Source of the DNA: an uncultured Planctomycetota bacterium | Lineage (GTDB): Bacteria > Planctomycetota > Phycisphaerae > UBA1845 > Fen-1342 | DNA length: 57,231 nt | Direction of reading: 5' to 3' | Assembly: GCA_900696535.1 (NCBI GenBank) | Contig: CAADGM010000267.1 | Coordinates: 1 to 57,231, forward strand | Shown: positions 1-57,231 of the stretch, in pieces | Position numbering within the stretch: position 1 is the first letter of the stretch | Layout of the letters: each line of letters begins with the position of its first letter | Notes under the pieces: model-generated | The model's input: only the letters and a program-made list of their open reading frames with translations | Told to the model about the DNA's origin: nothing | The model's database searches: none | Translations under genes and position numbers: made by a program

Positions 1-222
1 GACGAGTTCCTCCTGCACATCCGGGTCGAGTTCGGCCACGACCGCGGCGCGCAGCTCGATGGGCAGGGCGGCCAGCACCCGCCACCGTTCCGAGGGCTCC
101 AGGTCGCTGATGCAGTCGGCGATGATGTGCGGGTGTGTGTCGTATGCCGCCGCCGTGAGCGCGGACAGGTCGTCCGCGGCGAGCATCTCCCGGATCTCGG
201 GGGTGAGCAGCGGGTTCCGCAT
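1..222 (-). CDS. mgtE: MgtE-type magnesium transporter, N-terminal fragment (runs off window)
   Basis: The reading frame starts with ATG at 222-220 and stays open to base 1, so only the first 74 residues are present. A textbook AAGGAGGT Shine-Dalgarno lies just upstream of the ATG, which fixes the start. The peptide contains TPEIREMLAADD, then HPHIIADCISDLEPSERWRV and LPIELRAAVVAELDPDVQEE. This is the alpha-superhelical repeat pattern (HP.DIAD.I..L...ER...L..LP.E....V...LD) of the cytoplasmic MgtE N domain. In the family this domain precedes paired CBS domains and five membrane helices, and it acts as the Mg2+ sensor that gates the channel. CBS and membrane parts lie outside the window, so an orphan MgtE_N protein cannot be excluded. 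Confidence 0.72.
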   Translation of the reverse strand, partial: MRNPLLTPEIREMLAADDLSALTAAAYDTHPHIIADCISDLEPSERWRVLAALPIELRAAVVAELDPDVQEELV

Positions 223-526
223 GCCGACCTCCTTCCGACGCGCCCGGGCGGCGGAGGTGCATGCCTCTCGGCCACTCGGCAGATCAGTCGTTGGTGTGAC
301 TACAGCCGTCGTTGATCGTGGAACTCGCGTGCCTGAAACGCGCGCAAGCGGGCAATCTGTCGTCGTGTCGCAAGCGAGTCAAGGTGAACTTCGAGCTGCC
401 TCGGGCGGCACCACCCCACCGCCTGACAAACCGTACTCTCGCCACCGCCTCGTCACGAGTTCCCGCACCTCGCGCGATATCGACGGTCTGCCCGGCCACG
501 GGTGAGCCGGCCCTGACCGCCGATCG
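223..526. other. Intergenic stretch between mgtE start and the toxin gene
   Basis: I see no convincing gene here. It holds three things: the left copy of the 36-bp ubiD-end repeat (442-477), a 16-base motif GCGCAAGCGGGCAATC (342-357) that recurs at 36287-36302, and, on the minus strand, TTGACT at 382-377 as a weak -35 candidate for mgtE, with a poor -10 (CAGATT) 17 bases on. Open frames on both strands through this stretch have no recognisable domain. Confidence 0.6.
442..477. repeat. 36-bp perfect direct repeat, left copy (ubiD 3'-end remnant)
   Basis: These 36 bases are identical to 1190-1225, which lie inside the last codons of ubiD. The 11 bases to the left also match 9/11 (431-441 versus 1179-1189). 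To the right the match fades, but the block GGCCACGGG is shared. Read on the minus strand in the ubiD frame, the copy still spells SREVRELVTRRW followed by REYGL, a plausible UbiD C-terminus. The toxin-antitoxin pair lies exactly between the two copies. Confidence 0.85.
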
Positions 527-889
527 CTACCCGGCTCCGGCCAGGGGCCGCACGCGGATGGGGCCAGCCGTTACGACCACGAACGACCCAATAGCCCGCG
601 ACTCGATTGCGCTCCAGGCGGCCTGGAACTTCGCCAAGAGATCCGCGGGCGCTAGGCCGCTCAGTCTGAGATAGACGACACCGGCTGGTCTGGCCCTGTG
701 CCGAAACACGAACTCCCCGAAGTCGCGATCGAAGGTGGGGATCACCCGCTGGTCGCGCTCCGCTATTGCGACCAGCTCCTCATCCGACGCACCCGGAGGG
801 GATGCGCCGACCGTGAGCACGTCGTGTCCGAGCGCGACGAGCCATGAAACAATCGGCGCGTCGATGTTCTCGTCTGCCAAGACCCGCAT
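527..889 (-). CDS. DUF5615 PIN-like toxin of a toxin-antitoxin pair
   Basis: This 120-residue protein begins MRVLADENIDAPIVSWLVAL, the LxDEN opening of the DUF5615/Mut7-C PIN-like family. A second acidic cluster follows at TFDRDFGE (D54, D56). D6, E7, D54 and D56 would be the metal-binding acids of a PIN-type ribonuclease. It starts 6 bases after the stop of a DUF433 gene, the usual antitoxin partner, in the usual antitoxin-first order, so the two are probably co-transcribed from the promoter near 1150. Its targets are unknown; RNA cleavage is inferred from the fold. Length is normal for the family and nothing looks broken. Confidence 0.85.
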   Translation of the reverse strand: MRVLADENIDAPIVSWLVALGHDVLTVGASPPGASDEELVAIAERDQRVIPTFDRDFGEFVFRHRARPAGVVYLRLSGLAPADLLAKFQAAWSAIESRAIGSFVVVTAGPIRVRPLAGAG

Positions 890-895
890 CGGCCG

Positions 896-1123
896 TCACT
901 CGGCCACGATGAGTTCATCCGACGACAGCGCGGCAGCGGCATAGGCCTGGGCAGCGCGGATGTGTTCGGGCCTCAGGTTGGGGAACGCGGCGATGATCTG
1001 AGCGTCCGACCAGCCGTCGCCGAGCCGCTCGAGAACGAGCTGGACGGTGATCCGCGTGCCCTTGATGACGGGCTTGCCGCCCATCACGCCGGGCTTGCGC
1101 TCGATGTGCTGCTGCCAGGACAT
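896..1123 (-). CDS. DUF433 antitoxin
   Basis: A 75-residue protein with the DUF433 signature: HIERKPGVMGGKPVIKGTRI, then LERLGDGWSDAQIIAAFPNL and a C-terminal helical stretch with HIRAAQAYAAAAL. DUF433 proteins are small HTH-containing antitoxins paired with DUF5615 toxins and usually repress their own operon. I start it at 1123 because AGGAG sits 8 bases upstream; a longer frame back to 1144 has no ribosome site. The toxin follows 6 bases after its stop. The pair lies between two copies of the ubiD 3' end. Confidence 0.87.
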   Translation of the reverse strand: MSWQQHIERKPGVMGGKPVIKGTRITVQLVLERLGDGWSDAQIIAAFPNLRPEHIRAAQAYAAAALSSDELIVAE

Positions 1124-1149
1124 TGCCGAGCTCCTGTGATGCAAGCGCT

Positions 1150-1155
1150 ATTGTA
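1150..1155 (-). promoter_or_regulatory. Candidate -10 box for the DUF433/DUF5615 operon
   Basis: On the minus strand the sequence reads TACAAT, 27 bases ahead of the antitoxin ATG and just beyond the ubiD stop codon at 1163. No good -35 box is visible 16-17 bases upstream, which would lie within the ubiD coding end. The position suggests the module carries its own promoter abutting ubiD. Confidence 0.4.
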
Positions 1156-1162
1156 CCGCTCG

Positions 1163-2695
1163 TCAGTGCGTTCCGATCCCGTATTCTCCCCACCGCCTCG
1201 TCACGAGTTCCCGCACCTCGCGCGACATCGCCAGCTCCTTCGGCCACGGGCGAATCTGACCCTCGCCGGCGATCTTGCGGGTGGCGTCGATGCCCATCTT
1301 GCTGCCGACGCCGACGACCGGGCTGGCGTGGTCGAGGATGTCCAGCGGTCCGTGTACCAGCTCGATGTCGCGCTGCGGGTCGACGTTGGCGCACAGGTGA
1401 AACAGCACGGCCTGCTCATCGTGCACGTCCACGTCGTGATCGACCACCACGATGATCTTCGACATCGCCATCTGACCGGCGCCCCAGATCGCGTGCATAA
1501 CGCGCCGCGCCTGCATCGGGTACTCCTTGCGGATCTTCACGAACACGCAGTTGTGGAAGCACCCGAACATCGGCAGGTTGTAGTCGAGGATGTCCGGCAC
1601 GAGCATGCGCAGGAGCGGCAGAAAGATCCGCTCCGTCGCCTTGCCCAGCCAATAGTCCTCCATCGGCGGCTTGCCCACGATGGTGGCCGGGTAGATCGGG
1701 CTGCGGCGATGCGTGATCGCGGTCACATGCAGGCGCGGATAGAAGTCGGGCAGCGAGTAGAACCCCGTGTGGTCGCCAAAGGGCCCCTCCAGCATCAGCT
1801 CCTCGTCCGGGTCGATGTAGCCCTCGATGACGAACTCGGCCGTGGACGGCACCTCGATGGTCGGCTGCGTGACGCACGGCACCAGCTCGAGTGGGCCGCC
1901 CTGGAGGAATCCCCCGAAGAGGCACTCGTCGACCGTGGGGGGCAGCGGGCACGTGGCGGCATACGGAAGGATCGCGGGGCCGCCGAGTGCGATCGCGATC
2001 GGCATGCGCTGCCCACGCTCCTTGTGGGCGCGCCAGTGCCGCGCGCCGTCGTGGTGCATGTGCCAGTGCATCGCGGCCAGCCGCGGCTCGAAGAGCTGCA
2101 CCCGGTACATGCCGATGTTCCGCTCGCCCGTTTCGGGGTGCTTCGTGAAGATGCCGCCGAGCGTGACGTACCGCCCGGCGACCTGGCCTGGCGCGACCGC
2201 GAGGCGCACGCCGGTCTTGCCCGAGCCGGTGAGCTGGCACGTGTCCGGGTCGCCGTCGTCCGGCCAGCACTTCAGCACGGGCAGTTCGAAGAGGTCGGCG
2301 TCGTCGGTTCGGACGATTTCCTGGCAGACGCCGCGGCGGACGATCTTCGGCGGCAGGCTGCCGAGCTTCATGAGGTCGGGAAGCTTCTGGAGCTTCTGGA
2401 GCAGCGTGGTGGGCATCTCGGGTTTGATGAGAGGTTGGACGCGCTCGGCGACCTCCTCGAAGTCCGCGCAGCCCAGCGCCAGGCACATGCGCTCCTTCGT
2501 GCCGAACGCGTTGATCAGCAGCGGGAACCGCGAGCCCGTCACGCGCTCGAAGAGCAGGGCCGGCCCTTGCTGCTTCATCACGCGGTCGGCGATCTCGGTG
2601 ATCTCGAGCACCGAGTCGACCTCGACCTTGATCCGCCGCAGCCACCCGCGGCGCTCCAGCTCGGCGACGAACGATTGCAGGTCAGCGAAGGGCAT
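1163..2695 (-). CDS. ubiD: UbiD family decarboxylase (menaquinone-type)
   Basis: The 510-residue protein matches the UbiD family over its full length. It has the N-terminal FVAELERRGWLRRI, the core LEGPFGDHTGFYSLPDFYP preceded by FVIEGYIDPDEELM (the conserved acidic pair of the active site), and the C-terminal GEGQIRPWPKELAMSREV with RRWGEYG. UbiD enzymes use prenylated FMN made by UbiX to decarboxylate aromatic or unsaturated acids. Because mqnD lies at 21324, the likely substrate is a dihydroxy-naphthoate intermediate of the futalosine menaquinone route; this is inference, and UbiX is not in the window. The last 36 bp of interest (1190-1225) are duplicated beyond the adjacent toxin-antitoxin pair. 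Confidence 0.9.
   Translation of the reverse strand: MPFADLQSFVAELERRGWLRRIKVEVDSVLEITEIADRVMKQQGPALLFERVTGSRFPLLINAFGTKERMCLALGCADFEEVAERVQPLIKPEMPTTLLQKLQKLPDLMKLGSLPPKIVRRGVCQEIVRTDDADLFELPVLKCWPDDGDPDTCQLTGSGKTGVRLAVAPGQVAGRYVTLGGIFTKHPETGERNIGMYRVQLFEPRLAAMHWHMHHDGARHWRAHKERGQRMPIAIALGGPAILPYAATCPLPPTVDECLFGGFLQGGPLELVPCVTQPTIEVPSTAEFVIEGYIDPDEELMLEGPFGDHTGFYSLPDFYPRLHVTAITHRRSPIYPATIVGKPPMEDYWLGKATERIFLPLLRMLVPDILDYNLPMFGCFHNCVFVKIRKEYPMQARRVMHAIWGAGQMAMSKIIVVVDHDVDVHDEQAVLFHLCANVDPQRDIELVHGPLDILDHASPVVGVGSKMGIDATRKIAGEGQIRPWPKELAMSREVRELVTRRWGEYGIGTH
1190..1225. repeat. 36-bp perfect direct repeat, right copy (within ubiD)
   Basis: This copy lies inside the coding end of ubiD, minus strand, covering the codons for the SREVRELVTRRW region. 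It is identical to 442-477. The distance between the copies is 748 bases, just enough to hold the toxin-antitoxin operon. Confidence 0.88.
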
Positions 2696-2781
2696 TCCCG
2701 GCTCCGCACGGGGCGGCGGGTAGCCGCGCCACGTAGGTCAGGCGGACAATGTTTGCAGCCACCCCCGACCATCTCGGCCGC

Positions 2782-3891
2782 TCAGCTCCGCAGCAGGTGT
2801 TCCATGCAGTCGAATTCGGCGTCCATGGCCTGCCGATCGACGCGCTCCTGGCCGCTGTAGCCCACCTCGTCGCAGACCACGGCCTCGAACCAGTCGACCA
2901 TGAACTTCCAGTCCGCAAGGCTGATGTACTCGGCCGCAATCCTCTGCCGCGTTACGTCCATGTTATGGTAGTTGCCCAGCGGCACGCAGACGCCCGTGGC
3001 CTCGAACCCGTAGGCCAGGAAGGCGGACGCCTCGCACGCGCCGCCGTCCATCAGCGCCCGCTGAAAGCGAAAACGCTTGCGTCGCTTGGACAGCTCGCGG
3101 GCGACCCGCTCGAGGAACAGCGTGAGCGCGGGCGTGAAGACCGCCATGCGGTCGCCGGTGCGCAAGATCGGGCCCGCGCCGATCGGCGTCGTCGGGCGGG
3201 CGCTGCTTGTTTCGATCGAGACGATGGGCATGTCGGGCGGAACCGTCGCGGCCCGGATGGCGCCGATCGCACCAACGAACCCGACCTCCTCGGCCCGCGT
3301 GAACAGGCAGTAGACCTCGCCGACGGCCTGCCGGCGGGCCAGCCGGGCGAGCAGCGCCAGCATCGCCGCGCTGCCGGCCACGTCGTCGCAGCCACGGGCG
3401 TGCAGGGTGTCGCCCGCCAGGCGCGGATCGGGCAGGGCCCACATGCCCGGGCTGCCGGCGGCCACGGGGGCGCTCACCTTGAGCAGCACCTCCTCCGGGC
3501 GGCCGGTCCAACCAATGGCCTTGAGCGGCTTGATGCGGGTCAGCTCGACGACGCGCGCCGGAATCCACCGGCCGGCGCTGCGAAAGATGACCCGTGCGCC
3601 GGGGAAGTACTCCGCCTTTACCCCGCCGCGAAACGCCGCCCGCACCGTTCGCCGGTCGACCATCTCCAGCGCGACGAAGCCCGGGTGGTCGGTGTGCGCG
3701 ACGAAGCACACCGGCCGGCCGCGGACCGGCTCTCGACGATAGTGCGCCAGCAGGTTGCCGTAGGCATCGGGGGCGAGCGTGACGCCTTTCATCCGCGCGC
3801 AGGACTTGCGGATGTAGGCCAGTACCTCGTGCTCGACGAACGCCGCAGTCGGCAGCTTCAGCAGGTCACCCAGGACGCGTGGCAGGGGCAC
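2782..3891 (-). CDS. M42/M20-like zinc aminopeptidase
   Basis: A 369-residue metallopeptidase of the M42-like clan. The metal-site motifs come in order: VAHTDHPGF (His, Asp), GCDDVAGSAA (bridging Asp), FTRAEEVGF (Glu-Glu), VSIETS and near the C-terminus GNYHNMD (His). M42 enzymes are cytoplasmic co-catalytic zinc aminopeptidases or deblocking peptidases. The acid after EEVG is Glu in SIETS where Asp is usual. I chose the GTG at 3891 because GGAG precedes it by 7 bases and it begins just before PLPRVLGDLLKLPT; the frame extends to 4050 but would overlap the amylase gene. It follows that gene by 53 bases on the same strand. Substrate unknown. Confidence 0.82.
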   Translation of the reverse strand: MPLPRVLGDLLKLPTAAFVEHEVLAYIRKSCARMKGVTLAPDAYGNLLAHYRREPVRGRPVCFVAHTDHPGFVALEMVDRRTVRAAFRGGVKAEYFPGARVIFRSAGRWIPARVVELTRIKPLKAIGWTGRPEEVLLKVSAPVAAGSPGMWALPDPRLAGDTLHARGCDDVAGSAAMLALLARLARRQAVGEVYCLFTRAEEVGFVGAIGAIRAATVPPDMPIVSIETSSARPTTPIGAGPILRTGDRMAVFTPALTLFLERVARELSKRRKRFRFQRALMDGGACEASAFLAYGFEATGVCVPLGNYHNMDVTRQRIAAEYISLADWKFMVDWFEAVVCDEVGYSGQERVDRQAMDAEFDCMEHLLRS

Positions 3892-3944
3892 GGAAAGTCT
3901 CCGCGAGCGGGCCACGCCCGGCCTCGCGCCGGGCGAATACCGGT

Positions 3945-6440
3945 TTACTTCGACGCGTGCAGCACCACACCACCGACGGCCGGCACCGACACGCGCAGCG
4001 TGCCGCCCTCCGCCGCGAGCGGCCCGTCGGGCCCCAGCGCCACGTTCCATTGCGACGGCGCGCCGGCGGGTAGCGGCACCGCGACGGCCGCGTCCTTGCC
4101 GGACGCGTTGAGCAGAACGATCACGCGCTCGCGGTCGTCCTCCCGCAGGAAGGCCCAGACATCCGCCTGGTCGTCGGTCAGCAGCGTGGAGAACGTCCCG
4201 CGCCGCAGGGCCGAGTGCTGCTTCCGGAGCGCCGCCGCCTGCTTGAAGAAGGCGAGCTGCTCGCCGTGAACGAAGTTCTCCTCGGGCTTCTCATACGGCT
4301 CCAGGTCCGCCCAGAGCATGGGCTTGCGGTTGGAGGGATCGTCGGCGCCCCACATGCCGGCTTCGTTGCCATAGTAGAGCAGCGGTGCTCCGACGTACGT
4401 CATCTGGAGCAGCGTCGCCAGTCGAGCCCGGGCGTAAGCCTCTTCGGTGGGGCGCTCCTGGTTGTAGTCCGGGTTGTTGTCCTGCACACGGTTCTGCCGG
4501 TCGTACTCGCGATCCGGATTCATCGCCATCGACGCCAGCCGGTCGGTGTCGTGACTGTCCACGAGGCTCTGGAGTGAGTAGGTCGCGGCGGCGGGGTAGG
4601 CGAGCTGGAGTTCGTGGAGGCGGCCGGCCGCGGCGCTGGCCGGAATCTTGTGCTGGCGGTCGAAGATCCAGGCGACCGCGGTGCGGGCGAACTCGTAGTT
4701 CATCACGGCATCGAAGTGCTCGCCATCGAGCCACTGGTCGGCGCGATGCCAGACCTCGCCGGTGATGAATGCGTCGGGGTTGATCTTCTTGACGAAGGCG
4801 CGCCACTCGGCCCAGAAGGGGCGCGGGATGTCGTTGGGCACGTCGAGCCGCCAGCCGTCGATGCCGTCGCTCGGGTCGCCATCGCCGTCCGGGTCCATCC
4901 AGCGCTGCGTCACGGCGAAGAGGTGCTTCTTGAGCGAGTCGCTCGCGAAGCCGTTGGCATCCTTCTTGAAAACCGGCATGTGGGCGAAGCCGGCCCAGCC
5001 CCGGTACGCGAACGGCTGCCAGCTCGTCACGTCGAACCAGTCCGCGAAGCGCGACTGCTTGCCCACCTGCCGCACGTCGCGGAATGCCGGGTGGTCGTCG
5101 CCGCAGTGGTTGAACACTGCATCCAGCACGACGTGGAAGCCCATCTGCTTGGCCTTGCGCACGAAGGCCAGGAAGCGCTTGTCGCTCTCCGTCCATTGCC
5201 AGGTGGCCGGGTTGAGCAGGTCCTCCTGCTTGATGACCTGCTCGTACGAGTCCTTCACGCCGAGGCGATCGTCCACGTGGATGAAGTTGGCCACGTCGTA
5301 CTTGTGGTACGAGGGCGCGGCGAAAATCGGCGTGAGGTACAGCGCGTTCACGCCGAGCTCCTTGAGGTAGGGGAGCTTCTCCTCGATGCCGGCCAGGTCG
5401 CCGCCGTAGAACCGGGCGAAGGCGAAGAAGTTGTAGAACGTCTGCCCGTCCTTGCCCTCCCAGGGCGAGGGCGTGAACCACTCGCTCGTCCAGGGCCGTA
5501 CCGGATCGGGATCGTTGGCCGGATCGCCGTTGCGGAAGCGGTCCGGGATGATCTGGTACCAGATGGCGTCGCGGGTCCACTCGGGCGTCTTCAGCATCGC
5601 CCGCGGCATGTGCGTGTAGTAGTAGCTGTAGGGATCGCCTACGGGCGGCCCGCCGTCCTCCAGCACGAACGTGTACGTGATTCCGGTCGGCTCGCGCCGC
5701 TCCGCGGGCGGCGGCGGAAACTCCACCTTCGTCTCCCAGTACGTAAACATCGGCCCCACGGCCAGCGGCTCCATGGGCTGGAGCTTCGGCTCGGCGCCCT
5801 TCTCGCCCTGGATGGCGAACGTCACCTTCTGCACGTCGTTCGTCAGCGTGCGGTACCGGAACGAGACCAGCGTCGGCGACATCTGCTGGATGTAGAGAGG
5901 CTCCGGGGCCCGGTGCATCAGGCCGCTGGCGTCGATCCTCTGGTCTCCCACCTTCGCGTCCGAGGCCGCGAGGCGGGCCAGCCGGCCCAGGCGGACGAAC
6001 GAGTTGAAACCGCCGTGGCCATCAGGGACCTGCTCGGTGTTGGCGGGGTCGGCGCGCCACGTGTCCTCGTCGATCAGGAACTTGTACTGGTGCACCCCTG
6101 TAGGCAAGGAGACTTCGACCGTCCACTCGCCATCGGCGTTCGGGCCGGCCATCGGGGTCGTCTCGCGCTCCCAGTTGTTGAACGTCCCCACCAGGGCGAC
6201 GCGCCGGGCTTCCATCTCCGGGCGGAAGCGGAACGTGACTTTCCACGTATCCATCTCAACCCAGCGCGCGGCGATCGAGCGGGGCAGCGTCGCCGTGTCC
6301 TCCGAGACGGCCCGCGCCTCGATCGGCGGCGCCGGAGGCCATGTGCCCGGTGTCGCCGTCGTGGCTGCCACGAGACAGAGCGTCCCCACCAGGCCGAGGT
6401 AGGTTGCCGTCGCAGGTCGCGTGCTTCTGGTCATCATCAT
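3945..6440 (-). CDS. Secreted GH13 alpha-amylase/neopullulanase-like hydrolase with CBM48-like module
   Basis: An 831-residue glycoside hydrolase. Residues 1-32 look like a signal peptide. Residues 65-150 form an AMPK/CBM48-like starch-binding module (VALVGTFNNWERETTPM, HQYKFLIDEDTWRADP). About 180-285 is a second beta domain like the N domain of neopullulanases. The catalytic barrel starts at WYQIIPDRFRNGDPAND. Catalytic residues are visible: nucleophile D533 in GWRLDVPND, acid/base E562 in ITGEVWH and D631 in DSHDTDRLAS. A short C-terminal beta domain ends the protein. Together this predicts export and hydrolysis of alpha-1,4 glucans, including cyclodextrin- or pullulan-type substrates. A GGGACGGG run precedes the ATG. 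It is followed by the M42-like gene on the same strand. Confidence 0.93.
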   Translation of the reverse strand: MMMTRSTRPATATYLGLVGTLCLVAATTATPGTWPPAPPIEARAVSEDTATLPRSIAARWVEMDTWKVTFRFRPEMEARRVALVGTFNNWERETTPMAGPNADGEWTVEVSLPTGVHQYKFLIDEDTWRADPANTEQVPDGHGGFNSFVRLGRLARLAASDAKVGDQRIDASGLMHRAPEPLYIQQMSPTLVSFRYRTLTNDVQKVTFAIQGEKGAEPKLQPMEPLAVGPMFTYWETKVEFPPPPAERREPTGITYTFVLEDGGPPVGDPYSYYYTHMPRAMLKTPEWTRDAIWYQIIPDRFRNGDPANDPDPVRPWTSEWFTPSPWEGKDGQTFYNFFAFARFYGGDLAGIEEKLPYLKELGVNALYLTPIFAAPSYHKYDVANFIHVDDRLGVKDSYEQVIKQEDLLNPATWQWTESDKRFLAFVRKAKQMGFHVVLDAVFNHCGDDHPAFRDVRQVGKQSRFADWFDVTSWQPFAYRGWAGFAHMPVFKKDANGFASDSLKKHLFAVTQRWMDPDGDGDPSDGIDGWRLDVPNDIPRPFWAEWRAFVKKINPDAFITGEVWHRADQWLDGEHFDAVMNYEFARTAVAWIFDRQHKIPASAAAGRLHELQLAYPAAATYSLQSLVDSHDTDRLASMAMNPDREYDRQNRVQDNNPDYNQERPTEEAYARARLATLLQMTYVGAPLLYYGNEAGMWGADDPSNRKPMLWADLEPYEKPEENFVHGEQLAFFKQAAALRKQHSALRRGTFSTLLTDDQADVWAFLREDDRERVIVLLNASGKDAAVAVPLPAGAPSQWNVALGPDGPLAAEGGTLRVSVPAVGGVVLHASK

Positions 6441-6680
6441 CCCGTCCCTCGCTTCTCAGGAGCGCGGAGTGTACCCGCAAGCGCCAAGGCCGGAAACGGG
6501 AGCGAAACGCGACGAAATGGTCGCTTCGAGCACCCTCGGCCGACGGCGCGGGTTACCCGATCCCGGCCTTGTCACTCCAATTCGCTGCCGCACGCGCCCC
6601 CTCCCGTCCGGGCAGCGTCGGCCTATACTGCCCGCGGCGCGTAAGCCGACAGCCAGATGCCGGAAACATGGAGGTGACCG

Positions 6681-7088
6681 GTGAATTCGCAGGGGCACAT
6701 CCTCATTGTCGACGATGACACCGAGTTGGTAAGCGTGCTGCTCGATCTGCTCAGCCCGCTGGGGCTCGACTGCACCGCGGTCGGTACGGCGCTGGCGGCG
6801 CTGGCGGCGATCCAGCACAACCGGTTCGACCTGGTGCTGCTGGATCGTTGCCTGCCCGGCGCGAGCGGAGACGACGTGCTGCGACAAATCCGGTCTCATC
6901 CGCGGACCGCGAGCCTGCCCGTCATGATGCTGACGGCGCTGGCCGACGAGCGCGAGATGCTCGAAGGCTTCGCGCTGGGGGCCGACGACTACCTCGCCAA
7001 GCCGTTTCACACGCGGATTCTGGTCGCCCGCGTCGCGGCGCTGCTCCGCAGCCGGCGAGCCGAAGCTGTCCTGTCCCGCACGGCCTGA
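6681..7088 (+). CDS. Single-domain response regulator (REC)
   Basis: A stand-alone receiver domain of 135 residues. The acidic pocket is ILIVDDDTELV (D11-D13), the phosphoacceptor is D55 in VLLDRCLPG, the switch Thr is T85 in MLTALAD, and the conserved Lys is K107 in LAKPFHTR. There is no output domain, so it would act as a CheY-like or phosphorelay intermediate through protein contacts. It starts with GTG; GGAGG lies 7 bases upstream, and a TATACT at 6624-6629 may be a -10 box. No histidine kinase is in the window, so the partner must be elsewhere. Confidence 0.88.
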   Translation: MNSQGHILIVDDDTELVSVLLDLLSPLGLDCTAVGTALAALAAIQHNRFDLVLLDRCLPGASGDDVLRQIRSHPRTASLPVMMLTALADEREMLEGFALGADDYLAKPFHTRILVARVAALLRSRRAEAVLSRTA

Positions 7089-7149
7089 CGGCCTCCGCCG
7101 AACCGGGGGGCGCCTTACCCGGCCGGCGGGGCGCACGTAAGATGCCGCC

Positions 7150-8691
7150 ATGGACGGCCCGTCTTCGCCCGAGTCCGACGCCGGGATGTTGCGTTCGCTC
7201 CCGTCGGTTGATCACCTGTTGCGTCAGCCCGCCCTGGCCAGCCTGGCTGAGGGCTATCCGCACGGCGAAGTCAAGCGTGCCATACGCGACGTTCTGGAGC
7301 AGCGGCGGGCAGCGCTGCGCGCGGGTCAGCCCGCGGACATCGACACGCCGGCGCTGGCGCTGGCCGTTCGGCAGCGCTTGTACGAGCGCAGCCGTCCGCA
7401 CCTGCGCAAGGTGATCAACGCAACGGGGATCGTCCTGCACACCGGCCTCGGACGGGCGCCGCTCGCCGAAGAGGCGATCGACGCACTGGTGGAAGTGGCC
7501 GGCGGTTACTGCAACCTCGAGCTCGACCTGGTCAGCGGCAAGCGTGGCGACCGCCATGAGCACGTCCGCGAGCTGCTCCGCGAATTGTGCGACGCCGAGG
7601 ACGCCCTCGTCGTCAACAACAACGCTGCCGCTACGCTCCTGTCGCTCGCGGCGCTGGCGGCCAGCCGGGAGGTCGTCGTCTCCCGCGGGCAGCTCGTCGA
7701 GATTGGCGGCTCGTATCGTCTGCCCGAAATCATGCTGGCCGCCGGCTGTCGCCTGGTCGAAGTCGGCACGACCAACCGGACGCGGATCGCGGACTACGCG
7801 CGGGCGATCACGTCCGAGACGGCCCTCCTGCTGCGCGTCCACACCAGCAACTACCGCATCGTCGGCTTTTCGGAGAGCGTCGGCGTCGGTGAGTTGGCCG
7901 AGCTGGCACGCGAGCGGGACTTGCTTGTCGTGGACGATCTGGGCAGCGGCCTGCTCCTGCCGGAACTGGCCCCCCAGGCGCTGCCGCCGCGCGACGAGCG
8001 GGGGCCGGCCGACAGCGACCGCGACGAGCCCGCTCCGCGCCCGACTTCGCCGCACGAACCGACGGCGCCCGACGCGTTCCAGACTCACACCGCGATGTGG
8101 GACGAGCCGATCGTCCGCGCCAGCCTGGCCGCCGGCGCCGACGTCGTGCTCTTCAGCGGCGACAAGCTGCTGGGCGGGCCGCAGGCCGGGATCATCGTCG
8201 GCGATCACGAGCCACTGCGCCGAATGCAGCAACATCCCCTGGCCCGGGCGCTACGCCCCGACAAGCTGACGTTCGCCGCGCTCGAGGCCACGCTGCGTCT
8301 CTACCGCGATCCCGCGACGCTCACGCGGCACGTCCCCGTTCACCGCATGTTGCGGCGGAGCTTCGGCGAGTTGGACGCGGCCGCGCTGCGCCTCGCCGAC
8401 GCGATTCGGACCGCCCTGCCCGAGGCCGACGTGCAGGTTGCGGACGGCGTTTCGGAGGCGGGCGGCGGCGCGCTGCCTGCCCTGCCGCTGCCGACGCGGG
8501 TCGTTTGCCTGCGCATGCCGGGCTTCGACGCCCAGCGGGTCGCATGCGAGTTGCGGCAGCAGGATGTGCCGATCGTCTGCCGCGTGCGGAACGCCGCCCT
8601 GTGCTTCGATCCGCGCACACTGGCGGACGAGGAGATCGAGCAGGTCGCGATGGGGCTCCAGGAGGTGGTGCGGGAGGCACGGTCGACGTGA
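7150..8691 (+). CDS. selA: L-seryl-tRNA(Sec) selenium transferase SelA
   Basis: SelA is the PLP enzyme that turns Ser-tRNA(Sec) into Sec-tRNA(Sec) using selenophosphate. The N-terminal LRSLPSVDHLL, then VINATGIVLHTGLGRAPL, YCNLELDLVSGKRGDRHEHV and VNNNAAATLLSLAALA are hallmark SelA stretches. The PLP lysine is K339 in FSGDKLLGGPQAG. At 513 residues it is somewhat long. The excess is a low-complexity, charged insert of about 40 residues (roughly 280-318, rich in R, D, P and E) just before DEPIVRASLAAGADVV. The start at 7150 lacks a clear ribosome site; Met13 is an alternative. SelB, SelD and the Sec tRNA are not in the window, and I found no selenoprotein gene nearby. Confidence 0.93.
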   Translation: MDGPSSPESDAGMLRSLPSVDHLLRQPALASLAEGYPHGEVKRAIRDVLEQRRAALRAGQPADIDTPALALAVRQRLYERSRPHLRKVINATGIVLHTGLGRAPLAEEAIDALVEVAGGYCNLELDLVSGKRGDRHEHVRELLRELCDAEDALVVNNNAAATLLSLAALAASREVVVSRGQLVEIGGSYRLPEIMLAAGCRLVEVGTTNRTRIADYARAITSETALLLRVHTSNYRIVGFSESVGVGELAELARERDLLVVDDLGSGLLLPELAPQALPPRDERGPADSDRDEPAPRPTSPHEPTAPDAFQTHTAMWDEPIVRASLAAGADVVLFSGDKLLGGPQAGIIVGDHEPLRRMQQHPLARALRPDKLTFAALEATLRLYRDPATLTRHVPVHRMLRRSFGELDAAALRLADAIRTALPEADVQVADGVSEAGGGALPALPLPTRVVCLRMPGFDAQRVACELRQQDVPIVCRVRNAALCFDPRTLADEEIEQVAMGLQEVVREARST

Positions 8692-8905
8692 GGACCAGTG
8701 CCCGCGATCGCGGAACTCGGAGCGTCAAAGCGCCGAGTAGAACGCGCTCTGGGGCCGAAGCGTGACCGTTACGAAGCGGCGCCTGCTGAACCGAGTCGTC
8801 GAGGTGCAGGCTCTGTCGCAGGATTCGACCCTCCCCCATCCCCTCCCTCGAAGGGCGTGGGGATAGCGGGATTGCCGCCGGAAGTGGGGGGGCACGAGAT
8901 TGTCG

Positions 8906-9391
8906 CTACCGCCGCGACTTGTCGGGCGGTCGGTCGTACACGCCGCGCTCGCACGCCACCACGAACGACTCCGCATGGAACTTGAGCTTCTCCCAGGACT
9001 GGCGGATGGTGTCGGCCTCTTCCCGGGTGATGCGGCCGTCGTTGGCGATGCTGCGGCTGATGTCTGAGAGCAGCGCGCCGAACTCCTCCACGACGCGCTG
9101 CGTGACGCCCAGAAGCAGCTCATCGCGGCTGCCGGCCTCGACGGCGGGATTCATGACGAAGAAGCCGCTGGCGGCGCTGCACAGCCAGTTGACGACGCGC
9201 CGGTCGCGGGTGACCTCGTAGATGATCCGCATCCGATCGAGCGGGTTGAGCGCGCCGGAGGCGTCGGGGTCTTCGCCGGGCGGCTCGTTGCACCACTTGT
9301 AGACCAGTGCGGAGCTGACTTTGAGCCTGGCCGCCACGGCCTTGACGCCCACCTCGTCAACCGCGTCGCGGAGCACTTCCCATGCCTTCAC
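8906..9391 (-). CDS. Phage CII (CP76)-like HTH regulatory protein
   Basis: A 161-residue protein with an N-terminal helix-turn-helix (VGVKAVAARLKVSSALVYKW). It continues LNPLDRMRIIYEVTRDRRVV and NWLCSAASGFFVMNP, a pattern I associate with the phage regulatory CII/CP76 family found chromosomally in planctomycetes. The C-terminal half is helical and rich in acidic and basic residues (ITREEADTIRQSWEKLK). It would act as a cytoplasmic DNA-binding regulator. No phage genes surround it, so a domesticated regulator is more likely than a prophage remnant. The family call is by recollection of pattern and is moderate. Confidence 0.6.
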   Translation of the reverse strand: MKAWEVLRDAVDEVGVKAVAARLKVSSALVYKWCNEPPGEDPDASGALNPLDRMRIIYEVTRDRRVVNWLCSAASGFFVMNPAVEAGSRDELLLGVTQRVVEEFGALLSDISRSIANDGRITREEADTIRQSWEKLKFHAESFVVACERGVYDRPPDKSRR

Positions 9392-9517
9392 GGGTCACCT
9401 GCCTGCCCGTGACCATCCTGACGGCCCCAAGGCCAGGTCTCCAGGCGCCTCGCATTCTCAAAGTCCCGGTGGCGTGCGTCAATGCGGCAAACGCCGACCG
9501 GCGCGCTGGATTGCGGT

Positions 9518-10096
9518 TCAGATCGTCCGCGCCAGGGCGCGCCACACGCTGTCGGTGACGTCGTCCACGTACGGACTCGCCGGACCGCGGAGCATGCCGG
9601 CGCGGATCAGTCGCGCGGCGCCCAGCACCGAGCCCCAAGCGAGGCTGCACGCAAGTTCGAGAGGCAAGGGCCGCACCTGCCGCGCCTCGATTGCTTCCCC
9701 AAGGCGCCCGCGGAGCGCGTCCCATTGTGACCGCGCGGCATCCGGCTCGACCGGCACCGCACACGCCCCGAGCAGCGCACACGCAAACGCATCGGGACTG
9801 CGGTCATAGCACGCGTACAGCAACCTGATCCACGCGCGAAGTGCCTGGCGCGTCGAGAGCGCCGCGTCGAGCAACGGCTGCCCATCGGCGTCGAGTTCCT
9901 CGGCCACACGCGCGGCCGCTCGTCGCAGGATCTCCTCCTTGCTCGCGAAGTGTCGATACAGCGCGGCCTCGGTTACGCCGACTTCGCGCGCGATGGCGCG
10001 CATCGTGGCCGCCGAGGGCCCGCCCCGGGCCGCCAGCCTGACCGCGGCATCCAGGATCGCGTCCCTCGTGCTGCTTCGACGTTTCGGTTCGCGCAT
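9518..10096 (-). CDS. TetR/AcrR family transcriptional regulator
   Basis: The first 50 residues show the TetR HTH: RDAILDAAVRLAARGGPSAA, then MRAIAREVGVTEAALYRHF and ASKEEILRRAA. The rest is the variable helical ligand-binding part. ATG at 10096 is chosen because GGGGGTG lies about 5 bases upstream; the frame extends to 10159 without support. It is transcribed away from the sulfotransferase-like gene at 10350, with 253 bases between them containing a promoter for the latter, so that gene or TetR itself could be its target. The ligand is unknown. Confidence 0.86.
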   Translation of the reverse strand: MREPKRRSSTRDAILDAAVRLAARGGPSAATMRAIAREVGVTEAALYRHFASKEEILRRAAARVAEELDADGQPLLDAALSTRQALRAWIRLLYACYDRSPDAFACALLGACAVPVEPDAARSQWDALRGRLGEAIEARQVRPLPLELACSLAWGSVLGAARLIRAGMLRGPASPYVDDVTDSVWRALARTI

Positions 10097-10273
10097 AGCC
10101 CACCCCCGGTTACTCCGGGTGCCCAGGCAATCAGAATCGCCCGCAGGGCGTGGATTCACTGCCGGCTCGCGGCGGGAGATGAGGCCGCCTTGTAGACCGG
10201 CAGAGACTTGTCGCGGCGCCGCGCCGCGTGGCGGTCACGCCACACGATGCCAGCCCGTCCGTTCGGGCGTTGC

Positions 10274-10301
10274 TTGCCCGCCCGGTACAGGCTCTTAGAA
10301 T
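10274..10301 (+). promoter_or_regulatory. Sigma70-like promoter for the sulfotransferase-like gene
   Basis: TTGCCC at 10274-10279 and TAGAAT at 10296-10301 are separated by 16 bases. The gene starts at 10350, giving a short leader. The same architecture, with identical -10, precedes sodA. Confidence 0.55.
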
Positions 10302-10349
10302 GCGCGGGCATTGCAAGGAACGTGTTAACTTCGCAGGAAAGGGCGTGAG

Positions 10350-10931
10350 ATGAACCCGGCCGGCGGAATCGTCACCATCGTGTCCGGACTGCCGCGCTCC
10401 GGTACGTCGATGATGATGCGGATGATCGACGCCGGCGGCATCCCGGCCCTGACGGACAACGTCCGCACCGCTGACCAAGACAACCCGCGCGGCTACTACG
10501 AGTACGAGCCGGTCAAGCGGACGAAGGAGGACCCCTCCTGGGTCGACGCCGCCCGCGGACGCGTGGTCAAGATGGTCTACCGCCTGCTCTACGACCTGCC
10601 GGCGAGGTACACCTACCGGGTCGTCTTCATGCGGCGGAACCTGATGGAAGTGGTGGCGTCGCAGGATGTGATGTTGACCCGGCGCGGGCGAGAAGGTGGC
10701 GAGCTCCCACCGGACAAGCTGGTCGCCCTGTTCACGCAGCAGCTCGACGAGTTCGATCGGTGGGTCCGGGCGCAACCGAACTTCGGCCTCTTATACGTCG
10801 ACTACAACGAGGTCGTTCGCGACCCGGGCCCTGCGGTCGCGCGGCTGAACGAGTTCCTTGGGGGCGCGCTCGACACGGCTGCGATGCGAGCCGTCGTCGA
10901 GCCCGAGCTGTACCGCCAGCGACGCGGTTGA
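10350..10931 (+). CDS. Sulfotransferase-like protein
   Basis: A 193-residue protein that opens with IVSGLPRSGTSMMMRMIDAG, the 5'-phosphosulfate-binding loop (PRSGTS) of the sulfotransferase superfamily. It continues with RVVFMRRNLMEVVASQDVML, which matches the 3'-phosphate-binding region (RNP..V..S). It would transfer sulfate from PAPS to an unknown acceptor. It is shorter than most family members (usually 250-300 residues), so the acceptor-binding part may be reduced. Planctomycetes carry many such genes. No carbohydrate or lipid partner gene is adjacent. ATG is preceded by GGAAAGGGCG. Confidence 0.78.
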   Translation: MNPAGGIVTIVSGLPRSGTSMMMRMIDAGGIPALTDNVRTADQDNPRGYYEYEPVKRTKEDPSWVDAARGRVVKMVYRLLYDLPARYTYRVVFMRRNLMEVVASQDVMLTRRGREGGELPPDKLVALFTQQLDEFDRWVRAQPNFGLLYVDYNEVVRDPGPAVARLNEFLGGALDTAAMRAVVEPELYRQRRG

Positions 10932-11018
10932 CTTTTCCGACCGTGGGCTCGCCGTCCGGCGGTGTCTCCGCCCAGTGCGCGTGCGCCCGCTCAGCGCGGG
11001 ACACGGGGCGGCGTGTGC

Positions 11019-11046
11019 TTGCTGTGCCGCTAAATGGGACTAGAAT
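11019..11046 (+). promoter_or_regulatory. Sigma70-like promoter for sodA
   Basis: TTGCTG at 11019-11024, a 16-base spacer, then TAGAAT at 11041-11046. The sodA ATG is at 11166, leaving a leader of about 110 bases with no obvious regulator site. Confidence 0.55.
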
Positions 11047-11165
11047 TGATGTGATTGGCCGTCCCGCGGACGTGCCCGGGGCCGTAATCGCACGGGCGAT
11101 TCGGGGCGAACTCGGGCAAACGCGACGCGGGCATCGGCCCACTCACGCCTGCAAGGAGACTTGAG

Positions 11166-11780
11166 ATGGCATATGTGCTTCCGCCGCTGCCGTACGCATA
11201 CGACGCCCTCGAGCCGCACATCGACGCGCGCACGATGGAGATTCATCACACCAAGCACCACCAGGCGTACATCACCAATGCGAACAACGCGCTGGCACCT
11301 CACGCCGCCCTGGCGGCGCTGCCGGTCGAGGAACTGCTGAGTAAGATCGAGACGGTGCCGGCGGACATCCGGCAGGTGGTCATCAATAACGCGGGTGGCC
11401 ACGCCAACCATGCGCTGTTCTGGCAGGTCATGGGCCCCGGCCGCGGCGGTGCCCCGAAGGGCGCGCTGGCCGATGAGATCACCAAGGTCTTCGGCAGCTT
11501 CGAGGCGATGAAGGAGCAGTTCGGCAAGGCCGCGCTGGGGCGCTTCGGTTCCGGGTGGGCGTGGCTCGGGCTCGACCAGGCGGGCAAGCTCCACGTGGGC
11601 AGCACGGCCAACCAGGACAGCCCGCTCATGCACGGGCACAAGCCCATCCTGGGGCTCGACGTGTGGGAGCACGCGTACTATCTGAACTATCAGAACCGGC
11701 GTGCGGACTACATCGCCGCGTGGTGGAACGTCGTGAACTGGGAGAAGGTGGCCGAGCTGTACGACGCCGCGCGGAAGTAA
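11166..11780 (+). CDS. sodA: Superoxide dismutase, Mn-type
   Basis: A complete 204-residue Fe/Mn superoxide dismutase. Metal ligands are H27 (MEIHHTKHH), H82 ([10 protein letters not shown]), D165 and H169 (DVWEHAYYL). Two features favour manganese: [13 protein letters not shown], with Gly where Fe enzymes usually have Gln, and ANQDSPLM, with the second-sphere Gln in the C-terminal domain. There is no signal peptide, so it is cytoplasmic. It is monocistronic: a promoter lies upstream, GGAG precedes the ATG, and a strong hairpin follows at 11809. Confidence 0.96.
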
Positions 11781-11808
11781 GGCCTGGAAACCATCGCGAA
11801 ACCTGCAG

Positions 11809-11831
11809 AGCACCCGCGATCAGCGGGTGCT
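11809..11831 (+). terminator. Hairpin after sodA
   Basis: A 9-bp perfect stem (AGCACCCGC / GCGGGTGCT) with a GATCA loop begins 28 bases after the sodA stop and is followed by TTGCATT. The U-tract is short, so termination is likely but not certain. The stem sequence recurs in the neighbouring repeats. Confidence 0.6.
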
Positions 11832-11883
11832 TTGCATTCGCAGTCGGCGCGTAGGCTGCGAATCGCGTCGGTCTTTCGCCTTG

Positions 11884-11952
11884 TGCGGGTCGCACCCGCT
11901 GATCAGCGCCCGCTGATTGGCACCCGCTGATAGCGGGTGCTCCACGTTGGGA
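11884..11952. repeat. Cluster of CACCCGCTGAT dyad repeats
   Basis: Three near-copies of CACCCGCTGAT occur within 40 bases (11892, 11908 as CGCCCGCTGAT, 11921). They include the palindrome CGCTGATCAGCG and end in a hairpin GCACCCGCT-GAT-AGCGGGTGC at 11920-11940. The stem is the same as the sodA terminator at 11809. A further duplication, GCTCCACGTTG, appears at 11939 and 11960. This looks like a small REP-type repeat cluster between convergent sodA and nikR. Confidence 0.65.
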
Positions 11953-12035
11953 AATTGGGCGCTCCACGTTGCGACGATGCGTGCGCCGCCTTGTGCCCCC
12001 AACTCCTCGACTCCGCAACTTCTCAACTCCTTCCC

Positions 12036-12455
12036 TCACCGCAACGCCGCCGCCGTCGTGCTCATCGAGAGCTCCGCGTGCAGTACGCCGCGCAGTCGCC
12101 GCAGTCGCTCCGCCAGCGCTCGGACCGTCCCGGCCGGACCGCGGACCATGATCATCTCGGCGCAGCGGTCGTGGGCGATGTGCACGTGTGTGGTGGCCAT
12201 GATCTGGTCGTGGTGGTCGTGCTGTGCGTCCAGGAGCCTGTCCGTGAGCTGCCGCTGGTGATGGTCGTAGATGAGGGTGATCGTGCCCACGACCTCGCGA
12301 TGCTGGTCGGCCCACTCCTGCTCCACCAGTCGCCGGCGGATCAGGTCGCGAATGTACTCCGAGCGGTTCGTATGCCCGCTGGCCTTGCGCAGGCGCTCGA
12401 GTCGGCCGGCCAGCCCCTTCTCCAATGAGATGCTCAGGCGGATGACATCGGACAT
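12036..12455 (-). CDS. nikR: NikR-type nickel-responsive repressor
   Basis: A 139-residue ribbon-helix-helix regulator. The DNA-binding part is VIRLSISLEKGLAGRLERL with NRSEYIRDLIR. The C-terminal ACT-like domain keeps all four nickel ligands by alignment with E. coli NikR: H79 (AQHDHHD), H90 and H92 (THVHIAHD) and C98 (DRCAE). It would repress nickel uptake genes when nickel is bound. ATG at 12455 has GGAGG 7 bases upstream. No nickel transporter, hydrogenase or urease is in the window, so the regulon lies elsewhere. Confidence 0.92.
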   Translation of the reverse strand: MSDVIRLSISLEKGLAGRLERLRKASGHTNRSEYIRDLIRRRLVEQEWADQHREVVGTITLIYDHHQRQLTDRLLDAQHDHHDQIMATTHVHIAHDRCAEMIMVRGPAGTVRALAERLRRLRGVLHAELSMSTTAAALR

Positions 12456-12577
12456 GGTTCGGCCTCCGCATGCGGCGGGCAACCGCGCGCCGCCGGGGGG
12501 ATGTTGGGCGGCGACGGGTGGCGGTGCAAGTCGGCTCGGGGCCTCCCCGTCTCGGTGGTCCTGGCGGCCGAGGGCAC

Positions 12578-12606
12578 TTGTGCCCTGGCGCGGCCGGTAT
12601 TACGAT
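12578..12606 (+). promoter_or_regulatory. Candidate promoter for the dockerin-tagged protein and pseudopilin
   Basis: TTGTGC at 12578-12583, a 17-base spacer, TACGAT at 12601-12606. The coding start at 12673 lies about 60 bases downstream of the predicted transcription start. The same -10, TACGAT, precedes the FG-GAP lipoprotein gene. Confidence 0.4.
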
Positions 12607-12672
12607 AGTGACATGAGTAATACTGGCCCCCGGATCGTCGCCCGGTGGTCGCATTGCGACGGAGGCGCAATC

Positions 12673-13788
12673 GTGATCGGTCGAACCTCGCTCCTATTCG
12701 CCACGCTGGTCCTGCTCTCGGCGACGCTCGCCGCCCGGGCGCAGAACTGGGACACCGTCCCGCTCATCACCCACGCGACCTACCAGGCCGTCACGGCGCA
12801 GGGTGCGTCGGCCTACGGCGGCGGCTTCCCCGTCCGCCTGCGCGGCGTTGTTCTCAACAATCCGGAAGACTGGCTCGACCCCACGCCGAACTACAACGAG
12901 CAGCTCTTCAACCTCGGCGGGCAGTGGGAGATCTTCGTCCAGGCGACGGAGCCGGGCGACTTCGGCGGCACGGCCGCGTGGATGGGGCAGTGCTACGGCA
13001 ACCTGCCCTTCATCGGCGACCCCGACTTCAACTACACCGACGTCGAGTGGGTGGCCGAGCTTCAGCGGTTGGACTACCCCGACGGCACGGACCAGCCGCC
13101 GCTCCGCGCGGGGGACTACATCGAGCTTCGCGCGCGCGCCGGCCTGCCCTTCGCCGGCAAGATGAACGTGAACGAGCAGCACAGCCTCTCGCCGCTGAAG
13201 GACTTCGAGATCGTTCGGCTGGGTTGGGCCGTTGGGCTGCCGGCGCCGGCGGCGATCACGCTGTCGGACCTGGTCAACGCAGCCAGCGTCCCGATCTTCG
13301 ACCCGACGCGACAGATCGGCGGCGAGCGACACCAGGCCAGCCGCGTGGCGATTCGCGGTGTTCGCCTGGCCAGCGCCGCGGGGTGGGGGCCGAACACGAA
13401 TCCGCGCTTGGCTCTCGTGGACACCACTGGCCGGCAGTTTCCGATGCACCTCGGTCGCAATGCCAGCTTCGCCCAGTTCGGGCCGCCCGCGGGCTACTTC
13501 ACCGTGACGGGTTTCCTCAACCAGGAGTCGGCCAGCGGCCGCGACGGGTACTACCTCATGGTGATGAACCACGCCGACCTGCTCTGCGGCGACGCAAACT
13601 GCGACGGCGCGGTCGACTTCGACGACATCGACCCGTTCGTCCTGGCACTGTCGAACGCGGCGCAGTACACCGCCGCGTATCCCGGGTGCTTCGTGGACCT
13701 GACCGGAGATAACGCGGTTACCTTCGATGACATCGATCCCTTCGTTGCGGCGCTGTCGGGTAACGGCCGCTGCGGCCTGGGTGAGTGA
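12673..13788 (+). CDS. Secreted protein with C-terminal dockerin-like repeats
   Basis: The GTG at 12673 has GGAGG 7 bases upstream and opens straight into a signal peptide (IGRTSLLFATLVLLSATLAA with RAQ cleavage region); the frame continues upstream but lacks these signs. The 371-residue product has a body of about 290 residues that I do not recognise, with aromatic and Asp/Asn-rich segments suggesting a beta fold. It ends with two EF-hand-like units, GDANCDGAVDFDDIDPFVLA and DLTGDNAVTFDDIDPFVAAL. These are the dockerin-type calcium loops common in planctomycete exported proteins; whether they anchor, sort or bind is unknown. The stop overlaps the start of the pseudopilin gene by 4 bases, so the two are translationally coupled. 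Confidence 0.8.
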   Translation: MIGRTSLLFATLVLLSATLAARAQNWDTVPLITHATYQAVTAQGASAYGGGFPVRLRGVVLNNPEDWLDPTPNYNEQLFNLGGQWEIFVQATEPGDFGGTAAWMGQCYGNLPFIGDPDFNYTDVEWVAELQRLDYPDGTDQPPLRAGDYIELRARAGLPFAGKMNVNEQHSLSPLKDFEIVRLGWAVGLPAPAAITLSDLVNAASVPIFDPTRQIGGERHQASRVAIRGVRLASAAGWGPNTNPRLALVDTTGRQFPMHLGRNASFAQFGPPAGYFTVTGFLNQESASGRDGYYLMVMNHADLLCGDANCDGAVDFDDIDPFVLALSNAAQYTAAYPGCFVDLTGDNAVTFDDIDPFVAALSGNGRCGLGE

Positions 13789-14534
13789 TACGCAGATTGA
13801 CGACGACGAGCACGAGCGCTCCGCGATGGGCACGGCCGGGCAGATGGGGTTGCCTTCCCGGCGGCTTCGCGCTGCTCGAGCTGCTCGTCGTCGTCGCGAT
13901 CGTCGCGCTGTTGGCCAGCCTGCTCCTGCCCGGGCTGCGGCACGCACGCGTCGCCGCCCGCATCGTCCGCGCGCACGCGGAGCTGCGGCAGGTTGATGTC
14001 GCGCTCCAGATGTACCTGGATGCCAACCGCGACCGCCTTCCGCCGACGCGCTCGTCGTGCTCACTGCGGCAGGATTTCGAGCTGCCGGTCGAGCTCGGTG
14101 TGCAGCGCATGCTGCCTTACGAGACGGCGATGGTGCGGACGGGCTACGGCGAGGCGCAGGTTGATCGCGTGACCCTGCCCGACGTATTTGCCCCGCACCT
14201 GACGTACAAGTACCGGGCGCCCGGCCCGGCCATCATCAACGACACGCTCGCCGAGCCACCGTTCGGCGCGTCGTTGTGGGTGCCCAACGCCTTCCCCGAC
14301 GTGTCATCCGCGGAGGGCCGGTACTACACGAATGCGCGCGACGAGCCACCCAGTCCGGTGCGCTACGCGCTCTGGAGCATCGGTCCGGACCCTGAGTCGC
14401 CCAAGTTCCGCTCGACGGCCGTGCGCATCGGCAAGGCGCCGGTGCCGCGCTTCTTCTGGTGCCGCGGGGCGACGGACACCGGCATGGTCACGCACTTCAT
14501 GGACCGGGCGGGACGGCAGTATCAGAGCCCATGA
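13785..14534 (+). CDS. Type IV pilin-like/pseudopilin protein
   Basis: A 249-residue protein with the prepilin signal: a basic leader, cleavage after G27, then F28 and E32 within GGFALLELLVVVAIVALLAS, and a hydrophobic alpha-1N helix. The prepilin peptidase would cut and N-methylate Phe. The long C-terminal part (Arg-rich helix, then Pro/Tyr-rich segments) resembles the planctomycete family of secretion-type pseudopilins expanded in these genomes. It starts with GTG inside the preceding stop (GTGA overlap), so it is co-translated with the dockerin-tagged protein, hinting at shared export or surface display. No other pilus genes are present. Confidence 0.8.
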   Translation: MIRRLTTTSTSAPRWARPGRWGCLPGGFALLELLVVVAIVALLASLLLPGLRHARVAARIVRAHAELRQVDVALQMYLDANRDRLPPTRSSCSLRQDFELPVELGVQRMLPYETAMVRTGYGEAQVDRVTLPDVFAPHLTYKYRAPGPAIINDTLAEPPFGASLWVPNAFPDVSSAEGRYYTNARDEPPSPVRYALWSIGPDPESPKFRSTAVRIGKAPVPRFFWCRGATDTGMVTHFMDRAGRQYQSP

Positions 14535-14558
14535 CGAGCGCGCTCGCCGCGGGCAGGC

Positions 14559-15467
14559 TCACTCGGTCCGCGTCTCGCGGCGTTGTGGCAGCGCCGTGAG
14601 CACCGGCCCGCTTGCGACGTAGCCCAGCGCGACGACGACCAGCAGCAGCTCCAGCGAGAACACCCCGACGCTGATGATCAGCAGCAGCCAGACCAGGTCG
14701 GTCGGGGGCCGCCTGCGGCGAACGTACTGGTTGAAGACGTGCGCGTACTCGACCCGGCTCACCATCAGGAGGCCGCACACGAGCAGCGCGCCGAGCATTG
14801 CCCAGCGGAGCACTTCCGGCCCGTCCACGCCCAGCAGCGGAACCGGGAAGCTCACCAGCCGCTCATGCAAAGCGACCAGTGCGACCACCAGCGATCCCCC
14901 GCCGGGCGTCGGCAGTCCGCTGAACGCCCGCAGCGCCTCCTCGCCCTTGGCCGACTCGACGTTGTAGCGCGCCAGCCGGATCGCCGCGCAGCTCACGAAG
15001 GCCAACGCGGCGACCAGCCCCAGCCGCCACTGCAGCATGCCGAGCGGGCCCAGCCCGGCGTCGCTCACATTCCACGTGCGCAGGAACGCGGCCAGCACCA
15101 GCGTCGCCGGCGCGACGCCGAAGCTCACCACGTCCGACAGCGAGTCGAGCTGCGCACCGAAGGCGCTCGTTCGACGTGTCAGCCGCGCGAGCCGTCCGTC
15201 CAGCGCGTCGAACACGAGCGAGAGCACGATCAGCAGCGCCCCAACTGATAGGTACGTAGGCATCCACTCGGCCACGCGGGTTGAGACCACGCGCGGCAGC
15301 CCCTCGCTGCTGCTCGACACCGTAAGCACGCAGCACAGGATCGCCCCGAAGCCGCACAGCAGGTTTCCCAGCGTCGCAGCCGCCGGCAGCAGGCTGATGC
15401 CGATCAGACGCCGCTGCCGCGGGGGCGCGGACGTCAGAATGGGACGACGTTGGTCCAGGCGAATCAC
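14559..15467 (-). CDS. pssA: CDP-diacylglycerol-serine O-phosphatidyltransferase
   Basis: A 302-residue integral membrane enzyme with the CDP-alcohol phosphotransferase signature in full: DALDGRLARLTRRTSAFGAQ followed by LDSLSD (D-G-x2-A-R-x8-G-x3-D-x3-D). At least six hydrophobic helices are visible, for example SLLPAAATLGNLLCGFGAIL, YLSVGALLIVLSLVF and VWLLLIISVGVFSLELLLVV. It joins CDP-diacylglycerol and serine to make phosphatidylserine. It lies 12 bases downstream of psd on the same strand, so the two steps of phosphatidylethanolamine synthesis are co-expressed. Confidence 0.93.
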   Translation of the reverse strand: MIRLDQRRPILTSAPPRQRRLIGISLLPAAATLGNLLCGFGAILCCVLTVSSSSEGLPRVVSTRVAEWMPTYLSVGALLIVLSLVFDALDGRLARLTRRTSAFGAQLDSLSDVVSFGVAPATLVLAAFLRTWNVSDAGLGPLGMLQWRLGLVAALAFVSCAAIRLARYNVESAKGEEALRAFSGLPTPGGGSLVVALVALHERLVSFPVPLLGVDGPEVLRWAMLGALLVCGLLMVSRVEYAHVFNQYVRRRRPPTDLVWLLLIISVGVFSLELLLVVVALGYVASGPVLTALPQRRETRTE

Positions 15468-15479
15468 GGCGCCCTCATT

Positions 15480-16196
15480 CTATCCCGACGCCGGGGCGAT
15501 GTAAGTCGCCAGCACGCTCACGCCGCCGCGGACGTGCTGCCCCAGCCGCACGCACGGCGTCCAGCCCCCGTCATCCGGCAGGGTCAGCTCGGTGCGCGAG
15601 CCGAGCTTGATCATGCCGTAGCGCTCGCCGGCGTCCAGCGGGTCCCCCGGTTGCACGCCGCACACGATCCGCCGGGCGAGTCGGCCGGCAATCTGCCGCA
15701 CGCGAATGGGGCCCGGCAGCGGCGGCTTGGTCTCGATGAGCAGGGTATTGGACTCGTTGCGCACGTCGGCCTCGCTGCGCAGCGCGTTGATGAACTTGCC
15801 CGGCTTGTGTGTGACTTCCAGCACGCGTCCAGCGCACGGGCTGCGATTGACGTGCACGTCCAGCACGCTCAGGAAGATCGTGATCACGAGGACCGGCTCG
15901 CCACGCTCACTGCGACCCGACTCGAGTCGCACGATCCGTCCGTCGGCGGGGGCCAGGACGGCATCCGGCCGCTTCGGCACCGTCCGTGGCGGGTCGCGGT
16001 AGAACGAGAGCAGGCCCAGTGTTACCAACAGCGGCACGAGCGCCCACCACCCGTACTGCCAACCCACGGCCAGCGTCACAACGGCGCCGATGAGGAATAC
16101 CAGCGACCATTCGCGAACCGCGTAGGCGGTCAACAGAGATCGCTCCCGGTAGCAGTACACATCGCCTCCGTCAGGTTCCGCTCGCGGCCGTGCCAT
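15480..16196 (-). CDS. psd: Phosphatidylserine decarboxylase, short type
   Basis: A 238-residue pyruvoyl-dependent decarboxylase of the short bacterial/archaeal type. After an N-terminal membrane segment (VFLIGAVVTLAV, WWALVPLLVTLGLL) come SFYRDPPRTVP, APADGRIV, FLSVLDVHVNRSPCAG and the self-cleavage site IKLGSRTEL, where the Gly-Ser bond breaks to form the pyruvoyl group. It makes phosphatidylethanolamine in the cytoplasmic membrane. The ATG at 16196 overlaps the end of the HAD gene by 26 bases. A GTG at 16160 with GGAGG 4 bases upstream is an equally good or better start and would remove the overlap. Confidence 0.93.
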   Translation of the reverse strand: MARPRAEPDGGDVYCYRERSLLTAYAVREWSLVFLIGAVVTLAVGWQYGWWALVPLLVTLGLLSFYRDPPRTVPKRPDAVLAPADGRIVRLESGRSERGEPVLVITIFLSVLDVHVNRSPCAGRVLEVTHKPGKFINALRSEADVRNESNTLLIETKPPLPGPIRVRQIAGRLARRIVCGVQPGDPLDAGERYGMIKLGSRTELTLPDDGGWTPCVRLGQHVRGGVSVLATYIAPASG

Positions 16197-17040
16197 CCAG
16201 CAGCCAGCCGACGACCTCCGCCACGCCGGCGTCGTTGTGCGACCGGGTCGTGCGCCGCGCGACGGCCCGGACAGCCGGCAACGCGTTCTCCATCGCTACA
16301 CCGAGGCCCGCGTTGCGGATCATCTCAATGTCGTTCACGTCGTCGCCTACTGCGGCGGTAGCCCTGGGGTCAATCCCCCATCGCTCGCACAGCAGCTGTA
16401 TGGCGGCCCACTTGCTGACGCCGACTACGAATACCTCGATCAGGCTGAGCCGGTACACCGGCGCGGTGAGGATGTTGTGCGTCACCTTGCCGGCGAAGTC
16501 AGCGTCCAGACGACGCGTCAACTCGACCAGCACCTCCGCCTCGTCGACAACGGTCAGCCGCACCGCACCGGGCACGTCCGCAGGCAACCGCGGCACCGCG
16601 CGCACGCGGCACGGTGTCATGGACAGCCAGCGGTCGAGTTGCGGGTGTCTCTTGGGGCCGTCGAGCGCGAACCCGTCGTGGCCGACCCCGTCGGCGTCGG
16701 TCAACCAGAGCAGCGCGTACCCCCGCGACTGGAACCAGCGCGCCACGTCACGGGCCAGTTCGGGCGGCATCTCGCGTCGGGCGATGGTGCGCCCGGTGGC
16801 CAGGTCGGTCACGACCGCGCCCCCGACCGTGACGACGGCGTCGAGATCCAGCCCGAGGCGGTCGAGTACGGGGCGCGTCTCGGCCAGGGCGCGGCCCGTG
16901 CAGAGGACGACCTTCAGGCCGGCCTCGTGCGCCCGGTGCAGCGCGGCGCGATCCGGGGGTGAGACCTCGTGCACCCGGTTGAGCAGGGTGCCGTCAAGGT
17001 CGACCGCCAGCAGCTTGCAGGTCCACTCGCTCCGAGTCAT
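16171..17040 (-). CDS. HAD-superfamily hydrolase, Cof/type IIB
   Basis: A 289-residue Cof-like phosphatase. HAD motif I is LLAVDLDGTLL, motif II is KVVLCTGR, motif III Lys is in VVGVSKWAAI and motif IV is TAAVGDDVNDIEM. The large cap between motifs II and III defines type IIB. Members dephosphorylate sugar phosphates, nucleotides or PLP; the substrate cannot be read here. ATG at 17040 is chosen; the frame extends to 17193 but that part overlaps the nadK leader and has no ribosome site. It runs into psd and pssA on the same strand and is probably in one transcript with them. Confidence 0.9.
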   Translation of the reverse strand: MTRSEWTCKLLAVDLDGTLLNRVHEVSPPDRAALHRAHEAGLKVVLCTGRALAETRPVLDRLGLDLDAVVTVGGAVVTDLATGRTIARREMPPELARDVARWFQSRGYALLWLTDADGVGHDGFALDGPKRHPQLDRWLSMTPCRVRAVPRLPADVPGAVRLTVVDEAEVLVELTRRLDADFAGKVTHNILTAPVYRLSLIEVFVVGVSKWAAIQLLCERWGIDPRATAAVGDDVNDIEMIRNAGLGVAMENALPAVRAVARRTTRSHNDAGVAEVVGWLLDGTAASGT

Positions 17041-17165
17041 GGCGTGGACGGCCAAGATATCCGATCCAGCCGTGATTGTCTCGGAGACGTGCCCCGCGTG
17101 GCGGGGCGCGACTGGAGCTATACTGCGCGGCGCGCCGCGATCACGAGCGGCCAAGGACGAGCGCG

Positions 17166-18083
17166 ATGAGTTCCGAAGCGTCGGCCCCGGCATCGGCTGG
17201 CGACGACTCCCGCCACCACCCCGCGGCGCGGCTCCGCGCCACCGTGCGACATGTCGCCATTCTGGCCTCGCCCAGCAAGCCGGCCGCGGCCGAGCTGCTC
17301 GAGCGTGTCAGCCGCTGGATGAGCGAGCGGGCGGTCGTCGTCTACTGCGACATCAGCTTTGACAGCGGCCGGGCCCTGGCCGCGCGGCCCGACTTGCTCG
17401 TCGTGCTGGGCGGTGACGGCACGCTGATCGGAGCCGTACACGGGCTGCGTGACCGCCAAGTCCCCATCGTCGGGATCAACCTGGGCAAGCTCGGCTACAT
17501 GGCCGACTTCACGCTGGAGGAGCTGGAGCGCGAGGGGGATTTCCTCTTTTCGGGCAGCCTGCCGATCACGCGTCGCGCGCTGATGGACGTTCGCCTCGAG
17601 CGGACCGACGGCTTCGCGCTGCACACGCCGGCGGTCAACGACTGCGTGGTGTTGGCCGGTGCGCCCTTTCACATGATCGAGACGGTGGTCGAGGTGGATG
17701 GCGATCGGGTCGCGCTGGTCCGCGGGGACGGTCTGATCGTGGCCACGCCCTCGGGTTCGACCGCGCACAACCTGGCCGCGGGCGGGCCGATCGTCGAGCC
17801 GACCGGCGAAGCATTCATCCTCACGCCCATCTGTCCGCACGCGCTCACGTACCGACCCATCGTGCTCGACGCCCGTCGGCGGATCGTGCTGGGCCTCCAG
17901 GCGTCCAACGAGGGCACGACCGTTTCGATCGACGGGCGGACAACCTCGGGCTTCGGGCAGGGCGACCGGATCACGATCACGCGCTACCCCGCCGACTTCC
18001 TGCTGGTGCGCAATCCGCGTCACTCCGAGTGGCACGCCCTGCGGCGCAAGCTGCGCTGGGGCGAAGGGCCGAACATGCACTGA
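17166..18083 (+). CDS. nadK: NAD kinase
   Basis: A 305-residue ATP-NAD kinase that makes NADP+. The diagnostic LVVLGGDGTLIGAVH has catalytic D84. Next are PIVGINLGKLGYMADF, the NAD-binding VNDCVV, and DGLIVATPSGSTAHNLAAGG, the second family signature. The C-terminal beta sandwich includes VSIDGRTTSGFGQGD. ATG at 17166 is chosen because AAGGA precedes it and the upstream frame has no support. It is divergent from the HAD-psd-pssA group. A GCCCCGC/GCGGGGC hairpin (about 17092-17108) and TATACT (17119-17124) lie between them. The N-terminal 25 residues are a low-complexity extension. Confidence 0.95.
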   Translation: MSSEASAPASAGDDSRHHPAARLRATVRHVAILASPSKPAAAELLERVSRWMSERAVVVYCDISFDSGRALAARPDLLVVLGGDGTLIGAVHGLRDRQVPIVGINLGKLGYMADFTLEELEREGDFLFSGSLPITRRALMDVRLERTDGFALHTPAVNDCVVLAGAPFHMIETVVEVDGDRVALVRGDGLIVATPSGSTAHNLAAGGPIVEPTGEAFILTPICPHALTYRPIVLDARRRIVLGLQASNEGTTVSIDGRTTSGFGQGDRITITRYPADFLLVRNPRHSEWHALRRKLRWGEGPNMH

Positions 18084-18173
18084 CGCTCCGCGCCCCGGGC
18101 AATAGGCTGGGGCCAGCCTCGCGGGCGCGCGTGGCTCGCGCTCCACTTGGGGCCGGAGCCCGCGGACGTGCGG

Positions 18174-18202
18174 TTGACGCTTCGTGCGGGCCGCCCCACA
18201 AT
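18174..18202 (+). promoter_or_regulatory. Sigma70-like promoter for lnt
   Basis: TTGACG at 18174-18179, 17-base spacer, CACAAT at 18197-18202. The lnt start is at 18271, so the leader would be about 60 bases, almost all of it in two hairpins. Confidence 0.45.
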
Positions 18203-18210
18203 CCGCGGCC

Positions 18211-18254
18211 CGGGCGGGTGCTAACCGCCCGGCGTCCGCCGAGCGCCGGCGGAC
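18211..18254 (+). promoter_or_regulatory. Two tandem hairpins in the lnt leader
   Basis: Hairpin one pairs CGGGCGG (18211-18217) with CCGCCCG (18225-18231). Hairpin two pairs GTCCGCC (18234-18240) with GGCGGAC (18248-18254). Both have 7-bp perfect stems and 7-base loops, separated by 2 bases, and end 16 bases before the lnt ATG. There is no U-tract, so an RNA-stability or translation-control role is more likely than termination. A role is inference only. Confidence 0.45.
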
Positions 18255-18270
18255 GGGCCCCGGATCCCGC

Positions 18271-20232
18271 ATGACGCCGACGCTCAGCGTGCCACCCCCA
18301 GCGCGAACCGCCGTAGCCGACGCCCCCCGGGCGACACCCCGGCCGGTGCCCTCCCCGCCTGCGCCGCCGCTGGCACGCGAGGCGCTGTCGATGCTCGCCT
18401 GGTACGCGCTCAGCGCCGTGCTGCTGTGCTGGATCTTCCCTGCTTATGCGGTCTGGCCGCTGGCGTTCGTGTCGCTGGCGCCGTGGGCGGTGGCCACGCT
18501 TCGGACGTCGCGGGCCTGGCTGGCCCATTGGCTCAGCTTCCTGGTCGGATCGGCGTTCTTCCTGGTTGCGCTGCGCTGGCTCATGCCGGTCACGGGGCTT
18601 GGCTATGTTGCGCTCGCGCTCTACCTGGGCGTCTACTGGACGCTCGCCGGCTGGGCCATACGCACCGCCCACCGCCACGGCGTCTCGCCCATCTGGAGCC
18701 TGCCCATCGCCTGGGTGGCCTGCGAGTTTCTCCGGGCCAACGTCATGACCGGCTTTCCCTGGCTCTTTCTTTCACACAGCCTCTACGCCCAGCTCGCCCT
18801 CATCCAGATTGCCGACCTGTTCGGCGCCTACGGCGTCTCGTTCCTGGTGGCGATGATCAACGGCGTCATTGTGGAGGCCTGCCTGCGCCGCTGGCCAGCG
18901 GGAGTCGCGGCGCCACACCCGCGCCAGCTCATCATCGGCTCAATCGTGACGGTGCTGTTCGTGGTCGCGACGCTCGTGTACGGCGTCGCGCGCCTGCAGC
19001 AGGCGGACTTCGAAAGCGACCCGAGCCTGCGCGGCCCGCGCGTCGCGGTCATCCAGGGCGACTTTCCGAACTACTCCGACCCGAACCTCGGGGCGGCGAT
19101 CGATGAGGTCGTCGCCACGTACGTGACTCTCGCCGCGCAGGCCGCCGCCGCGGCGCCCGACCTGATCGCGTTCCCGGAGACCGTCTGGCCGGCGTATCAG
19201 AACTGGGAGTTCGTCGAGCGCGAACGCGTGGCGGTGGAGGGCATCTCCGCGGGAACGTGGGGCTGGAGCAAGCTCAGCCACGACGCCATCTCGAATCTGG
19301 CCCGCGGCAACTACCCCGCGGTCAACGCGTTCATCGGCGACATCGAGGAGCGCATGCGCGACCGCAGCCGGGCCGATGCCCCGCTGCCGCGTGTGACGGC
19401 GGCGAGCGGCCCGCCGGTCAACCTGCTGGTCGGCTCGGTGGCCATCGAGATCTTCCCCGAGGCTACCTACCCGCGTTTCAAGAGGTTCAATTCGGCGCTG
19501 TTCTACGATCGCGAGGGCGTCCAGGACCGCAAGCGTTACGACAAGATCCACCTCGTGCCCTTCGGCGAGATCGTGCCGTTTCGCCAGGCGACCTTCCTGG
19601 GGATCGACCTGCACTACTGGCTCTACAAGCCGTTGAACGCGCTGAGCCCGTTCAGCTACCAGGGCCGCGTGGAGTACAGCCTCTGGCCGGGCGAAGACTA
19701 CCACGTCTTCCAGGTCCACGCCGGCGATCGCACGTATCGCTTCGGCACGCCCATCTGCTACGAGAGCACGACGCCCTACATCGTGCGCAACTTCGTCTGG
19801 GCCGGCCGCCAGCGCCGCGTCGACTTCCTGGTCAACATCAGCAATGACGGCTGGTTCCTGCACAGCCACGAGCTGCCCCAGCACCTGGCCATCAACGTCC
19901 TGCGGGCCGTCGAGAATCGCGTCGGCATCGCCCGCGCCGTCAACACGGGCATCAGCGGCTTCATCGACCCCAACGGCCGAATCTACTCCCGCGTCGTCGA
20001 CGACCAGGGTCGCAGCTTCCGCTACGGGGTCGGCGGTGTCGTCGGCTACGATATCCAGCCCGTGTACATCGACCGCCGAGCCAGCTTCTACGGGGCCACC
20101 GGGGACTGGTTCGCGGCGGGCTGCGCGCTGGTCGGGGCGCTGCTTTGGCTCAGCGCGATCTTCGAGCGCTGGATTCTGGCCATACAGCACCGCATCAGCG
20201 CACTTCTCCAGCGAGCGAGGCCAACCGCATGA
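18271..20232 (+). CDS. lnt: Apolipoprotein N-acyltransferase
   Basis: A 653-residue Lnt, the last enzyme of lipoprotein maturation, adding the third acyl chain. The N-terminal third has at least six membrane helices. The nitrilase domain from about 250 carries the triad E303 (IAFPETVWPAY), K425 (YDKIHLVPFGE) and C496 (TPICYEST). It is longer than the usual 510-540 residues. The extra length lies in a Pro/Ala-rich N-terminus and an insert at about 320-395 between Glu and Lys. ATG at 18271 is the first one compatible with the membrane domain; its ribosome site is weak. Its stop overlaps the start of a lipoprotein gene by 4 bases. Confidence 0.94.
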   Translation: MTPTLSVPPPARTAVADAPRATPRPVPSPPAPPLAREALSMLAWYALSAVLLCWIFPAYAVWPLAFVSLAPWAVATLRTSRAWLAHWLSFLVGSAFFLVALRWLMPVTGLGYVALALYLGVYWTLAGWAIRTAHRHGVSPIWSLPIAWVACEFLRANVMTGFPWLFLSHSLYAQLALIQIADLFGAYGVSFLVAMINGVIVEACLRRWPAGVAAPHPRQLIIGSIVTVLFVVATLVYGVARLQQADFESDPSLRGPRVAVIQGDFPNYSDPNLGAAIDEVVATYVTLAAQAAAAAPDLIAFPETVWPAYQNWEFVERERVAVEGISAGTWGWSKLSHDAISNLARGNYPAVNAFIGDIEERMRDRSRADAPLPRVTAASGPPVNLLVGSVAIEIFPEATYPRFKRFNSALFYDREGVQDRKRYDKIHLVPFGEIVPFRQATFLGIDLHYWLYKPLNALSPFSYQGRVEYSLWPGEDYHVFQVHAGDRTYRFGTPICYESTTPYIVRNFVWAGRQRRVDFLVNISNDGWFLHSHELPQHLAINVLRAVENRVGIARAVNTGISGFIDPNGRIYSRVVDDQGRSFRYGVGGVVGYDIQPVYIDRRASFYGATGDWFAAGCALVGALLWLSAIFERWILAIQHRISALLQRARPTA

Positions 20233-21314
20233 ATGGCGCGCGTGACTTCCTCCGACGCACGGCGTGGGGCCTGGTGCCGCTGCTGGCCGCCGTGGCCGGC
20301 TGCGCCGCACCGGGAAGCGCCGCGCCGCCGCCAACATCGAGCGAGCCGGCACCGTCGGGCGGCGGCCTGTCGCTGTTTGGACCGCCCCGCGATGAACGTG
20401 ACCTGCTCGCCCGTGCCAAGGCACAGCTGCTGCTGGCGGCCGAGAGCGATGTACCCGAGGTGCGCTGCAACGCGATCGAGGCTCTGGTGAAGGTCGCACC
20501 GCGCGAGGGCGTGCCCCGGTTCCGCGCCGCGCTGCGCGACGACTCGCCCCTGGTGCGCTACGCCGGCTACGCCGCCCTGGGCGAGGTGCGCGACTCGGAG
20601 TCGCTCGCGGCCCTGGCGAGCGGGGTCAGCGACGAGAGCCCGTTCGTTCGGCTGGCGGCCGCGTACGCGGGGGCGCGGCTGGGCAAGTCGGGCTACGTGC
20701 GCCTGCTGGTGGACACGCTGAAGGGCCGGGCACCGGACAACCAGCGGGCCGACGCGGCCGCGCTGCTTGGGCGTTTGGGCGATCCGCGAGCGGTTCCGTG
20801 GCTGAAGGCCGCCCTGAAGACCGGGCCGAACGAGCGCTCGAAGTCCGTCACGCTCAGCATCCACGCGGCGCTGGCCCGCCTCGGTCAGCGCGACTCGGTG
20901 CAGGAGCTGGTCCGCTACACCCAGGGCGACGCCGCTACACGCACCGAGGCGCTGCTGCTGCTGGCCGACCTGCGCGATCGCGAGGCGTACGCGGCCCTGC
21001 GCTACCGCTTCCTCGCACCCGGCGAAGAGTACGTCGAGGCCCGGCTGATCGCGGCCCGCGGACTGGGCGCGATCGGCGATCCGGAAGGCTACGACCTGGC
21101 CATGCGCAACCTGACCTTCACCGACAGCAACACCCGCCCGACGCCGGAGAACCCCAGCCGCACGTTCACCGTGCGATCGCTGGCCGCGCACGCGCTGGCC
21201 GAGATTCGCGACAAGCGCGCCCTGCCGGGGTTGGCACGGATCGCGGCCTCGCCGGACGATCCGCGGCTCCAGGTCGCCGCCAGCTACGCGATCTGCCGAA
21301 TCATCGGATCGTAG
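20229..21314 (+). CDS. HEAT-repeat lipoprotein
   Basis: A 361-residue exported lipoprotein. The signal peptide ends in the lipobox VAGC with C25 as the acylation site. After a Pro/Ser-rich linker, residues 60-355 are tandem alpha-helical repeats of about 30 residues with the HEAT/PBS pattern: VRCNAIEALVKVAPREGVPR, VRYAGYAALGEVRDSESLAA, VRLAAAYAGARLGKSGYVRL, ADAAALLGRLGDPRAVPWLK. Such repeats form protein-binding solenoids. Coupling to lnt by an ATGA overlap is notable, since the product is itself a predicted Lnt substrate. Partner unknown. Confidence 0.85.
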   Translation: MNGARDFLRRTAWGLVPLLAAVAGCAAPGSAAPPPTSSEPAPSGGGLSLFGPPRDERDLLARAKAQLLLAAESDVPEVRCNAIEALVKVAPREGVPRFRAALRDDSPLVRYAGYAALGEVRDSESLAALASGVSDESPFVRLAAAYAGARLGKSGYVRLLVDTLKGRAPDNQRADAAALLGRLGDPRAVPWLKAALKTGPNERSKSVTLSIHAALARLGQRDSVQELVRYTQGDAATRTEALLLLADLRDREAYAALRYRFLAPGEEYVEARLIAARGLGAIGDPEGYDLAMRNLTFTDSNTRPTPENPSRTFTVRSLAAHALAEIRDKRALPGLARIAASPDDPRLQVAASYAICRIIGS

Positions 21315-21323
21315 AGGAGCGTG

Positions 21324-22154
21324 ATGAGAATCCGCCTCGCCCACAGCCCTGACCCGGACGACGCCTTCATGTTCTTCGGCCTGGCCCAGGGGCACGTGCC
21401 CGCGGGCCCGTACGCCTTCGAGCACATCCTCGAGGACATCCAGACGCTCAACGAGCGGGCCACGCGCGGCGAGTACGAAGTGACCGCGCTGAGCATCCAC
21501 GCTTACCCCTACGTGGCCGATAGGTATATCCTGACATCGTGCGGCGCGAGCATGGGCGACGGCTACGGCCCGATGATCGTCACGCGAGCGGCGTGCGATG
21601 TGGCATCGCTGCGGGGCAGGACGATCGCCGTGCCGGGCCTGATGACCACCGCCTACCTCGCGTTGCAGCTCCTGCTTGGAAAGGGGAGCTTCGAGCCTCG
21701 GGTGACGATGTTCGACCGTATCCCCGACGAGGTCGCCGCGGGTCGCGCGGACGCCGGCCTGCTCATCCACGAGGGCCAGCTCACGTACGAACGTGTCGGG
21801 CTGCACCGCGTGATCGACCTCGGGGCGTGGTGGAAGGAGCGGACGGGGCTGCCGCTGCCGCTCGGGGGGAATGCGATCCGCCGCGACTTGGGCCGGGCGC
21901 ACTGCGAGCGGATCGCCGAGATCGTGCGGGCCAGCATCCGGTATGGGCTGGAGCACCGCGACGAGGCGGTGACCTATGCGCTGCGCTACGGGCGAGACCT
22001 GGACCGCGGGCTGGCCGACCGCTTCGTCGGCATGTACGTCAACGAATGGACGGTCGACTACGGACCGCGCGGGCGGGAGGCCATCGCGCGGCTGCTCGGC
22101 GAGGGGGCTGCGGCGGGGCTTGTGCCGCCCGTGGGGACGCTGGACTTCGTCTGA
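21324..22154 (+). CDS. mqnD: 1,4-dihydroxy-6-naphthoate synthase (futalosine pathway)
   Basis: A 276-residue periplasmic-binding-protein-fold enzyme. Family stretches include RLAHSPDPDDAFMFFGLAQG, EDIQTLNERA, EYEVTALSIHAYPYV, YGPMIV and GLLIHEGQLTY. MqnD converts cyclic dehypoxanthine futalosine to 1,4-dihydroxy-6-naphthoate in the alternative menaquinone route; the fold is that of a soluble binding protein although the reaction is cytoplasmic. ATG at 21324 is preferred over a GTG at 21321 because GGAG precedes it by 4 bases rather than 1. It follows the HEAT lipoprotein after 9 bases. The UbiD-family decarboxylase at 1163 could act later in the same route. Confidence 0.94.
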   Translation: MRIRLAHSPDPDDAFMFFGLAQGHVPAGPYAFEHILEDIQTLNERATRGEYEVTALSIHAYPYVADRYILTSCGASMGDGYGPMIVTRAACDVASLRGRTIAVPGLMTTAYLALQLLLGKGSFEPRVTMFDRIPDEVAAGRADAGLLIHEGQLTYERVGLHRVIDLGAWWKERTGLPLPLGGNAIRRDLGRAHCERIAEIVRASIRYGLEHRDEAVTYALRYGRDLDRGLADRFVGMYVNEWTVDYGPRGREAIARLLGEGAAAGLVPPVGTLDFV

Positions 22155-22196
22155 TCGCCTTCGCGCCGTGAGTCCGCTTGGTACGAACCCGGCGTC

Positions 22197-22224
22197 TTGA
22201 CGACCGGCGCATTCATCGTATAAT
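22197..22224 (+). promoter_or_regulatory. Near-consensus promoter of the arsenic operon
   Basis: TTGACG at 22197-22202, a 16-base spacer, and a perfect TATAAT at 22219-22224. The ATG of arsR follows 29 bases after the -10 box. It is one of the strongest matches to a sigma70 promoter in the window. Confidence 0.82.
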
Positions 22225-22241
22225 TGCGATATACGATGAAT
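22211..22241. promoter_or_regulatory. ArsR operator palindrome
   Basis: A perfect inverted repeat with 12-bp arms: ATTCATCGTATA at 22211-22222 and TATACGATGAAT at 22230-22241, with a 7-base centre (ATTGCGA). It covers the whole -10 box and the predicted transcription start, so a bound ArsR dimer would block RNA polymerase. The arrangement is as expected of autoregulated arsR operons. Confidence 0.85.
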
Positions 22242-22252
22242 AGGTGCCACCC

Positions 22253-22657
22253 ATGACCGCAACCCCGCGTTTCAGCGCCGACCGGCGACAGCTCGCCCGG
22301 CTGGCCAAGGCCCTGGCTCACCCCGCTCGCCTGGCCATCCTCCAGTTCCTGGCCCGCGGGTCGAGCTGCTACTGCGGCCGCATCGTCGACGAGCTGCCCC
22401 TGGCCCAGGCCACCGTCTCCCAGCACCTTCGCGTGCTCAAGAGCGCCGGGCTCATCCGCGGCACCGTGACTGGCGTCAAGGTCTGCTATTGCCTTGACTC
22501 GGCCCAGCTCGCGCACGCCGCGGCGGCGTTTCAGGCCCTGTTCGAAGGCCTTCGTTGCCACGAGCCCGCCGGTCAGTGTGTTCCGGCTCTTCCGAGAGCC
22601 CCGACCGGCAAGGGGGCCAAGGCCCGCAAGATCGCAACGAGCCGGGCGCCGGCGTAG
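22253..22657 (+). CDS. arsR: ArsR-family arsenic-responsive repressor
   Basis: A 134-residue winged-helix repressor: [20 protein letters not shown], then [20 protein letters not shown] and [16 protein letters not shown]39 and C41 sit at the start of the helix that in E. coli ArsR carries the ELCVCDL As(III) site, and more Cys pairs occur at VCYC and RCHEPAGQC. It would release the operator at 22211 when arsenite binds. ATG at 22253 has AGGTG 8 bases upstream; a GTG at 22244 lies too close to the operator. It is first in the arsR-arsC-arsM-acr3 operon. Confidence 0.92.
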
Positions 22658-22708
22658 GGCGCCCGCACAGACAATCGTGTTCCGTTAACTGTTCGGAGGA
22701 TGCTGCCC

Positions 22709-23437
22709 ATGGGAGTTGGTAACCCGCTCATTGTGCTTGCGAGCATTCTGCTGGCCGCGCCATCCGACGCGCGAATCGAGGCCCGACCCGCCATGTATCC
22801 CCAGCTTACCGCCTACATCGAGCAGCGCATCGCGGAGTTCGACCGCATTCCGGCCTCCCGCCGCGAGCAACTCGCCCAGATCGCCACGTACGTCACGGAG
22901 TGCCGTGCCGCCGGCAAGCCCGCCCGCCTGGTCTTCGTTTGCACGCACAATTCCCGTCGCAGCCACCTTTCGCAACTTTGGGCGCAGGCCGCCGCGACCC
23001 ACTACGGTGTGCCCAACGTCTTCACGTACTCGGGCGGTACCGAGGCGACTGCGTTCAACCCGCGGGCAGTTGCGGCCATTGAACGGGCCGGATTCCGCGT
23101 TGAGCCGGGCGGCGACGAGATGAACCCGGTGTATCTCGTACGGCTCGGCGAAGGCATTCGTCCGCTGGCCTGTTTCTCCAAGCCTTACAACCACGCGCCG
23201 AATCCGCGGCAGGACTTCTGCGCTGTAATGGTGTGCACTGACGCGGACGAGAAGTGCCCGACAGTCGCCGGCGCGACGGCCCGTGTGTCTCTGCCGTTCG
23301 ATGATCCGAAGGCCTTCGACGGGACGCCCCAGGAGGCCGCCAAGTACGACGAGCGCTGCCGCGACATCGCCCGCGAGCTGCTCTGGGTCTTCTCGCAGGT
23401 GGCCCGCTCTGCTCAGACCGAGTCGCAGGCGTCGTAG
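22709..23437 (+). CDS. arsC: Arsenate reductase/low-MW phosphatase-like protein with N-terminal signal-like segment
   Basis: A 242-residue protein with the low-molecular-weight phosphatase P-loop VCTHNSRRS (C78, R84) and, near the C-terminus, VCTDADEKCPTV with C176 and C183 as possible resolving cysteines. This subfamily is annotated as arsenate reductase or protein-tyrosine phosphatase and sits in ars operons; it reduces As(V) to As(III). The core normally begins near MYPQLTAYIEQR (Met29). Here it is preceded by GNPLIVLASILLAA, which looks like a signal peptide. The ATG at 22709 has GGAGG 9 bases upstream, so the long form is supported. Export of an arsenate reductase would be unusual. Confidence 0.8.
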   Translation: MGVGNPLIVLASILLAAPSDARIEARPAMYPQLTAYIEQRIAEFDRIPASRREQLAQIATYVTECRAAGKPARLVFVCTHNSRRSHLSQLWAQAAATHYGVPNVFTYSGGTEATAFNPRAVAAIERAGFRVEPGGDEMNPVYLVRLGEGIRPLACFSKPYNHAPNPRQDFCAVMVCTDADEKCPTVAGATARVSLPFDDPKAFDGTPQEAAKYDERCRDIARELLWVFSQVARSAQTESQAS

Positions 23438-23466
23438 TTATCCCAGTCCGCGTCGTCGTCACGGTT

Positions 23467-23486
23467 CCGACCGCTGGCGCGGTCGG
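23467..23486 (+). other. Intra-operon hairpin between arsC and arsM
   Basis: CCGACCGC pairs with GCGGTCGG across a TGGC loop (8-bp perfect stem) in the 136-base gap between arsC and arsM. No U-tract follows. It might protect or partly attenuate the transcript. The remaining gap holds no ORF. Confidence 0.35.
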
Positions 23487-23573
23487 CCCAGACGCCACGG
23501 TTGCCTCAATCGCACCAGTTCTCGCCGTCGTCGCGATCCGCAGCGGCGGCGCGAGCGTCAGGAGTACCGAATC

Positions 23574-24443
23574 ATGCCGGAGTCTTCATGCCAGCGACCC
23601 GTTCACGACCTGGTCCGCGAGGGATATGCCCGCGTCGCACGCGAGAGTTCGTCGTGCCTGGGCGCGGGCAAGCCGACCCACGGCTGCTGTGGCGGCGGCG
23701 CCACAGCGACGCCCCTCGATCCGAACGCGCTCGCCCAGGCGATTGGCTACGCGTCCGACGAACTCGCCGCCACGCCGCAGGCAGCTAACATGGGCCTCTC
23801 ATGCGGCAACCCGACGGCGCTCGCCTCGCTGCGGCCCGGCGAGGTCGTGCTCGACCTCGGGGCGGGTGGTGGCTTCGACTGCTTCATCGCCGGTCCCAAG
23901 GTTGGCCCGGGCGGGCGCGTCATCGGCGTGGACATGACACACGAGATGGTCAGCCTCGCGCGACGCAACCTCGCGGCGTATCGTGAGCGCACCGGGCTGG
24001 ACAACGTCGAGTTCCGGCTGGGCGAGATCGAGCACCTGCCCGTCCCCGACGCCAGCGTCGACGTCGTCATCTCGAACTGCGTCATCAACCTGTCCCCGGA
24101 CAAGCCGCAGGTCTGGCGGGAGATTGCCCGCGTGCTGCGGCCGGGCGGGCGCGTCGCCGTCTCTGATCTGGCACTGCTGCGCCCGCTGCCCGAGGCGATT
24201 CGCGGCATGGTGGAAGCCCTCGTCGGCTGCGTCGCCGGCGCGGCGCTCCTTGAGGACACGCGCTCCATGGCCGAGGAAGCGGGGCTGGTCGATGTCCGCG
24301 TGACGACGAAGCCGGAGTACGTCTCCACGCTCCTGGGTTCCGGGGACACGCTCTACCAGCAGATCCTGGCCGCGCTGCCGCCGGGTACCTCGCCGGCGGA
24401 CTTCGTCACCAGCGCAAACATCGAGGCGCGCAAGCCCGTCTAG
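23574..24443 (+). CDS. arsM: Arsenite S-adenosylmethionine methyltransferase
   Basis: A 289-residue ArsM. The SAM motif is VVLDLGAGGGFDCFIAGPKV, and GRVIGVDMTHEMV carries the acidic ribose contact. The three As(III)-binding cysteines fit: C77 (GLSCGNP), C169 (ISNCVINLSPDK) and C219 (LVGCVAGA), with the 50-residue spacing of the last two equal to that in characterised algal ArsM. It methylates arsenite to mono- and dimethyl forms in the cytoplasm. ATG at 23574 has AGGAG about 10 bases upstream. The frame is open upstream but that part has no ArsM features. Third gene of the ars operon. Confidence 0.94.
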   Translation: MPESSCQRPVHDLVREGYARVARESSSCLGAGKPTHGCCGGGATATPLDPNALAQAIGYASDELAATPQAANMGLSCGNPTALASLRPGEVVLDLGAGGGFDCFIAGPKVGPGGRVIGVDMTHEMVSLARRNLAAYRERTGLDNVEFRLGEIEHLPVPDASVDVVISNCVINLSPDKPQVWREIARVLRPGGRVAVSDLALLRPLPEAIRGMVEALVGCVAGAALLEDTRSMAEEAGLVDVRVTTKPEYVSTLLGSGDTLYQQILAALPPGTSPADFVTSANIEARKPV

Positions 24444-24458
24444 TCCCTCGGGAGACGA

Positions 24459-25580
24459 GTGGTGACCACTTCGAGCGCGAACATCGCGGAGCCGGTGGCT
24501 GCGTCGGCGCTCTCGCCGATGTGTCCAATGCGGCTCTCCTTCCTTGACCGCTACCTGACGCTCTGGATCTTCCTGGCGATGGCGGCCGGTGTCGGGCTGG
24601 GGCACTTCGTTACCGGCATCGAAGCGTTCCTCGACCGCTTCCGCGTCGGCACGACCAACATTCCCATCGCGGTCGGCCTGATCCTCATGATGTACCCGCC
24701 GCTGGCCAAGGTCCGCTACGAGCAACTGCCGCGCGTCTTCCGCGACACGCGTGTCCTGGGCCTCTCGCTGCTGCAGAATTGGGTGATCGGCCCGGCGCTG
24801 ATGTTCGCGCTCGCCGTGCTCTTTCTGCGCGGCTACCCGGAGTACATGACCGGGCTGATCCTGATTGGCCTGGCCCGCTGCATCGCCATGGTCATCGTGT
24901 GGAACGAGCTGGCCCGCGGCGATACCGAGTACGCTGCCGGCCTGGTCGCGTTCAACTCCATCTTCCAGGTGCTCTTCTTCTCCGTCTACGCGTGGTTTTT
25001 CATGACGCTGCTGCCGCCGCTGCTCGGCCTGAGCGGAGCGGTCGTTAACGTCACCATCTGGGAGATCGCCCAGAGCGTGCTCATCTACCTCGGGATACCG
25101 TTCTTCGGCGGGATGCTGACGCGCGGCGTCCTACTGCCCGCCGCCGGCCGGGAGTGGTACGAGCGGCGCTTCATTCCCACGATCTCGCCGGTCACGCTGA
25201 TCGCCCTGCTGTTCACCATCGTCGTCATGTTCGCCCTGAAGGGAGACCGGATCGTGCGCGACTGGCACCACGCGCTGCTGATCGCCGCGCCCCTGGCCGC
25301 CTATTTCGTAATCATGTTCATGGTCTCGTTCTGGATGGGGCACCGGCTGGGGGCCGACTACTCGCGGACCACGACCATCGCCTTCACCGCCGCCAGCAAC
25401 AACTTCGAGTTGGCCATCGCCGTTGCCGTGGCGGTGTTCGGCTTGCAGCATGGGGCGGCGTTCGCGGCGGTCATCGGGCCGCTGGTGGAGGTTCCCGTGC
25501 TCATCGGCCTGGTCAGCGTCGCGCTTTGGTTCCGGCGGCGCTGGTGGCAGGCGGGCCCCGAGTCCGCCCGGGCCGCGTGA
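24459..25580 (+). CDS. acr3: Arsenite efflux transporter Acr3
   Basis: A 373-residue membrane protein of the Acr3/BASS fold with about ten helices. Family marks are [40 protein letters not shown] (the conserved Cys of Acr3), [44 protein letters not shown] and [13 protein letters not shown] with the conserved Glu. It expels arsenite from the cell. GTG at 24459, 15 bases after arsM, or GTG at 24462 can start it; GGGAG precedes both. The N-terminal 25 residues are cytoplasmic. It ends the operon. Confidence 0.95.
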
Positions 25581-25693
25581 CGCGCCGCCCGTGCGCTGCC
25601 GAGCCGGCGGCCACGGGGCGGTGGACAGATTGACCGCGGCCGTACACTTGCTCAGAACCGGGGGAGGCGTGGCCAGCAGTACGGAGAGCCGCT

Positions 25694-25813
25694 ATGTCCG
25701 GCCTGGATGGGTTTCTGACGGCGTTGATTCAGTTGATCACGGGCTTCTCGGACGATCTCCTCGAGCTCGTGCTCGGTTTTGTTAACGCCCTGCTCTCATG
25801 GCTCGGCGCTTAG
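25694..25813 (+). CDS. Small amphipathic/hydrophobic peptide (39 residues)
   Basis: An ATG at 25694 with GGAG 7 bases upstream starts a 39-codon ORF ending in TAG at 25813. The product is almost all Leu, Ile, Val, Phe, Gly and Ala with a few acids (LDGFLTALIQLITGF, SDDLLELVLGFVNALL), no Lys, Arg or His, net negative. It can form a membrane-associated or amphipathic helix. A big hairpin follows at once (25827-25878), so it has a start signal and a terminator-like end. It lies 113 bases after acr3; TTGACC at 25630 may be a weak -35. No family is recognised. A type I toxin-like, PSM-like or membrane-partner peptide is possible. Confidence 0.5.
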   Translation: MSGLDGFLTALIQLITGFSDDLLELVLGFVNALLSWLGA

Positions 25814-25826
25814 CCGGGCGCGCATA

Positions 25827-25878
25827 GCGCCGGGCCCGTCGCATGGGCTCCCCGGCCGTGGGCGACGGGGCCCGGCGC
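25827..25878 (+). terminator. Large hairpin after the small peptide ORF
   Basis: Left arm GCGCCGGGCCCGTCGC (25827-25842) pairs with GCGACGGGGCCCGGCGC (25862-25878) with one bulged G and a 19-base loop. It starts 14 bases after the stop codon. There is no U-tract. It separates the arsenic region from the tRNA-His promoter. Confidence 0.55.
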
Positions 25879-25921
25879 CCATGCTGTGCTCCTATGCGGT
25901 GCCGCGCCGCGGATCGCAGGA

Positions 25922-25950
25922 TTGACGGGGGCATTGCCGCTTCATAGCAT
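25922..25950 (+). promoter_or_regulatory. Sigma70-like promoter for tRNA-His/hisS
   Basis: TTGACG at 25922-25927, a 17-base spacer, TAGCAT at 25945-25950. The tRNA begins at 25997, so a processed 5' leader of about 40 bases is expected. It may also drive hisS, which starts 136 bases after the tRNA with no strong terminator between. Confidence 0.55.
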
Positions 25951-25996
25951 GATGGATTCGCGGGGCGGCACGCTGATCGTGTCCGACCTGCCGCCC

Positions 25997-26070
25997 GCCG
26001 AAGTAGCTCAGTTGGCTAGAGCGCCAGATTGTGGTTCTGGAGGCCCTGGGTTCGAGCCCCAGCTTCGGCA
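25997..26070 (+). tRNA. tRNA-His (GTG) lacking encoded G-1 and C73
   Basis: The cloverleaf closes perfectly: acceptor GCCGAAG/CTTCGGC, D stem GCTC/GAGC, anticodon stem CCAGA/TCTGG with loop TTGTGGT (anticodon GTG, His), variable loop of 5 and T stem CTGGG/CCCAG. The discriminator base 73 is A and the base at -1 in the genome is C. Nearly all bacterial tRNA-His genes instead encode G-1 and C73, the main HisRS identity pair. CCA is not encoded (TCC follows). A small GGGGCG/CGCCCC hairpin lies just after at 26078-26093. The gene sits immediately upstream of hisS. Confidence 0.93.
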
Positions 26071-26205
26071 TCCCGGTGGGGCGAGGCCGCCCCAGGATCC
26101 CGGACGTGGCTGCCGATCGATGTCCATGACGAGGGACGGCCCGCGGCTTGGCAGACCCCTCGGCGTGCACCGTTCTGCCCGCCAAAGAACCCAGGCCAGG
26201 CGCCC

Positions 26206-27681
26206 TTGACCGACGCAATCGTCCAACCCCGGCTCATGCGTGGCCTGCGGGACTACCTGCCCGAGCAGATGCAGGCCCGGCAGTGGATCATCGACACGAT
26301 CCGCCGCGTCTACGAGCTGTACGCCTACGTTCCGCTCGGCACGCCGGCTATGGAATACCTCGACGTGCTCACCGGCACGGCCGGCGAGTCCAGTGACAAG
26401 GAGCTGTTCGTCGTCCAGGGGCCGGACGAGGAGCGGCTCGGGCTGCGGTTCGACCAGACTGTGTCTCTGGCTCGCGTGGTCGCCCAGTACCCCGACCTGC
26501 CGCGCCCCTTCCGCCGATACCAGGTGCAGCCCGTCTGGCGCTGCGACAATCCGTACGAGAAGCGCGGGCGTTTCCGCGAGTTCATCCAGTTCGATATCGA
26601 CGCCGTCGGTGTCGAGTCGGCCCTGGCCGACCTCGAGATGATCACCGCCATGTGCGACACGATGTCGGCCCTGCATACGGGGCCGTATCGCGTCCGTGTC
26701 TCGAGCCGGCGCGTGCTGACCCTGCTCCTGAAGTACGCTCGCATCCCCGAAGCGCGGGCCGCCGACGTGTTTCGCGTGCTCGATAAGCTCGACAAGCTCG
26801 GGCACGAGAAGGTCCGGCTCGAGCTCACCGCCGGCTACAAGGACGAGTCGGGCAGTCCCGTGCCCGGCCTGGGCCTCGGTGGCGAGCAGGTCGACCGCAT
26901 TGACACGTTCCTGGCTGCGTGCGGCACCGCCGACCGCCAGCGCGCCGGCGAGGGCGTGCAACGCCGTGACGCCGCGCTGGCGCGCATCGCCGAGTTGTTC
27001 CGCGAGGTCGACGGCGCTGAGGCGGAGTTGGCGGCGCTGGCCGGGCTTTCGCGTCAGCTCGCGGCCCTGGGCTACGGCGATGACCGCGTCGTCTTCGACT
27101 TCAGTATCGCCCGCGGCCTGGCGTATTACACCGGCACCGTCTTCGAGACCGAACTGTGCGAGCTGCCCGAGTTTGGCTCGGTCTGCTCGGGCGGGCGCTA
27201 CGACGACCTCGTGGCGCGCTTCCTCGGGGAGAAGGTGCCCGCGGTCGGTACGTCGGTCGGCGTCGATCGGATGCTCGTCGCCCTGCTCGAGCTCGGCCGC
27301 GCGCCGCTGCGCAAGGCCACGGCCCAGGTGCTTGTCACCACACTCGACGACGCCCTGACCGATGATTACCTGGCGATGACCTACGAGCTGCGCCGCGCCG
27401 GCGTTCGAACCGAGATGTACCACGGCATGTTCAAGCGCTTCGGCAAGCAGGTGCAGTACGGCGACCGCTACGAGATCCCGATCCTGGTCGTCTGCGGGTC
27501 GGACGAGAAAGCCCGCGGCGTCGTCCAGCTCAAGGACATGGCCATCGGCCGCCAGCTTGCCGCCGAGAAGAAGCTCGCCGACAAGTCGCAGTGGCGGGCC
27601 GCCCGGCCGGGCCAGTTCGACGTGCCGCGGGGCGAGCTCGTCGCGGCGGTACGGAAGCTGCTCGCCGAGATCGGTGCGTAG
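26206..27681 (+). CDS. hisS: Histidyl-tRNA synthetase (A73-type motif 2)
   Basis: A 491-residue class II HisRS. The start is TTG at 26206, since the conserved opening IVQPRLMRGLRDYLPEQM must be included; the ATG at 26236 would cut it. Motif 2 is FRRYQVQPVWRCDNPYEKRG then RFREFIQFDIDAVG, with Arg112. HisA-type signature is RGLAYYTGTVFE, and motif 3 is VPAVGTSVGVDRMLVALLEL. The motif-2 loop DNP..KRGRFREF resembles eukaryotic and alphaproteobacterial HisRS, which handle A73 tRNAs, not the E. coli form (RPQKGRYRQF) that reads C73. The C-terminal anticodon domain is intact. tRNA-His with A73 lies directly upstream. Confidence 0.94.
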   Translation: MTDAIVQPRLMRGLRDYLPEQMQARQWIIDTIRRVYELYAYVPLGTPAMEYLDVLTGTAGESSDKELFVVQGPDEERLGLRFDQTVSLARVVAQYPDLPRPFRRYQVQPVWRCDNPYEKRGRFREFIQFDIDAVGVESALADLEMITAMCDTMSALHTGPYRVRVSSRRVLTLLLKYARIPEARAADVFRVLDKLDKLGHEKVRLELTAGYKDESGSPVPGLGLGGEQVDRIDTFLAACGTADRQRAGEGVQRRDAALARIAELFREVDGAEAELAALAGLSRQLAALGYGDDRVVFDFSIARGLAYYTGTVFETELCELPEFGSVCSGGRYDDLVARFLGEKVPAVGTSVGVDRMLVALLELGRAPLRKATAQVLVTTLDDALTDDYLAMTYELRRAGVRTEMYHGMFKRFGKQVQYGDRYEIPILVVCGSDEKARGVVQLKDMAIGRQLAAEKKLADKSQWRAARPGQFDVPRGELVAAVRKLLAEIGA

Positions 27682-27741
27682 CCGTCGGCGCAGCGTCGGC
27701 GCAGTCGTGCCCGGCCTCGTGTTTGATCCGCGGGAGATCTC

Positions 27742-29616
27742 ATGCCGGACGACCATTCGCCTGTCACGCTCGACGGCTCGAGCCTGACGATTGAGGACCT
27801 GGTCCGCGTCGCGCGCGACCCGCGCATCAAGGTGGCCTGCGCGCCGGACGCGTTGAAGCGCGTGGCCCGTGGCTGGCAGCAGATCGAGCAGCTCGTCGCC
27901 GACTACCAGGCTGCGCTCGCCGCCGATCAGCCCCTGCCGCGCGTGTACGGCGTGACGACCGGCTTCGGCGAGTTCAAGCACGCCCGCATCGACCCGGCCC
28001 ACTTCGAACAGATGCAGCGCAACATCCTGCTCTCGCACGCCGTCGGCGCCGGTGACAACGCCGACCACGATGACCTGGTCAACTACTTTCCCGCCGAGGT
28101 CGTCCGCGCCGCGCTCGTCCTGCGGCTGAACGCGTTCCTGAAGGGGCACTCGGGCGTGCGGCCCGCGCTGGTCGAGTGCGTCGAGCGAATGATTAACCGC
28201 GGCATCGTGCCGCTCGTGCCGACGCGCGGCTCCCTGGGGGCCAGCGGCGACCTGTGCCCGCTGGCGCACCTGTTCGTCGTGCTGCTGGGCGAGGGACGCT
28301 ACTACATCGCGAATCGGCCGGAGGACCTCGCCGCCGGTGCCGCCCAGCGTCGGGAGATGCGCCGCGCCGGCGAGCACCTGGCCGACGACCTGGGGTTTGC
28401 CGCGCCACCGCGCCCGAGCTTCAAGGAGGGGCTCGCGCTGACTAACGGCGCGACGTTCTCGGCGGCAATGCTGGCGCTGGCCGTGCACGACGCCGAGCGG
28501 CTGGCGAGCACGGCGGACGTCGCGGCCGCGCTGACCCTCGAGGCCATCTGCGGGCGGTCGCGTATGCTCGACCCGAAGATCCACGCGGCCCGCAACCTGG
28601 ACGGGCAGATCGAGTCGGCCGCGAACCTGCGCGCCCTCGTCTTCGGCAGCCGCCTGATCGACACAGTTGACGACGTGCAGGATTGCTACAGCGTGCGCTG
28701 TACCCCGCCCGTGCACGGCGCGACGCGCGACGCGATCGCGTTCGCCCGCATGATCGCACAGCGCGAGTGCAACGCCGCCACGGACAATCCGCTGTTCTTC
28801 CCCGAGGGGGGCGAGCCCTGGGACGTGCAGGCGTTCGGTGGAAACCGCCCGGCTACGCTGACCGACCGCCACGCGCACTCGGCGGGCAACTTCCATGGCC
28901 AGCCGCTGGCCATCGCCGCGGACACACTCTGCATCGCCGTCGCGGAACTGGCCGATATCGCGGAGCGCCGCACGCAGATGCTGCTCGACGCGCGGCACAA
29001 CCGCAATCTGCCGAGCAACCTGGTGGCTCGGGCCGGTCTCAACAGCGGCTACATGATTGCCCAGTACACCGCCGCCAGCCTGGTCAGCGAGAACAAGGTG
29101 CTGGCGCACCCGGCTGCGGTGGACAGCATCCCGTCGTCGTCCAACACCGAGGACCACGTGTCGATGTCGGCGCTGGCGTGCCGCAAGCTCCGCACCGTGC
29201 TGGGTAACACGCAGGCCGTGCTGGCCATCGAGTTGCTCGTCGGCGCTCAGGCGATCGACTGGCGGATCGGGATGCAGCGCGATCCCAACGCGAACGCGGC
29301 GGGTGGCCAGCAGACGCCGACTACGTTTGCCGCAGGGGCACTCAGCGTTTCCGACGCCGAGTGGCGCGCCTTCCGGCAGGCCACGGCTGCGGCGCAGCGG
29401 CCGCAGATCGCGGCCCGCCTGGGCGCTGGCACCCGCGCGGCGTACCTGTGCCTGCGCGAGGCCGTCCCCCCGTTGGATGACGATCGTGTGCTCGAGCCGG
29501 AGATCCGAGCCGTGCGGCGCGTGGTCGCCAGCGGTGCGCTTCTGACTGCCGTCAACGCGGCCTTGCCGGCGCCCTTGGCGCCGATCACTCCGCTGACACG
29601 GGCGAAGGGCGCCTGA
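27742..29616 (+). CDS. hutH: Histidine ammonia-lyase family MIO enzyme
   Basis: A 624-residue member of the HAL/PAL/aminomutase family. The MIO cofactor forms from A167-S168-G169 in GSLGASGDLCPLAH. Other marks are YGVTTGFGEF (active-site Tyr), GHSGVRPALVE, NGATFSAAMLAL, VQDCYSVRCTPPVHG and NAATDNPLFFPE. The usual HAL has about 510 residues; extra length is spread over the N-terminus, the stretch after NPLFFPE (about 20 residues before SAGNFHGQPLAIAAD) and the C-terminus. It would deaminate histidine to urocanate, but the length leaves room for a Tyr/Phe lyase or aminomutase. It follows hisS by 60 bases; no other hut gene is in the window. Confidence 0.82.
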   Translation: MPDDHSPVTLDGSSLTIEDLVRVARDPRIKVACAPDALKRVARGWQQIEQLVADYQAALAADQPLPRVYGVTTGFGEFKHARIDPAHFEQMQRNILLSHAVGAGDNADHDDLVNYFPAEVVRAALVLRLNAFLKGHSGVRPALVECVERMINRGIVPLVPTRGSLGASGDLCPLAHLFVVLLGEGRYYIANRPEDLAAGAAQRREMRRAGEHLADDLGFAAPPRPSFKEGLALTNGATFSAAMLALAVHDAERLASTADVAAALTLEAICGRSRMLDPKIHAARNLDGQIESAANLRALVFGSRLIDTVDDVQDCYSVRCTPPVHGATRDAIAFARMIAQRECNAATDNPLFFPEGGEPWDVQAFGGNRPATLTDRHAHSAGNFHGQPLAIAADTLCIAVAELADIAERRTQMLLDARHNRNLPSNLVARAGLNSGYMIAQYTAASLVSENKVLAHPAAVDSIPSSSNTEDHVSMSALACRKLRTVLGNTQAVLAIELLVGAQAIDWRIGMQRDPNANAAGGQQTPTTFAAGALSVSDAEWRAFRQATAAAQRPQIAARLGAGTRAAYLCLREAVPPLDDDRVLEPEIRAVRRVVASGALLTAVNAALPAPLAPITPLTRAKGA

Positions 29617-29674
29617 GGCGACTTGGCGCGGGCGCCCGGCAGGGCAGGCCGCGCCTACGTAGCGCGCGCGGATC

Positions 29675-31366
29675 TCACTCCCCGAGCAGAGCGACGAACG
29701 GATCGATGTCGTCGAAGGTGACAATGCCGTCACGGTTGACATCGGCCGCGGTAATCCTGGCCGGATTGGTGTCGATGCCAAGAAGCACCGCAACAAAGGG
29801 GTCGATGTCGTCGAAGGTCAAGCGACCGTCGAGGTTGACATCGCCGTTCGGCAGGGGAAGTCGCCGGTCGGGCGGAACGAGAATCAGACCCGTAGTGGGC
29901 ACCGGGACCGCGGCTGAAGACAGAGCCGGCGCCAGCCCGGTGCGAGGCGACACCGTCAGCACCGTCGGCATGCCCAGTATGGGGGCGAGATCGACCGTCG
30001 TGCCCTCTCCGGCCGTCGGGTAGGCGACCCACATGGGGAAGGGACCCCCGGCCGCCGGTCCAGCGGTGAGTCGGTGCAGTCGGACGCCGCTGGCGGCCGC
30101 CGCGCTGACGTACTGCGCGTCGGCCAGATACCGCGCCACCGGCATGAGATAAGGGTAGTCTCGCCAGTCGGTGGTCGCAGGGGCGTACGAGAAAGAGACC
30201 TGTCCGGGATGCTCGGCTTCCCAGGTTTCGTGAAGGTCGGCTGCGCGCGTCGCGCTGGAGAACTCGAGGGCAGTCACTCCGGAAACCGTCTCATCGACGA
30301 AGTACGTCTTGTGCCAGTCCAGGGCGGGGATCACGATGGGGCGCGATACCCCGCCGGGGATGATGTCTGAGCAGTGCGATCCCCATCCGGTCACCCAGAC
30401 ACGCTCGGTGTGGGAGACAAGTGCGTCGTCCAGCCAGTTGAGGAGCGTGAGCAGGAAGCGGGCCTGGACCGCGGGGAGTCGCATGTCCTGCACGATCCCG
30501 AAGTGCAGGCTGTTCGTGCCGAGCACCGGGCCGAACGGGGAGTTGATGACCGGCCCGCTCGGGTCGTGCACGAGGAAGTTCGTCCCGCTGGGGCGGTAGG
30601 GGTTCAATGCATAGTGGCGGAAGTAGACGTAGAACTGCTCGCACGGCCCCTGCTGATGCAGTCGGAACCCGAACGCGGCCATCAGTGCGATCCGATCCGC
30701 GTCGTCGGCCGGCACATGCGTGCCGCGCAGGTTGTTGATCTGTCTGATCGCGTTCGGGTCGCTCAGTCCGAATATCGCGGCGACGGCCGCATCGACCGCC
30801 CCAACATGGTCGTTCCAGGCGTCGAGCACCTGTGCCGGCGTCGGACTGGGCGGGAGGTTCCTCCAGTCGTGCGGGCCGACGCGGTGCTCGCTGTGGGAGT
30901 GGGTGCCAAGGCTGCCGCCCGACGAGTAAACCGCTTGCAACAGCGGCCAGCTACTCGGGTCCTCCGCGACGTACTCCATGAACTCGCCCACCGCGCAGAA
31001 GGTGATCGCCGCGCCACGGGTGTCGCAAACGCCTTGCAGCCAGGCCAGCGCGTCGCGCCACTCGGCGTAAACGCCTGGCCGTGCAGCCGCCGGAATCGAC
31101 TGCATCGGGTCGGCGTGATTGTCGAAGATGAGCTGGATGGGCGGGGGCGGCTGTCCCGTCGCGACCTGGGTCGCGGCTGGAAGTGCGGGCAAGATGCCGA
31201 CGAAAAAAAGAGCAACTGCGAGCCGCGCGGTCCCCTTGCGGGCGGCCGCCGAGCCCGCACGACGGGCCCGGCGAGCGGACTCTGCAACTGGAGCAAGCAA
31301 ACGGTATGCGGAAGTGCCGACTTCCTGACGTGACATTCTCGGCCGCGATCCGAACTCGGGGAGCAT
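29675..31366 (-). CDS. Secreted protein, possible polysaccharide deacetylase fold, with dockerin-like C-terminus
   Basis: A 563-residue exported protein. ATG at 31366 has AAGGA 7 bases upstream. A long basic n-region leads to a hydrophobic stretch RLAVALFFVGILPALPAA. The N-terminal half has LIFDNHADPM and, about 80 residues on, SLGTHSHSEHR, resembling the Asp and His-x-x-x-His metal sites of NodB-type deacetylases; this is a tentative fold call. The C-terminus has two EF-hand/dockerin units: GDVNLDGRLTFDDIDPFVAV and ADVNRDGIVTFDDIDPFVAL, ending LGE. The same tag ends the protein at 12673. Convergent with hutH, 58 bases away. Confidence 0.72.
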   Translation of the reverse strand: MLPEFGSRPRMSRQEVGTSAYRLLAPVAESARRARRAGSAAARKGTARLAVALFFVGILPALPAATQVATGQPPPPIQLIFDNHADPMQSIPAAARPGVYAEWRDALAWLQGVCDTRGAAITFCAVGEFMEYVAEDPSSWPLLQAVYSSGGSLGTHSHSEHRVGPHDWRNLPPSPTPAQVLDAWNDHVGAVDAAVAAIFGLSDPNAIRQINNLRGTHVPADDADRIALMAAFGFRLHQQGPCEQFYVYFRHYALNPYRPSGTNFLVHDPSGPVINSPFGPVLGTNSLHFGIVQDMRLPAVQARFLLTLLNWLDDALVSHTERVWVTGWGSHCSDIIPGGVSRPIVIPALDWHKTYFVDETVSGVTALEFSSATRAADLHETWEAEHPGQVSFSYAPATTDWRDYPYLMPVARYLADAQYVSAAAASGVRLHRLTAGPAAGGPFPMWVAYPTAGEGTTVDLAPILGMPTVLTVSPRTGLAPALSSAAVPVPTTGLILVPPDRRLPLPNGDVNLDGRLTFDDIDPFVAVLLGIDTNPARITAADVNRDGIVTFDDIDPFVALLGE

Positions 31367-31500
31367 CTCTCGATCCTTGACCGTGGGTGAACGGGCTGTC
31401 ACGCGACCGGCCCGACGCAAGGTTCAACGCCTGTTCCGGCCGCCTATTTCAATTGCGGTTGAACCAGTGCCGCCCCGAGGGGCCGCTCCCGTCCGAAAGC

Positions 31501-34500
31501 CTACGCTTCGGCTTCCTGTGGAAGGCCGTGCCCTGGCTTGTTCGCGTAGAGCAGCCAGTAGGCCACCGGGATGACGAACAGCGTGAACAGCGTCGAGGCC
31601 AGCAGGCCGAAGATGAGCGCCCAGGCCAGCCCGCTGAAGATGGGGTCGATCACGATGGGAGCGGCCCCGAGCATCGCCGTCGCCGTGGTCAGCAGGATCG
31701 GCCGCAGCCGCACGACGCGACTCTCGAGGATCGCGTCGAACAGGGACCGACCGCGGCGCAGCGACAGGTGGATGAAGTCCACGAGGATGATCGCGTCGCG
31801 AGTGACGATACCAGCCAGCGCGATCATGCCAATCATGCCCGTCGCGGTGAAGAACACCGGGTCCGGGTAGCCCGAGACGACCTGCGCGGACAGGGCATTC
31901 AGCAGCCAGAACCCGGGCATGACACCCAGGATGGTCAGGGGAATCGCCAGCATCACCACGACCGGAATGGTGAACGAGCGCGTCTGCGCCACCAGAAGTA
32001 TGTAGATGCCCACCATCGCGGCCGCGAACGCCAGCCCCAGGTCGCGGAACACATCCAGCGTGATCTTCCACTCGCCCTCGCCCGCGAAGTCCACCTGGAT
32101 GCCCTCCGGCACGTGCCAGCGAACCCCGCCGCCGTTGTAGACGAATGTGCGCTGGTCCACCGGCCGCACCGGGGCATCTTCGACCCAGCCGCGGCCGACG
32201 AACTGCCGGCGCTCAGCCCCCACGGCCAATTGGCCGCGGTAGATCCAACTCGTCGACACCCCGGCGGCATCGGCCTGGTCGGCGATGATGTCCACGGCGG
32301 CATCAGGCGGCGCGCGCCCGGCGGTCTCGGCAAACACGTACGCCACGCGCTGGAGGTTCTTGTGGTAGATGGTCTGGTCCACCCGGTCGTTGCTCCAGCG
32401 GCCGAGCTCGGCCAGCGGCACGAGTTGGCCGTCCTGCCCCTTCACATGGAGCTGTGCCAGCGACGCGGCGCTGGCTCGCTCCGCCAGCGGGGCGCGGAGC
32501 ACGATCTGGAGCGGGTTCCGCTCGCGCTCGGCCTGCACCGTGCCGACCGCCGCGCCGCCCAGTGCGATCTCGAGCGCGCGGGCCAGGTCTGACACGCTGA
32601 TGCCGCTGATGGCCGCCTTCTCCTGGTCGGGCGTGAAGACCAGCTTGCGCTGCGGCGCCTCGCGCACGTCGTCCACGTCAACCACGCCCGGCTCGCGCTC
32701 GAGCCGGGCCCGCACCGTGTCCGCCGCCGCCAGAAGGTCCTCGTACGTGTCGTCCGGTCGGCCGTAAATCTCGGCGACCAGTGTTGAGATCACGGGCGGC
32801 CCGGGCGGCAACTCGACGATCTTCAGCCGGGCCGCGTGCGCCTGGGCGATTGCCGTCAAATCGTCGCGCATCCGCAGCCCCAGGCCGTGGCTCTGGAGCC
32901 GGCGGTTCTTCTTGTGTACCAGGTTCACGCGGATTTCGGCGACGTTCGAACCGCCGCGCAGGTAGTAGTGTCGCACCAGCCCGTTGAAGTCCATCGGCGA
33001 GGCCACGCCCACGTAGCTGGTGTAGTCCACGACTTCGGCCGTGCCGGCCAGGTAGCGCTCGAACTCGCGCACGGCTGCATCGCTCCGCTCGAGCGTCGTC
33101 CCCTCGGGCAGGTCCAGGACCAGCAGCAGCTCGTTCTTGTTGTCGAAGGGCAGCATCTTGAGCGGCACCACGCGCAGCGCGGCGAGCCCCGCGGCCGCCA
33201 CCGTGAGCCCGCCGATCACGAGCAGGAACACCCACGCCGTCCAGCGGGACCGCAGCAGCGGCGCCATCAGGGGATAGAACACGCGCCAGAGCACCGACCG
33301 CCGGAGTACCTCCAGGTCGTGTTCCTCTTCCGTGGTGCCCGCGTGGCCGGCGCCGCCTACCGGTCCGCCGGACCGGACTGCACTCGCTCCACCATATTGT
33401 CGCCGCAGGACGTGGTAGGTGAGCCACGGCGTGATCGTGAACGACACGAGCATGGACATGAGCATGACCACCGGGACGTTCAGTGCCATCGGAGCCATGT
33501 ACGGCCCCATCATCCCGGTGATGAAGAACATCGGCAGGAACGACACGATGACGGCCAGGGTCGCCGTGATCAGCGGCGGGCGGACCTCAGCCACAGCCTC
33601 GCGGACGATCTCGCGTGTCGCCCGCCCACGCAGCCCGAAGTGCCGCGCGATGTTCTCGACGTCCACGATCGGGTCGTCGACAAGCAGCCCCAGCGAGAGA
33701 ATCAGCGCGAAGAGCGTAACGCGGTTGATCGTGTAGCCGGCAAGGTAGTTCACGATCAGGGTGAGCCCGAAGACGATCGGCACGGTGATCGCGACGATGG
33801 ACGCTTCGCGCCATCCCATGCTGAGCGTCAGCAGAAGCAGGATGATGAGGATCGCCACGCCGAGCGCCTCGACCAGCTCGTTGACCTTCTCGTCCGCGGT
33901 CAGCCCGGCATTGCGCGTGATCACCATCTCGACGCCGGCCGGAACGATCTCGTGCTTGAGCCGCTCGGCCGCGGCCAGGGCATTCTCGGCGACGCGGACC
34001 GCGTTGGATCCGCGTTTCTTCGCGATCGCGAGCGTAACCGCCGGCGTACTGCCGCCCACCGTGCGCACCGGGTCGTGTCCCGCGGCGCCGAGGCGCGTGC
34101 CGGGGAAGTGGTGGTGATGCACCCACTCCCGGGCGGGCCCCCAGCCGTGCCGTACGTAGCGCGCCGGCTCCTCCGGACCGTCCACGACCTCGGCCACGTC
34201 CTTGAGAAACACCGGCCGATCGCCGAAGACACCGATCACCAGCGACTGGAGCGTGTGCACGGAGTCCACGGCGCCGTGAATCTCGACGCGATGCATCGCG
34301 TCGTCGCGCGGGAAGTCGCCCGCGCTGACCGTCACGTTGCTGGCCCGGATGGCCCGCTCGATCTCGCTCGGCGAGACCTGGTACGCCCGCATCCGGTCCG
34401 CCGAGAGGTAGACGTACACGACCCGCGGCCGCCCGCCGATGACGTTGACCCGTGACACGTCCGGGACTGCCGCCAGCCGCTCGCGCAGCTCCTCCGCCAC

Positions 34501-35046
34501 GCGACGTAGCGCAAACTCGTCGGCGGCGTCGCCCGCAGATTCCTCGCCACTGGCCGTCAGCGTCAACGTGACGATCGGCACGTCGTCGATCTCGACGGGC
34601 TTGATGACCCAGCCGGTCACGCCCGGCGGGACGATGTCGATGTGCTCGTCGATCTTCTTGAACAGCTTGACCAGGCTGCGCTCGCGGTCCTCGCCCACAA
34701 AGAACCGCACCGTGATCACGGCCTCGTCCCGCCGCGACATACTGTAGACGTACTCGACCCCGTCGATCTGGTAGAGGATGCGCTCGAGCGGGGTGGCGAC
34801 GAGCTGCTCGACCTCGCCGGCCGAGCGCCCCGGAAACTGCACGAGCACGTCGGCCAGCGGCACGACGATCTGCGGATCTTCCTCGCGCGGCGTGACCAGC
34901 AGCGCCGTGGTCCCGGCCGCGACCGCCACGACCAGCAGGATCAACGACAGGTTCGAGTGAAGGAACGCCTTGACGATCCGGTCGACGAACGTGTGCTCGG
35001 TGTGCATGGACGTTTCCGCGCGTTGCGTGTGCGTAGGTGTGCTCAT
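31501..35046 (-). CDS. RND efflux pump inner-membrane subunit (HAE1-like)
   Basis: A 1181-residue transporter with the RND layout: one TM, a large periplasmic loop, six TMs, a second loop and five TMs. TM4 carries the paired proton-relay acids in LSLGLLVDDPIVDVENIARH. Other marks are LSNL-type N-terminus (LSLILLVVAVAAGTTALLVT), VEQLVATPLERILYQIDGVE, VKKRG-like AIAKKRGSNAV, and FFTATGMIGMIALAGIVTRD. It would export drugs, bile-acid-like or lipid substrates using the proton gradient. It is about 130 residues longer than AcrB; a HisHis-rich segment (VHHHHFPGTRL) lies in the first periplasmic loop. ATG with GGAG 8 bases upstream. Adaptor gene lies 37 bases upstream on the same strand. Confidence 0.92.
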   Translation of the reverse strand: MSTPTHTQRAETSMHTEHTFVDRIVKAFLHSNLSLILLVVAVAAGTTALLVTPREEDPQIVVPLADVLVQFPGRSAGEVEQLVATPLERILYQIDGVEYVYSMSRRDEAVITVRFFVGEDRERSLVKLFKKIDEHIDIVPPGVTGWVIKPVEIDDVPIVTLTLTASGEESAGDAADEFALRRVAEELRERLAAVPDVSRVNVIGGRPRVVYVYLSADRMRAYQVSPSEIERAIRASNVTVSAGDFPRDDAMHRVEIHGAVDSVHTLQSLVIGVFGDRPVFLKDVAEVVDGPEEPARYVRHGWGPAREWVHHHHFPGTRLGAAGHDPVRTVGGSTPAVTLAIAKKRGSNAVRVAENALAAAERLKHEIVPAGVEMVITRNAGLTADEKVNELVEALGVAILIILLLLTLSMGWREASIVAITVPIVFGLTLIVNYLAGYTINRVTLFALILSLGLLVDDPIVDVENIARHFGLRGRATREIVREAVAEVRPPLITATLAVIVSFLPMFFITGMMGPYMAPMALNVPVVMLMSMLVSFTITPWLTYHVLRRQYGGASAVRSGGPVGGAGHAGTTEEEHDLEVLRRSVLWRVFYPLMAPLLRSRWTAWVFLLVIGGLTVAAAGLAALRVVPLKMLPFDNKNELLLVLDLPEGTTLERSDAAVREFERYLAGTAEVVDYTSYVGVASPMDFNGLVRHYYLRGGSNVAEIRVNLVHKKNRRLQSHGLGLRMRDDLTAIAQAHAARLKIVELPPGPPVISTLVAEIYGRPDDTYEDLLAAADTVRARLEREPGVVDVDDVREAPQRKLVFTPDQEKAAISGISVSDLARALEIALGGAAVGTVQAERERNPLQIVLRAPLAERASAASLAQLHVKGQDGQLVPLAELGRWSNDRVDQTIYHKNLQRVAYVFAETAGRAPPDAAVDIIADQADAAGVSTSWIYRGQLAVGAERRQFVGRGWVEDAPVRPVDQRTFVYNGGGVRWHVPEGIQVDFAGEGEWKITLDVFRDLGLAFAAAMVGIYILLVAQTRSFTIPVVVMLAIPLTILGVMPGFWLLNALSAQVVSGYPDPVFFTATGMIGMIALAGIVTRDAIILVDFIHLSLRRGRSLFDAILESRVVRLRPILLTTATAMLGAAPIVIDPIFSGLAWALIFGLLASTLFTLFVIPVAYWLLYANKPGHGLPQEAEA

Positions 35047-35083
35047 GCGCCGCTCTCCGCCTGCGCCGTCAGCGGGAGGGCGT

Positions 35084-36193
35084 CTAGCTCGCGCCGTTCA
35101 GAATGACCCGCTCACCGGCCGCCAGCCCGGCGAGCACCTCCACATCGTCGCCGCGGGAGCGCCCCAGCCGCACCACGCGCCGCTCGACCGTTCGCGCATC
35201 CTGGCCGACCACTTCCACCAGGTCGAGCTGGCCAACGTGACGAATCGCGGCGCGCGGGACCACAAGCCAGTCCTCGTTGTCCAGCGGAATGCGCAGCCGC
35301 CCGAACATCCCCGAGTGCACCTCCGGTGAGCAGGGCCCGGTCACTTTGACGAGGAACGTTCGGCTGGCCACATCCGACTGCGGGACGATCTCGCTGATCG
35401 TGCCGTCGCAGGGCTTGTCGATGGCCTCGATGTGGACCTCCACCTGCTGCCCGGTCTTCAGGCGAGTCACCAGTGACTCGCGCACGCCCGCCACGAGCTG
35501 CATCCGCGTCGGGTCGTAAAGCGTGAGCAGGACCTTCTGAGGCGCAACCGTATCCCCAACCTCCACGTGCTTGTCCACGACCAGTCCGTCGAACGGGCTG
35601 CGAATCACCGTGTTGTCCAGGTTCTTCGCCGCCGCGCGCTGCGCCTGCTGCGCCTGCTCCAGGCGCGCTTCCGCGTCCTTTAACGCCGTGTCGGCACGCT
35701 GGATCTCGATCGCCGCGGCGGTCTGCTGTCGAAACAGCCCCGCGACCCGGTCAAATTCGATCCTGGCGAAGTCGCGGTTGGCCGCCGCCGCCGCCACCAC
35801 CGCCTCGGCCTCTCGCAGCCTGGCGGCGGCTTCCTCGTCGTCGAGCCGCACCAGCACCTCGCCCGCCTTGACGTGCTGGCCAGCCTGCACGTTGACCTGA
35901 ACAACCTTCGCGAGAATCTCAGCCGCCACCGCGGCTTCCTGCACGGCGCGAATCGTCCCCACCGCTGTCTCGTACGCCGGTACTTCGATGCGCCGGACTT
36001 CGACGGCGCGTCCCGCCGCGAGGGCGGGCGTGGTTGTCGCCGACTCCGAGACCGCCACCTTCGGCCGGAACACGCCGGCCAGCCAGAGCAGCAAGAGAAC
36101 AGTTACAGCCGCGCCGGCCGTGCCGGCGACAAGCTTGCGAATGACTCGCAGCGGCGAGTGTCCGGGATTCTGGGTACCGGTCATGGCATTCAT
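35084..36193 (-). CDS. RND periplasmic adaptor (membrane fusion protein)
   Basis: A 369-residue HlyD/AcrA-type adaptor. An N-terminal membrane anchor (LVAGTAGAAVTVLLLLWLAG) is followed by half a lipoyl domain (VQVNVQAGQHVKAGEVLVRL), an alpha-helical hairpin at about 110-185 rich in Ala, Glu and Arg with heptads, and the other half lipoyl (NTVIRSPFDGLVVDKHVEVG). Beta-barrel and membrane-proximal domains complete it (GRLRIPLDNEDWLVVPRAAI). It lies upstream of the RND gene and is co-transcribed with it. No TolC-type outer-membrane factor is nearby. Two ATGs 9 bases apart at 36193 and 36184 can start it. Confidence 0.92.
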   Translation of the reverse strand: MNAMTGTQNPGHSPLRVIRKLVAGTAGAAVTVLLLLWLAGVFRPKVAVSESATTTPALAAGRAVEVRRIEVPAYETAVGTIRAVQEAAVAAEILAKVVQVNVQAGQHVKAGEVLVRLDDEEAAARLREAEAVVAAAAANRDFARIEFDRVAGLFRQQTAAAIEIQRADTALKDAEARLEQAQQAQRAAAKNLDNTVIRSPFDGLVVDKHVEVGDTVAPQKVLLTLYDPTRMQLVAGVRESLVTRLKTGQQVEVHIEAIDKPCDGTISEIVPQSDVASRTFLVKVTGPCSPEVHSGMFGRLRIPLDNEDWLVVPRAAIRHVGQLDLVEVVGQDARTVERRVVRLGRSRGDDVEVLAGLAAGERVILNGAS

Positions 36194-36487
36194 CGCTCCT
36201 GCCGTCGCACGCTAAACGCCGCGCCGAGTGGGTGTCAAATCGCCCGAAGCGCACGGACTGCGGCGCGAGTGACAGCGTATCGTCCTGCGCAAGCGGGCAA
36301 TCGGGGCATCGCATCGACGCGCGAACCCGTCGGAACCGATCACGCGTGTCCGGGCGGTCCGATTTTGCAACTATGTACCTTGTAACCCGTATATCGTTGT
36401 CTAGTACACCGACGGCACGACCCGAGGTGTCTCGCTTCGATCACTCGAAGGGGGGAGATGAACAGCGAAGCACATCTCAGAAGTGCG

Positions 36488-36502
36488 ATGACAAGTTGTC
36501 AT
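36488..36502. promoter_or_regulatory. Palindromic operator-like site
   Basis: ATGACAA and TTGTCAT form a perfect 7-bp inverted repeat around one G. It lies 117 bases upstream of the -35 box of the FG-GAP gene and 295 bases from the adaptor start. The short dyad with a single central base resembles binding sites of GntR- or MarR-type regulators. The protein that uses it is unknown. Confidence 0.4.
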
Positions 36503-36604
36503 AGGGGATTGTACTACTGTTGCGTCGCACCACTGCGATGAACGCAATCACTCGGAGGACTGAAGGAAAAAGGCGAATTCCGCTGATTCGCGCCGCATTG
36601 TGCC

Positions 36605-36633
36605 TTGTCAATGTGCGACCACGCTCGTACGAT
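36605..36633 (+). promoter_or_regulatory. Sigma70-like promoter for the FG-GAP lipoprotein
   Basis: TTGTCA at 36605-36610 (5 of 6 consensus), a 17-base spacer and TACGAT at 36628-36633. The gene starts at 36755, giving a leader of about 115 bases. Confidence 0.5.
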
Positions 36634-36754
36634 ACGCTCTCACTTTGGCCCTCAACTGGCGTTCTGGGTATTGGCACCATGCCCTGCCACGTGCTAAGCA
36701 CAGCGGGGGAAACCCGGGCGGGGTAGCGTGCAATTCTGGCATGGAGGTACTTGT

Positions 36755-39700
36755 ATGACTTGGAAACGTGGCTCGAAGAGCGCTTGGATCGTGACAACCG
36801 TTGCCACAGCGGCTGTCTTGTCTCTCGCCGGTTGCCCCGGCGGGATTTTCGGTCTCGTTGTCCCGTTCTCCGTGACCGTGACCAACTCGGGCGAGCCCAC
36901 GGTCGACAAGACCATCACCGTTTCGGCGACGGTCAGCGGCGGCATCGGCCCGTTCACGTTCTCATGGTCGCAGACGGAGGGTCCGGCCGCGACGATCACC
37001 AACGGCTCGACCGCCAATGCCAGCGTCGTTCCGCTGGCGGCCGGCTTCCACACCTTCCGCGCCACCGTCACCGACACGGGCACGGGCGGCGTGAGCACGG
37101 CCGACGTGCGCATCGCGATCGGCAACATCCAGTTCGTTGTCGCCGTCGCCGATACGGGCTCCCCGACGATCCCGGGCAATCCGGCCACGATTCGCGTGAC
37201 CGACCGGACGAGCATCGTCACGCCCAACATGCGCGTGACGGTCTTCGATCCGGAGTTCACCGCGGACGACGTGACCACGATGACGGTCCGCTACGACATC
37301 ATCTCGTGGCCCGCGGCCGCCCGAATGGAGGACGTGAGCCTCGATCGCACGTTCGACTCGATCAGCAACCAGGGCACCGGTGACTCCGACGCGAGCACGT
37401 CGAGCTTCCCTTCGCTCGACGGCGTGGTTCGTGGCTCGATCCGGGCGAATCCAGACACCGACTTCAAGACCATCACCAACCTGGGCACATCGGTCGACAA
37501 CTATGGCATCATCGTCCCCGGAAGCTACGTATTCCGCGCGACCGTGACCAACCAGAACGGCCTCCAGCGCTCCCGGGACCTGACGATCAACCTGACGCTC
37601 CAGGGCATCACGGCGATCGGCTTCGGCGGTGATGCCGACGGCGGCGACGCGGTCACCTCGGGACCGGGTGTCGTCCGCGTGCGCGACCTGCCGCAGCCCA
37701 CCGCCAACAAGCCGGTCACCAACGTGGTCATGCTGCCCAGCCAGACGTCGTCGCTCAACGTGGCGGTCTTCCCGTCCACGCCGACGACCTATCGCTTCTT
37801 CCTCCGCGACAACTCCGGCCCGAACGACGGCGGTGCTCGTCCCGGGTTCGTGACGCCCTCGCAGATCACGCTCAACCCCACGGGCGACGTGCAGACCATC
37901 GCGCTGACGATCGGCGGCGCCGGGCTCACGCCCGCCAGCTACCGCGTCTGGTGGGAATCGTTCGACAACCTCAGCCAGTTCAACTCCGACTTCCTGAAGG
38001 TCAACCGCTCGAACACGCCGCTCCTGTTCCACGTGACCAACGACTGGTACGCTCAGACCGCGATCAACGCGGCCCAGGTGGGCGTGACCAGTAACGATCC
38101 TGATGTCAACGTCGTGTACCAGGGCTGGAACACGTCGAACAACGGCCAGTTCACCGGCCTGTGTGCCCTGGTCGACGCCGACCTCGACGGCGTGCTCGCT
38201 GTCCTCTCCAGTGACGGCGGTGTCAACGTCGTCATCAACTGGAGCGGCTTCACCGAGGGCTCGGTCGAAGCCTGGCGCCACGCGATCAACGCCGCCTTCC
38301 TCGACGGTGATATTGGCGACTCGGCCAACACGTTCTTCCAGACCGCCGGTTTCGCGCCGACGTCAATCGCCGTCGGAGACCTCAACGGCGACGGCCTGCC
38401 GGACATCGCCGCTGGCAACGGCAACAACCGCGTGCAGGTCTTCTTCCACACCGGCAACCCGGCGCTGCCGTACTCGGGTGCGGACGACCACACGCTGAAC
38501 ATCTTCACTCCCCGCTACGACTACTCCTACCTCAACAGCCAGACCAAGGAAGTCACAACGACGAACACGCCGTTCGGCCTGGCTGTCGGCCCGGACATGC
38601 CCGCCGCGGCCGCAAACTTCGGCACGCAGGTCGCGATCGCGAACGTGGGTGGCGATGCCAACCTCGACCTGATCGTGACGGCACCGGGCTACAGCACGAT
38701 CCAGGCGTACAACTTCCAGAACGCCGGCGCCCTCACGCCCCCGACGATCGACTCGTTCTACCTGGGCAATGAGGGCCGCGTATTCGTGTTCTTCGGCGGC
38801 AGCGCGAACCTGAGCCCCGCGCGTCCGGACTTTACGACGGTCCGCGTGACGCAGCAGGGCATTTTCGACGCGACCGCCATCGCGGGCGCGCGTGCGTCGG
38901 TGAGCGCCATCACGGAGACCGACGTCAAGTACGACCTGGCCTTCCACGGCAACCTGCTCGACTTCATCGGCAACACGCTGGCCGCGGCCGGCGGCTCGTT
39001 CGCGGTCGGCAGCGCCGCTGCGATCAACCCCGGCAGTTCGCCGCTGTTCTGGTACCAGTTCCCGCCGACCAACGCGGCCGGCGGCGAGTACACGATCGCG
39101 GACCAGGACGCGGTGACGATCAACCTGGCGGGTCAGACCCGCATCTACGAGTTCGACAACAACGGCGCGCTCGCCAACGCCGGCGCCGTCGCGGTCGACA
39201 TCTCCAACCCCGGCGATTCGAGCCCGTCGGCCGCGATCATCCGCCTCAAGGACGTGATGAACGCCGATGCCAACCGGCTGACGAACGCGCTCTCGATTGA
39301 CGCGAGCATCGCGCCGAATGCGATCGCCTTCGTCCCGCTGCCAGCCTTCTCCGTGCTCGACTTCACCGCCCGGACGTCCGGCTTCTACAACGGCACGTAC
39401 CTCGTGCAGCTTTCCGGCGCGGGCGGCATCTTTAACTCGCGGCAGATTCGGCTCGATGGCACCGTCGACACGACCTTCCCGAACGTCTTCGAGGTCGCGC
39501 GCGACGGCGTCGTCTATCGCCAGGGCGCCGGTGCTCTCGCCGGCGAAACCCGCGGCACGCTCAACAGCAATATGGGCTTCGGCGCGGCGCTGGCCAAGGG
39601 CAGCATCAACGCGGCCGGCGTCGGTGACGATCTCGTCGTAGGCGCGCTCGACTCGGGCGAAGCCAACGGCCGGAATGACGGGCTGCCGTTCAACCTCGGC

Positions 39701-40081
39701 GACGACGGCGCCGTGTTCGTCCTGCTCGATGGCTCCACGGCGCTGACCACGAAGGCCACGCCCGGTGCCAACACGCTCCGCATTCCTGCCGACGCCAACG
39801 TGCCCCCGACCGCGGTCGGCCGGCACGTCGCCATCGCCCCGACCGGCGACGTGCTCTACACCGAGCCGGGCTTCGGCCGGATTTACCTGCACAAGTCGGC
39901 CGCGTTCGGCACTTCGCCCAGCATCACGTTCGTGGGCGTCGTGTTCGGACAGGGCAACGCTTCGCCGTCGATCGGTATCGGCACCGGGTCGTTCCTGTTC
40001 GGTGACTTCACCGGCGACGGCCTGTCTGATTGGGTCTTCTTCGACGACGATCTGGCCTTCGGCTTCGCCGGCGTGCGCTAG
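36755..40081 (+). CDS. Giant lipoprotein with PKD-like and FG-GAP repeats
   Basis: An 1108-residue exported lipoprotein. ATG at 36755 has GGAGG 8 bases upstream. The signal peptide ends in the lipobox LAGC (C27). Residues 45-115 look like an Ig/PKD-type domain (VTVTNSGEPTVDKTITVSAT). The middle and end contain FG-GAP/integrin-alpha calcium motifs: VGDLNGDGLPDIAAGNG, ANVGGDANLDLIV, GFGAALAKGSI and FGDFTGDGLSDWVFFDDD. The composition is rich in Asn, Thr, Gly and Asp with very few Lys, typical of secreted beta-rich proteins. It is probably a surface adhesin or scaffold; a precise role cannot be read. A 15-bp terminator stem follows. Confidence 0.82.
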   Translation: MTWKRGSKSAWIVTTVATAAVLSLAGCPGGIFGLVVPFSVTVTNSGEPTVDKTITVSATVSGGIGPFTFSWSQTEGPAATITNGSTANASVVPLAAGFHTFRATVTDTGTGGVSTADVRIAIGNIQFVVAVADTGSPTIPGNPATIRVTDRTSIVTPNMRVTVFDPEFTADDVTTMTVRYDIISWPAAARMEDVSLDRTFDSISNQGTGDSDASTSSFPSLDGVVRGSIRANPDTDFKTITNLGTSVDNYGIIVPGSYVFRATVTNQNGLQRSRDLTINLTLQGITAIGFGGDADGGDAVTSGPGVVRVRDLPQPTANKPVTNVVMLPSQTSSLNVAVFPSTPTTYRFFLRDNSGPNDGGARPGFVTPSQITLNPTGDVQTIALTIGGAGLTPASYRVWWESFDNLSQFNSDFLKVNRSNTPLLFHVTNDWYAQTAINAAQVGVTSNDPDVNVVYQGWNTSNNGQFTGLCALVDADLDGVLAVLSSDGGVNVVINWSGFTEGSVEAWRHAINAAFLDGDIGDSANTFFQTAGFAPTSIAVGDLNGDGLPDIAAGNGNNRVQVFFHTGNPALPYSGADDHTLNIFTPRYDYSYLNSQTKEVTTTNTPFGLAVGPDMPAAAANFGTQVAIANVGGDANLDLIVTAPGYSTIQAYNFQNAGALTPPTIDSFYLGNEGRVFVFFGGSANLSPARPDFTTVRVTQQGIFDATAIAGARASVSAITETDVKYDLAFHGNLLDFIGNTLAAAGGSFAVGSAAAINPGSSPLFWYQFPPTNAAGGEYTIADQDAVTINLAGQTRIYEFDNNGALANAGAVAVDISNPGDSSPSAAIIRLKDVMNADANRLTNALSIDASIAPNAIAFVPLPAFSVLDFTARTSGFYNGTYLVQLSGAGGIFNSRQIRLDGTVDTTFPNVFEVARDGVVYRQGAGALAGETRGTLNSNMGFGAALAKGSINAAGVGDDLVVGALDSGEANGRNDGLPFNLGDDGAVFVLLDGSTALTTKATPGANTLRIPADANVPPTAVGRHVAIAPTGDVLYTEPGFGRIYLHKSAAFGTSPSITFVGVVFGQGNASPSIGIGTGSFLFGDFTGDGLSDWVFFDDDLAFGFAGVR

Positions 40082-40145
40082 GTCCCGGCCGGCCTGAGCC
40101 GCCTCGAAACGTCGCGGCCGAGGCTGGGTAAGCGCGACAGGCATC

Positions 40146-40180
40146 AGCGGCCCCGACGGCAACTCGCCGTCGGGGCCGCT
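40146..40180 (+). terminator. Strong hairpin after the FG-GAP lipoprotein gene
   Basis: A perfect 15-bp stem (AGCGGCCCCGACGGC with GCCGTCGGGGCCGCT) and AACTC loop, 64 bases after the stop. No U-tract follows. It is the longest perfect stem I noticed in the window. Confidence 0.65.
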
Positions 40181-40247
40181 GGCTTGCTACCACCCTGTCC
40201 GAGCTGAACTCCCCGCGCTCACGCAGCCTTAACGCGGACGGTGCAGA

Positions 40248-40275
40248 TTGACCCGCGCTCGGGCCCCGCTACCAT
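40248..40275 (+). promoter_or_regulatory. Sigma70-like promoter for the alkaline phosphatase
   Basis: TTGACC at 40248-40253, 16-base spacer, TACCAT at 40270-40275. The ATG at 40337 lies about 55 bases beyond the predicted start of transcription. No Pho-box-like direct repeats were noticed. Confidence 0.45.
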
Positions 40276-40336
40276 GCCCGCGCGACGGACGGGCCAGGGC
40301 CGGCCAGGCAGTGCCGCGCCGCCGGAGGAAGCTCCC

Positions 40337-41842
40337 ATGCCGGATCACGCTGGTTGCTCGCGACGCGATGTCTTCAAGCTGGCGGCCGCGGTCGGGCTCG
40401 GCGGCGGGGCGGCCGGTCTGCTGGCGGATACGCCGCCAGCGGACGTTGCGAAGCCCGGCGCCGCGCCCCGAAACATCATCCTGATGGTCTCGGACGGGAT
40501 GAGCCTCGGCGTACCGTCGCTGGCGGAGGCGTTCTCGCACGCGGCTCGCCAGCGCGGGACCGCATGGGCCCGCCTGCTCACGACACCGGGTGTCGTGCAC
40601 GGCTTGTTCGACACGTCGTCGCTCAACTCGCTGGTGACCGATTCGGCGGCCGCCTCGAGTGCGTGGGGCAGCGGCTCGCGCGTGTTCAACGGCGCATTGA
40701 ACGTCCTGCCGGACGGGACGCGGCTGACACCCATCGGCGTCCTGACACGTGACAGCGGCCGACGCGTCGGCCTGGTGACCACGACCCGCATCACGCACGC
40801 CACGCCCGCCGGCGTCGCCGCCGTGCAGCCCAGCCGCGACGACGAGAACGACATCGCGCCGCAGTACGTGCGCTGCGTCGACGTGCTGCTCGGCGGCGGG
40901 CGAAAGCACTTCGCTCCCGGAGAGCGCAATGACGGCCGCGACGTGCTCCGTGAGTACGCCGACGCGGGTTTCACGGTCTGGACGCATCGATCCGAGGTCT
41001 CCTCAGGTCCGCGCCCGGACCGGGTGCTGGGACTGTTCGACTCGGGGCACCTGCCTTACGTCATTGATGTGCGAAACACGCCCGAGCTGACCGAACGCAT
41101 CCCGACCCTGGCCGAGCTGTCGGCCGCGGCGATCGACATCCTCGCGCGCAGCGAGCGTGGCTACCTGCTCCAGATCGAGGGTGGGCGCGTCGATCATGCC
41201 GCCCACGCGAACGACGCGGCAGCTTTGCTCTGGGAGCAGCTCAGTTTCGACGACGCGCTGGACACCGTGCTCCACCTGGTGTCCGAGCGCGACGACACGC
41301 TGTTGATCGTCACCTCGGACCACGGGAACTCGAACCCGGGACTGAATGGCATGGGCGACGACTACCGCGACAGTCCTCGCTGTCTCGAGCGCGTCGTTGG
41401 TGCCCGAGCGTCGTTCGCCGCGTGCGAGAAGCGGCGTGGCGGTAGGCCCAGTCGCGAACTTGTGGCCGACGTGCTGCGGGCGAGTACCGGCGTGGAGCTA
41501 TCCTCGACAGAGATCGACGCAGTGCACGCCGCGCTGACCGGCGCCGACCGCCGGGCGGTGCTCAATCGCCAGCAGTCGGGCTGGGCGGGTGTGCTGGGTC
41601 AGGCACTGTCCAACCACTTCGGGATCGGGTGGACGGGGACGACGCACACGCAGGACTGGGTGCTGGTCAGCGCGATCGGCCCCGGCGCCCAGCGGTTCAC
41701 GGGGCTGCGGCACCACGTGGCGTGGTTTGCCGAGGTGGCCGGGTTGTGGGGAATCCGCCACCAGAATCCCGAGATGAGCGCGGAAGAGGCCGCCCGCTTC
41801 GCTGGCCGCGTGCCCGGCGTGGCGGCGGCGCACTGGGCGTAG
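40337..41842 (+). CDS. PhoA-type alkaline phosphatase, Tat-exported
   Basis: A 501-residue alkaline phosphatase. ATG at 40337 has GGAGGAAG upstream. The N-terminus has a twin-arginine signal, CSRRDVFKLAAAVGLGGG, so it would be exported folded. The metal-site motifs are IILMVSDGMS (Asp), VTDSAAASSAWGSG with the phosphorylated Ser, QIEGGRVDHAAHAND, LIVTSDHGNSNPG and TTHTQDWVLVSA (His). The order and spacing match E. coli PhoA. It would release phosphate from organic esters outside the cytoplasm. It is a single-gene unit between a terminator-like hairpin and the KAS III operon. Confidence 0.92.
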   Translation: MPDHAGCSRRDVFKLAAAVGLGGGAAGLLADTPPADVAKPGAAPRNIILMVSDGMSLGVPSLAEAFSHAARQRGTAWARLLTTPGVVHGLFDTSSLNSLVTDSAAASSAWGSGSRVFNGALNVLPDGTRLTPIGVLTRDSGRRVGLVTTTRITHATPAGVAAVQPSRDDENDIAPQYVRCVDVLLGGGRKHFAPGERNDGRDVLREYADAGFTVWTHRSEVSSGPRPDRVLGLFDSGHLPYVIDVRNTPELTERIPTLAELSAAAIDILARSERGYLLQIEGGRVDHAAHANDAAALLWEQLSFDDALDTVLHLVSERDDTLLIVTSDHGNSNPGLNGMGDDYRDSPRCLERVVGARASFAACEKRRGGRPSRELVADVLRASTGVELSSTEIDAVHAALTGADRRAVLNRQQSGWAGVLGQALSNHFGIGWTGTTHTQDWVLVSAIGPGAQRFTGLRHHVAWFAEVAGLWGIRHQNPEMSAEEAARFAGRVPGVAAAHWA

Positions 41843-41888
41843 AGGGGCGGGGGCGGGGGACGGGCCGGCCGCCGCGGCCCTGCGGCGA

Positions 41889-41917
41889 TTGACGGTCGGC
41901 GAACTCCGCGCGACAAT
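41889..41917 (+). promoter_or_regulatory. Sigma70-like promoter of the KAS III/GT-C operon
   Basis: TTGACG at 41889-41894, a 17-base spacer, GACAAT at 41912-41917. The first gene starts at 41989. From there to 48536 the genes overlap or nearly touch and no other promoter of this quality was seen, so one transcript is likely. Confidence 0.5.
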
Positions 41918-41988
41918 GTGGGGTCAACCTCCGCGGTCCCGGGGCCTGGACCGGCGCGCGGCGCGGCACCGACTAGGGCAGAGGACGT

Positions 41989-43119
41989 ATGGACTCTTCG
42001 CTGCATCGCGTGTTTGTCACTGGCACCGGTTCTTTCCTGCCTGGCCAGCCGATCACGAACGACCGAATCGACGACGTGCTCGGCCGACTCGACGACGCCC
42101 CGCCCCGCGTGCTGGGCTTTATCCGCAACGTCGGCCCCCGGATGCTGGAAGGCAGCGGCATCGACTTCCGGCACTTCGCCGTCGACCCCGAGTCACGCCG
42201 CCTGACCCACAGCGTCTCCGGCCTGGCGGAGGCGGCGGCGCGGCGGGCGCTGGCGGCGGCCGGGCGGCAGCCTGAAGATATCGAACTGCTGATAGTCTCT
42301 TGCCCCAATTACGATTGCAGCACCCCGCCCACCTCGGCCCTGCTCCAGGAGCGCCTAGGGATCGAGCGGTGCGCCGAGATGGAGATCCACTCCAACTGCT
42401 CCGGCCTGGGCAAGGCCGCGCAGGTGGCCTACGACGCGCTGCGGCTGGGCCGCTATCGAAACGCGCTCATCGTCCTGCCGCAGCTCTCCAGCGTGTACCT
42501 CCGGGCCGCCTACTTCAACCAGGCCGAGGCGAACAAGACCCAGGCCGCCCTGCGCTACATCCTGGCCGACGGCAGCGGGGCGGTTCTCTTCGAAGCGGCC
42601 GAACGCGGATTCACCGGCGCCCGGCCCCGCGAGGTGCTCGGCGCGTACGTCGAGTCGGTGGGCGGCAAGATGACCCCCGCCATGACCGCCGGCGGCGGCG
42701 TGGCCGACCTGCTCGAAGCGGCTCCGCTCACCAAGACCGTCTTTGACCGCGGTCGACACCACCTCGACCAGGACTTCGCCGCGGTCAGCCGCTACGCGGG
42801 CGTCTTCCTCCTCGAAGGCACCCGCCGCATGCTCGACGCGCTGCATGTCGATCCGCGCTCGATCGACCACTTCGTCTTCTCGATCCCCACGATGCAGCTC
42901 TACGAGCAGAACTGCCCCCAGTTCGCCGAGCGACTCTTCGTCACGCCCCAGTCCATGCAGTTCCGCGCCCGCAAGACCGGCTACTGCGGCGGCGCGTCCG
43001 TGCTGATTCACTTTGACGACATGGTGCGCGGCGGCGAGCTTCAGTCCGGCCAGTTGGCCGTGCTCCACTCGGTGGAGTCCAGCAAGTGGATGACGGCCGG
43101 TTTCCTCGTCCGTGCCTAG
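41989..43119 (+). CDS. 3-oxoacyl-ACP synthase III-like protein with atypical active site
   Basis: A 376-residue thiolase-fold protein like FabH/OleA: VTGTGSFLPGQPITNDRID at the start, LIVSCPNYDCSTPPTSALLQ, then the nucleophile C137 in IHSNCSGLGKAAQVAYDALR. The second half should hold the catalytic His and Asn. At the His place (PHQAN in FabH) it reads FSIPTMQLYEQN, and at the Asn place (GNTSAAS) it reads KTGYCGGASVLIHF, so both appear to be replaced. It may catalyse acyl transfer, condense by another mechanism or be a scaffold. It starts the operon; AGAGGA precedes ATG. Its stop lies inside the next gene. Confidence 0.8.
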   Translation: MDSSLHRVFVTGTGSFLPGQPITNDRIDDVLGRLDDAPPRVLGFIRNVGPRMLEGSGIDFRHFAVDPESRRLTHSVSGLAEAAARRALAAAGRQPEDIELLIVSCPNYDCSTPPTSALLQERLGIERCAEMEIHSNCSGLGKAAQVAYDALRLGRYRNALIVLPQLSSVYLRAAYFNQAEANKTQAALRYILADGSGAVLFEAAERGFTGARPREVLGAYVESVGGKMTPAMTAGGGVADLLEAAPLTKTVFDRGRHHLDQDFAAVSRYAGVFLLEGTRRMLDALHVDPRSIDHFVFSIPTMQLYEQNCPQFAERLFVTPQSMQFRARKTGYCGGASVLIHFDDMVRGGELQSGQLAVLHSVESSKWMTAGFLVRA

Positions 43120-44548
43120 CGACACTTCCGGGCCAGTGATGCCCACGTCGTCCCCCGCCGCGGCGAGAGACCGCCCCCCGGACAACCGCTACAGCAGTCG
43201 GCGACTGTCGCTCGCGGCGCTCGGCGTCGGGTTGGTCGCGATCTTCCTGCACCTGGCCTCGCTCGGCTGGGGGTTCTTCTGGGATGACTTCTTCCACCAG
43301 GCCGTGCTCCGCGACCTGGTGCCCGAAGCCGACTTCCACAAGTGGAGCTTGTTTGACTTCGACCTGAGCCGCACGGCCCCGGGCCACACCCACGCCATCT
43401 TTCGCCCCTGGTGGACCGACGGCGACTTCAAGGCCCGCTTCTTCCGCCCCGTCACCAGCCTCACGCTCTGGCTCGACCACGTCCTCTTTGGCGATTGGGC
43501 GCCCGGCTATCACGTCACGAACCTGCTCATATTCGCGCTGGTCGTCGTGGCCGCCTGGCGCTTGTACCGCGCGCTCCCCATCTCGCCTCGGGCGGCTCTC
43601 TTCGCCCTGGCGCTGTTCGCCTGGGACGACGTCCACGCCGTGCCCGTCGGCTGGGTCGCGAATCGCAACTCGATCCTCGCGCTGCTGTTCACGCTTCTCA
43701 CAGTGCACGCCGCACGCCGCTACCTTGCCCACCCGAGCCCGGTCTGGCTGGCTGGGGCCGTGATGGCCCAAGTGCTCGCGTTCGGATCGAAGGAGTCCGG
43801 GATCGTCGCCTTCCCGCTGGCCTTCGCGTACATGATGTGCTGCGGCGAGGTGCACGGGCCGGCAGCGACGCCGCAACGTGTGGCGCGCAGCCCCCTGACC
43901 TGGATGCTCGGCGCCGCGGCGCTGCTCATGCTCGTGGGCTACATCGCCGGCGGCTACGGTGCCCGGTCACTCATGTACGTCAGCCCCTGGGACGACCCGC
44001 TGGCACTCCTACTCCGCGTCCTCACCATGCTGCCGCTCGGCTTGCTCAGCCTCGTGCTCGGTGTGCCGCCGGACCTGGCCGTGCTCCAGCCCTGGATCGG
44101 CCCTGCGATGCTCGCGGCGGCGGGGGTGATCGTGCCCCTCGCGGCCTGGACGTGGCTCAAGGTCGTCGGCTGGTCGCGCGTGGCGACGTTCGCGTCGGCG
44201 TGGGTCGTGCTGTCACTGATCGTCGAGGTGGGCGGTGACGTTTCAAACAGACTTCTCGGCAGCGCGAGCTTCGGCGCGGCCCTCTTGCTGGGGCTGCTTC
44301 TAGACCGCGTCCTGGAGCTGCCGCGCCGCTGGCGACACACGCCCGCCTTCGCGCTCGCCAGCCTTGTGTTTCTGACAGGCGGCGTGCTGGGCCCGGGCCT
44401 CGCGCCGTTCCTGGCCGGCGGCCTGGCGCGATTCGCTGCCGGGGATCGCGAAGTCGTCCGGTCCCTGCCGCTGGCGGATGAGAGCACTGTCGGGGTGTTG
44501 CTCAATGCCCGCTCGGGGTTACAGGCGATTCTCGGCACGGCCACGTAG
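43112..44548 (+). CDS. GT-C-like multispanning membrane protein, stopped early by TAG
   Basis: A 478-residue polytopic protein with about ten helices. The first loop has GWGFFWDDFFHQ, the acidic pair expected in GT-C (PMT/ArnT-like) glycosyltransferases that use polyprenyl-phosphate sugars. Later come HVTNLLIFALVVVAAWRLY, GWVANRNSILALLFTLL and FGSKESGIVAFPLAFAYM, matching the paralogue at 46623 (SAAHNAIASAFFFL, FSRESAIVWPV). The frame ends at TAG 44546-44548, yet the same frame continues to 44941 with the missing C-terminal domain. GTG at 43112 overlaps the KAS gene by 8 bases; ATG at 43139 is the alternative start. Confidence 0.72.
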   Translation: MPSDTSGPVMPTSSPAAARDRPPDNRYSSRRLSLAALGVGLVAIFLHLASLGWGFFWDDFFHQAVLRDLVPEADFHKWSLFDFDLSRTAPGHTHAIFRPWWTDGDFKARFFRPVTSLTLWLDHVLFGDWAPGYHVTNLLIFALVVVAAWRLYRALPISPRAALFALALFAWDDVHAVPVGWVANRNSILALLFTLLTVHAARRYLAHPSPVWLAGAVMAQVLAFGSKESGIVAFPLAFAYMMCCGEVHGPAATPQRVARSPLTWMLGAAALLMLVGYIAGGYGARSLMYVSPWDDPLALLLRVLTMLPLGLLSLVLGVPPDLAVLQPWIGPAMLAAAGVIVPLAAWTWLKVVGWSRVATFASAWVVLSLIVEVGGDVSNRLLGSASFGAALLLGLLLDRVLELPRRWRHTPAFALASLVFLTGGVLGPGLAPFLAGGLARFAAGDREVVRSLPLADESTVGVLLNARSGLQAILGTAT

Positions 44549-44941
44549 CGCTGCCTGCACGATGCCAACCGCGGACTGCTCGTCCCGCTTACAGCCGGTC
44601 GGCGCGAGCTGACCTGGCTGCGCGACAGCGAAACTACTATGGTGTTGACCTCCCGCTCCGTACCGCTGCTCGAAGCGCACCTCGAGCGGCTCTTCCGCAC
44701 GCGCCGGGCCGCGCCATCCGTCGGCGCCCGCTACGACGCGGGCCTCTTTGAAGCTGAGGTTCTGTCGGCCGACGACGCGGGTCTGCGAAGCGTTCGTTTC
44801 CGCTTCCCGTTCAGTCTCGATGATCAGCGGTACCGGTTCCTGTCATACGACGGCGAGACCATCGTCCAGCTCACCCCGCCGGCTGTCGGCCGGTCACTGG
44901 AAATCTCCGAGCCGCCAGCGCCGTTCCCGGGGGCGCCCTAG
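44549..44941 (+). pseudogene. C-terminal remnant of the GT-C-like protein after the amber codon
   Basis: This 130-codon segment carries on in the frame of the upstream ORF. SVGARYDAGLFEAEVLSADD and LRSVRFRFPFSLDDQRYRFL parallel the C-terminal domain of the protein at 46623, GTVVRGEAFDVTVLEADDKG and TKLKLTFPEPLDSPAYLFF. An ATG at 44639 could in principle restart translation, but no ribosome site precedes it. It is thus the severed extracytoplasmic domain, not an independent gene. Confidence 0.65.
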
Positions 44942-45031
44942 CGCCCGCGCCACGGCCACGATTTGACAGCGGCTCGCCGCGCCCGAATCATGCCGCGGCT
45001 GACTCGACAGCCCCGGCGCTCGAGGATGCCC

Positions 45032-45604
45032 ATGCCCGACCGCGTTGCTGGCCCACGCTCAACTTCGCGCCCCGCCGCGCCGCTGGCAACGTGGCTGGAA
45101 CGCGTGCCGCTGTCCGTGCGGATGACGGTCTACAGCACATCATTCCTGGCATTCATCCTCGTCCTGCTCCCCTGGCTCGCGCATCGGCTCGATGTCCACT
45201 TCCCGAGCCTGCACGTCGAGCTTGGCGCCGGGCGCCTCGTCGGCGTCGTGATCGCAGCCGTCGCGCTCGGCATCTACGCCGCCTCGTCGTACGTCCTGAC
45301 GCACCACGGCCGAGGCGCGTACGTCGAGTTCGACCCGCCCAGGGAGTTCGTCGCCGTCGGACCATTCCGCTGGTGCCGCAACCCGATCGCGGGCAGCCTG
45401 GTCCTGACCATGCTCGGCCTGGCACTGACCTTCTCCTCGACCGGGATCCTGCTGCTGTTCCTGGTGGGGATGGCGCTCGCGCACATCCAGGTCGTCCTGT
45501 TGGAAGAGCCGCTCTTGCGGCAGCGTTTCGGTGCGCCGTACGCACGCTACCTGCGCGAAGTGCCGCGCTGGATCCCGCGCCGACCGCGAGGGAGCGCGCC
45601 GTGA
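45032..45604 (+). CDS. ICMT/PEMT-family integral membrane methyltransferase-like protein
   Basis: A 190-residue membrane protein of the isoprenylcysteine carboxyl methyltransferase/phospholipid methyltransferase superfamily. About four helices are visible (MTVYSTSFLAFILVLLPWLA, LVGVVIAAVALGIYAASSYV, SLVLTMLGLALTF, STGILLLFLVGMALAHIQVV). The SAM-binding part is FVAVGPFRWCRNPIAGSLVL with EEPLLRQRFGAPYARYLREV and PRWIPR. It would methylate a lipid or prenylated group in the membrane. ATG at 45032 has GAGG 6 bases upstream. Its stop overlaps the SDR gene start (GTGA). It follows the broken GT-C gene by 90 bases. Confidence 0.83.
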   Translation: MPDRVAGPRSTSRPAAPLATWLERVPLSVRMTVYSTSFLAFILVLLPWLAHRLDVHFPSLHVELGAGRLVGVVIAAVALGIYAASSYVLTHHGRGAYVEFDPPREFVAVGPFRWCRNPIAGSLVLTMLGLALTFSSTGILLLFLVGMALAHIQVVLLEEPLLRQRFGAPYARYLREVPRWIPRRPRGSAP

Positions 45605-46626
45605 CCTTCGCTGTCACCGGCGGCAGCGGCTTCTTCGGTCGCGCGCTGCTGCGCCGTCTTGCCGAGCGAGGCGAGACCGCCCGCGCCCTGGCGCGCTCGG
45701 CCGACTCCGCGCAGCGCGTCGAGGCGCTGGGTGCCGAAGTTCATCGAGGCGACCTGACCGACCCCACCAGCCTCCGGGGCTTCGTTCGCCCCGGAGACGT
45801 CCTGATTCATGCAGCCGCGCACGTCGACCTTGTTGGTCGCTGGACGATGTACCAGCTCGGCACGGTCGACGCCACCCGCAACCTCCTTGAGGCAGCGTTG
45901 CCGTCGCGCCCCGCGCGCGTTGTCTACGTCAGCTCGGCGGGCGTGTACGGCCGGCTCGATCCGCGCGGCCTCTGCGCCGAGCGCAATACGCCCCAGCCAC
46001 GCCGCGCGGAGTTCTACGGGCGCGCCAAGCTCGCGGCCGAAGCGATCGTTCAACAGCATTGCACGCAAGCCGAGGTGCCTTGGTGCATCGTCCGCCTTGG
46101 ATTCCTCTATGGTCCGCACAACGAGACGTTCGAGCGACGGCTGCGGATCTTCAGGTCAGCCGGTAGCCTGTCGATCGTCGGCCGTGGTGACAACCGCATC
46201 GCCACGCTCTATGTCGACGATGCCGCGGACGCCGTCATCCTGGCCGCGACGCACCCCGCGGCGAACGGCCGCATCTACGACGCTGCCAGCGATGAGCGCG
46301 TCACGCAGGCCGAATTCATGCGGGCACACTGTGCGGCACTGGGCCTGGGCGCGATTACCCGACACCTGCCTGTCTGGCTCGGGCTGGTCGGTGGACTGGC
46401 TGCCGAGCTGATCTCCTCGCTGACCGGCCAGGTGCCCGACGTCAACCGCGCCGCCGTCCGACTGATGGCCGCAGACCAGGCGGTCGACGCCGGACGCCTG
46501 CGACGCGAGCTGGGCTGGTCCCCGCGCTACTCGTTTCGTGAGGGGATTGAGCGCGTGCGCCTCTCGCAGCATGACGCCGCCGCCGCGCCCGTTGCGGGCG
46601 ACGCCGCACCGCCGGAGTCCGCTTGA
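45601..46626 (+). CDS. Extended SDR, 3beta-HSD/OleD-like NAD(P)-dependent reductase or epimerase
   Basis: A 341-residue extended short-chain dehydrogenase. The Rossmann motif is FAVTGGSGFFGRALLRRLAE, followed by GDLTDPTSL and VLIHAAAHVDLVG. The active site is VYVSSAGVYG (Ser) and EFYGRAKLAAE (Tyr-x3-Lys). The C-terminal part, RIATLYVDDAADAVILAATH, YDAASDERVTQAEFM and HLPVWLGLVGGLAAELISSL, fits the 3beta-hydroxysteroid/OleD-like branch more than sugar epimerases. With a KAS III-like gene in the same operon, reduction of a beta-keto lipid is plausible. GTG start within the previous stop; its own stop overlaps the next TTG start. Confidence 0.85.
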   Translation: MTFAVTGGSGFFGRALLRRLAERGETARALARSADSAQRVEALGAEVHRGDLTDPTSLRGFVRPGDVLIHAAAHVDLVGRWTMYQLGTVDATRNLLEAALPSRPARVVYVSSAGVYGRLDPRGLCAERNTPQPRRAEFYGRAKLAAEAIVQQHCTQAEVPWCIVRLGFLYGPHNETFERRLRIFRSAGSLSIVGRGDNRIATLYVDDAADAVILAATHPAANGRIYDAASDERVTQAEFMRAHCAALGLGAITRHLPVWLGLVGGLAAELISSLTGQVPDVNRAAVRLMAADQAVDAGRLRRELGWSPRYSFREGIERVRLSQHDAAAAPVAGDAAPPESA

Positions 46627-48536
46627 GCACGACGCACCAGGACGACGCGGGGAGTTTGGGCGCACGGCCGACGGTCGAGCGCCCTGCGGGTCGCCGCGCG
46701 GCGGGCCGCGAGCTGCTCTGGGCTGGGCTCGTGTTGGCCGGCGTCGTGCTGGGCACGCACATCTGGGCCTTGGGCGACGGGCTGTTTTTCGACGACCACT
46801 GGCACCGGGCGAACGTCCGCGAGAAGTCGTGGTCCTTCCATGACCTCACCGAGTCCGCCACCTTCTCCCTGCCCAGCCGGCTCACCAGCCTGTGGTGGCA
46901 GGAGCACCCACTGCTCTGGCGTTTCACCCGGCCGGTGGCGATGGCCCTGTTCAAGGTGCAGTACCTGCTGGTGGACGGCGACCCGGTCCTGACGCACGCG
47001 TTCTCGATCCTCTGGCACTATGCGACCTGCTTGCTCGTCTTCCTCCTGGCGCGGTGGGCGATGGGGGACTGGCGCTGGGCGCTGCTTGCGGGCTGTCTCT
47101 TTGCCTTCAATCCCCACAGCGTCTTCACGGTGAGCTGGTCGGCCGCGCACAACGCCATCGCCAGTGCGTTCTTCTTCCTCGCCGCCGTCCTGCTCTACAC
47201 GCGCGCCTCGTTTGACGGCGACACACCGCGTGCGCGCGTTCGCCTGGGTTGGCTCGCGGCGGCGATCGCGCTCTGGGGCCTCGGCGTCTTCTCGCGTGAA
47301 TCCGCCATTGTCTGGCCGGTGATCGTCGCGGCGCTCGACCTGTCCCTCGGTGGTCGCCGACACGTGCTGCGGCGCTGGCCGGTCTATCTCGTGCTGACCG
47401 CGCTGACGCTCGCCTTCGTCTACTACCGGCTGGTCGCTTTCCCGCAGCGTGCCACGCCGGAAATCTACTTCACCGCGCCCCACGGCCTGGCTTACGTCGG
47501 GTTCGCGCTCGGCAAGCTGCTCTACCTCATCTTCACCCAGATCTTCTACACGCCCATGTTTCTAGGGCTGGCCTCCTACGGCGATGAGCCCGCCAGCGCG
47601 CACCTCGGAGCGTACGCGTTCATGCTCGTCGTCGTCGGGCTCATCGCGGCGTGGTATGCCTGGGCGGCCCGCGGGCAACGCGCCGCCCTCGTCTGGCCGA
47701 CGTGGGTTGTGGCGGGGTACTTGCCCGTGATCCCCGTGATCGTCATGCCGCACTTTGCATACCTTCCGGCGGCCGCCTACTTCGTCATGCTCGCGATCAT
47801 GCTTCGCCGCCTTCGGGGGCGGCTTCGCGTGATCGTGACGCTGCTCGTGATCGCGCCGACGCTCTGGACGCACGGCATCTACCGCGTCGCCTGGCGCGGC
47901 GTGGTCGCGGCCGAGCAGGTGATCGTCGAGGACATCGCGCTGCACACCCCGCGGCCCGCGCCAGACAGCAAGCTTTTCCTCGTCAACCTGCCCGTGGCCG
48001 GGATCTACACCGTCGAGGCGCTACAGGAGCGCTGGCGCGCGGCGGGGCTTGCGGGCTACGTGCTGACGTTCGCCCCGCACCCGCTGCGGATGGACGCGCG
48101 CTTCACGCTGGAGCAAGTCGGCCCACGTGAACTCGTGCTCGGAACCGAGCCGCCCGGGTACTTCGCCGGACACTCCGGCCGCATGCTCGTCGGCGGAATG
48201 CGGGCGGGAGCCCTGGCCGCGGGGACGGTTGTCCGTGGCGAGGCGTTCGACGTGACGGTACTGGAGGCAGACGATAAGGGCGTCACGAAGCTGAAACTTA
48301 CCTTTCCCGAGCCGCTCGACAGCCCGGCGTACCTCTTCTTCGCCTCAACGCCCGACCGCCCGGCAGCGCGGCTGCGATTTCCCCTCGGTCAGCCCGTGCA
48401 ATTCGACCCCCCGGGGTCCGAGTACGAGCAGCGCGTCGGCTCGCTGCTCGCGGCGCGCGCGGACTTCTTCCGGCTCATCAGGCTCACGCAGCGCGTCGTC
48501 CGCGCCGACCTGTACCTGACGAATACGGACAACTGA
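46623..48536 (+). CDS. GT-C-like multispanning membrane protein (intact paralogue)
   Basis: A 637-residue protein starting at TTG 46623, inside the previous stop (TTGA). About ten to eleven helices fill residues 30-430. The first loop has WALGDGLFFDDHWHRAN, again with paired acids as in GT-C glycosyltransferases, and later HNAIASAFFFLAAVLLYTRA and GVFSRESAIVWPVIVAALDL. The last 190 residues are a soluble, probably periplasmic beta domain. It resembles the interrupted gene at 43112 in layout and motifs, so the operon had two related glycosyltransferase-like proteins. Donor and acceptor are unknown; GT-C is a fold-level call. A hairpin follows the stop. Confidence 0.75.
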   Translation: MSTTHQDDAGSLGARPTVERPAGRRAAGRELLWAGLVLAGVVLGTHIWALGDGLFFDDHWHRANVREKSWSFHDLTESATFSLPSRLTSLWWQEHPLLWRFTRPVAMALFKVQYLLVDGDPVLTHAFSILWHYATCLLVFLLARWAMGDWRWALLAGCLFAFNPHSVFTVSWSAAHNAIASAFFFLAAVLLYTRASFDGDTPRARVRLGWLAAAIALWGLGVFSRESAIVWPVIVAALDLSLGGRRHVLRRWPVYLVLTALTLAFVYYRLVAFPQRATPEIYFTAPHGLAYVGFALGKLLYLIFTQIFYTPMFLGLASYGDEPASAHLGAYAFMLVVVGLIAAWYAWAARGQRAALVWPTWVVAGYLPVIPVIVMPHFAYLPAAAYFVMLAIMLRRLRGRLRVIVTLLVIAPTLWTHGIYRVAWRGVVAAEQVIVEDIALHTPRPAPDSKLFLVNLPVAGIYTVEALQERWRAAGLAGYVLTFAPHPLRMDARFTLEQVGPRELVLGTEPPGYFAGHSGRMLVGGMRAGALAAGTVVRGEAFDVTVLEADDKGVTKLKLTFPEPLDSPAYLFFASTPDRPAARLRFPLGQPVQFDPPGSEYEQRVGSLLAARADFFRLIRLTQRVVRADLYLTNTDN

Positions 48537-48604
48537 AGGGCGAGCCCGACGTACTACCGATGGAGGGCGGCGTCGCTGCGCCATCGCGGTGCGTCCGGCT
48601 CCCA

Positions 48605-48629
48605 GGAGCGTTGCTGCGAGCAGCGCTCC
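48605..48629 (+). terminator. Terminator of the KAS III/GT-C operon
   Basis: GGAGCGTTGCT pairs with AGCAGCGCTCC (10 of 11, one G-U) around a GCG loop, followed by CCCCTTATTCT. It lies 69 bases after the last stop of the operon and before the HPF gene. Confidence 0.65.
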
Positions 48630-48714
48630 CCCCTTATTCTGCTTCGGCGAGCAGCGTGTCGTATGGAATCGGCAGGCGGTCGCGAAGGCCGGCTGCTGCA
48701 CGGGAGAGCTCGAC

Positions 48715-49038
48715 ATGGACATGCGCATCACGATCCGCGAACTGCCCGGAAAGGATGAGCTTCGCGCGTACGCCCAGGAACGACTCGATAGTGCTCTCAG
48801 TCGCTTCGAGGAGCGCATCCGCAAGGTCGCCGTCCGGCTCGAAGATGTCAGTGGCGGCGATCGCAGCGGTGCGGACAAGCTCGCGCGCATCCAGCTTGCG
48901 CTCAAGCCGAACGGCGAGGTCATCATCGAGGAGGTCGGCGACAAAATTCACGCCGCCTTCTCGCTCGCGCTCGATCGGCTCAAGGCGGCCATGGGGCGGC
49001 AGGTCGGCAAGACGAAGCGCGGCGTGGGCCGAGGCTGA
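48715..49038 (+). CDS. hpf: Ribosome hibernation-promoting factor (HPF/RaiA family)
   Basis: A 107-residue S30AE-type protein: MRITIRELPGKDELRAYAQE, RLDSALSRFEERIRKVAVRL, EDVSGGDRSGADKLARIQLA and VGDKIHAAFSLALDRLKAAM. This alpha/beta domain binds the 30S decoding centre and idles ribosomes in slow growth. It is the short type without a dimerisation tail. ATG at 48715 has GGGAG 8-9 bases upstream; a longer frame to 48589 is unsupported. It is a single gene and converges on the CBS-domain protein. Confidence 0.86.
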   Translation: MDMRITIRELPGKDELRAYAQERLDSALSRFEERIRKVAVRLEDVSGGDRSGADKLARIQLALKPNGEVIIEEVGDKIHAAFSLALDRLKAAMGRQVGKTKRGVGRG

Positions 49039-49069
49039 CCCGCTTCGACTGGCAACGCCCCGCGCCACG

Positions 49070-50338
49070 TCAGGCGCTCTGCGTCTCGCGCTGCACGTGG
49101 ATGCGCAATCGATTGATCTTCCGCGGCTCGGCGGAGACGACCTGGAAGTGCACGTGGTCGTGCGTGAAGTGCTCACCGGCCGCGGGGATCTTGCCCAGCG
49201 TCGCGAACACGAAGCCCCCGATCGTTTCGTAGTCCTCCTCCTCTGGCAGGCTGATGTCCAGCTCGGCGTTGACCTCCCGCACGTGGACGCGGGCATCCAC
49301 CTCGAGCGTGCTGTCGTCGAGGCGGTTGATCGCGGGCGGCGGGGCCTGGTCGTACTCGTCGTCGATCTCGCCGACCAACTCCTCGAGAATGTCCTCGATC
49401 GTGCACAGGCCCGCCGTGCCGCCGTACTCGTCGAGCACGATCGCGATCTGCACCTTGTTCGAGCGGAACTCGTCCAGCAGCTCGTCCAGCGTCTTCGTCT
49501 CCGGAACGAACGGGACCGTTCGCATGATGCTGCGGGCTTCGAACGGCTGCCGCGGATCCAGCCGCAGCAGGTCCTTCGCGTACACCACGCCCACCACGTG
49601 ATCGATCGTCTCCTCGAAGACCGGAATGCGCGAGTGGCCCTTGTTCAGAATCAGCCGCCGAAAGTCTTCGTACGTCGCGCTCAGCGGCAGGGCATTCATA
49701 TCGGTGCGCGGCGTCATGATCGCACTCACCGGCGTCTCGCGAAGCTGGATGATCGACTCGATCATCTCCTTCTGACCCTCGTCCACTGCCCCGTGCGCTT
49801 CGCCCTCGGACACGGCGTCCAGAATCTCCTGCTCGGCACGCTCCGTGGCCTCCTGGTGATCCGGCCGAGCCTTGCCCAGCATCCGCCGGACCAGCAGTTC
49901 CACTCCCGCCAGCAATCGACCGACCGGCCACAGCAGGAGGCGAAGCCCTGCGAGCAGTGTGAGGCTGCGGGCGACGATGGCCTCGCCGGCATGCAGTGAG
50001 AGGGCATACGGCACGCCGACCCCCAGCAGTCCCAGCAGGGTCAGGGTCACGAGTGCGCACGCGATCAGCGTGGCCATCCCCACCGACCCCCGGCCCAGCA
50101 CGGACACCGACCAGACGTATGCGCCCGCGAAGACCGCGCATGTAAGTACAAGTCGGCAAAGACTTAATATCGTTTGGAGCTCGGATTCGTGCCGGTCAAG
50201 CCATGGAATCCAGCGGCCGCGCTCGCCATTGCGGATGAACTCGGAAAGCCTCGAGCGCGACAGGATCGGCAACGCGAATGCCAGCGTCGAGATATAGAGG
50301 AGCAGCCCGAGCAGGGCGACCCCAAGTGCGACAAGCAA
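49070..50338 (-). CDS. CNNM/CorC-like membrane protein with CBS domains
   Basis: A 422-residue protein of the DUF21-CBS-CorC_HlyC family. The N-terminus has four hydrophobic segments (LVALGVALLGLLLYISTLAF, LVLTCAVFAGAYVWSVSVLG, LIACALVTLTLLGLLGVGVP, SLTLLAGLRLLLWPVGRLLA). Next is the signature EMIESIIQLRETPVSAIMTP, then a CBS pair (HSRIPVFEETIDHVVGVVYA and VQIAIVLDEYGGTAGLCTIE) and a C-terminal CorC_HlyC domain (INRLDDSTLEVDARVHV, ETIGGFVFATLGKIP). Members move or sense Mg2+ and other divalent cations, though many are annotated as hemolysins. It lies downstream of the mnmE-like gene, 87 bases away. Confidence 0.9.
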   Translation of the reverse strand: MLVALGVALLGLLLYISTLAFALPILSRSRLSEFIRNGERGRWIPWLDRHESELQTILSLCRLVLTCAVFAGAYVWSVSVLGRGSVGMATLIACALVTLTLLGLLGVGVPYALSLHAGEAIVARSLTLLAGLRLLLWPVGRLLAGVELLVRRMLGKARPDHQEATERAEQEILDAVSEGEAHGAVDEGQKEMIESIIQLRETPVSAIMTPRTDMNALPLSATYEDFRRLILNKGHSRIPVFEETIDHVVGVVYAKDLLRLDPRQPFEARSIMRTVPFVPETKTLDELLDEFRSNKVQIAIVLDEYGGTAGLCTIEDILEELVGEIDDEYDQAPPPAINRLDDSTLEVDARVHVREVNAELDISLPEEEDYETIGGFVFATLGKIPAAGEHFTHDHVHFQVVSAEPRKINRLRIHVQRETQSA

Positions 50339-50425
50339 CGAAACGTCTCCGTTACCGGACAGCGGGGCTGGTTTATCGCTTCCCGGCGACTTGGTCGCTG
50401 GCCAGCCCGAGTAATGCTATCGCCT

Positions 50426-51646
50426 TCAATCGGATTGCCGCAACCCGCCTCTGCACGGCGGCAGCGGCCAATCCGGGTGGGCTACTGACTGTAAGTAGTT
50501 TTTGTAAATAGGTTTATGGGATATCGAGTCCGCCGCCAGCCGCAGCAATCGCCGTTGCCGGCCGGACCATGCCGCCGGTGCCTCCAGTGCGTCGGGTTCC
50601 CGTCCGGCCGCCATCAACACCTGCCGGCGCAACTCGTCCAGCCCGGTTCCGGTCCGGGCTGAGATGACGACGGCGCACTCTGCCCACTCTCCGGGAAGCA
50701 CGCTCGGCGCTGCCGGCGTCGCTGCGGCGATGTCGGCCTTGTTGAGCCCGACAGCCATCGGGAGCGGACCCTCCCAGCAACGCACGAAACGCGCGATCTC
50801 GTTTGCGGCCGCCGTCGAGTCGAGCACCACGACGACGCCGTCGGCGGACCGCAGCACGTCCCGCGTTCGTGCGGCTCCAGCCTGCTCGACCTCGTCCGCC
50901 GGCTCTCGCAGTCCGGCCGTGTCAATCCAGGTCAGCGGAAAGCCCTCGACGTCGTCGTCGGCCTCCGTCCAGTCGCGCGTAGTTCCGGGACGATCCGAGA
51001 CGATGCTGATCGGCCGGCCCGCCAGGCTGTTGGCGAGCGCGCTCTTGCCCGCGTTTGGCGGCCCCGCCAGCACAACGCGAAGCGGCTTGGTGAACCACGA
51101 CACGATCTCGAACCGGTCGGCGATCTCGCGACATGCTGCTGCGCTGCCGGGCGTGGCTGGCTCGCCGAGCAACTGCTCGACCGCCGAACGAAGCGCGGCG
51201 ACCTGCCGCCCCAGCCAGGCCACCCCTCGGTACGTAAGCAGGCTTGGGAGCACGTCCGCCGCCTCTGCTTCGAGACTGGCGGGGGTGCTCGCGCCGGCCG
51301 CTTCGTTCGTCGGCAGAGTCGCGAGCCCGCACGCGTTGCCCAGTTCGGCGCACCGCTGCGCCAACCACGGGTTGCCGTGCAGGCACACGTTAATGTGCCA
51401 GTTGGGTGGCCCGGCGTGGACGATGACGAGCACGTCGTCGATTGCGGCCCCCGATGCATCCACGAAGGCGCAGCGTCGCACGTCGCCGTCGACCCAGTTT
51501 GCCGCGCTCACCCCGCGCGCCTGCAAGTGCCGTCGTATGAAGTCGGCTGTCGCCGGGCCGCGCAGTTCGACCACTGCGATCGCCGCCGGACCGCCTGCGG
51601 AAACGATCCCGCAACAGGAGGCTGTCGGTGGGGCGAACGGGCTCAC
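50426..51646 (-). CDS. Degenerate MnmE/TrmE-like GTPase
   Basis: A 406-residue TRAFAC GTPase like MnmE. The G motifs are VVLAGPPNAGKSALANSLAG (G1), GTTRDWTEA (G2), LTWIDTAGLREPADEVEQAG (G3), GLNKADI (G4) and VISARTGTGLDELRRQV (G5). The N-terminal half keeps IVSAGGPAAIAVVELRGPAT and DDVLVIVHAGPPN but lacks the folate-site stretch (EPGEFT.RAFLNGK). The C-terminus lacks the catalytic Cys tail (CIGK) and ends in an unrelated, AT-rich coded tail (HKPIYKNYLQ). tRNA wobble modification is therefore doubtful. GTG at 51646 overlaps the coaX stop (GTGA), so it is coupled to coaX. Confidence 0.75.
   Translation of the reverse strand: MSPFAPPTASCCGIVSAGGPAAIAVVELRGPATADFIRRHLQARGVSAANWVDGDVRRCAFVDASGAAIDDVLVIVHAGPPNWHINVCLHGNPWLAQRCAELGNACGLATLPTNEAAGASTPASLEAEAADVLPSLLTYRGVAWLGRQVAALRSAVEQLLGEPATPGSAAACREIADRFEIVSWFTKPLRVVLAGPPNAGKSALANSLAGRPISIVSDRPGTTRDWTEADDDVEGFPLTWIDTAGLREPADEVEQAGAARTRDVLRSADGVVVVLDSTAAANEIARFVRCWEGPLPMAVGLNKADIAAATPAAPSVLPGEWAECAVVISARTGTGLDELRRQVLMAAGREPDALEAPAAWSGRQRRLLRLAADSISHKPIYKNYLQSVAHPDWPLPPCRGGLRQSD
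50432..50474 (-). other. Imperfect nested hairpin at the 3' end of the mnmE-like gene
   Basis: GGATTGCCGC (50432-50441) pairs with GCGGCCAATCC (50464-50474, one bulge), and an inner CCGCC/GGCGG stem nests inside. It lies within the last codons of the frame. Such terminator-like structure inside coding sequence supports the idea that the original gene ended earlier or lost its end. Confidence 0.45.
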
Positions 51647-52422
51647 GGCTGGCCGGCGGCTCGACGATACGCCAGGGCGACCCCCATCAAGCACAAGTCC
51701 GGCACGACCGAGTCGACGAACTCGGCCAGCTCTGCCATCATCGGCGCATTTCCGCCGGTGAGGACGAGCTGTGGCCACTCGCGCAGGTCGCTCGCGAACC
51801 GCTCCACGATCTCGCGCAGCGCGCCGAGCAGTCCGTAGGTCACGCCGCTCACGATCGCGTCGTGCGTATTGCGGCCGAAGACACCGTTCGGGCGCTCGAC
51901 TGTCACGAGTGGAAGCTGCGCTGTTTGCGTATGCAGCGCGCGGTAGGACATGTCCAGGCCGGGCAGGATGACGCCGCCGAGGAAACGCCCCTCGGGCGAG
52001 ACACAGTCCACGGTCAGCGCCGTTCCGAACGACGCCACGGCGCAGGCGCCCCCGATGCGCTCGTGTGCGGCCGCGGCGGAACAGACTCGGTCAACGCCGA
52101 CCTCGTCCGGGTTATCGATTTCGAGCGGCATGGGCAGGGGCAGGTCGTCCCGAACGCGAAGCGCCTCGACGCCCGCGATACCCTCGAGCGCATCCTGAAC
52201 GCGCCGCGTCTCGCGCGGATTGACCGAACCGATGACCAGGGCCCGCCGACTGCCCCCCACCGCCGCCCACGCGGATTCGAAGGTCGCTTGCCACGCGTCG
52301 GGGCGGCTGATCTCGACGCGCTGGGCATCGTGCAGGCCGTCGCTGTCCCACACGCCCAGCGCGATGCGCGTATTGCCGATGTCAACGGCGAGCAGCGCGT
52401 CGGCGGTTTCCACGCGGGGCAT
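51643..52422 (-). CDS. coaX: Type III pantothenate kinase
   Basis: A 259-residue CoaX, the first enzyme of coenzyme A synthesis. Family marks are LLAVDIGNTRIALGVWD (phosphate loop), NPDEVGVDRVCSAAAAHERI (catalytic Asp), VASFGTALTVDCVSPEGRFL and GGVILPGLDMSYRALHTQTA, with VTYGLLGALREIVERF later. Type III enzymes are insensitive to CoA feedback. ATG at 52422 is chosen; GGAG lies about 11 bases upstream, and the earlier frame to 52473 has no better site. The stop overlaps the mnmE-like start by 4 bases. Confidence 0.94.
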   Translation of the reverse strand: MPRVETADALLAVDIGNTRIALGVWDSDGLHDAQRVEISRPDAWQATFESAWAAVGGSRRALVIGSVNPRETRRVQDALEGIAGVEALRVRDDLPLPMPLEIDNPDEVGVDRVCSAAAAHERIGGACAVASFGTALTVDCVSPEGRFLGGVILPGLDMSYRALHTQTAQLPLVTVERPNGVFGRNTHDAIVSGVTYGLLGALREIVERFASDLREWPQLVLTGGNAPMMAELAEFVDSVVPDLCLMGVALAYRRAAGQP

Positions 52423-52556
52423 GACAGACCCACTCCAGAGAGGACCAGCAATCACTCCGTTCCCGCTGCGCACGATAAACGACTCGCGCGGCGGCCTGCA
52501 AGCAAGATCAAGTGGAGGATTCCGCGCGGCGGCGGCCGTCCATCACGCCGCGCCGC

Positions 52557-54020
52557 TCACCCGTCGGGAGCCGGCGCACGCAAGGCGCGCTTCAGGATTT
52601 TGCCCGTTGGCCCGCGCGGGAGGTCTCCACCGATGTAGACGCGGCGCGGGACCTTGTAGCCCGCCAGGTGTTCGCGGCAAAAGGCGCGAAGTGCGTTCTC
52701 GTCGCACGGCGGGGCGTCGGGCATGAGCGTCACGAATGCGACGGGCAACTCGCCGCGGATGTCGTCGCGCGTGCCAATGACCGCGGCCTCGCTGATCGAC
52801 GGGTGCTGGAGCAGCACGCGCTCGATCTCGCTCGGGTACACGTTCTCGCCGCCGACGATCATCATCTCCTTGGCTCGGCCCGTAATGAAGACGAACCCGT
52901 CCGCGTCGACATGGCCCACGTCGCCGGTGAAGAGTGCGCCGTCCCGGATGGCGCGGCTGGTCTGCTCGGGCTTGTTCAGGTAGCCCTGCATGACGCCGTG
53001 CCCGCGGATCGTCAGTTCGCCCTCCTCGCCCGGGGCGACGGCGCGGCCGGCGGCGTCGCACGCGGTGACGGATATGCCATCCAGTGGCCGACCGACCGAG
53101 CCGAGGCGGTACGCCTCGTGGGTGTTCAGGCTCACGACTGGGGACGCCTCGGTCATGCCATAGCCCTCGAGCAGGCGCACGCCGAAGCGCTGCTCGAATC
53201 CCCGCGCGACGGGCAGCGGGAGCGGTTCGCCCCCGCTCACCGCCAGGCGCAGGGCAGGGACGTCGGCGCGCGCGAGGCTCTTGGTGCTCAGCAGCGCGCC
53301 GAACATGCTCGCGATCGTAATCAGCACGCTCACACGCCGCTCGCGGCAAATCTCGGCCGCGGTCAGCGGACTGAAGCGCGGCAGGTAGTACACCGCGGCG
53401 CCAAGCGACAAGGGCACGAGCGTCGTGGTCGTGAACCCGTAAGCGTGGAACTGCGGAATCAGCCCGATGAAGACATCGTCGGGTGTCATGTGCACCGCGG
53501 CGATCGACGCGGCCACGTTCCGTGCGAGGTTCGCCACGCTCAGGCAGACCCCCTTCGGTTCGCCCGCCGTGCCGGACGTGTAGATCACCGCCGCGATGTC
53601 GCGCTCGTCTGCGCGGGGCGTCGGCAGGTCAGCCGGGACCAGCGTCTGGTTGCCCGCGAGCACCAGCGCCCTTGCCCCGGCTGTCTCGACCAGCGGTGCA
53701 AAGCGATCGATCGTGAGCACGAGGTCGAGCCCGGCGTCCTGCACGATTCGGGTCAGCTCGGCCGGCGCCAGCAGGAAGTTCAGCGGGACGACCGCCCGGC
53801 CCGCATACCAGCAGGCGTAGATCGACACCGCTGCGGCCGCCGACGTGGGTACGAGCACGCCGACGCGCGGGCGGTCCGTCTGTGCGGCGATCTGGCCCGC
53901 CAGGCCGCAGGACAGGCCGCGAAACTGCGCGAACGTCAGCGCCAGGCTCTGGTCCCACGCGGCGGGTTGCGCGGGGCGGTCGCTGGCGTGCCGATCGATG
54001 GGATCAAGCAGCAGGTGCAT
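52557..54020 (-). CDS. AMP-dependent acyl-CoA synthetase/ligase
   Basis: A 487-residue ANL-superfamily ligase. Adenylation motifs are AAVIYTSGTAGEPKGVCLSV (P-loop), IGLIPQFHAYGFTTTTLVPL, LLEGYGMTEASPVVSLNTHE, ALFTGDVGHVDADGFVFITG and, near the C-terminus, PRGPTGKILKRALRA with the catalytic Lys. It activates a carboxylic acid, most likely a fatty or aromatic acid, to the CoA thioester. It is on the short side for a long-chain acyl-CoA synthetase. No signal peptide. It is 135 bases upstream of coaX on the same strand. The substrate is not decidable from sequence alone. Confidence 0.88.
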   Translation of the reverse strand: MHLLLDPIDRHASDRPAQPAAWDQSLALTFAQFRGLSCGLAGQIAAQTDRPRVGVLVPTSAAAAVSIYACWYAGRAVVPLNFLLAPAELTRIVQDAGLDLVLTIDRFAPLVETAGARALVLAGNQTLVPADLPTPRADERDIAAVIYTSGTAGEPKGVCLSVANLARNVAASIAAVHMTPDDVFIGLIPQFHAYGFTTTTLVPLSLGAAVYYLPRFSPLTAAEICRERRVSVLITIASMFGALLSTKSLARADVPALRLAVSGGEPLPLPVARGFEQRFGVRLLEGYGMTEASPVVSLNTHEAYRLGSVGRPLDGISVTACDAAGRAVAPGEEGELTIRGHGVMQGYLNKPEQTSRAIRDGALFTGDVGHVDADGFVFITGRAKEMMIVGGENVYPSEIERVLLQHPSISEAAVIGTRDDIRGELPVAFVTLMPDAPPCDENALRAFCREHLAGYKVPRRVYIGGDLPRGPTGKILKRALRAPAPDG

Positions 54021-54207
54021 GACGGCCTCCCTCGTCGGCGCAAGCTACCGCCGACTCATTTCGGCGGCAACGCGAAGTTGCCCCGCCCCCGGCGCGGTGC
54101 CAGCGCGAGCCAGCAGCGTCGGACCTTCGGCGTCCGGCGCTTTGGAGCGTGTCACGGCGCCCGCCGCCGGTCGCGAAGAACCGGCACTCGACGTCCTCAA
54201 CGGTCCG

Positions 54208-55125
54208 TCAAACCCCCTCGAACAGCGCCTCGACGAACGACTCCGGATCGAACGGCTCGATGGCCTCGATCGTCTCGCCCAGGCCGACGAACTTCACCGG
54301 GATGTCCAGCTCGTCGCGAATGCCGACCACGATCCCGCCCTTGGCCGAGCCGTCCAGCTTGGCCAGGAACAGCCCGCTGACCTTGGTTGCCTGCGAGAAG
54401 ATTTTGGCCTGGTTGATCGCGTTCTGCCCGATCGTCGCGTCCAGCACCAGCAGCACCTCGTGGGGCGCCTCGGCGATGCGCTTCTGCACAACCCGCTGGA
54501 TCTTGGCCAGCTCGCGCATCAGGTGCTCCTGCGTGTGCAGGCGGCCCGCCGTGTCCACGATCAGCACGTCCACGCCGCGGGCGATGGCCGCGTCGCACGC
54601 GTCGTACGCGACCGCCGCCGGATCGCTGCCTGTGCTCTGGTAGACGATGTCCACGTCGAGCCGTCGGGCCCAGATGACGAGTTGGTCGACGGCGGCCGCG
54701 CGGAACGTGTCGCACGCCGCCAGCAGCACCGACTTGCCCTGCGACTTGAAGTACCCCGCCAGCTTGGCCACGCTGGTGGTCTTGCCAGAGCCGTTGACAC
54801 CGACGACGAAGATGACTGTCGGGGGCTTGTCGGCCAGGTGGATCGAGCGGTCCGAGCTGCTCCACGTGCCCGCGATGCGGGCCTTGAGGAACGGGAGGAT
54901 TTCCTGCGCCTCGGAGAGCTGCCCCTGCTTCCAGGCCGCCCGAATTTCCCCGATCAGCCCCGCCACCGCCTTTGGGCCCATGTCGCCCACCAGCATCGCG
55001 TCCGAGAGCTGGTCGAGTAGGGCCTCGTCGATCTTGCGGCCGAAGGGCAGGATGGCGCGCAGGCCCGAGACGATCTTGTCGCGGGTCTTGGCCAGACCCT
55101 TCCGCAGGAATCCGAACAGGCCCAT
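54208..55125 (-). CDS. ftsY: Signal recognition particle receptor FtsY
   Basis: A 305-residue SRP-type GTPase. The N domain begins MGLFGFLRKGLAKTRDKIVS. The G domain has FVVGVNGSGKTTSVAKLAGY (G1), LLAACDTFRAAAVDQLVIWA, VDVLIVDTAGRLHTQEHLM (G3), LFLAKLDGSAKGGIVVGIRD (TKLD-type G4) and PVKFVGLGETIEAIEPFDP (closing loop). There is no acidic A domain, so membrane binding relies on the N-terminal helix. It docks SRP-ribosome complexes to SecYEG. GGGCCC-rich sequence precedes ATG without a clear ribosome site. Confidence 0.96.
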   Translation of the reverse strand: MGLFGFLRKGLAKTRDKIVSGLRAILPFGRKIDEALLDQLSDAMLVGDMGPKAVAGLIGEIRAAWKQGQLSEAQEILPFLKARIAGTWSSSDRSIHLADKPPTVIFVVGVNGSGKTTSVAKLAGYFKSQGKSVLLAACDTFRAAAVDQLVIWARRLDVDIVYQSTGSDPAAVAYDACDAAIARGVDVLIVDTAGRLHTQEHLMRELAKIQRVVQKRIAEAPHEVLLVLDATIGQNAINQAKIFSQATKVSGLFLAKLDGSAKGGIVVGIRDELDIPVKFVGLGETIEAIEPFDPESFVEALFEGV

Positions 55126-55291
55126 GGGAGCGGTCGCCTCCGTGATCCCGCCGGCCGTGCCCCGTCCGCCCTGGGACGAGTGCCCGCCCGGTTACCGGGA
55201 AAACCATGATTGTCGGGGTAGCGCCCGCGGCTGTCCATTCAGGGGGCGACGGGACGCGCGGTGCGGGGGCCGCGCGATTCACCGGCGAGCA

Positions 55292-55804
55292 TCAGCCGGT
55301 CGCGTCGGTTTCTCTCCCCGTGGATGCCGGCGGCGCGCTCGCGGCGAGAATCTCCCGACGCAGGCCGTCCAGCACGCCGTTCACGAACGCCGGCGAGTCC
55401 GTGCCACCAAAGATCCGTGCCAACTCGACGGCCTCGTTGATGACCACGGCCGGCGGGGTTCCGGGCATCTCCAGGAGTTCGTACAGCCCGAGACGAATGA
55501 TGTTGCGGTCGACCGGCTGCAACCGCTCCAGCGACCAGTCGGTCACGTGCCGGGAGATCAGCGCATCGCACTGTGCGTGGTGCGCCCAGGCTCCCTCGGC
55601 GAACTCCCGCGCGAGGCTCACCACCTCCGGCTCGCAGCGCCCGCGCCAACCCAGGTCCACGAAATTCACCGGGTCGTTGAGGAACTCGCCCAGCGCCGCG
55701 GCGAAGGCGTCCCCCTGGACGTCGAACGCGCACAGCGCTTGCAGTGCCAGCATGCGGGCCCGCGTGCGCTTCGCGACGGCAGGGGCGGCAGGTGTTTCGG
55801 ACAC
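55292..55804 (-). CDS. nusB: Transcription antitermination factor NusB
   Basis: A 170-residue all-helical NusB: KRTRARMLALQALCAFDVQG near the N-terminus, then LISRHVTDWSLERLQPVDRN, IIRLGLYELLEMPGTPPAVV and INEAVELARIFGGTDSPAFV with NGVLDGLRRE. NusB binds boxA RNA with NusE (S10) in rRNA antitermination. It follows ribH after 9 bases, the classic ribH-nusB order, so both are co-transcribed. The Pro/Ala-rich C-terminal tail is extra. Confidence 0.95.
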   Translation of the reverse strand: MSETPAAPAVAKRTRARMLALQALCAFDVQGDAFAAALGEFLNDPVNFVDLGWRGRCEPEVVSLAREFAEGAWAHHAQCDALISRHVTDWSLERLQPVDRNIIRLGLYELLEMPGTPPAVVINEAVELARIFGGTDSPAFVNGVLDGLRREILAASAPPASTGRETDATG

Positions 55805-55813
55805 GGCGGCGCG

Positions 55814-56284
55814 CTACTTGCCCAGGACCGGCAGCAGGTTCGCCATCTCGATCGCGGCCCGAGCGGCATCGGCCCCCTTGTTGCCGGCCTTGGTGCCCGC
55901 CCGCTCGATAGCCTGGTCCAGCGACTCGGCCGTGATCACGCCAAAAACCACCGGGACCCCCGTCTCCAGTCCGACGTGCGCGACGCCCTTGGCGACCTCG
56001 GCCGCGACGTACTCGAAGTGCGGCGTCTGGCCGCGGATTACGCAGCCGAGACAGATGATCGCGTCGTGCTTGTCGGCTTCGGCCAGCTTCTTGGCGACCA
56101 GCGGGATCTCCCACGACCCCGGGACCCACACCTGCGTGATCTTCTCCGCCGCCGCACCATGCCGGAGGAGTTCGTCGATCGCCCCGCTGGCAAGGCGCGA
56201 GGTGATGAACTCGTTGAACCGCGAGACGACCAGCGCGAAGCGGTACGGCTTGGCATCGAGACTGGCGGAAACAATGTCGGGCAT
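55814..56284 (-). CDS. ribH: 6,7-dimethyl-8-ribityllumazine synthase
   Basis: A 156-residue lumazine synthase: [59 protein letters not shown] and [20 protein letters not shown], then [20 protein letters not shown]. It makes the direct precursor of riboflavin from ribityl-aminouracil and dihydroxybutanone phosphate and normally assembles into icosahedra. ATG at 56284 is preferred; the frame extends to 56326 without a ribosome site. No FMN riboswitch was seen upstream. Confidence 0.96.
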
Positions 56285-56436
56285 GGTGCACACTCTCGGT
56301 CGGGTTCGACTGCTTCCGTGAATCATAGAGCCGCGTGCGGGCGGGCGGTAGCCTGCCGGGACACGCCACCCCGAATCCGGGCTCGCGGAGCGCCGGAGCC
56401 CTCAGTCGGGCGGAGTCCCGCTCAAGCCACACCGCT

Positions 56437-56505
56437 ACAAGACTGGCCAGGAGGCCGGTCCTCGAGGGACGAGGCCGCACAAGACCGGCCAGAGGCCAGT
56501 TCCCC
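56437..56505. repeat. Paired GGCC-rich hairpin repeats
   Basis: Two near-copies of an element, CAAGACTGGCCAGGAGGCC with GGTCC and CAAGACCGGCCAGAGGCC with AGTTCC, lie in the 225-base gap between ribH and the YD-repeat gene. Each folds: GACTGGCC with GGCCGGTC, and GACCGGCC with GGCCAGTT. On the minus strand they read in part as TGLWPVL-type codons, a translation pattern I recall from interspersed repeats of planctomycete and verrucomicrobial genomes. Confidence 0.6.
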
Positions 56506-56509
56506 GGCA

Positions 56510-57231
56510 CTAGCCCAGACAGCCCGCCAGGTCCAGGCCCCAGGTGTACTTCCGCACCGGTCGGAAGCCCGCCCCGCCCACGTCCTCCAGCTCCATCAGC
56601 AGCAGCCAGTCCGACCAGACGTAGCGGATCGCCTGCGTCAGTACCCAGCCCGCCGGCGGGTTGGCCGTCTGCCACGCGTACCGCCGCCGCTCGATCCGCC
56701 GGCCGAGGTGGTCGTAGGCGTACTCGACCTTCACGTCGCCCGCGGCCGGCGTCGCGTGCAGCGGGCCGACGCGGATCAGGCGGTTCTCGGCGTCCCACTC
56801 GAACTTGCGGCCCGCCGTGTTGAGCTGGGCAATGTACGGGTCGATGTCGTCCCAGCTCAGCACCCCGTCGCCATTGATGTCGCCGTGCGTCCAGGTGCAG
56901 GGCACGTTGCAGTCGGTGATGTTCGGGCAGCCGATCTTGGCCACGAGGATGCCCGTGTCGGCGAAGTCTACATCTCCGTCGCAGTTCATGTCCCCCGCGG
57001 CGAACTCGGTCGTCAGGTTCCCGTCGGCGTCGTACAGCAGCCGCTGGGCCCCCGGCGCGGCCCCGGCCGACAGATTCACGCGGTCGTACTGATTCAGGCT
57101 GTTGGCGACATATCCCAAGGTGAATTCGTCATATTCCTCGCTCGACGGGTCCCGTGCCGCCGATACGCGATTGCCAATCGGATCGTACCCGTACGACCAC
57201 TCCCGCACCGCCGGCGTGTTCGCGTCCCGCA
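56510..57231 (-). CDS. YD-repeat (RHS-like) protein with embedded dockerin cassette, C-terminal part
   Basis: The frame is open to the window edge (upstream codons read RDANTPA), so this is the last 240 codons of a larger protein. YD-type repeats appear at WSYGYDPIGNRVSAARD, LLYDADGNLTTEF, FEWDAENRLIRVG and VEYAYDHLGRRIERRRY, ending RKYTWGLDLAGCLG and a stop. Between YD units lies a calcium cassette of about 55 residues: GDMNCDGDVDFADTGILVAK and GDINGDGVLSWDDIDPYIAQ. RHS proteins make beta-cocoon shells around toxic or adhesive tips; here the end is just after the usual GLDLAG core motif, with no toxin domain. An edited or truncated RHS end is likely. Confidence 0.78.
   Translation of the reverse strand, partial: RDANTPAVREWSYGYDPIGNRVSAARDPSSEEYDEFTLGYVANSLNQYDRVNLSAGAAPGAQRLLYDADGNLTTEFAAGDMNCDGDVDFADTGILVAKIGCPNITDCNVPCTWTHGDINGDGVLSWDDIDPYIAQLNTAGRKFEWDAENRLIRVGPLHATPAAGDVKVEYAYDHLGRRIERRRYAWQTANPPAGWVLTQAIRYVWSDWLLLMELEDVGGAGFRPVRKYTWGLDLAGCLG

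What the first reader, a model, noticed from the sequence alone, without database searches (positions are those of the whole stretch)
25997..27681. tRNA-His without G-1/C73 next to a HisRS with an A73-type motif-2 loop
Seen: the tRNA has a perfect 7-bp acceptor stem, anticodon GTG, base 73 A, and C at -1, so the near-universal G-1:C73 pair is not encoded. The adjacent hisS has motif-2 loop DNPYEKRGRFREF instead of the E. coli-type RPQKGRYRQF. Known: some alphaproteobacteria have A73 tRNA-His without G-1 together with a matching HisRS, and eukaryotic HisRS (A73 tRNAs) has a DNP...RGRYREF loop. Inference: this lineage has the same switched identity rule, and the linked tRNA-hisS pair may be a transferable unit that carries both halves of the code change.
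Basis: partly seen in the sequence, partly recalled or inferred. Interest (0 to 1): 0.75.

Follow-up and report, generated by a model that had tools for sequence, protein, structure and literature searches.

The report
Mobile tRNA-His/HisRS pair with switched identity
In a group of planctomycete bacteria, the adapter RNA for histidine and the enzyme that loads it have both switched to an alternative recognition rule, and the two genes sit side by side and appear to have moved together between distantly related bacteria, which would let a translation rule spread by gene transfer.

Summary
The window (Planctomycetota, Phycisphaerae) carries the MAG's only detected tRNA-His (A73, C-1, no G-1, no encoded CCA), 135 nt upstream of its only hisS; Thg1 was not found. 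Across 114 genomes of the order, A73 tRNA goes with this HisRS type in 38/38 and G-1:C73 with the ordinary HisRS in 55/55; no genome has both enzymes. Gln118 of motif 2 is kept in 29/29 C73-type HisRS and lost in all 68 A73-type. On an rpoB tree the state changes about nine times; the tRNA follows the enzyme in 7/7 independent pairs. HisRS sister pairs cross bacterial families (AU tests reject monophyly). The tRNA sits just upstream of hisS in most of this HisRS subclade and in several other phyla, never near ordinary hisS. tRNA bodies resemble A73 tRNAs of other phyla, not local C73 ones. The linked pair was most likely transferred as a unit, repeatedly. Two corrections: the eukaryote-like loop is convergent (a nested two-residue insertion), and this family has C72 where all other A73 tRNAs have U72, a Caulobacter determinant. 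A histidine-ammonia-lyase-like gene often follows hisS. New variant of a known kind; charging is untested.

The parts
25922..25950 (+). weak sigma-70-like promoter match TTGACG-17-TAGCAT upstream of the tRNA (candidate only)
   Evidence: 9 of 12 matches; 1 found, 0.2 expected in shuffles; no proof of function
25996..25996 (+). position -1 of tRNA-His: C instead of the usual encoded G-1
25997..26070 (+). tRNA-His(GTG), 7-bp acceptor stem, G1:C72, A73 (26070), no encoded CCA; anticodon loop TTGTGGT (U38) unique among the A73 tRNAs found
26206..27681 (+). hisS, histidyl-tRNA synthetase of the A73-type clade (491 aa, TTG start)
   Evidence: TIGR00442 347 bits > cut-off; trees
26539..26583 (+). HisRS motif-2 loop RCDNPYEKRGRFREF: Gln118-equivalent lost, two-residue insertion
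27742..29616 (+). histidine ammonia-lyase (HutH)-like gene, recurrent third gene of the neighbourhood; MIO triad ASG, His-type SH motif, NTEDHVSM
   Evidence: PF00221 525 bits; NF006871 531 > cut-off 524 but TIGR01225 510 < 539; neighbours

Best explanation
This is a matched tRNA-His/HisRS pair working by an alternative histidine identity rule: the enzyme reads A73 (plus, by analogy with Caulobacter, the anticodon) and does not need G-1:C73. Without a G-1:C73 pair RNase P should cut at +1, the CCA enzyme adds CCA, and a HisRS whose motif-2 loop lacks the C73-reading Gln charges it. Because such pairs are orthogonal to the ordinary pair (shown in the literature for Caulobacter against E. coli), a linked tRNA-hisS copy can work at once in a new host beside the resident pair, which is later lost. 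Shown here by sequence: base identities, covariation, linkage, repeated switches, cross-family gene-tree pairs. Inferred: 5' processing, charging specificity, joint transfer as the event, and the orthogonality of this particular pair. In the window's family the rule has shifted further (C72 instead of U72; in 8 of 9 genomes also a two-residue longer motif-2 loop).
For: Covariation over 114 genomes of the order: 38/38 and 55/55, no double carriers. Gln118 column: Q in 29/29 C73-type, 0/68 A73-type HisRS. 32 further genomes holding this HisRS type (31 outside the order) all have U72-A73 and none has a C73 tRNA-His; the one C73 member of the wider clade (CPR, L166) keeps Gln. rpoB tree: 9 changes of HisRS state and 9 of base 73 on the best tree; tRNA follows HisRS in 7/7 independent pairs on well-supported branches, p 0.016. 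Type-I HisRS of f8 and of f7 are not clades (AU p 8e-7 and 6e-4), with sister pairs G046(f7)+G070(f8) 98/97 and G111(f7)+G076(f8) 99/97. Linkage: 13 of 19 type-I genomes have the tRNA within about 300 nt upstream on the same strand and 17 of 19 within 2.5 kb; also linked in Acidobacteriota, Zixiibacteriota, Coatesbacteria, Neomarinimicrobiota, an alphaproteobacterium and a Bacteroidetes MAG. In ordinary relatives the nearest same-contig tRNA-His/hisS distance is about 76 kb. tRNA bodies: 33 of 36 closer to A73 tRNAs of other phyla than to local C73 tRNAs. No Thg1 in any A73 genome of the order.
Against: No biochemical or RNA data; charging and 5' ends are inferred. The genomes are mostly draft MAGs, and the own MAG has 6% contamination. 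The species tree rests on rpoB alone. The order's type-I HisRS as a single clade is not rejected (AU p 0.058) and neither is f1 with G019 (p 0.06), so the number and direction of transfers are unsure. The window's own tRNA body is equally close to local C73 tRNAs (tie at 0.825). Linkage is broken in G014 and G021 and absent in type-II members of f8, so it is not required.
Confidence: 0.82

Rival explanations
1. HisRS alone was transferred and the resident tRNA-His then mutated in place from G-1:C73 to A73 (the 'in situ adaptation' model that I recall for the alphaproteobacteria; that paper was not held here).
For: The window's own tRNA has a C73-like anticodon arm (TTGTGGT loop) and ties in similarity. 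aaRS transfer without tRNA is common (PMC3937112).
Against: 33 of 36 A73 tRNAs of the order resemble A73 tRNAs of other phyla more than local C73 ones, and their acceptor stems differ throughout. The tRNA sits next to the new hisS, where the resident tRNA does not.
Confidence: 0.1
2. Both pairs coexisted in the ancestor of the order and were lost differentially (no transfer).
For: Several switches sit at scattered tips; the order's type-I HisRS as one clade is not rejected at 0.05.
Against: No double carrier among 114 genomes; f7 and f8 type-I HisRS are not clades and form cross-family sister pairs; close relatives lie in other phyla.
Confidence: 0.07
3. Eukaryotic-type system: the DNP...RGRFREF enzyme is of eukaryotic origin and G-1 is added after transcription by Thg1.
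For: Loop RCDNPYEKRGRFRE aligns without gaps to human RRDNPAMTRGRYRE.
Against: No Thg1 in any A73 genome of the order. The human enzyme falls outside the A73 clade, and the insertion is nested inside a clade without it. The human placement rests on a long branch.
Confidence: 0.03
4. Assembly or binning artefact: the contig comes from another organism and the real genome has a canonical pair.
For: MAG contamination 6.1%.
Against: Window GC is even at 66-70%; the HisRS groups with 7 other genomes of the same family, and rpoB from another contig groups the MAG with the same genomes; no C73 tRNA-His anywhere in the MAG.
Confidence: 0.03

Closest known systems
A73, G-1-less tRNA-His/HisRS system of the alphaproteobacterial RRCH clade (Rhodobacteraceae, Rhizobiales, Caulobacterales, Hyphomonadaceae); biochemistry in Caulobacter crescentus
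   Same: A73, no encoded G-1, Gln of the motif-2 loop lost, same broad HisRS clade, no Thg1 found
   Different: C72 instead of U72, longer motif-2 loop, different HisRS subclade (with Acidobacteriota), tRNA and hisS linked, scattered within one order rather than one clade-wide synapomorphy
Eukaryotic cytosolic HisRS/tRNA-His
   Same: A73; motif-2 loop of the same length and DNP...RGR pattern
   Different: no Thg1-added G-1 expected; enzyme not in the eukaryotic lineage; loop similarity convergent
Trypanosoma brucei / Acanthamoeba G-1-independent HisRS (cited in PMC9976931)
   Same: G-1 absent and Gln118 absent from the T. brucei enzyme
   Different: belongs to the other HisRS lineage, near the ordinary Phycisphaerae enzyme and Thermoplasma (long branches)

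Membership tests
Alphaproteobacterial-type A73/G-1-less tRNA-His system | A73 discriminator | tested here: met
   also in all 9 genomes of its family that hold this HisRS type
Alphaproteobacterial-type A73/G-1-less tRNA-His system | No genome-encoded G-1 | tested here: met
   C at 25996; -1 unconstrained in A73 set
Alphaproteobacterial-type A73/G-1-less tRNA-His system | U72 (Caulobacter determinant, PMC9976931) | tested here: not met
   C72 in all 9 A73 genomes of the window's family; U72 in all others
Alphaproteobacterial-type A73/G-1-less tRNA-His system | HisRS motif-2 Gln replaced (Gly in alphaproteobacteria) | tested here: met
   Gln lost, but the aligned residue is Lys in a loop two residues longer, not Gly
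Alphaproteobacterial-type A73/G-1-less tRNA-His system | HisRS in the same clade | tested here: met
   one A73 clade (plus one C73 CPR sister), but a different subclade from the alphaproteobacteria
Alphaproteobacterial-type A73/G-1-less tRNA-His system | G-1-independent charging in vitro | not testable with these tools
   needs purified enzyme
Eukaryotic-type A73 + Thg1-added G-1 | Thg1 present | tested here: not met
   no PF04446 match in own genome or any A73 genome of the order
Eukaryotic-type A73 + Thg1-added G-1 | HisRS of the eukaryotic lineage | tested here: not met
   human enzyme outside the clade (long branch)
Canonical bacterial tRNA-His | Encoded G-1:C73 | tested here: not met
   none elsewhere in the genome
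HisRS (TIGR00442) | score over curated cut-off, HisA/HisB motifs | tested here: met
   347 against 286.75 bits; RGLAYYTG and GGRYDDL present

The most novel reading that the evidence does not exclude
The tRNA-His(A73)-hisS(-hutH-like) cluster is a mobile orthogonal-pair module that repeatedly enters genomes with the canonical rule and replaces it, perhaps carried along by the selectable histidine-degrading gene; in the window's family it then evolved a third rule (C72-A73 read by an extended, eukaryote-like motif-2 loop).
Probability: 0.35. Interest if true: 0.82.

Novelty: new variant of a known kind. Interest (0 to 1): 0.68.

Why it matters
The literature read here treats the A73/G-1-less histidine rule as having likely arisen once in bacteria and such rules as quite resistant to lateral transfer (PMC3937112). 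Here the rule is scattered through one order and found in several phyla, with both halves genetically linked. That gives many natural before-and-after pairs for studying how a tRNA identity rule is replaced, a simple reason why transfer is possible (an orthogonal pair arrives complete), and a set of ready-made candidate orthogonal HisRS/tRNA pairs for genetic-code engineering.

Tried and rejected
A strict tRNA pattern starting with TTGTGRT missed the A73 tRNAs of relatives; a looser pattern found them, so the first zero counts are not evidence. The idea that C72 and the longer loop covary strictly failed: G019 has C72 with a short loop. HAL neighbours of L105 and G098 look like other lyases. 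The key older papers (Ardell & Andersson 2006, Wang 2007, Yuan 2011) were not held under the ids I tried (the second id may have been wrong, since PMC3937112 lists Wang 2007 as 17172343), so prior mention of A73 tRNA-His outside alphaproteobacteria could not be excluded; library searches with Acidobacteria or Planctomycetes found no such report. Literature on a hisS-hutH link: none found. No structure prediction was run: it could not show tRNA recognition.

Full report
WHAT IS THERE. The window's only tRNA is tRNA-His(GTG) at 25997-26070 +. It has a perfect 7-bp acceptor stem with G1:C72, A at 73, C at -1 and no encoded CCA. hisS follows on the same strand, 26206 (TTG) to 27681, 135 nt downstream. 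It is a bona fide HisRS (TIGR00442 347 bits, cut-off 286.75) with motif-2 loop RCDNPYEKRGRFREF. The next gene, 27742-29616 +, is a histidine-ammonia-lyase-like protein (PF00221). The genome is a MAG of 4.24 Mb in 270 contigs, 95.9% complete and 6.1% contaminated; it has one hisS, one tRNA-His by pattern and no Thg1 match.

WHICH ORGANISM. The nearest named record is Phycisphaerae bacterium DeMMO2_9 (72% identical HisRS); its contig has the same length (16,800) as that of G021, a genome of the window's family, so the window lies in Planctomycetota, Phycisphaerae. The MAG's rpoB, from another contig, groups with the same genomes as its HisRS does, and GC is even along the window, which argues against a foreign contig.

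COVARIATION. In the 114 held genomes of the order, 41 have the A73-type HisRS and the rest with a detectable gene have an ordinary, Thermoplasma/Trypanosoma-like HisRS. Where both genes were found, A73-type HisRS goes with A73 in 38/38 and ordinary HisRS with C73 in 55/55; no genome has both enzymes. The sequences are related, so the Fisher value overstates independence; on the rpoB tree both traits change nine times, and over 7 independent pairs on well-supported branches the tRNA follows the enzyme in 7 (p 0.016). The motif-2 residue aligned to E. coli Gln118 is Gln in 29/29 C73-type enzymes of the order and in 0 of 68 A73-type enzymes. This matches the Gln/Gly covariation reported for alphaproteobacteria (PMC3937112; PMC9976931).

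POSITION -1. Among distinct tRNA genes collected, -1 is G in 30 of 31 C73 sequences (the exception is a CPR bacterium, L166) and T43/C13/A6/G5 in 67 A73 sequences. An encoded G-1 is thus not conserved in the A73 set. Thg1 occurs in only three genomes of the order, none of A73 type.

BEYOND THE ORDER. The same HisRS clade occurs in Acidobacteriota (55-58% identical), Zixiibacteriota, Hydrogenedentota, a Nitrospiraceae MAG, Coatesbacteria, Neomarinimicrobiota, a Bacteroidetes MAG and the alphaproteobacteria. In 32 such genomes where the tRNA was found (31 of them outside the order), it is U72-A73 and no C73 tRNA-His is present; the one CPR genome has C73 and keeps Gln. In the HisRS tree the A73 enzymes form one group apart from the ordinary ones. 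The window lies in a subclade (type I) with Acidobacteriota; the alphaproteobacteria and most f8 genomes lie in a second subclade (type II).

TRANSFER. Type-I enzymes of family f8 and of family f7 are each rejected as clades (AU p 8e-7 and 6e-4). Well-supported sister pairs cross families: G046(f7) with G070(f8), and G111(f7) with G076(f8). By contrast, a single origin for all type-I enzymes of the order, or for f1 plus G019, is not rejected (p 0.058 and 0.06). Within f1 the window's 8-genome clade looks vertically inherited, with G015 (C73) nested near it and G019 apart.

LINKAGE. Of 19 type-I genomes, 13 have the tRNA within about 300 nt upstream of hisS on the same strand, 4 more within 2.5 kb, one 27 kb away on the other strand and one on another contig. 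The same arrangement is seen in Acidobacteriota (L094, L095), Zixiibacteriota (L100), Coatesbacteria (L120), Neomarinimicrobiota (L140), an alphaproteobacterium (L164) and an unnamed bacterium (L115), and with the tRNA divergent in a Bacteroidetes MAG (L099). A 300-nt neighbour would be expected by chance at about 7e-5 per genome (300 nt in about 4.5 Mb). In ordinary relatives the closest same-contig distance is about 76 kb (G007), and type-II f8 genomes are unlinked. tRNA bodies (positions 26-65) of 33 of 36 A73 genes in the order are closer to A73 tRNAs of other phyla than to C73 tRNAs of the order; the window's own is a tie. This favours joint transfer of tRNA and enzyme over in-place mutation of the resident tRNA.

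WHAT IS NEW HERE. First, the window's family has G1:C72 in all nine A73 genomes, while every other A73 tRNA examined has U72. U72 is one of the determinants established in Caulobacter (PMC9976931), so this family must charge without it. Second, eight of these nine genomes have a two-residue longer motif-2 loop that aligns with the human loop; since this clade is nested among short-loop enzymes, the likeness is convergence. G019 has C72 with a short loop, so the base change does not require the loop. Third, the hutH-like gene follows hisS in 10 type-I genomes of the order and two Acidobacteriota, and lies next to hisS in Bacteroidetes, Zixiibacteriota (opposite strand), Coatesbacteria and Neomarinimicrobiota loci; it is never beside an ordinary hisS in the loci held. 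HAL and HisRS distances correlate (Mantel r 0.64, 0 of 2000 permutations). Its role is unknown; hitchhiking with a selectable catabolic gene or shared histidine control are guesses.

MECHANISM AND LIMITS. The likely chain is: transcription of tRNA and perhaps hisS together (weak promoter match upstream of the tRNA, no terminator found between on this strand); RNase P cleavage at +1; CCA addition; charging by an A73-reading HisRS. Only the sequence facts are shown. Orthogonality is documented for the Caulobacter and E. coli pairs (PMC3875453), not for this one. The species tree uses one gene, many genomes are drafts, and named MAGs may be mislabelled.

Noticed in passing
27742-29616 +: HAL/HutH-like gene recurrently next to A73-type hisS in several phyla and never beside ordinary hisS in the loci held; reason unknown.
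   Followed up: partly
L166 (Candidatus Buchananbacteria) 5410-5486; G149: CPR tRNA-His with C73 but C at -1, next to a HisRS that keeps Gln (RPQ) and branches at the base of the A73 clade: possible C73, G-1-less intermediate.
   Followed up: no
L222 (G020), L220 (G103), L221 (G105): Thg1 homologues in three C73-lineage genomes of the order; in G020 no tRNA-His was found by the patterns used, and the HisRS matches of G103 and G105 cover only part of the query.
   Followed up: no
25997-26070: The window tRNA is the only A73 tRNA-His with U38 (loop TTGTGGT, as in local C73 tRNAs); possible gene conversion or drift of the anticodon arm.
   Followed up: partly
23283-25580 +: Arsenite methyltransferase (ArsM-like) and ACR3 arsenite efflux genes lie directly upstream of the cassette.
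   Followed up: no
L235-L236 (G072): A type-II genome with two distinct A73 tRNA-His genes 8.6 kb apart; G021 and G098 also show two hits.
   Followed up: no
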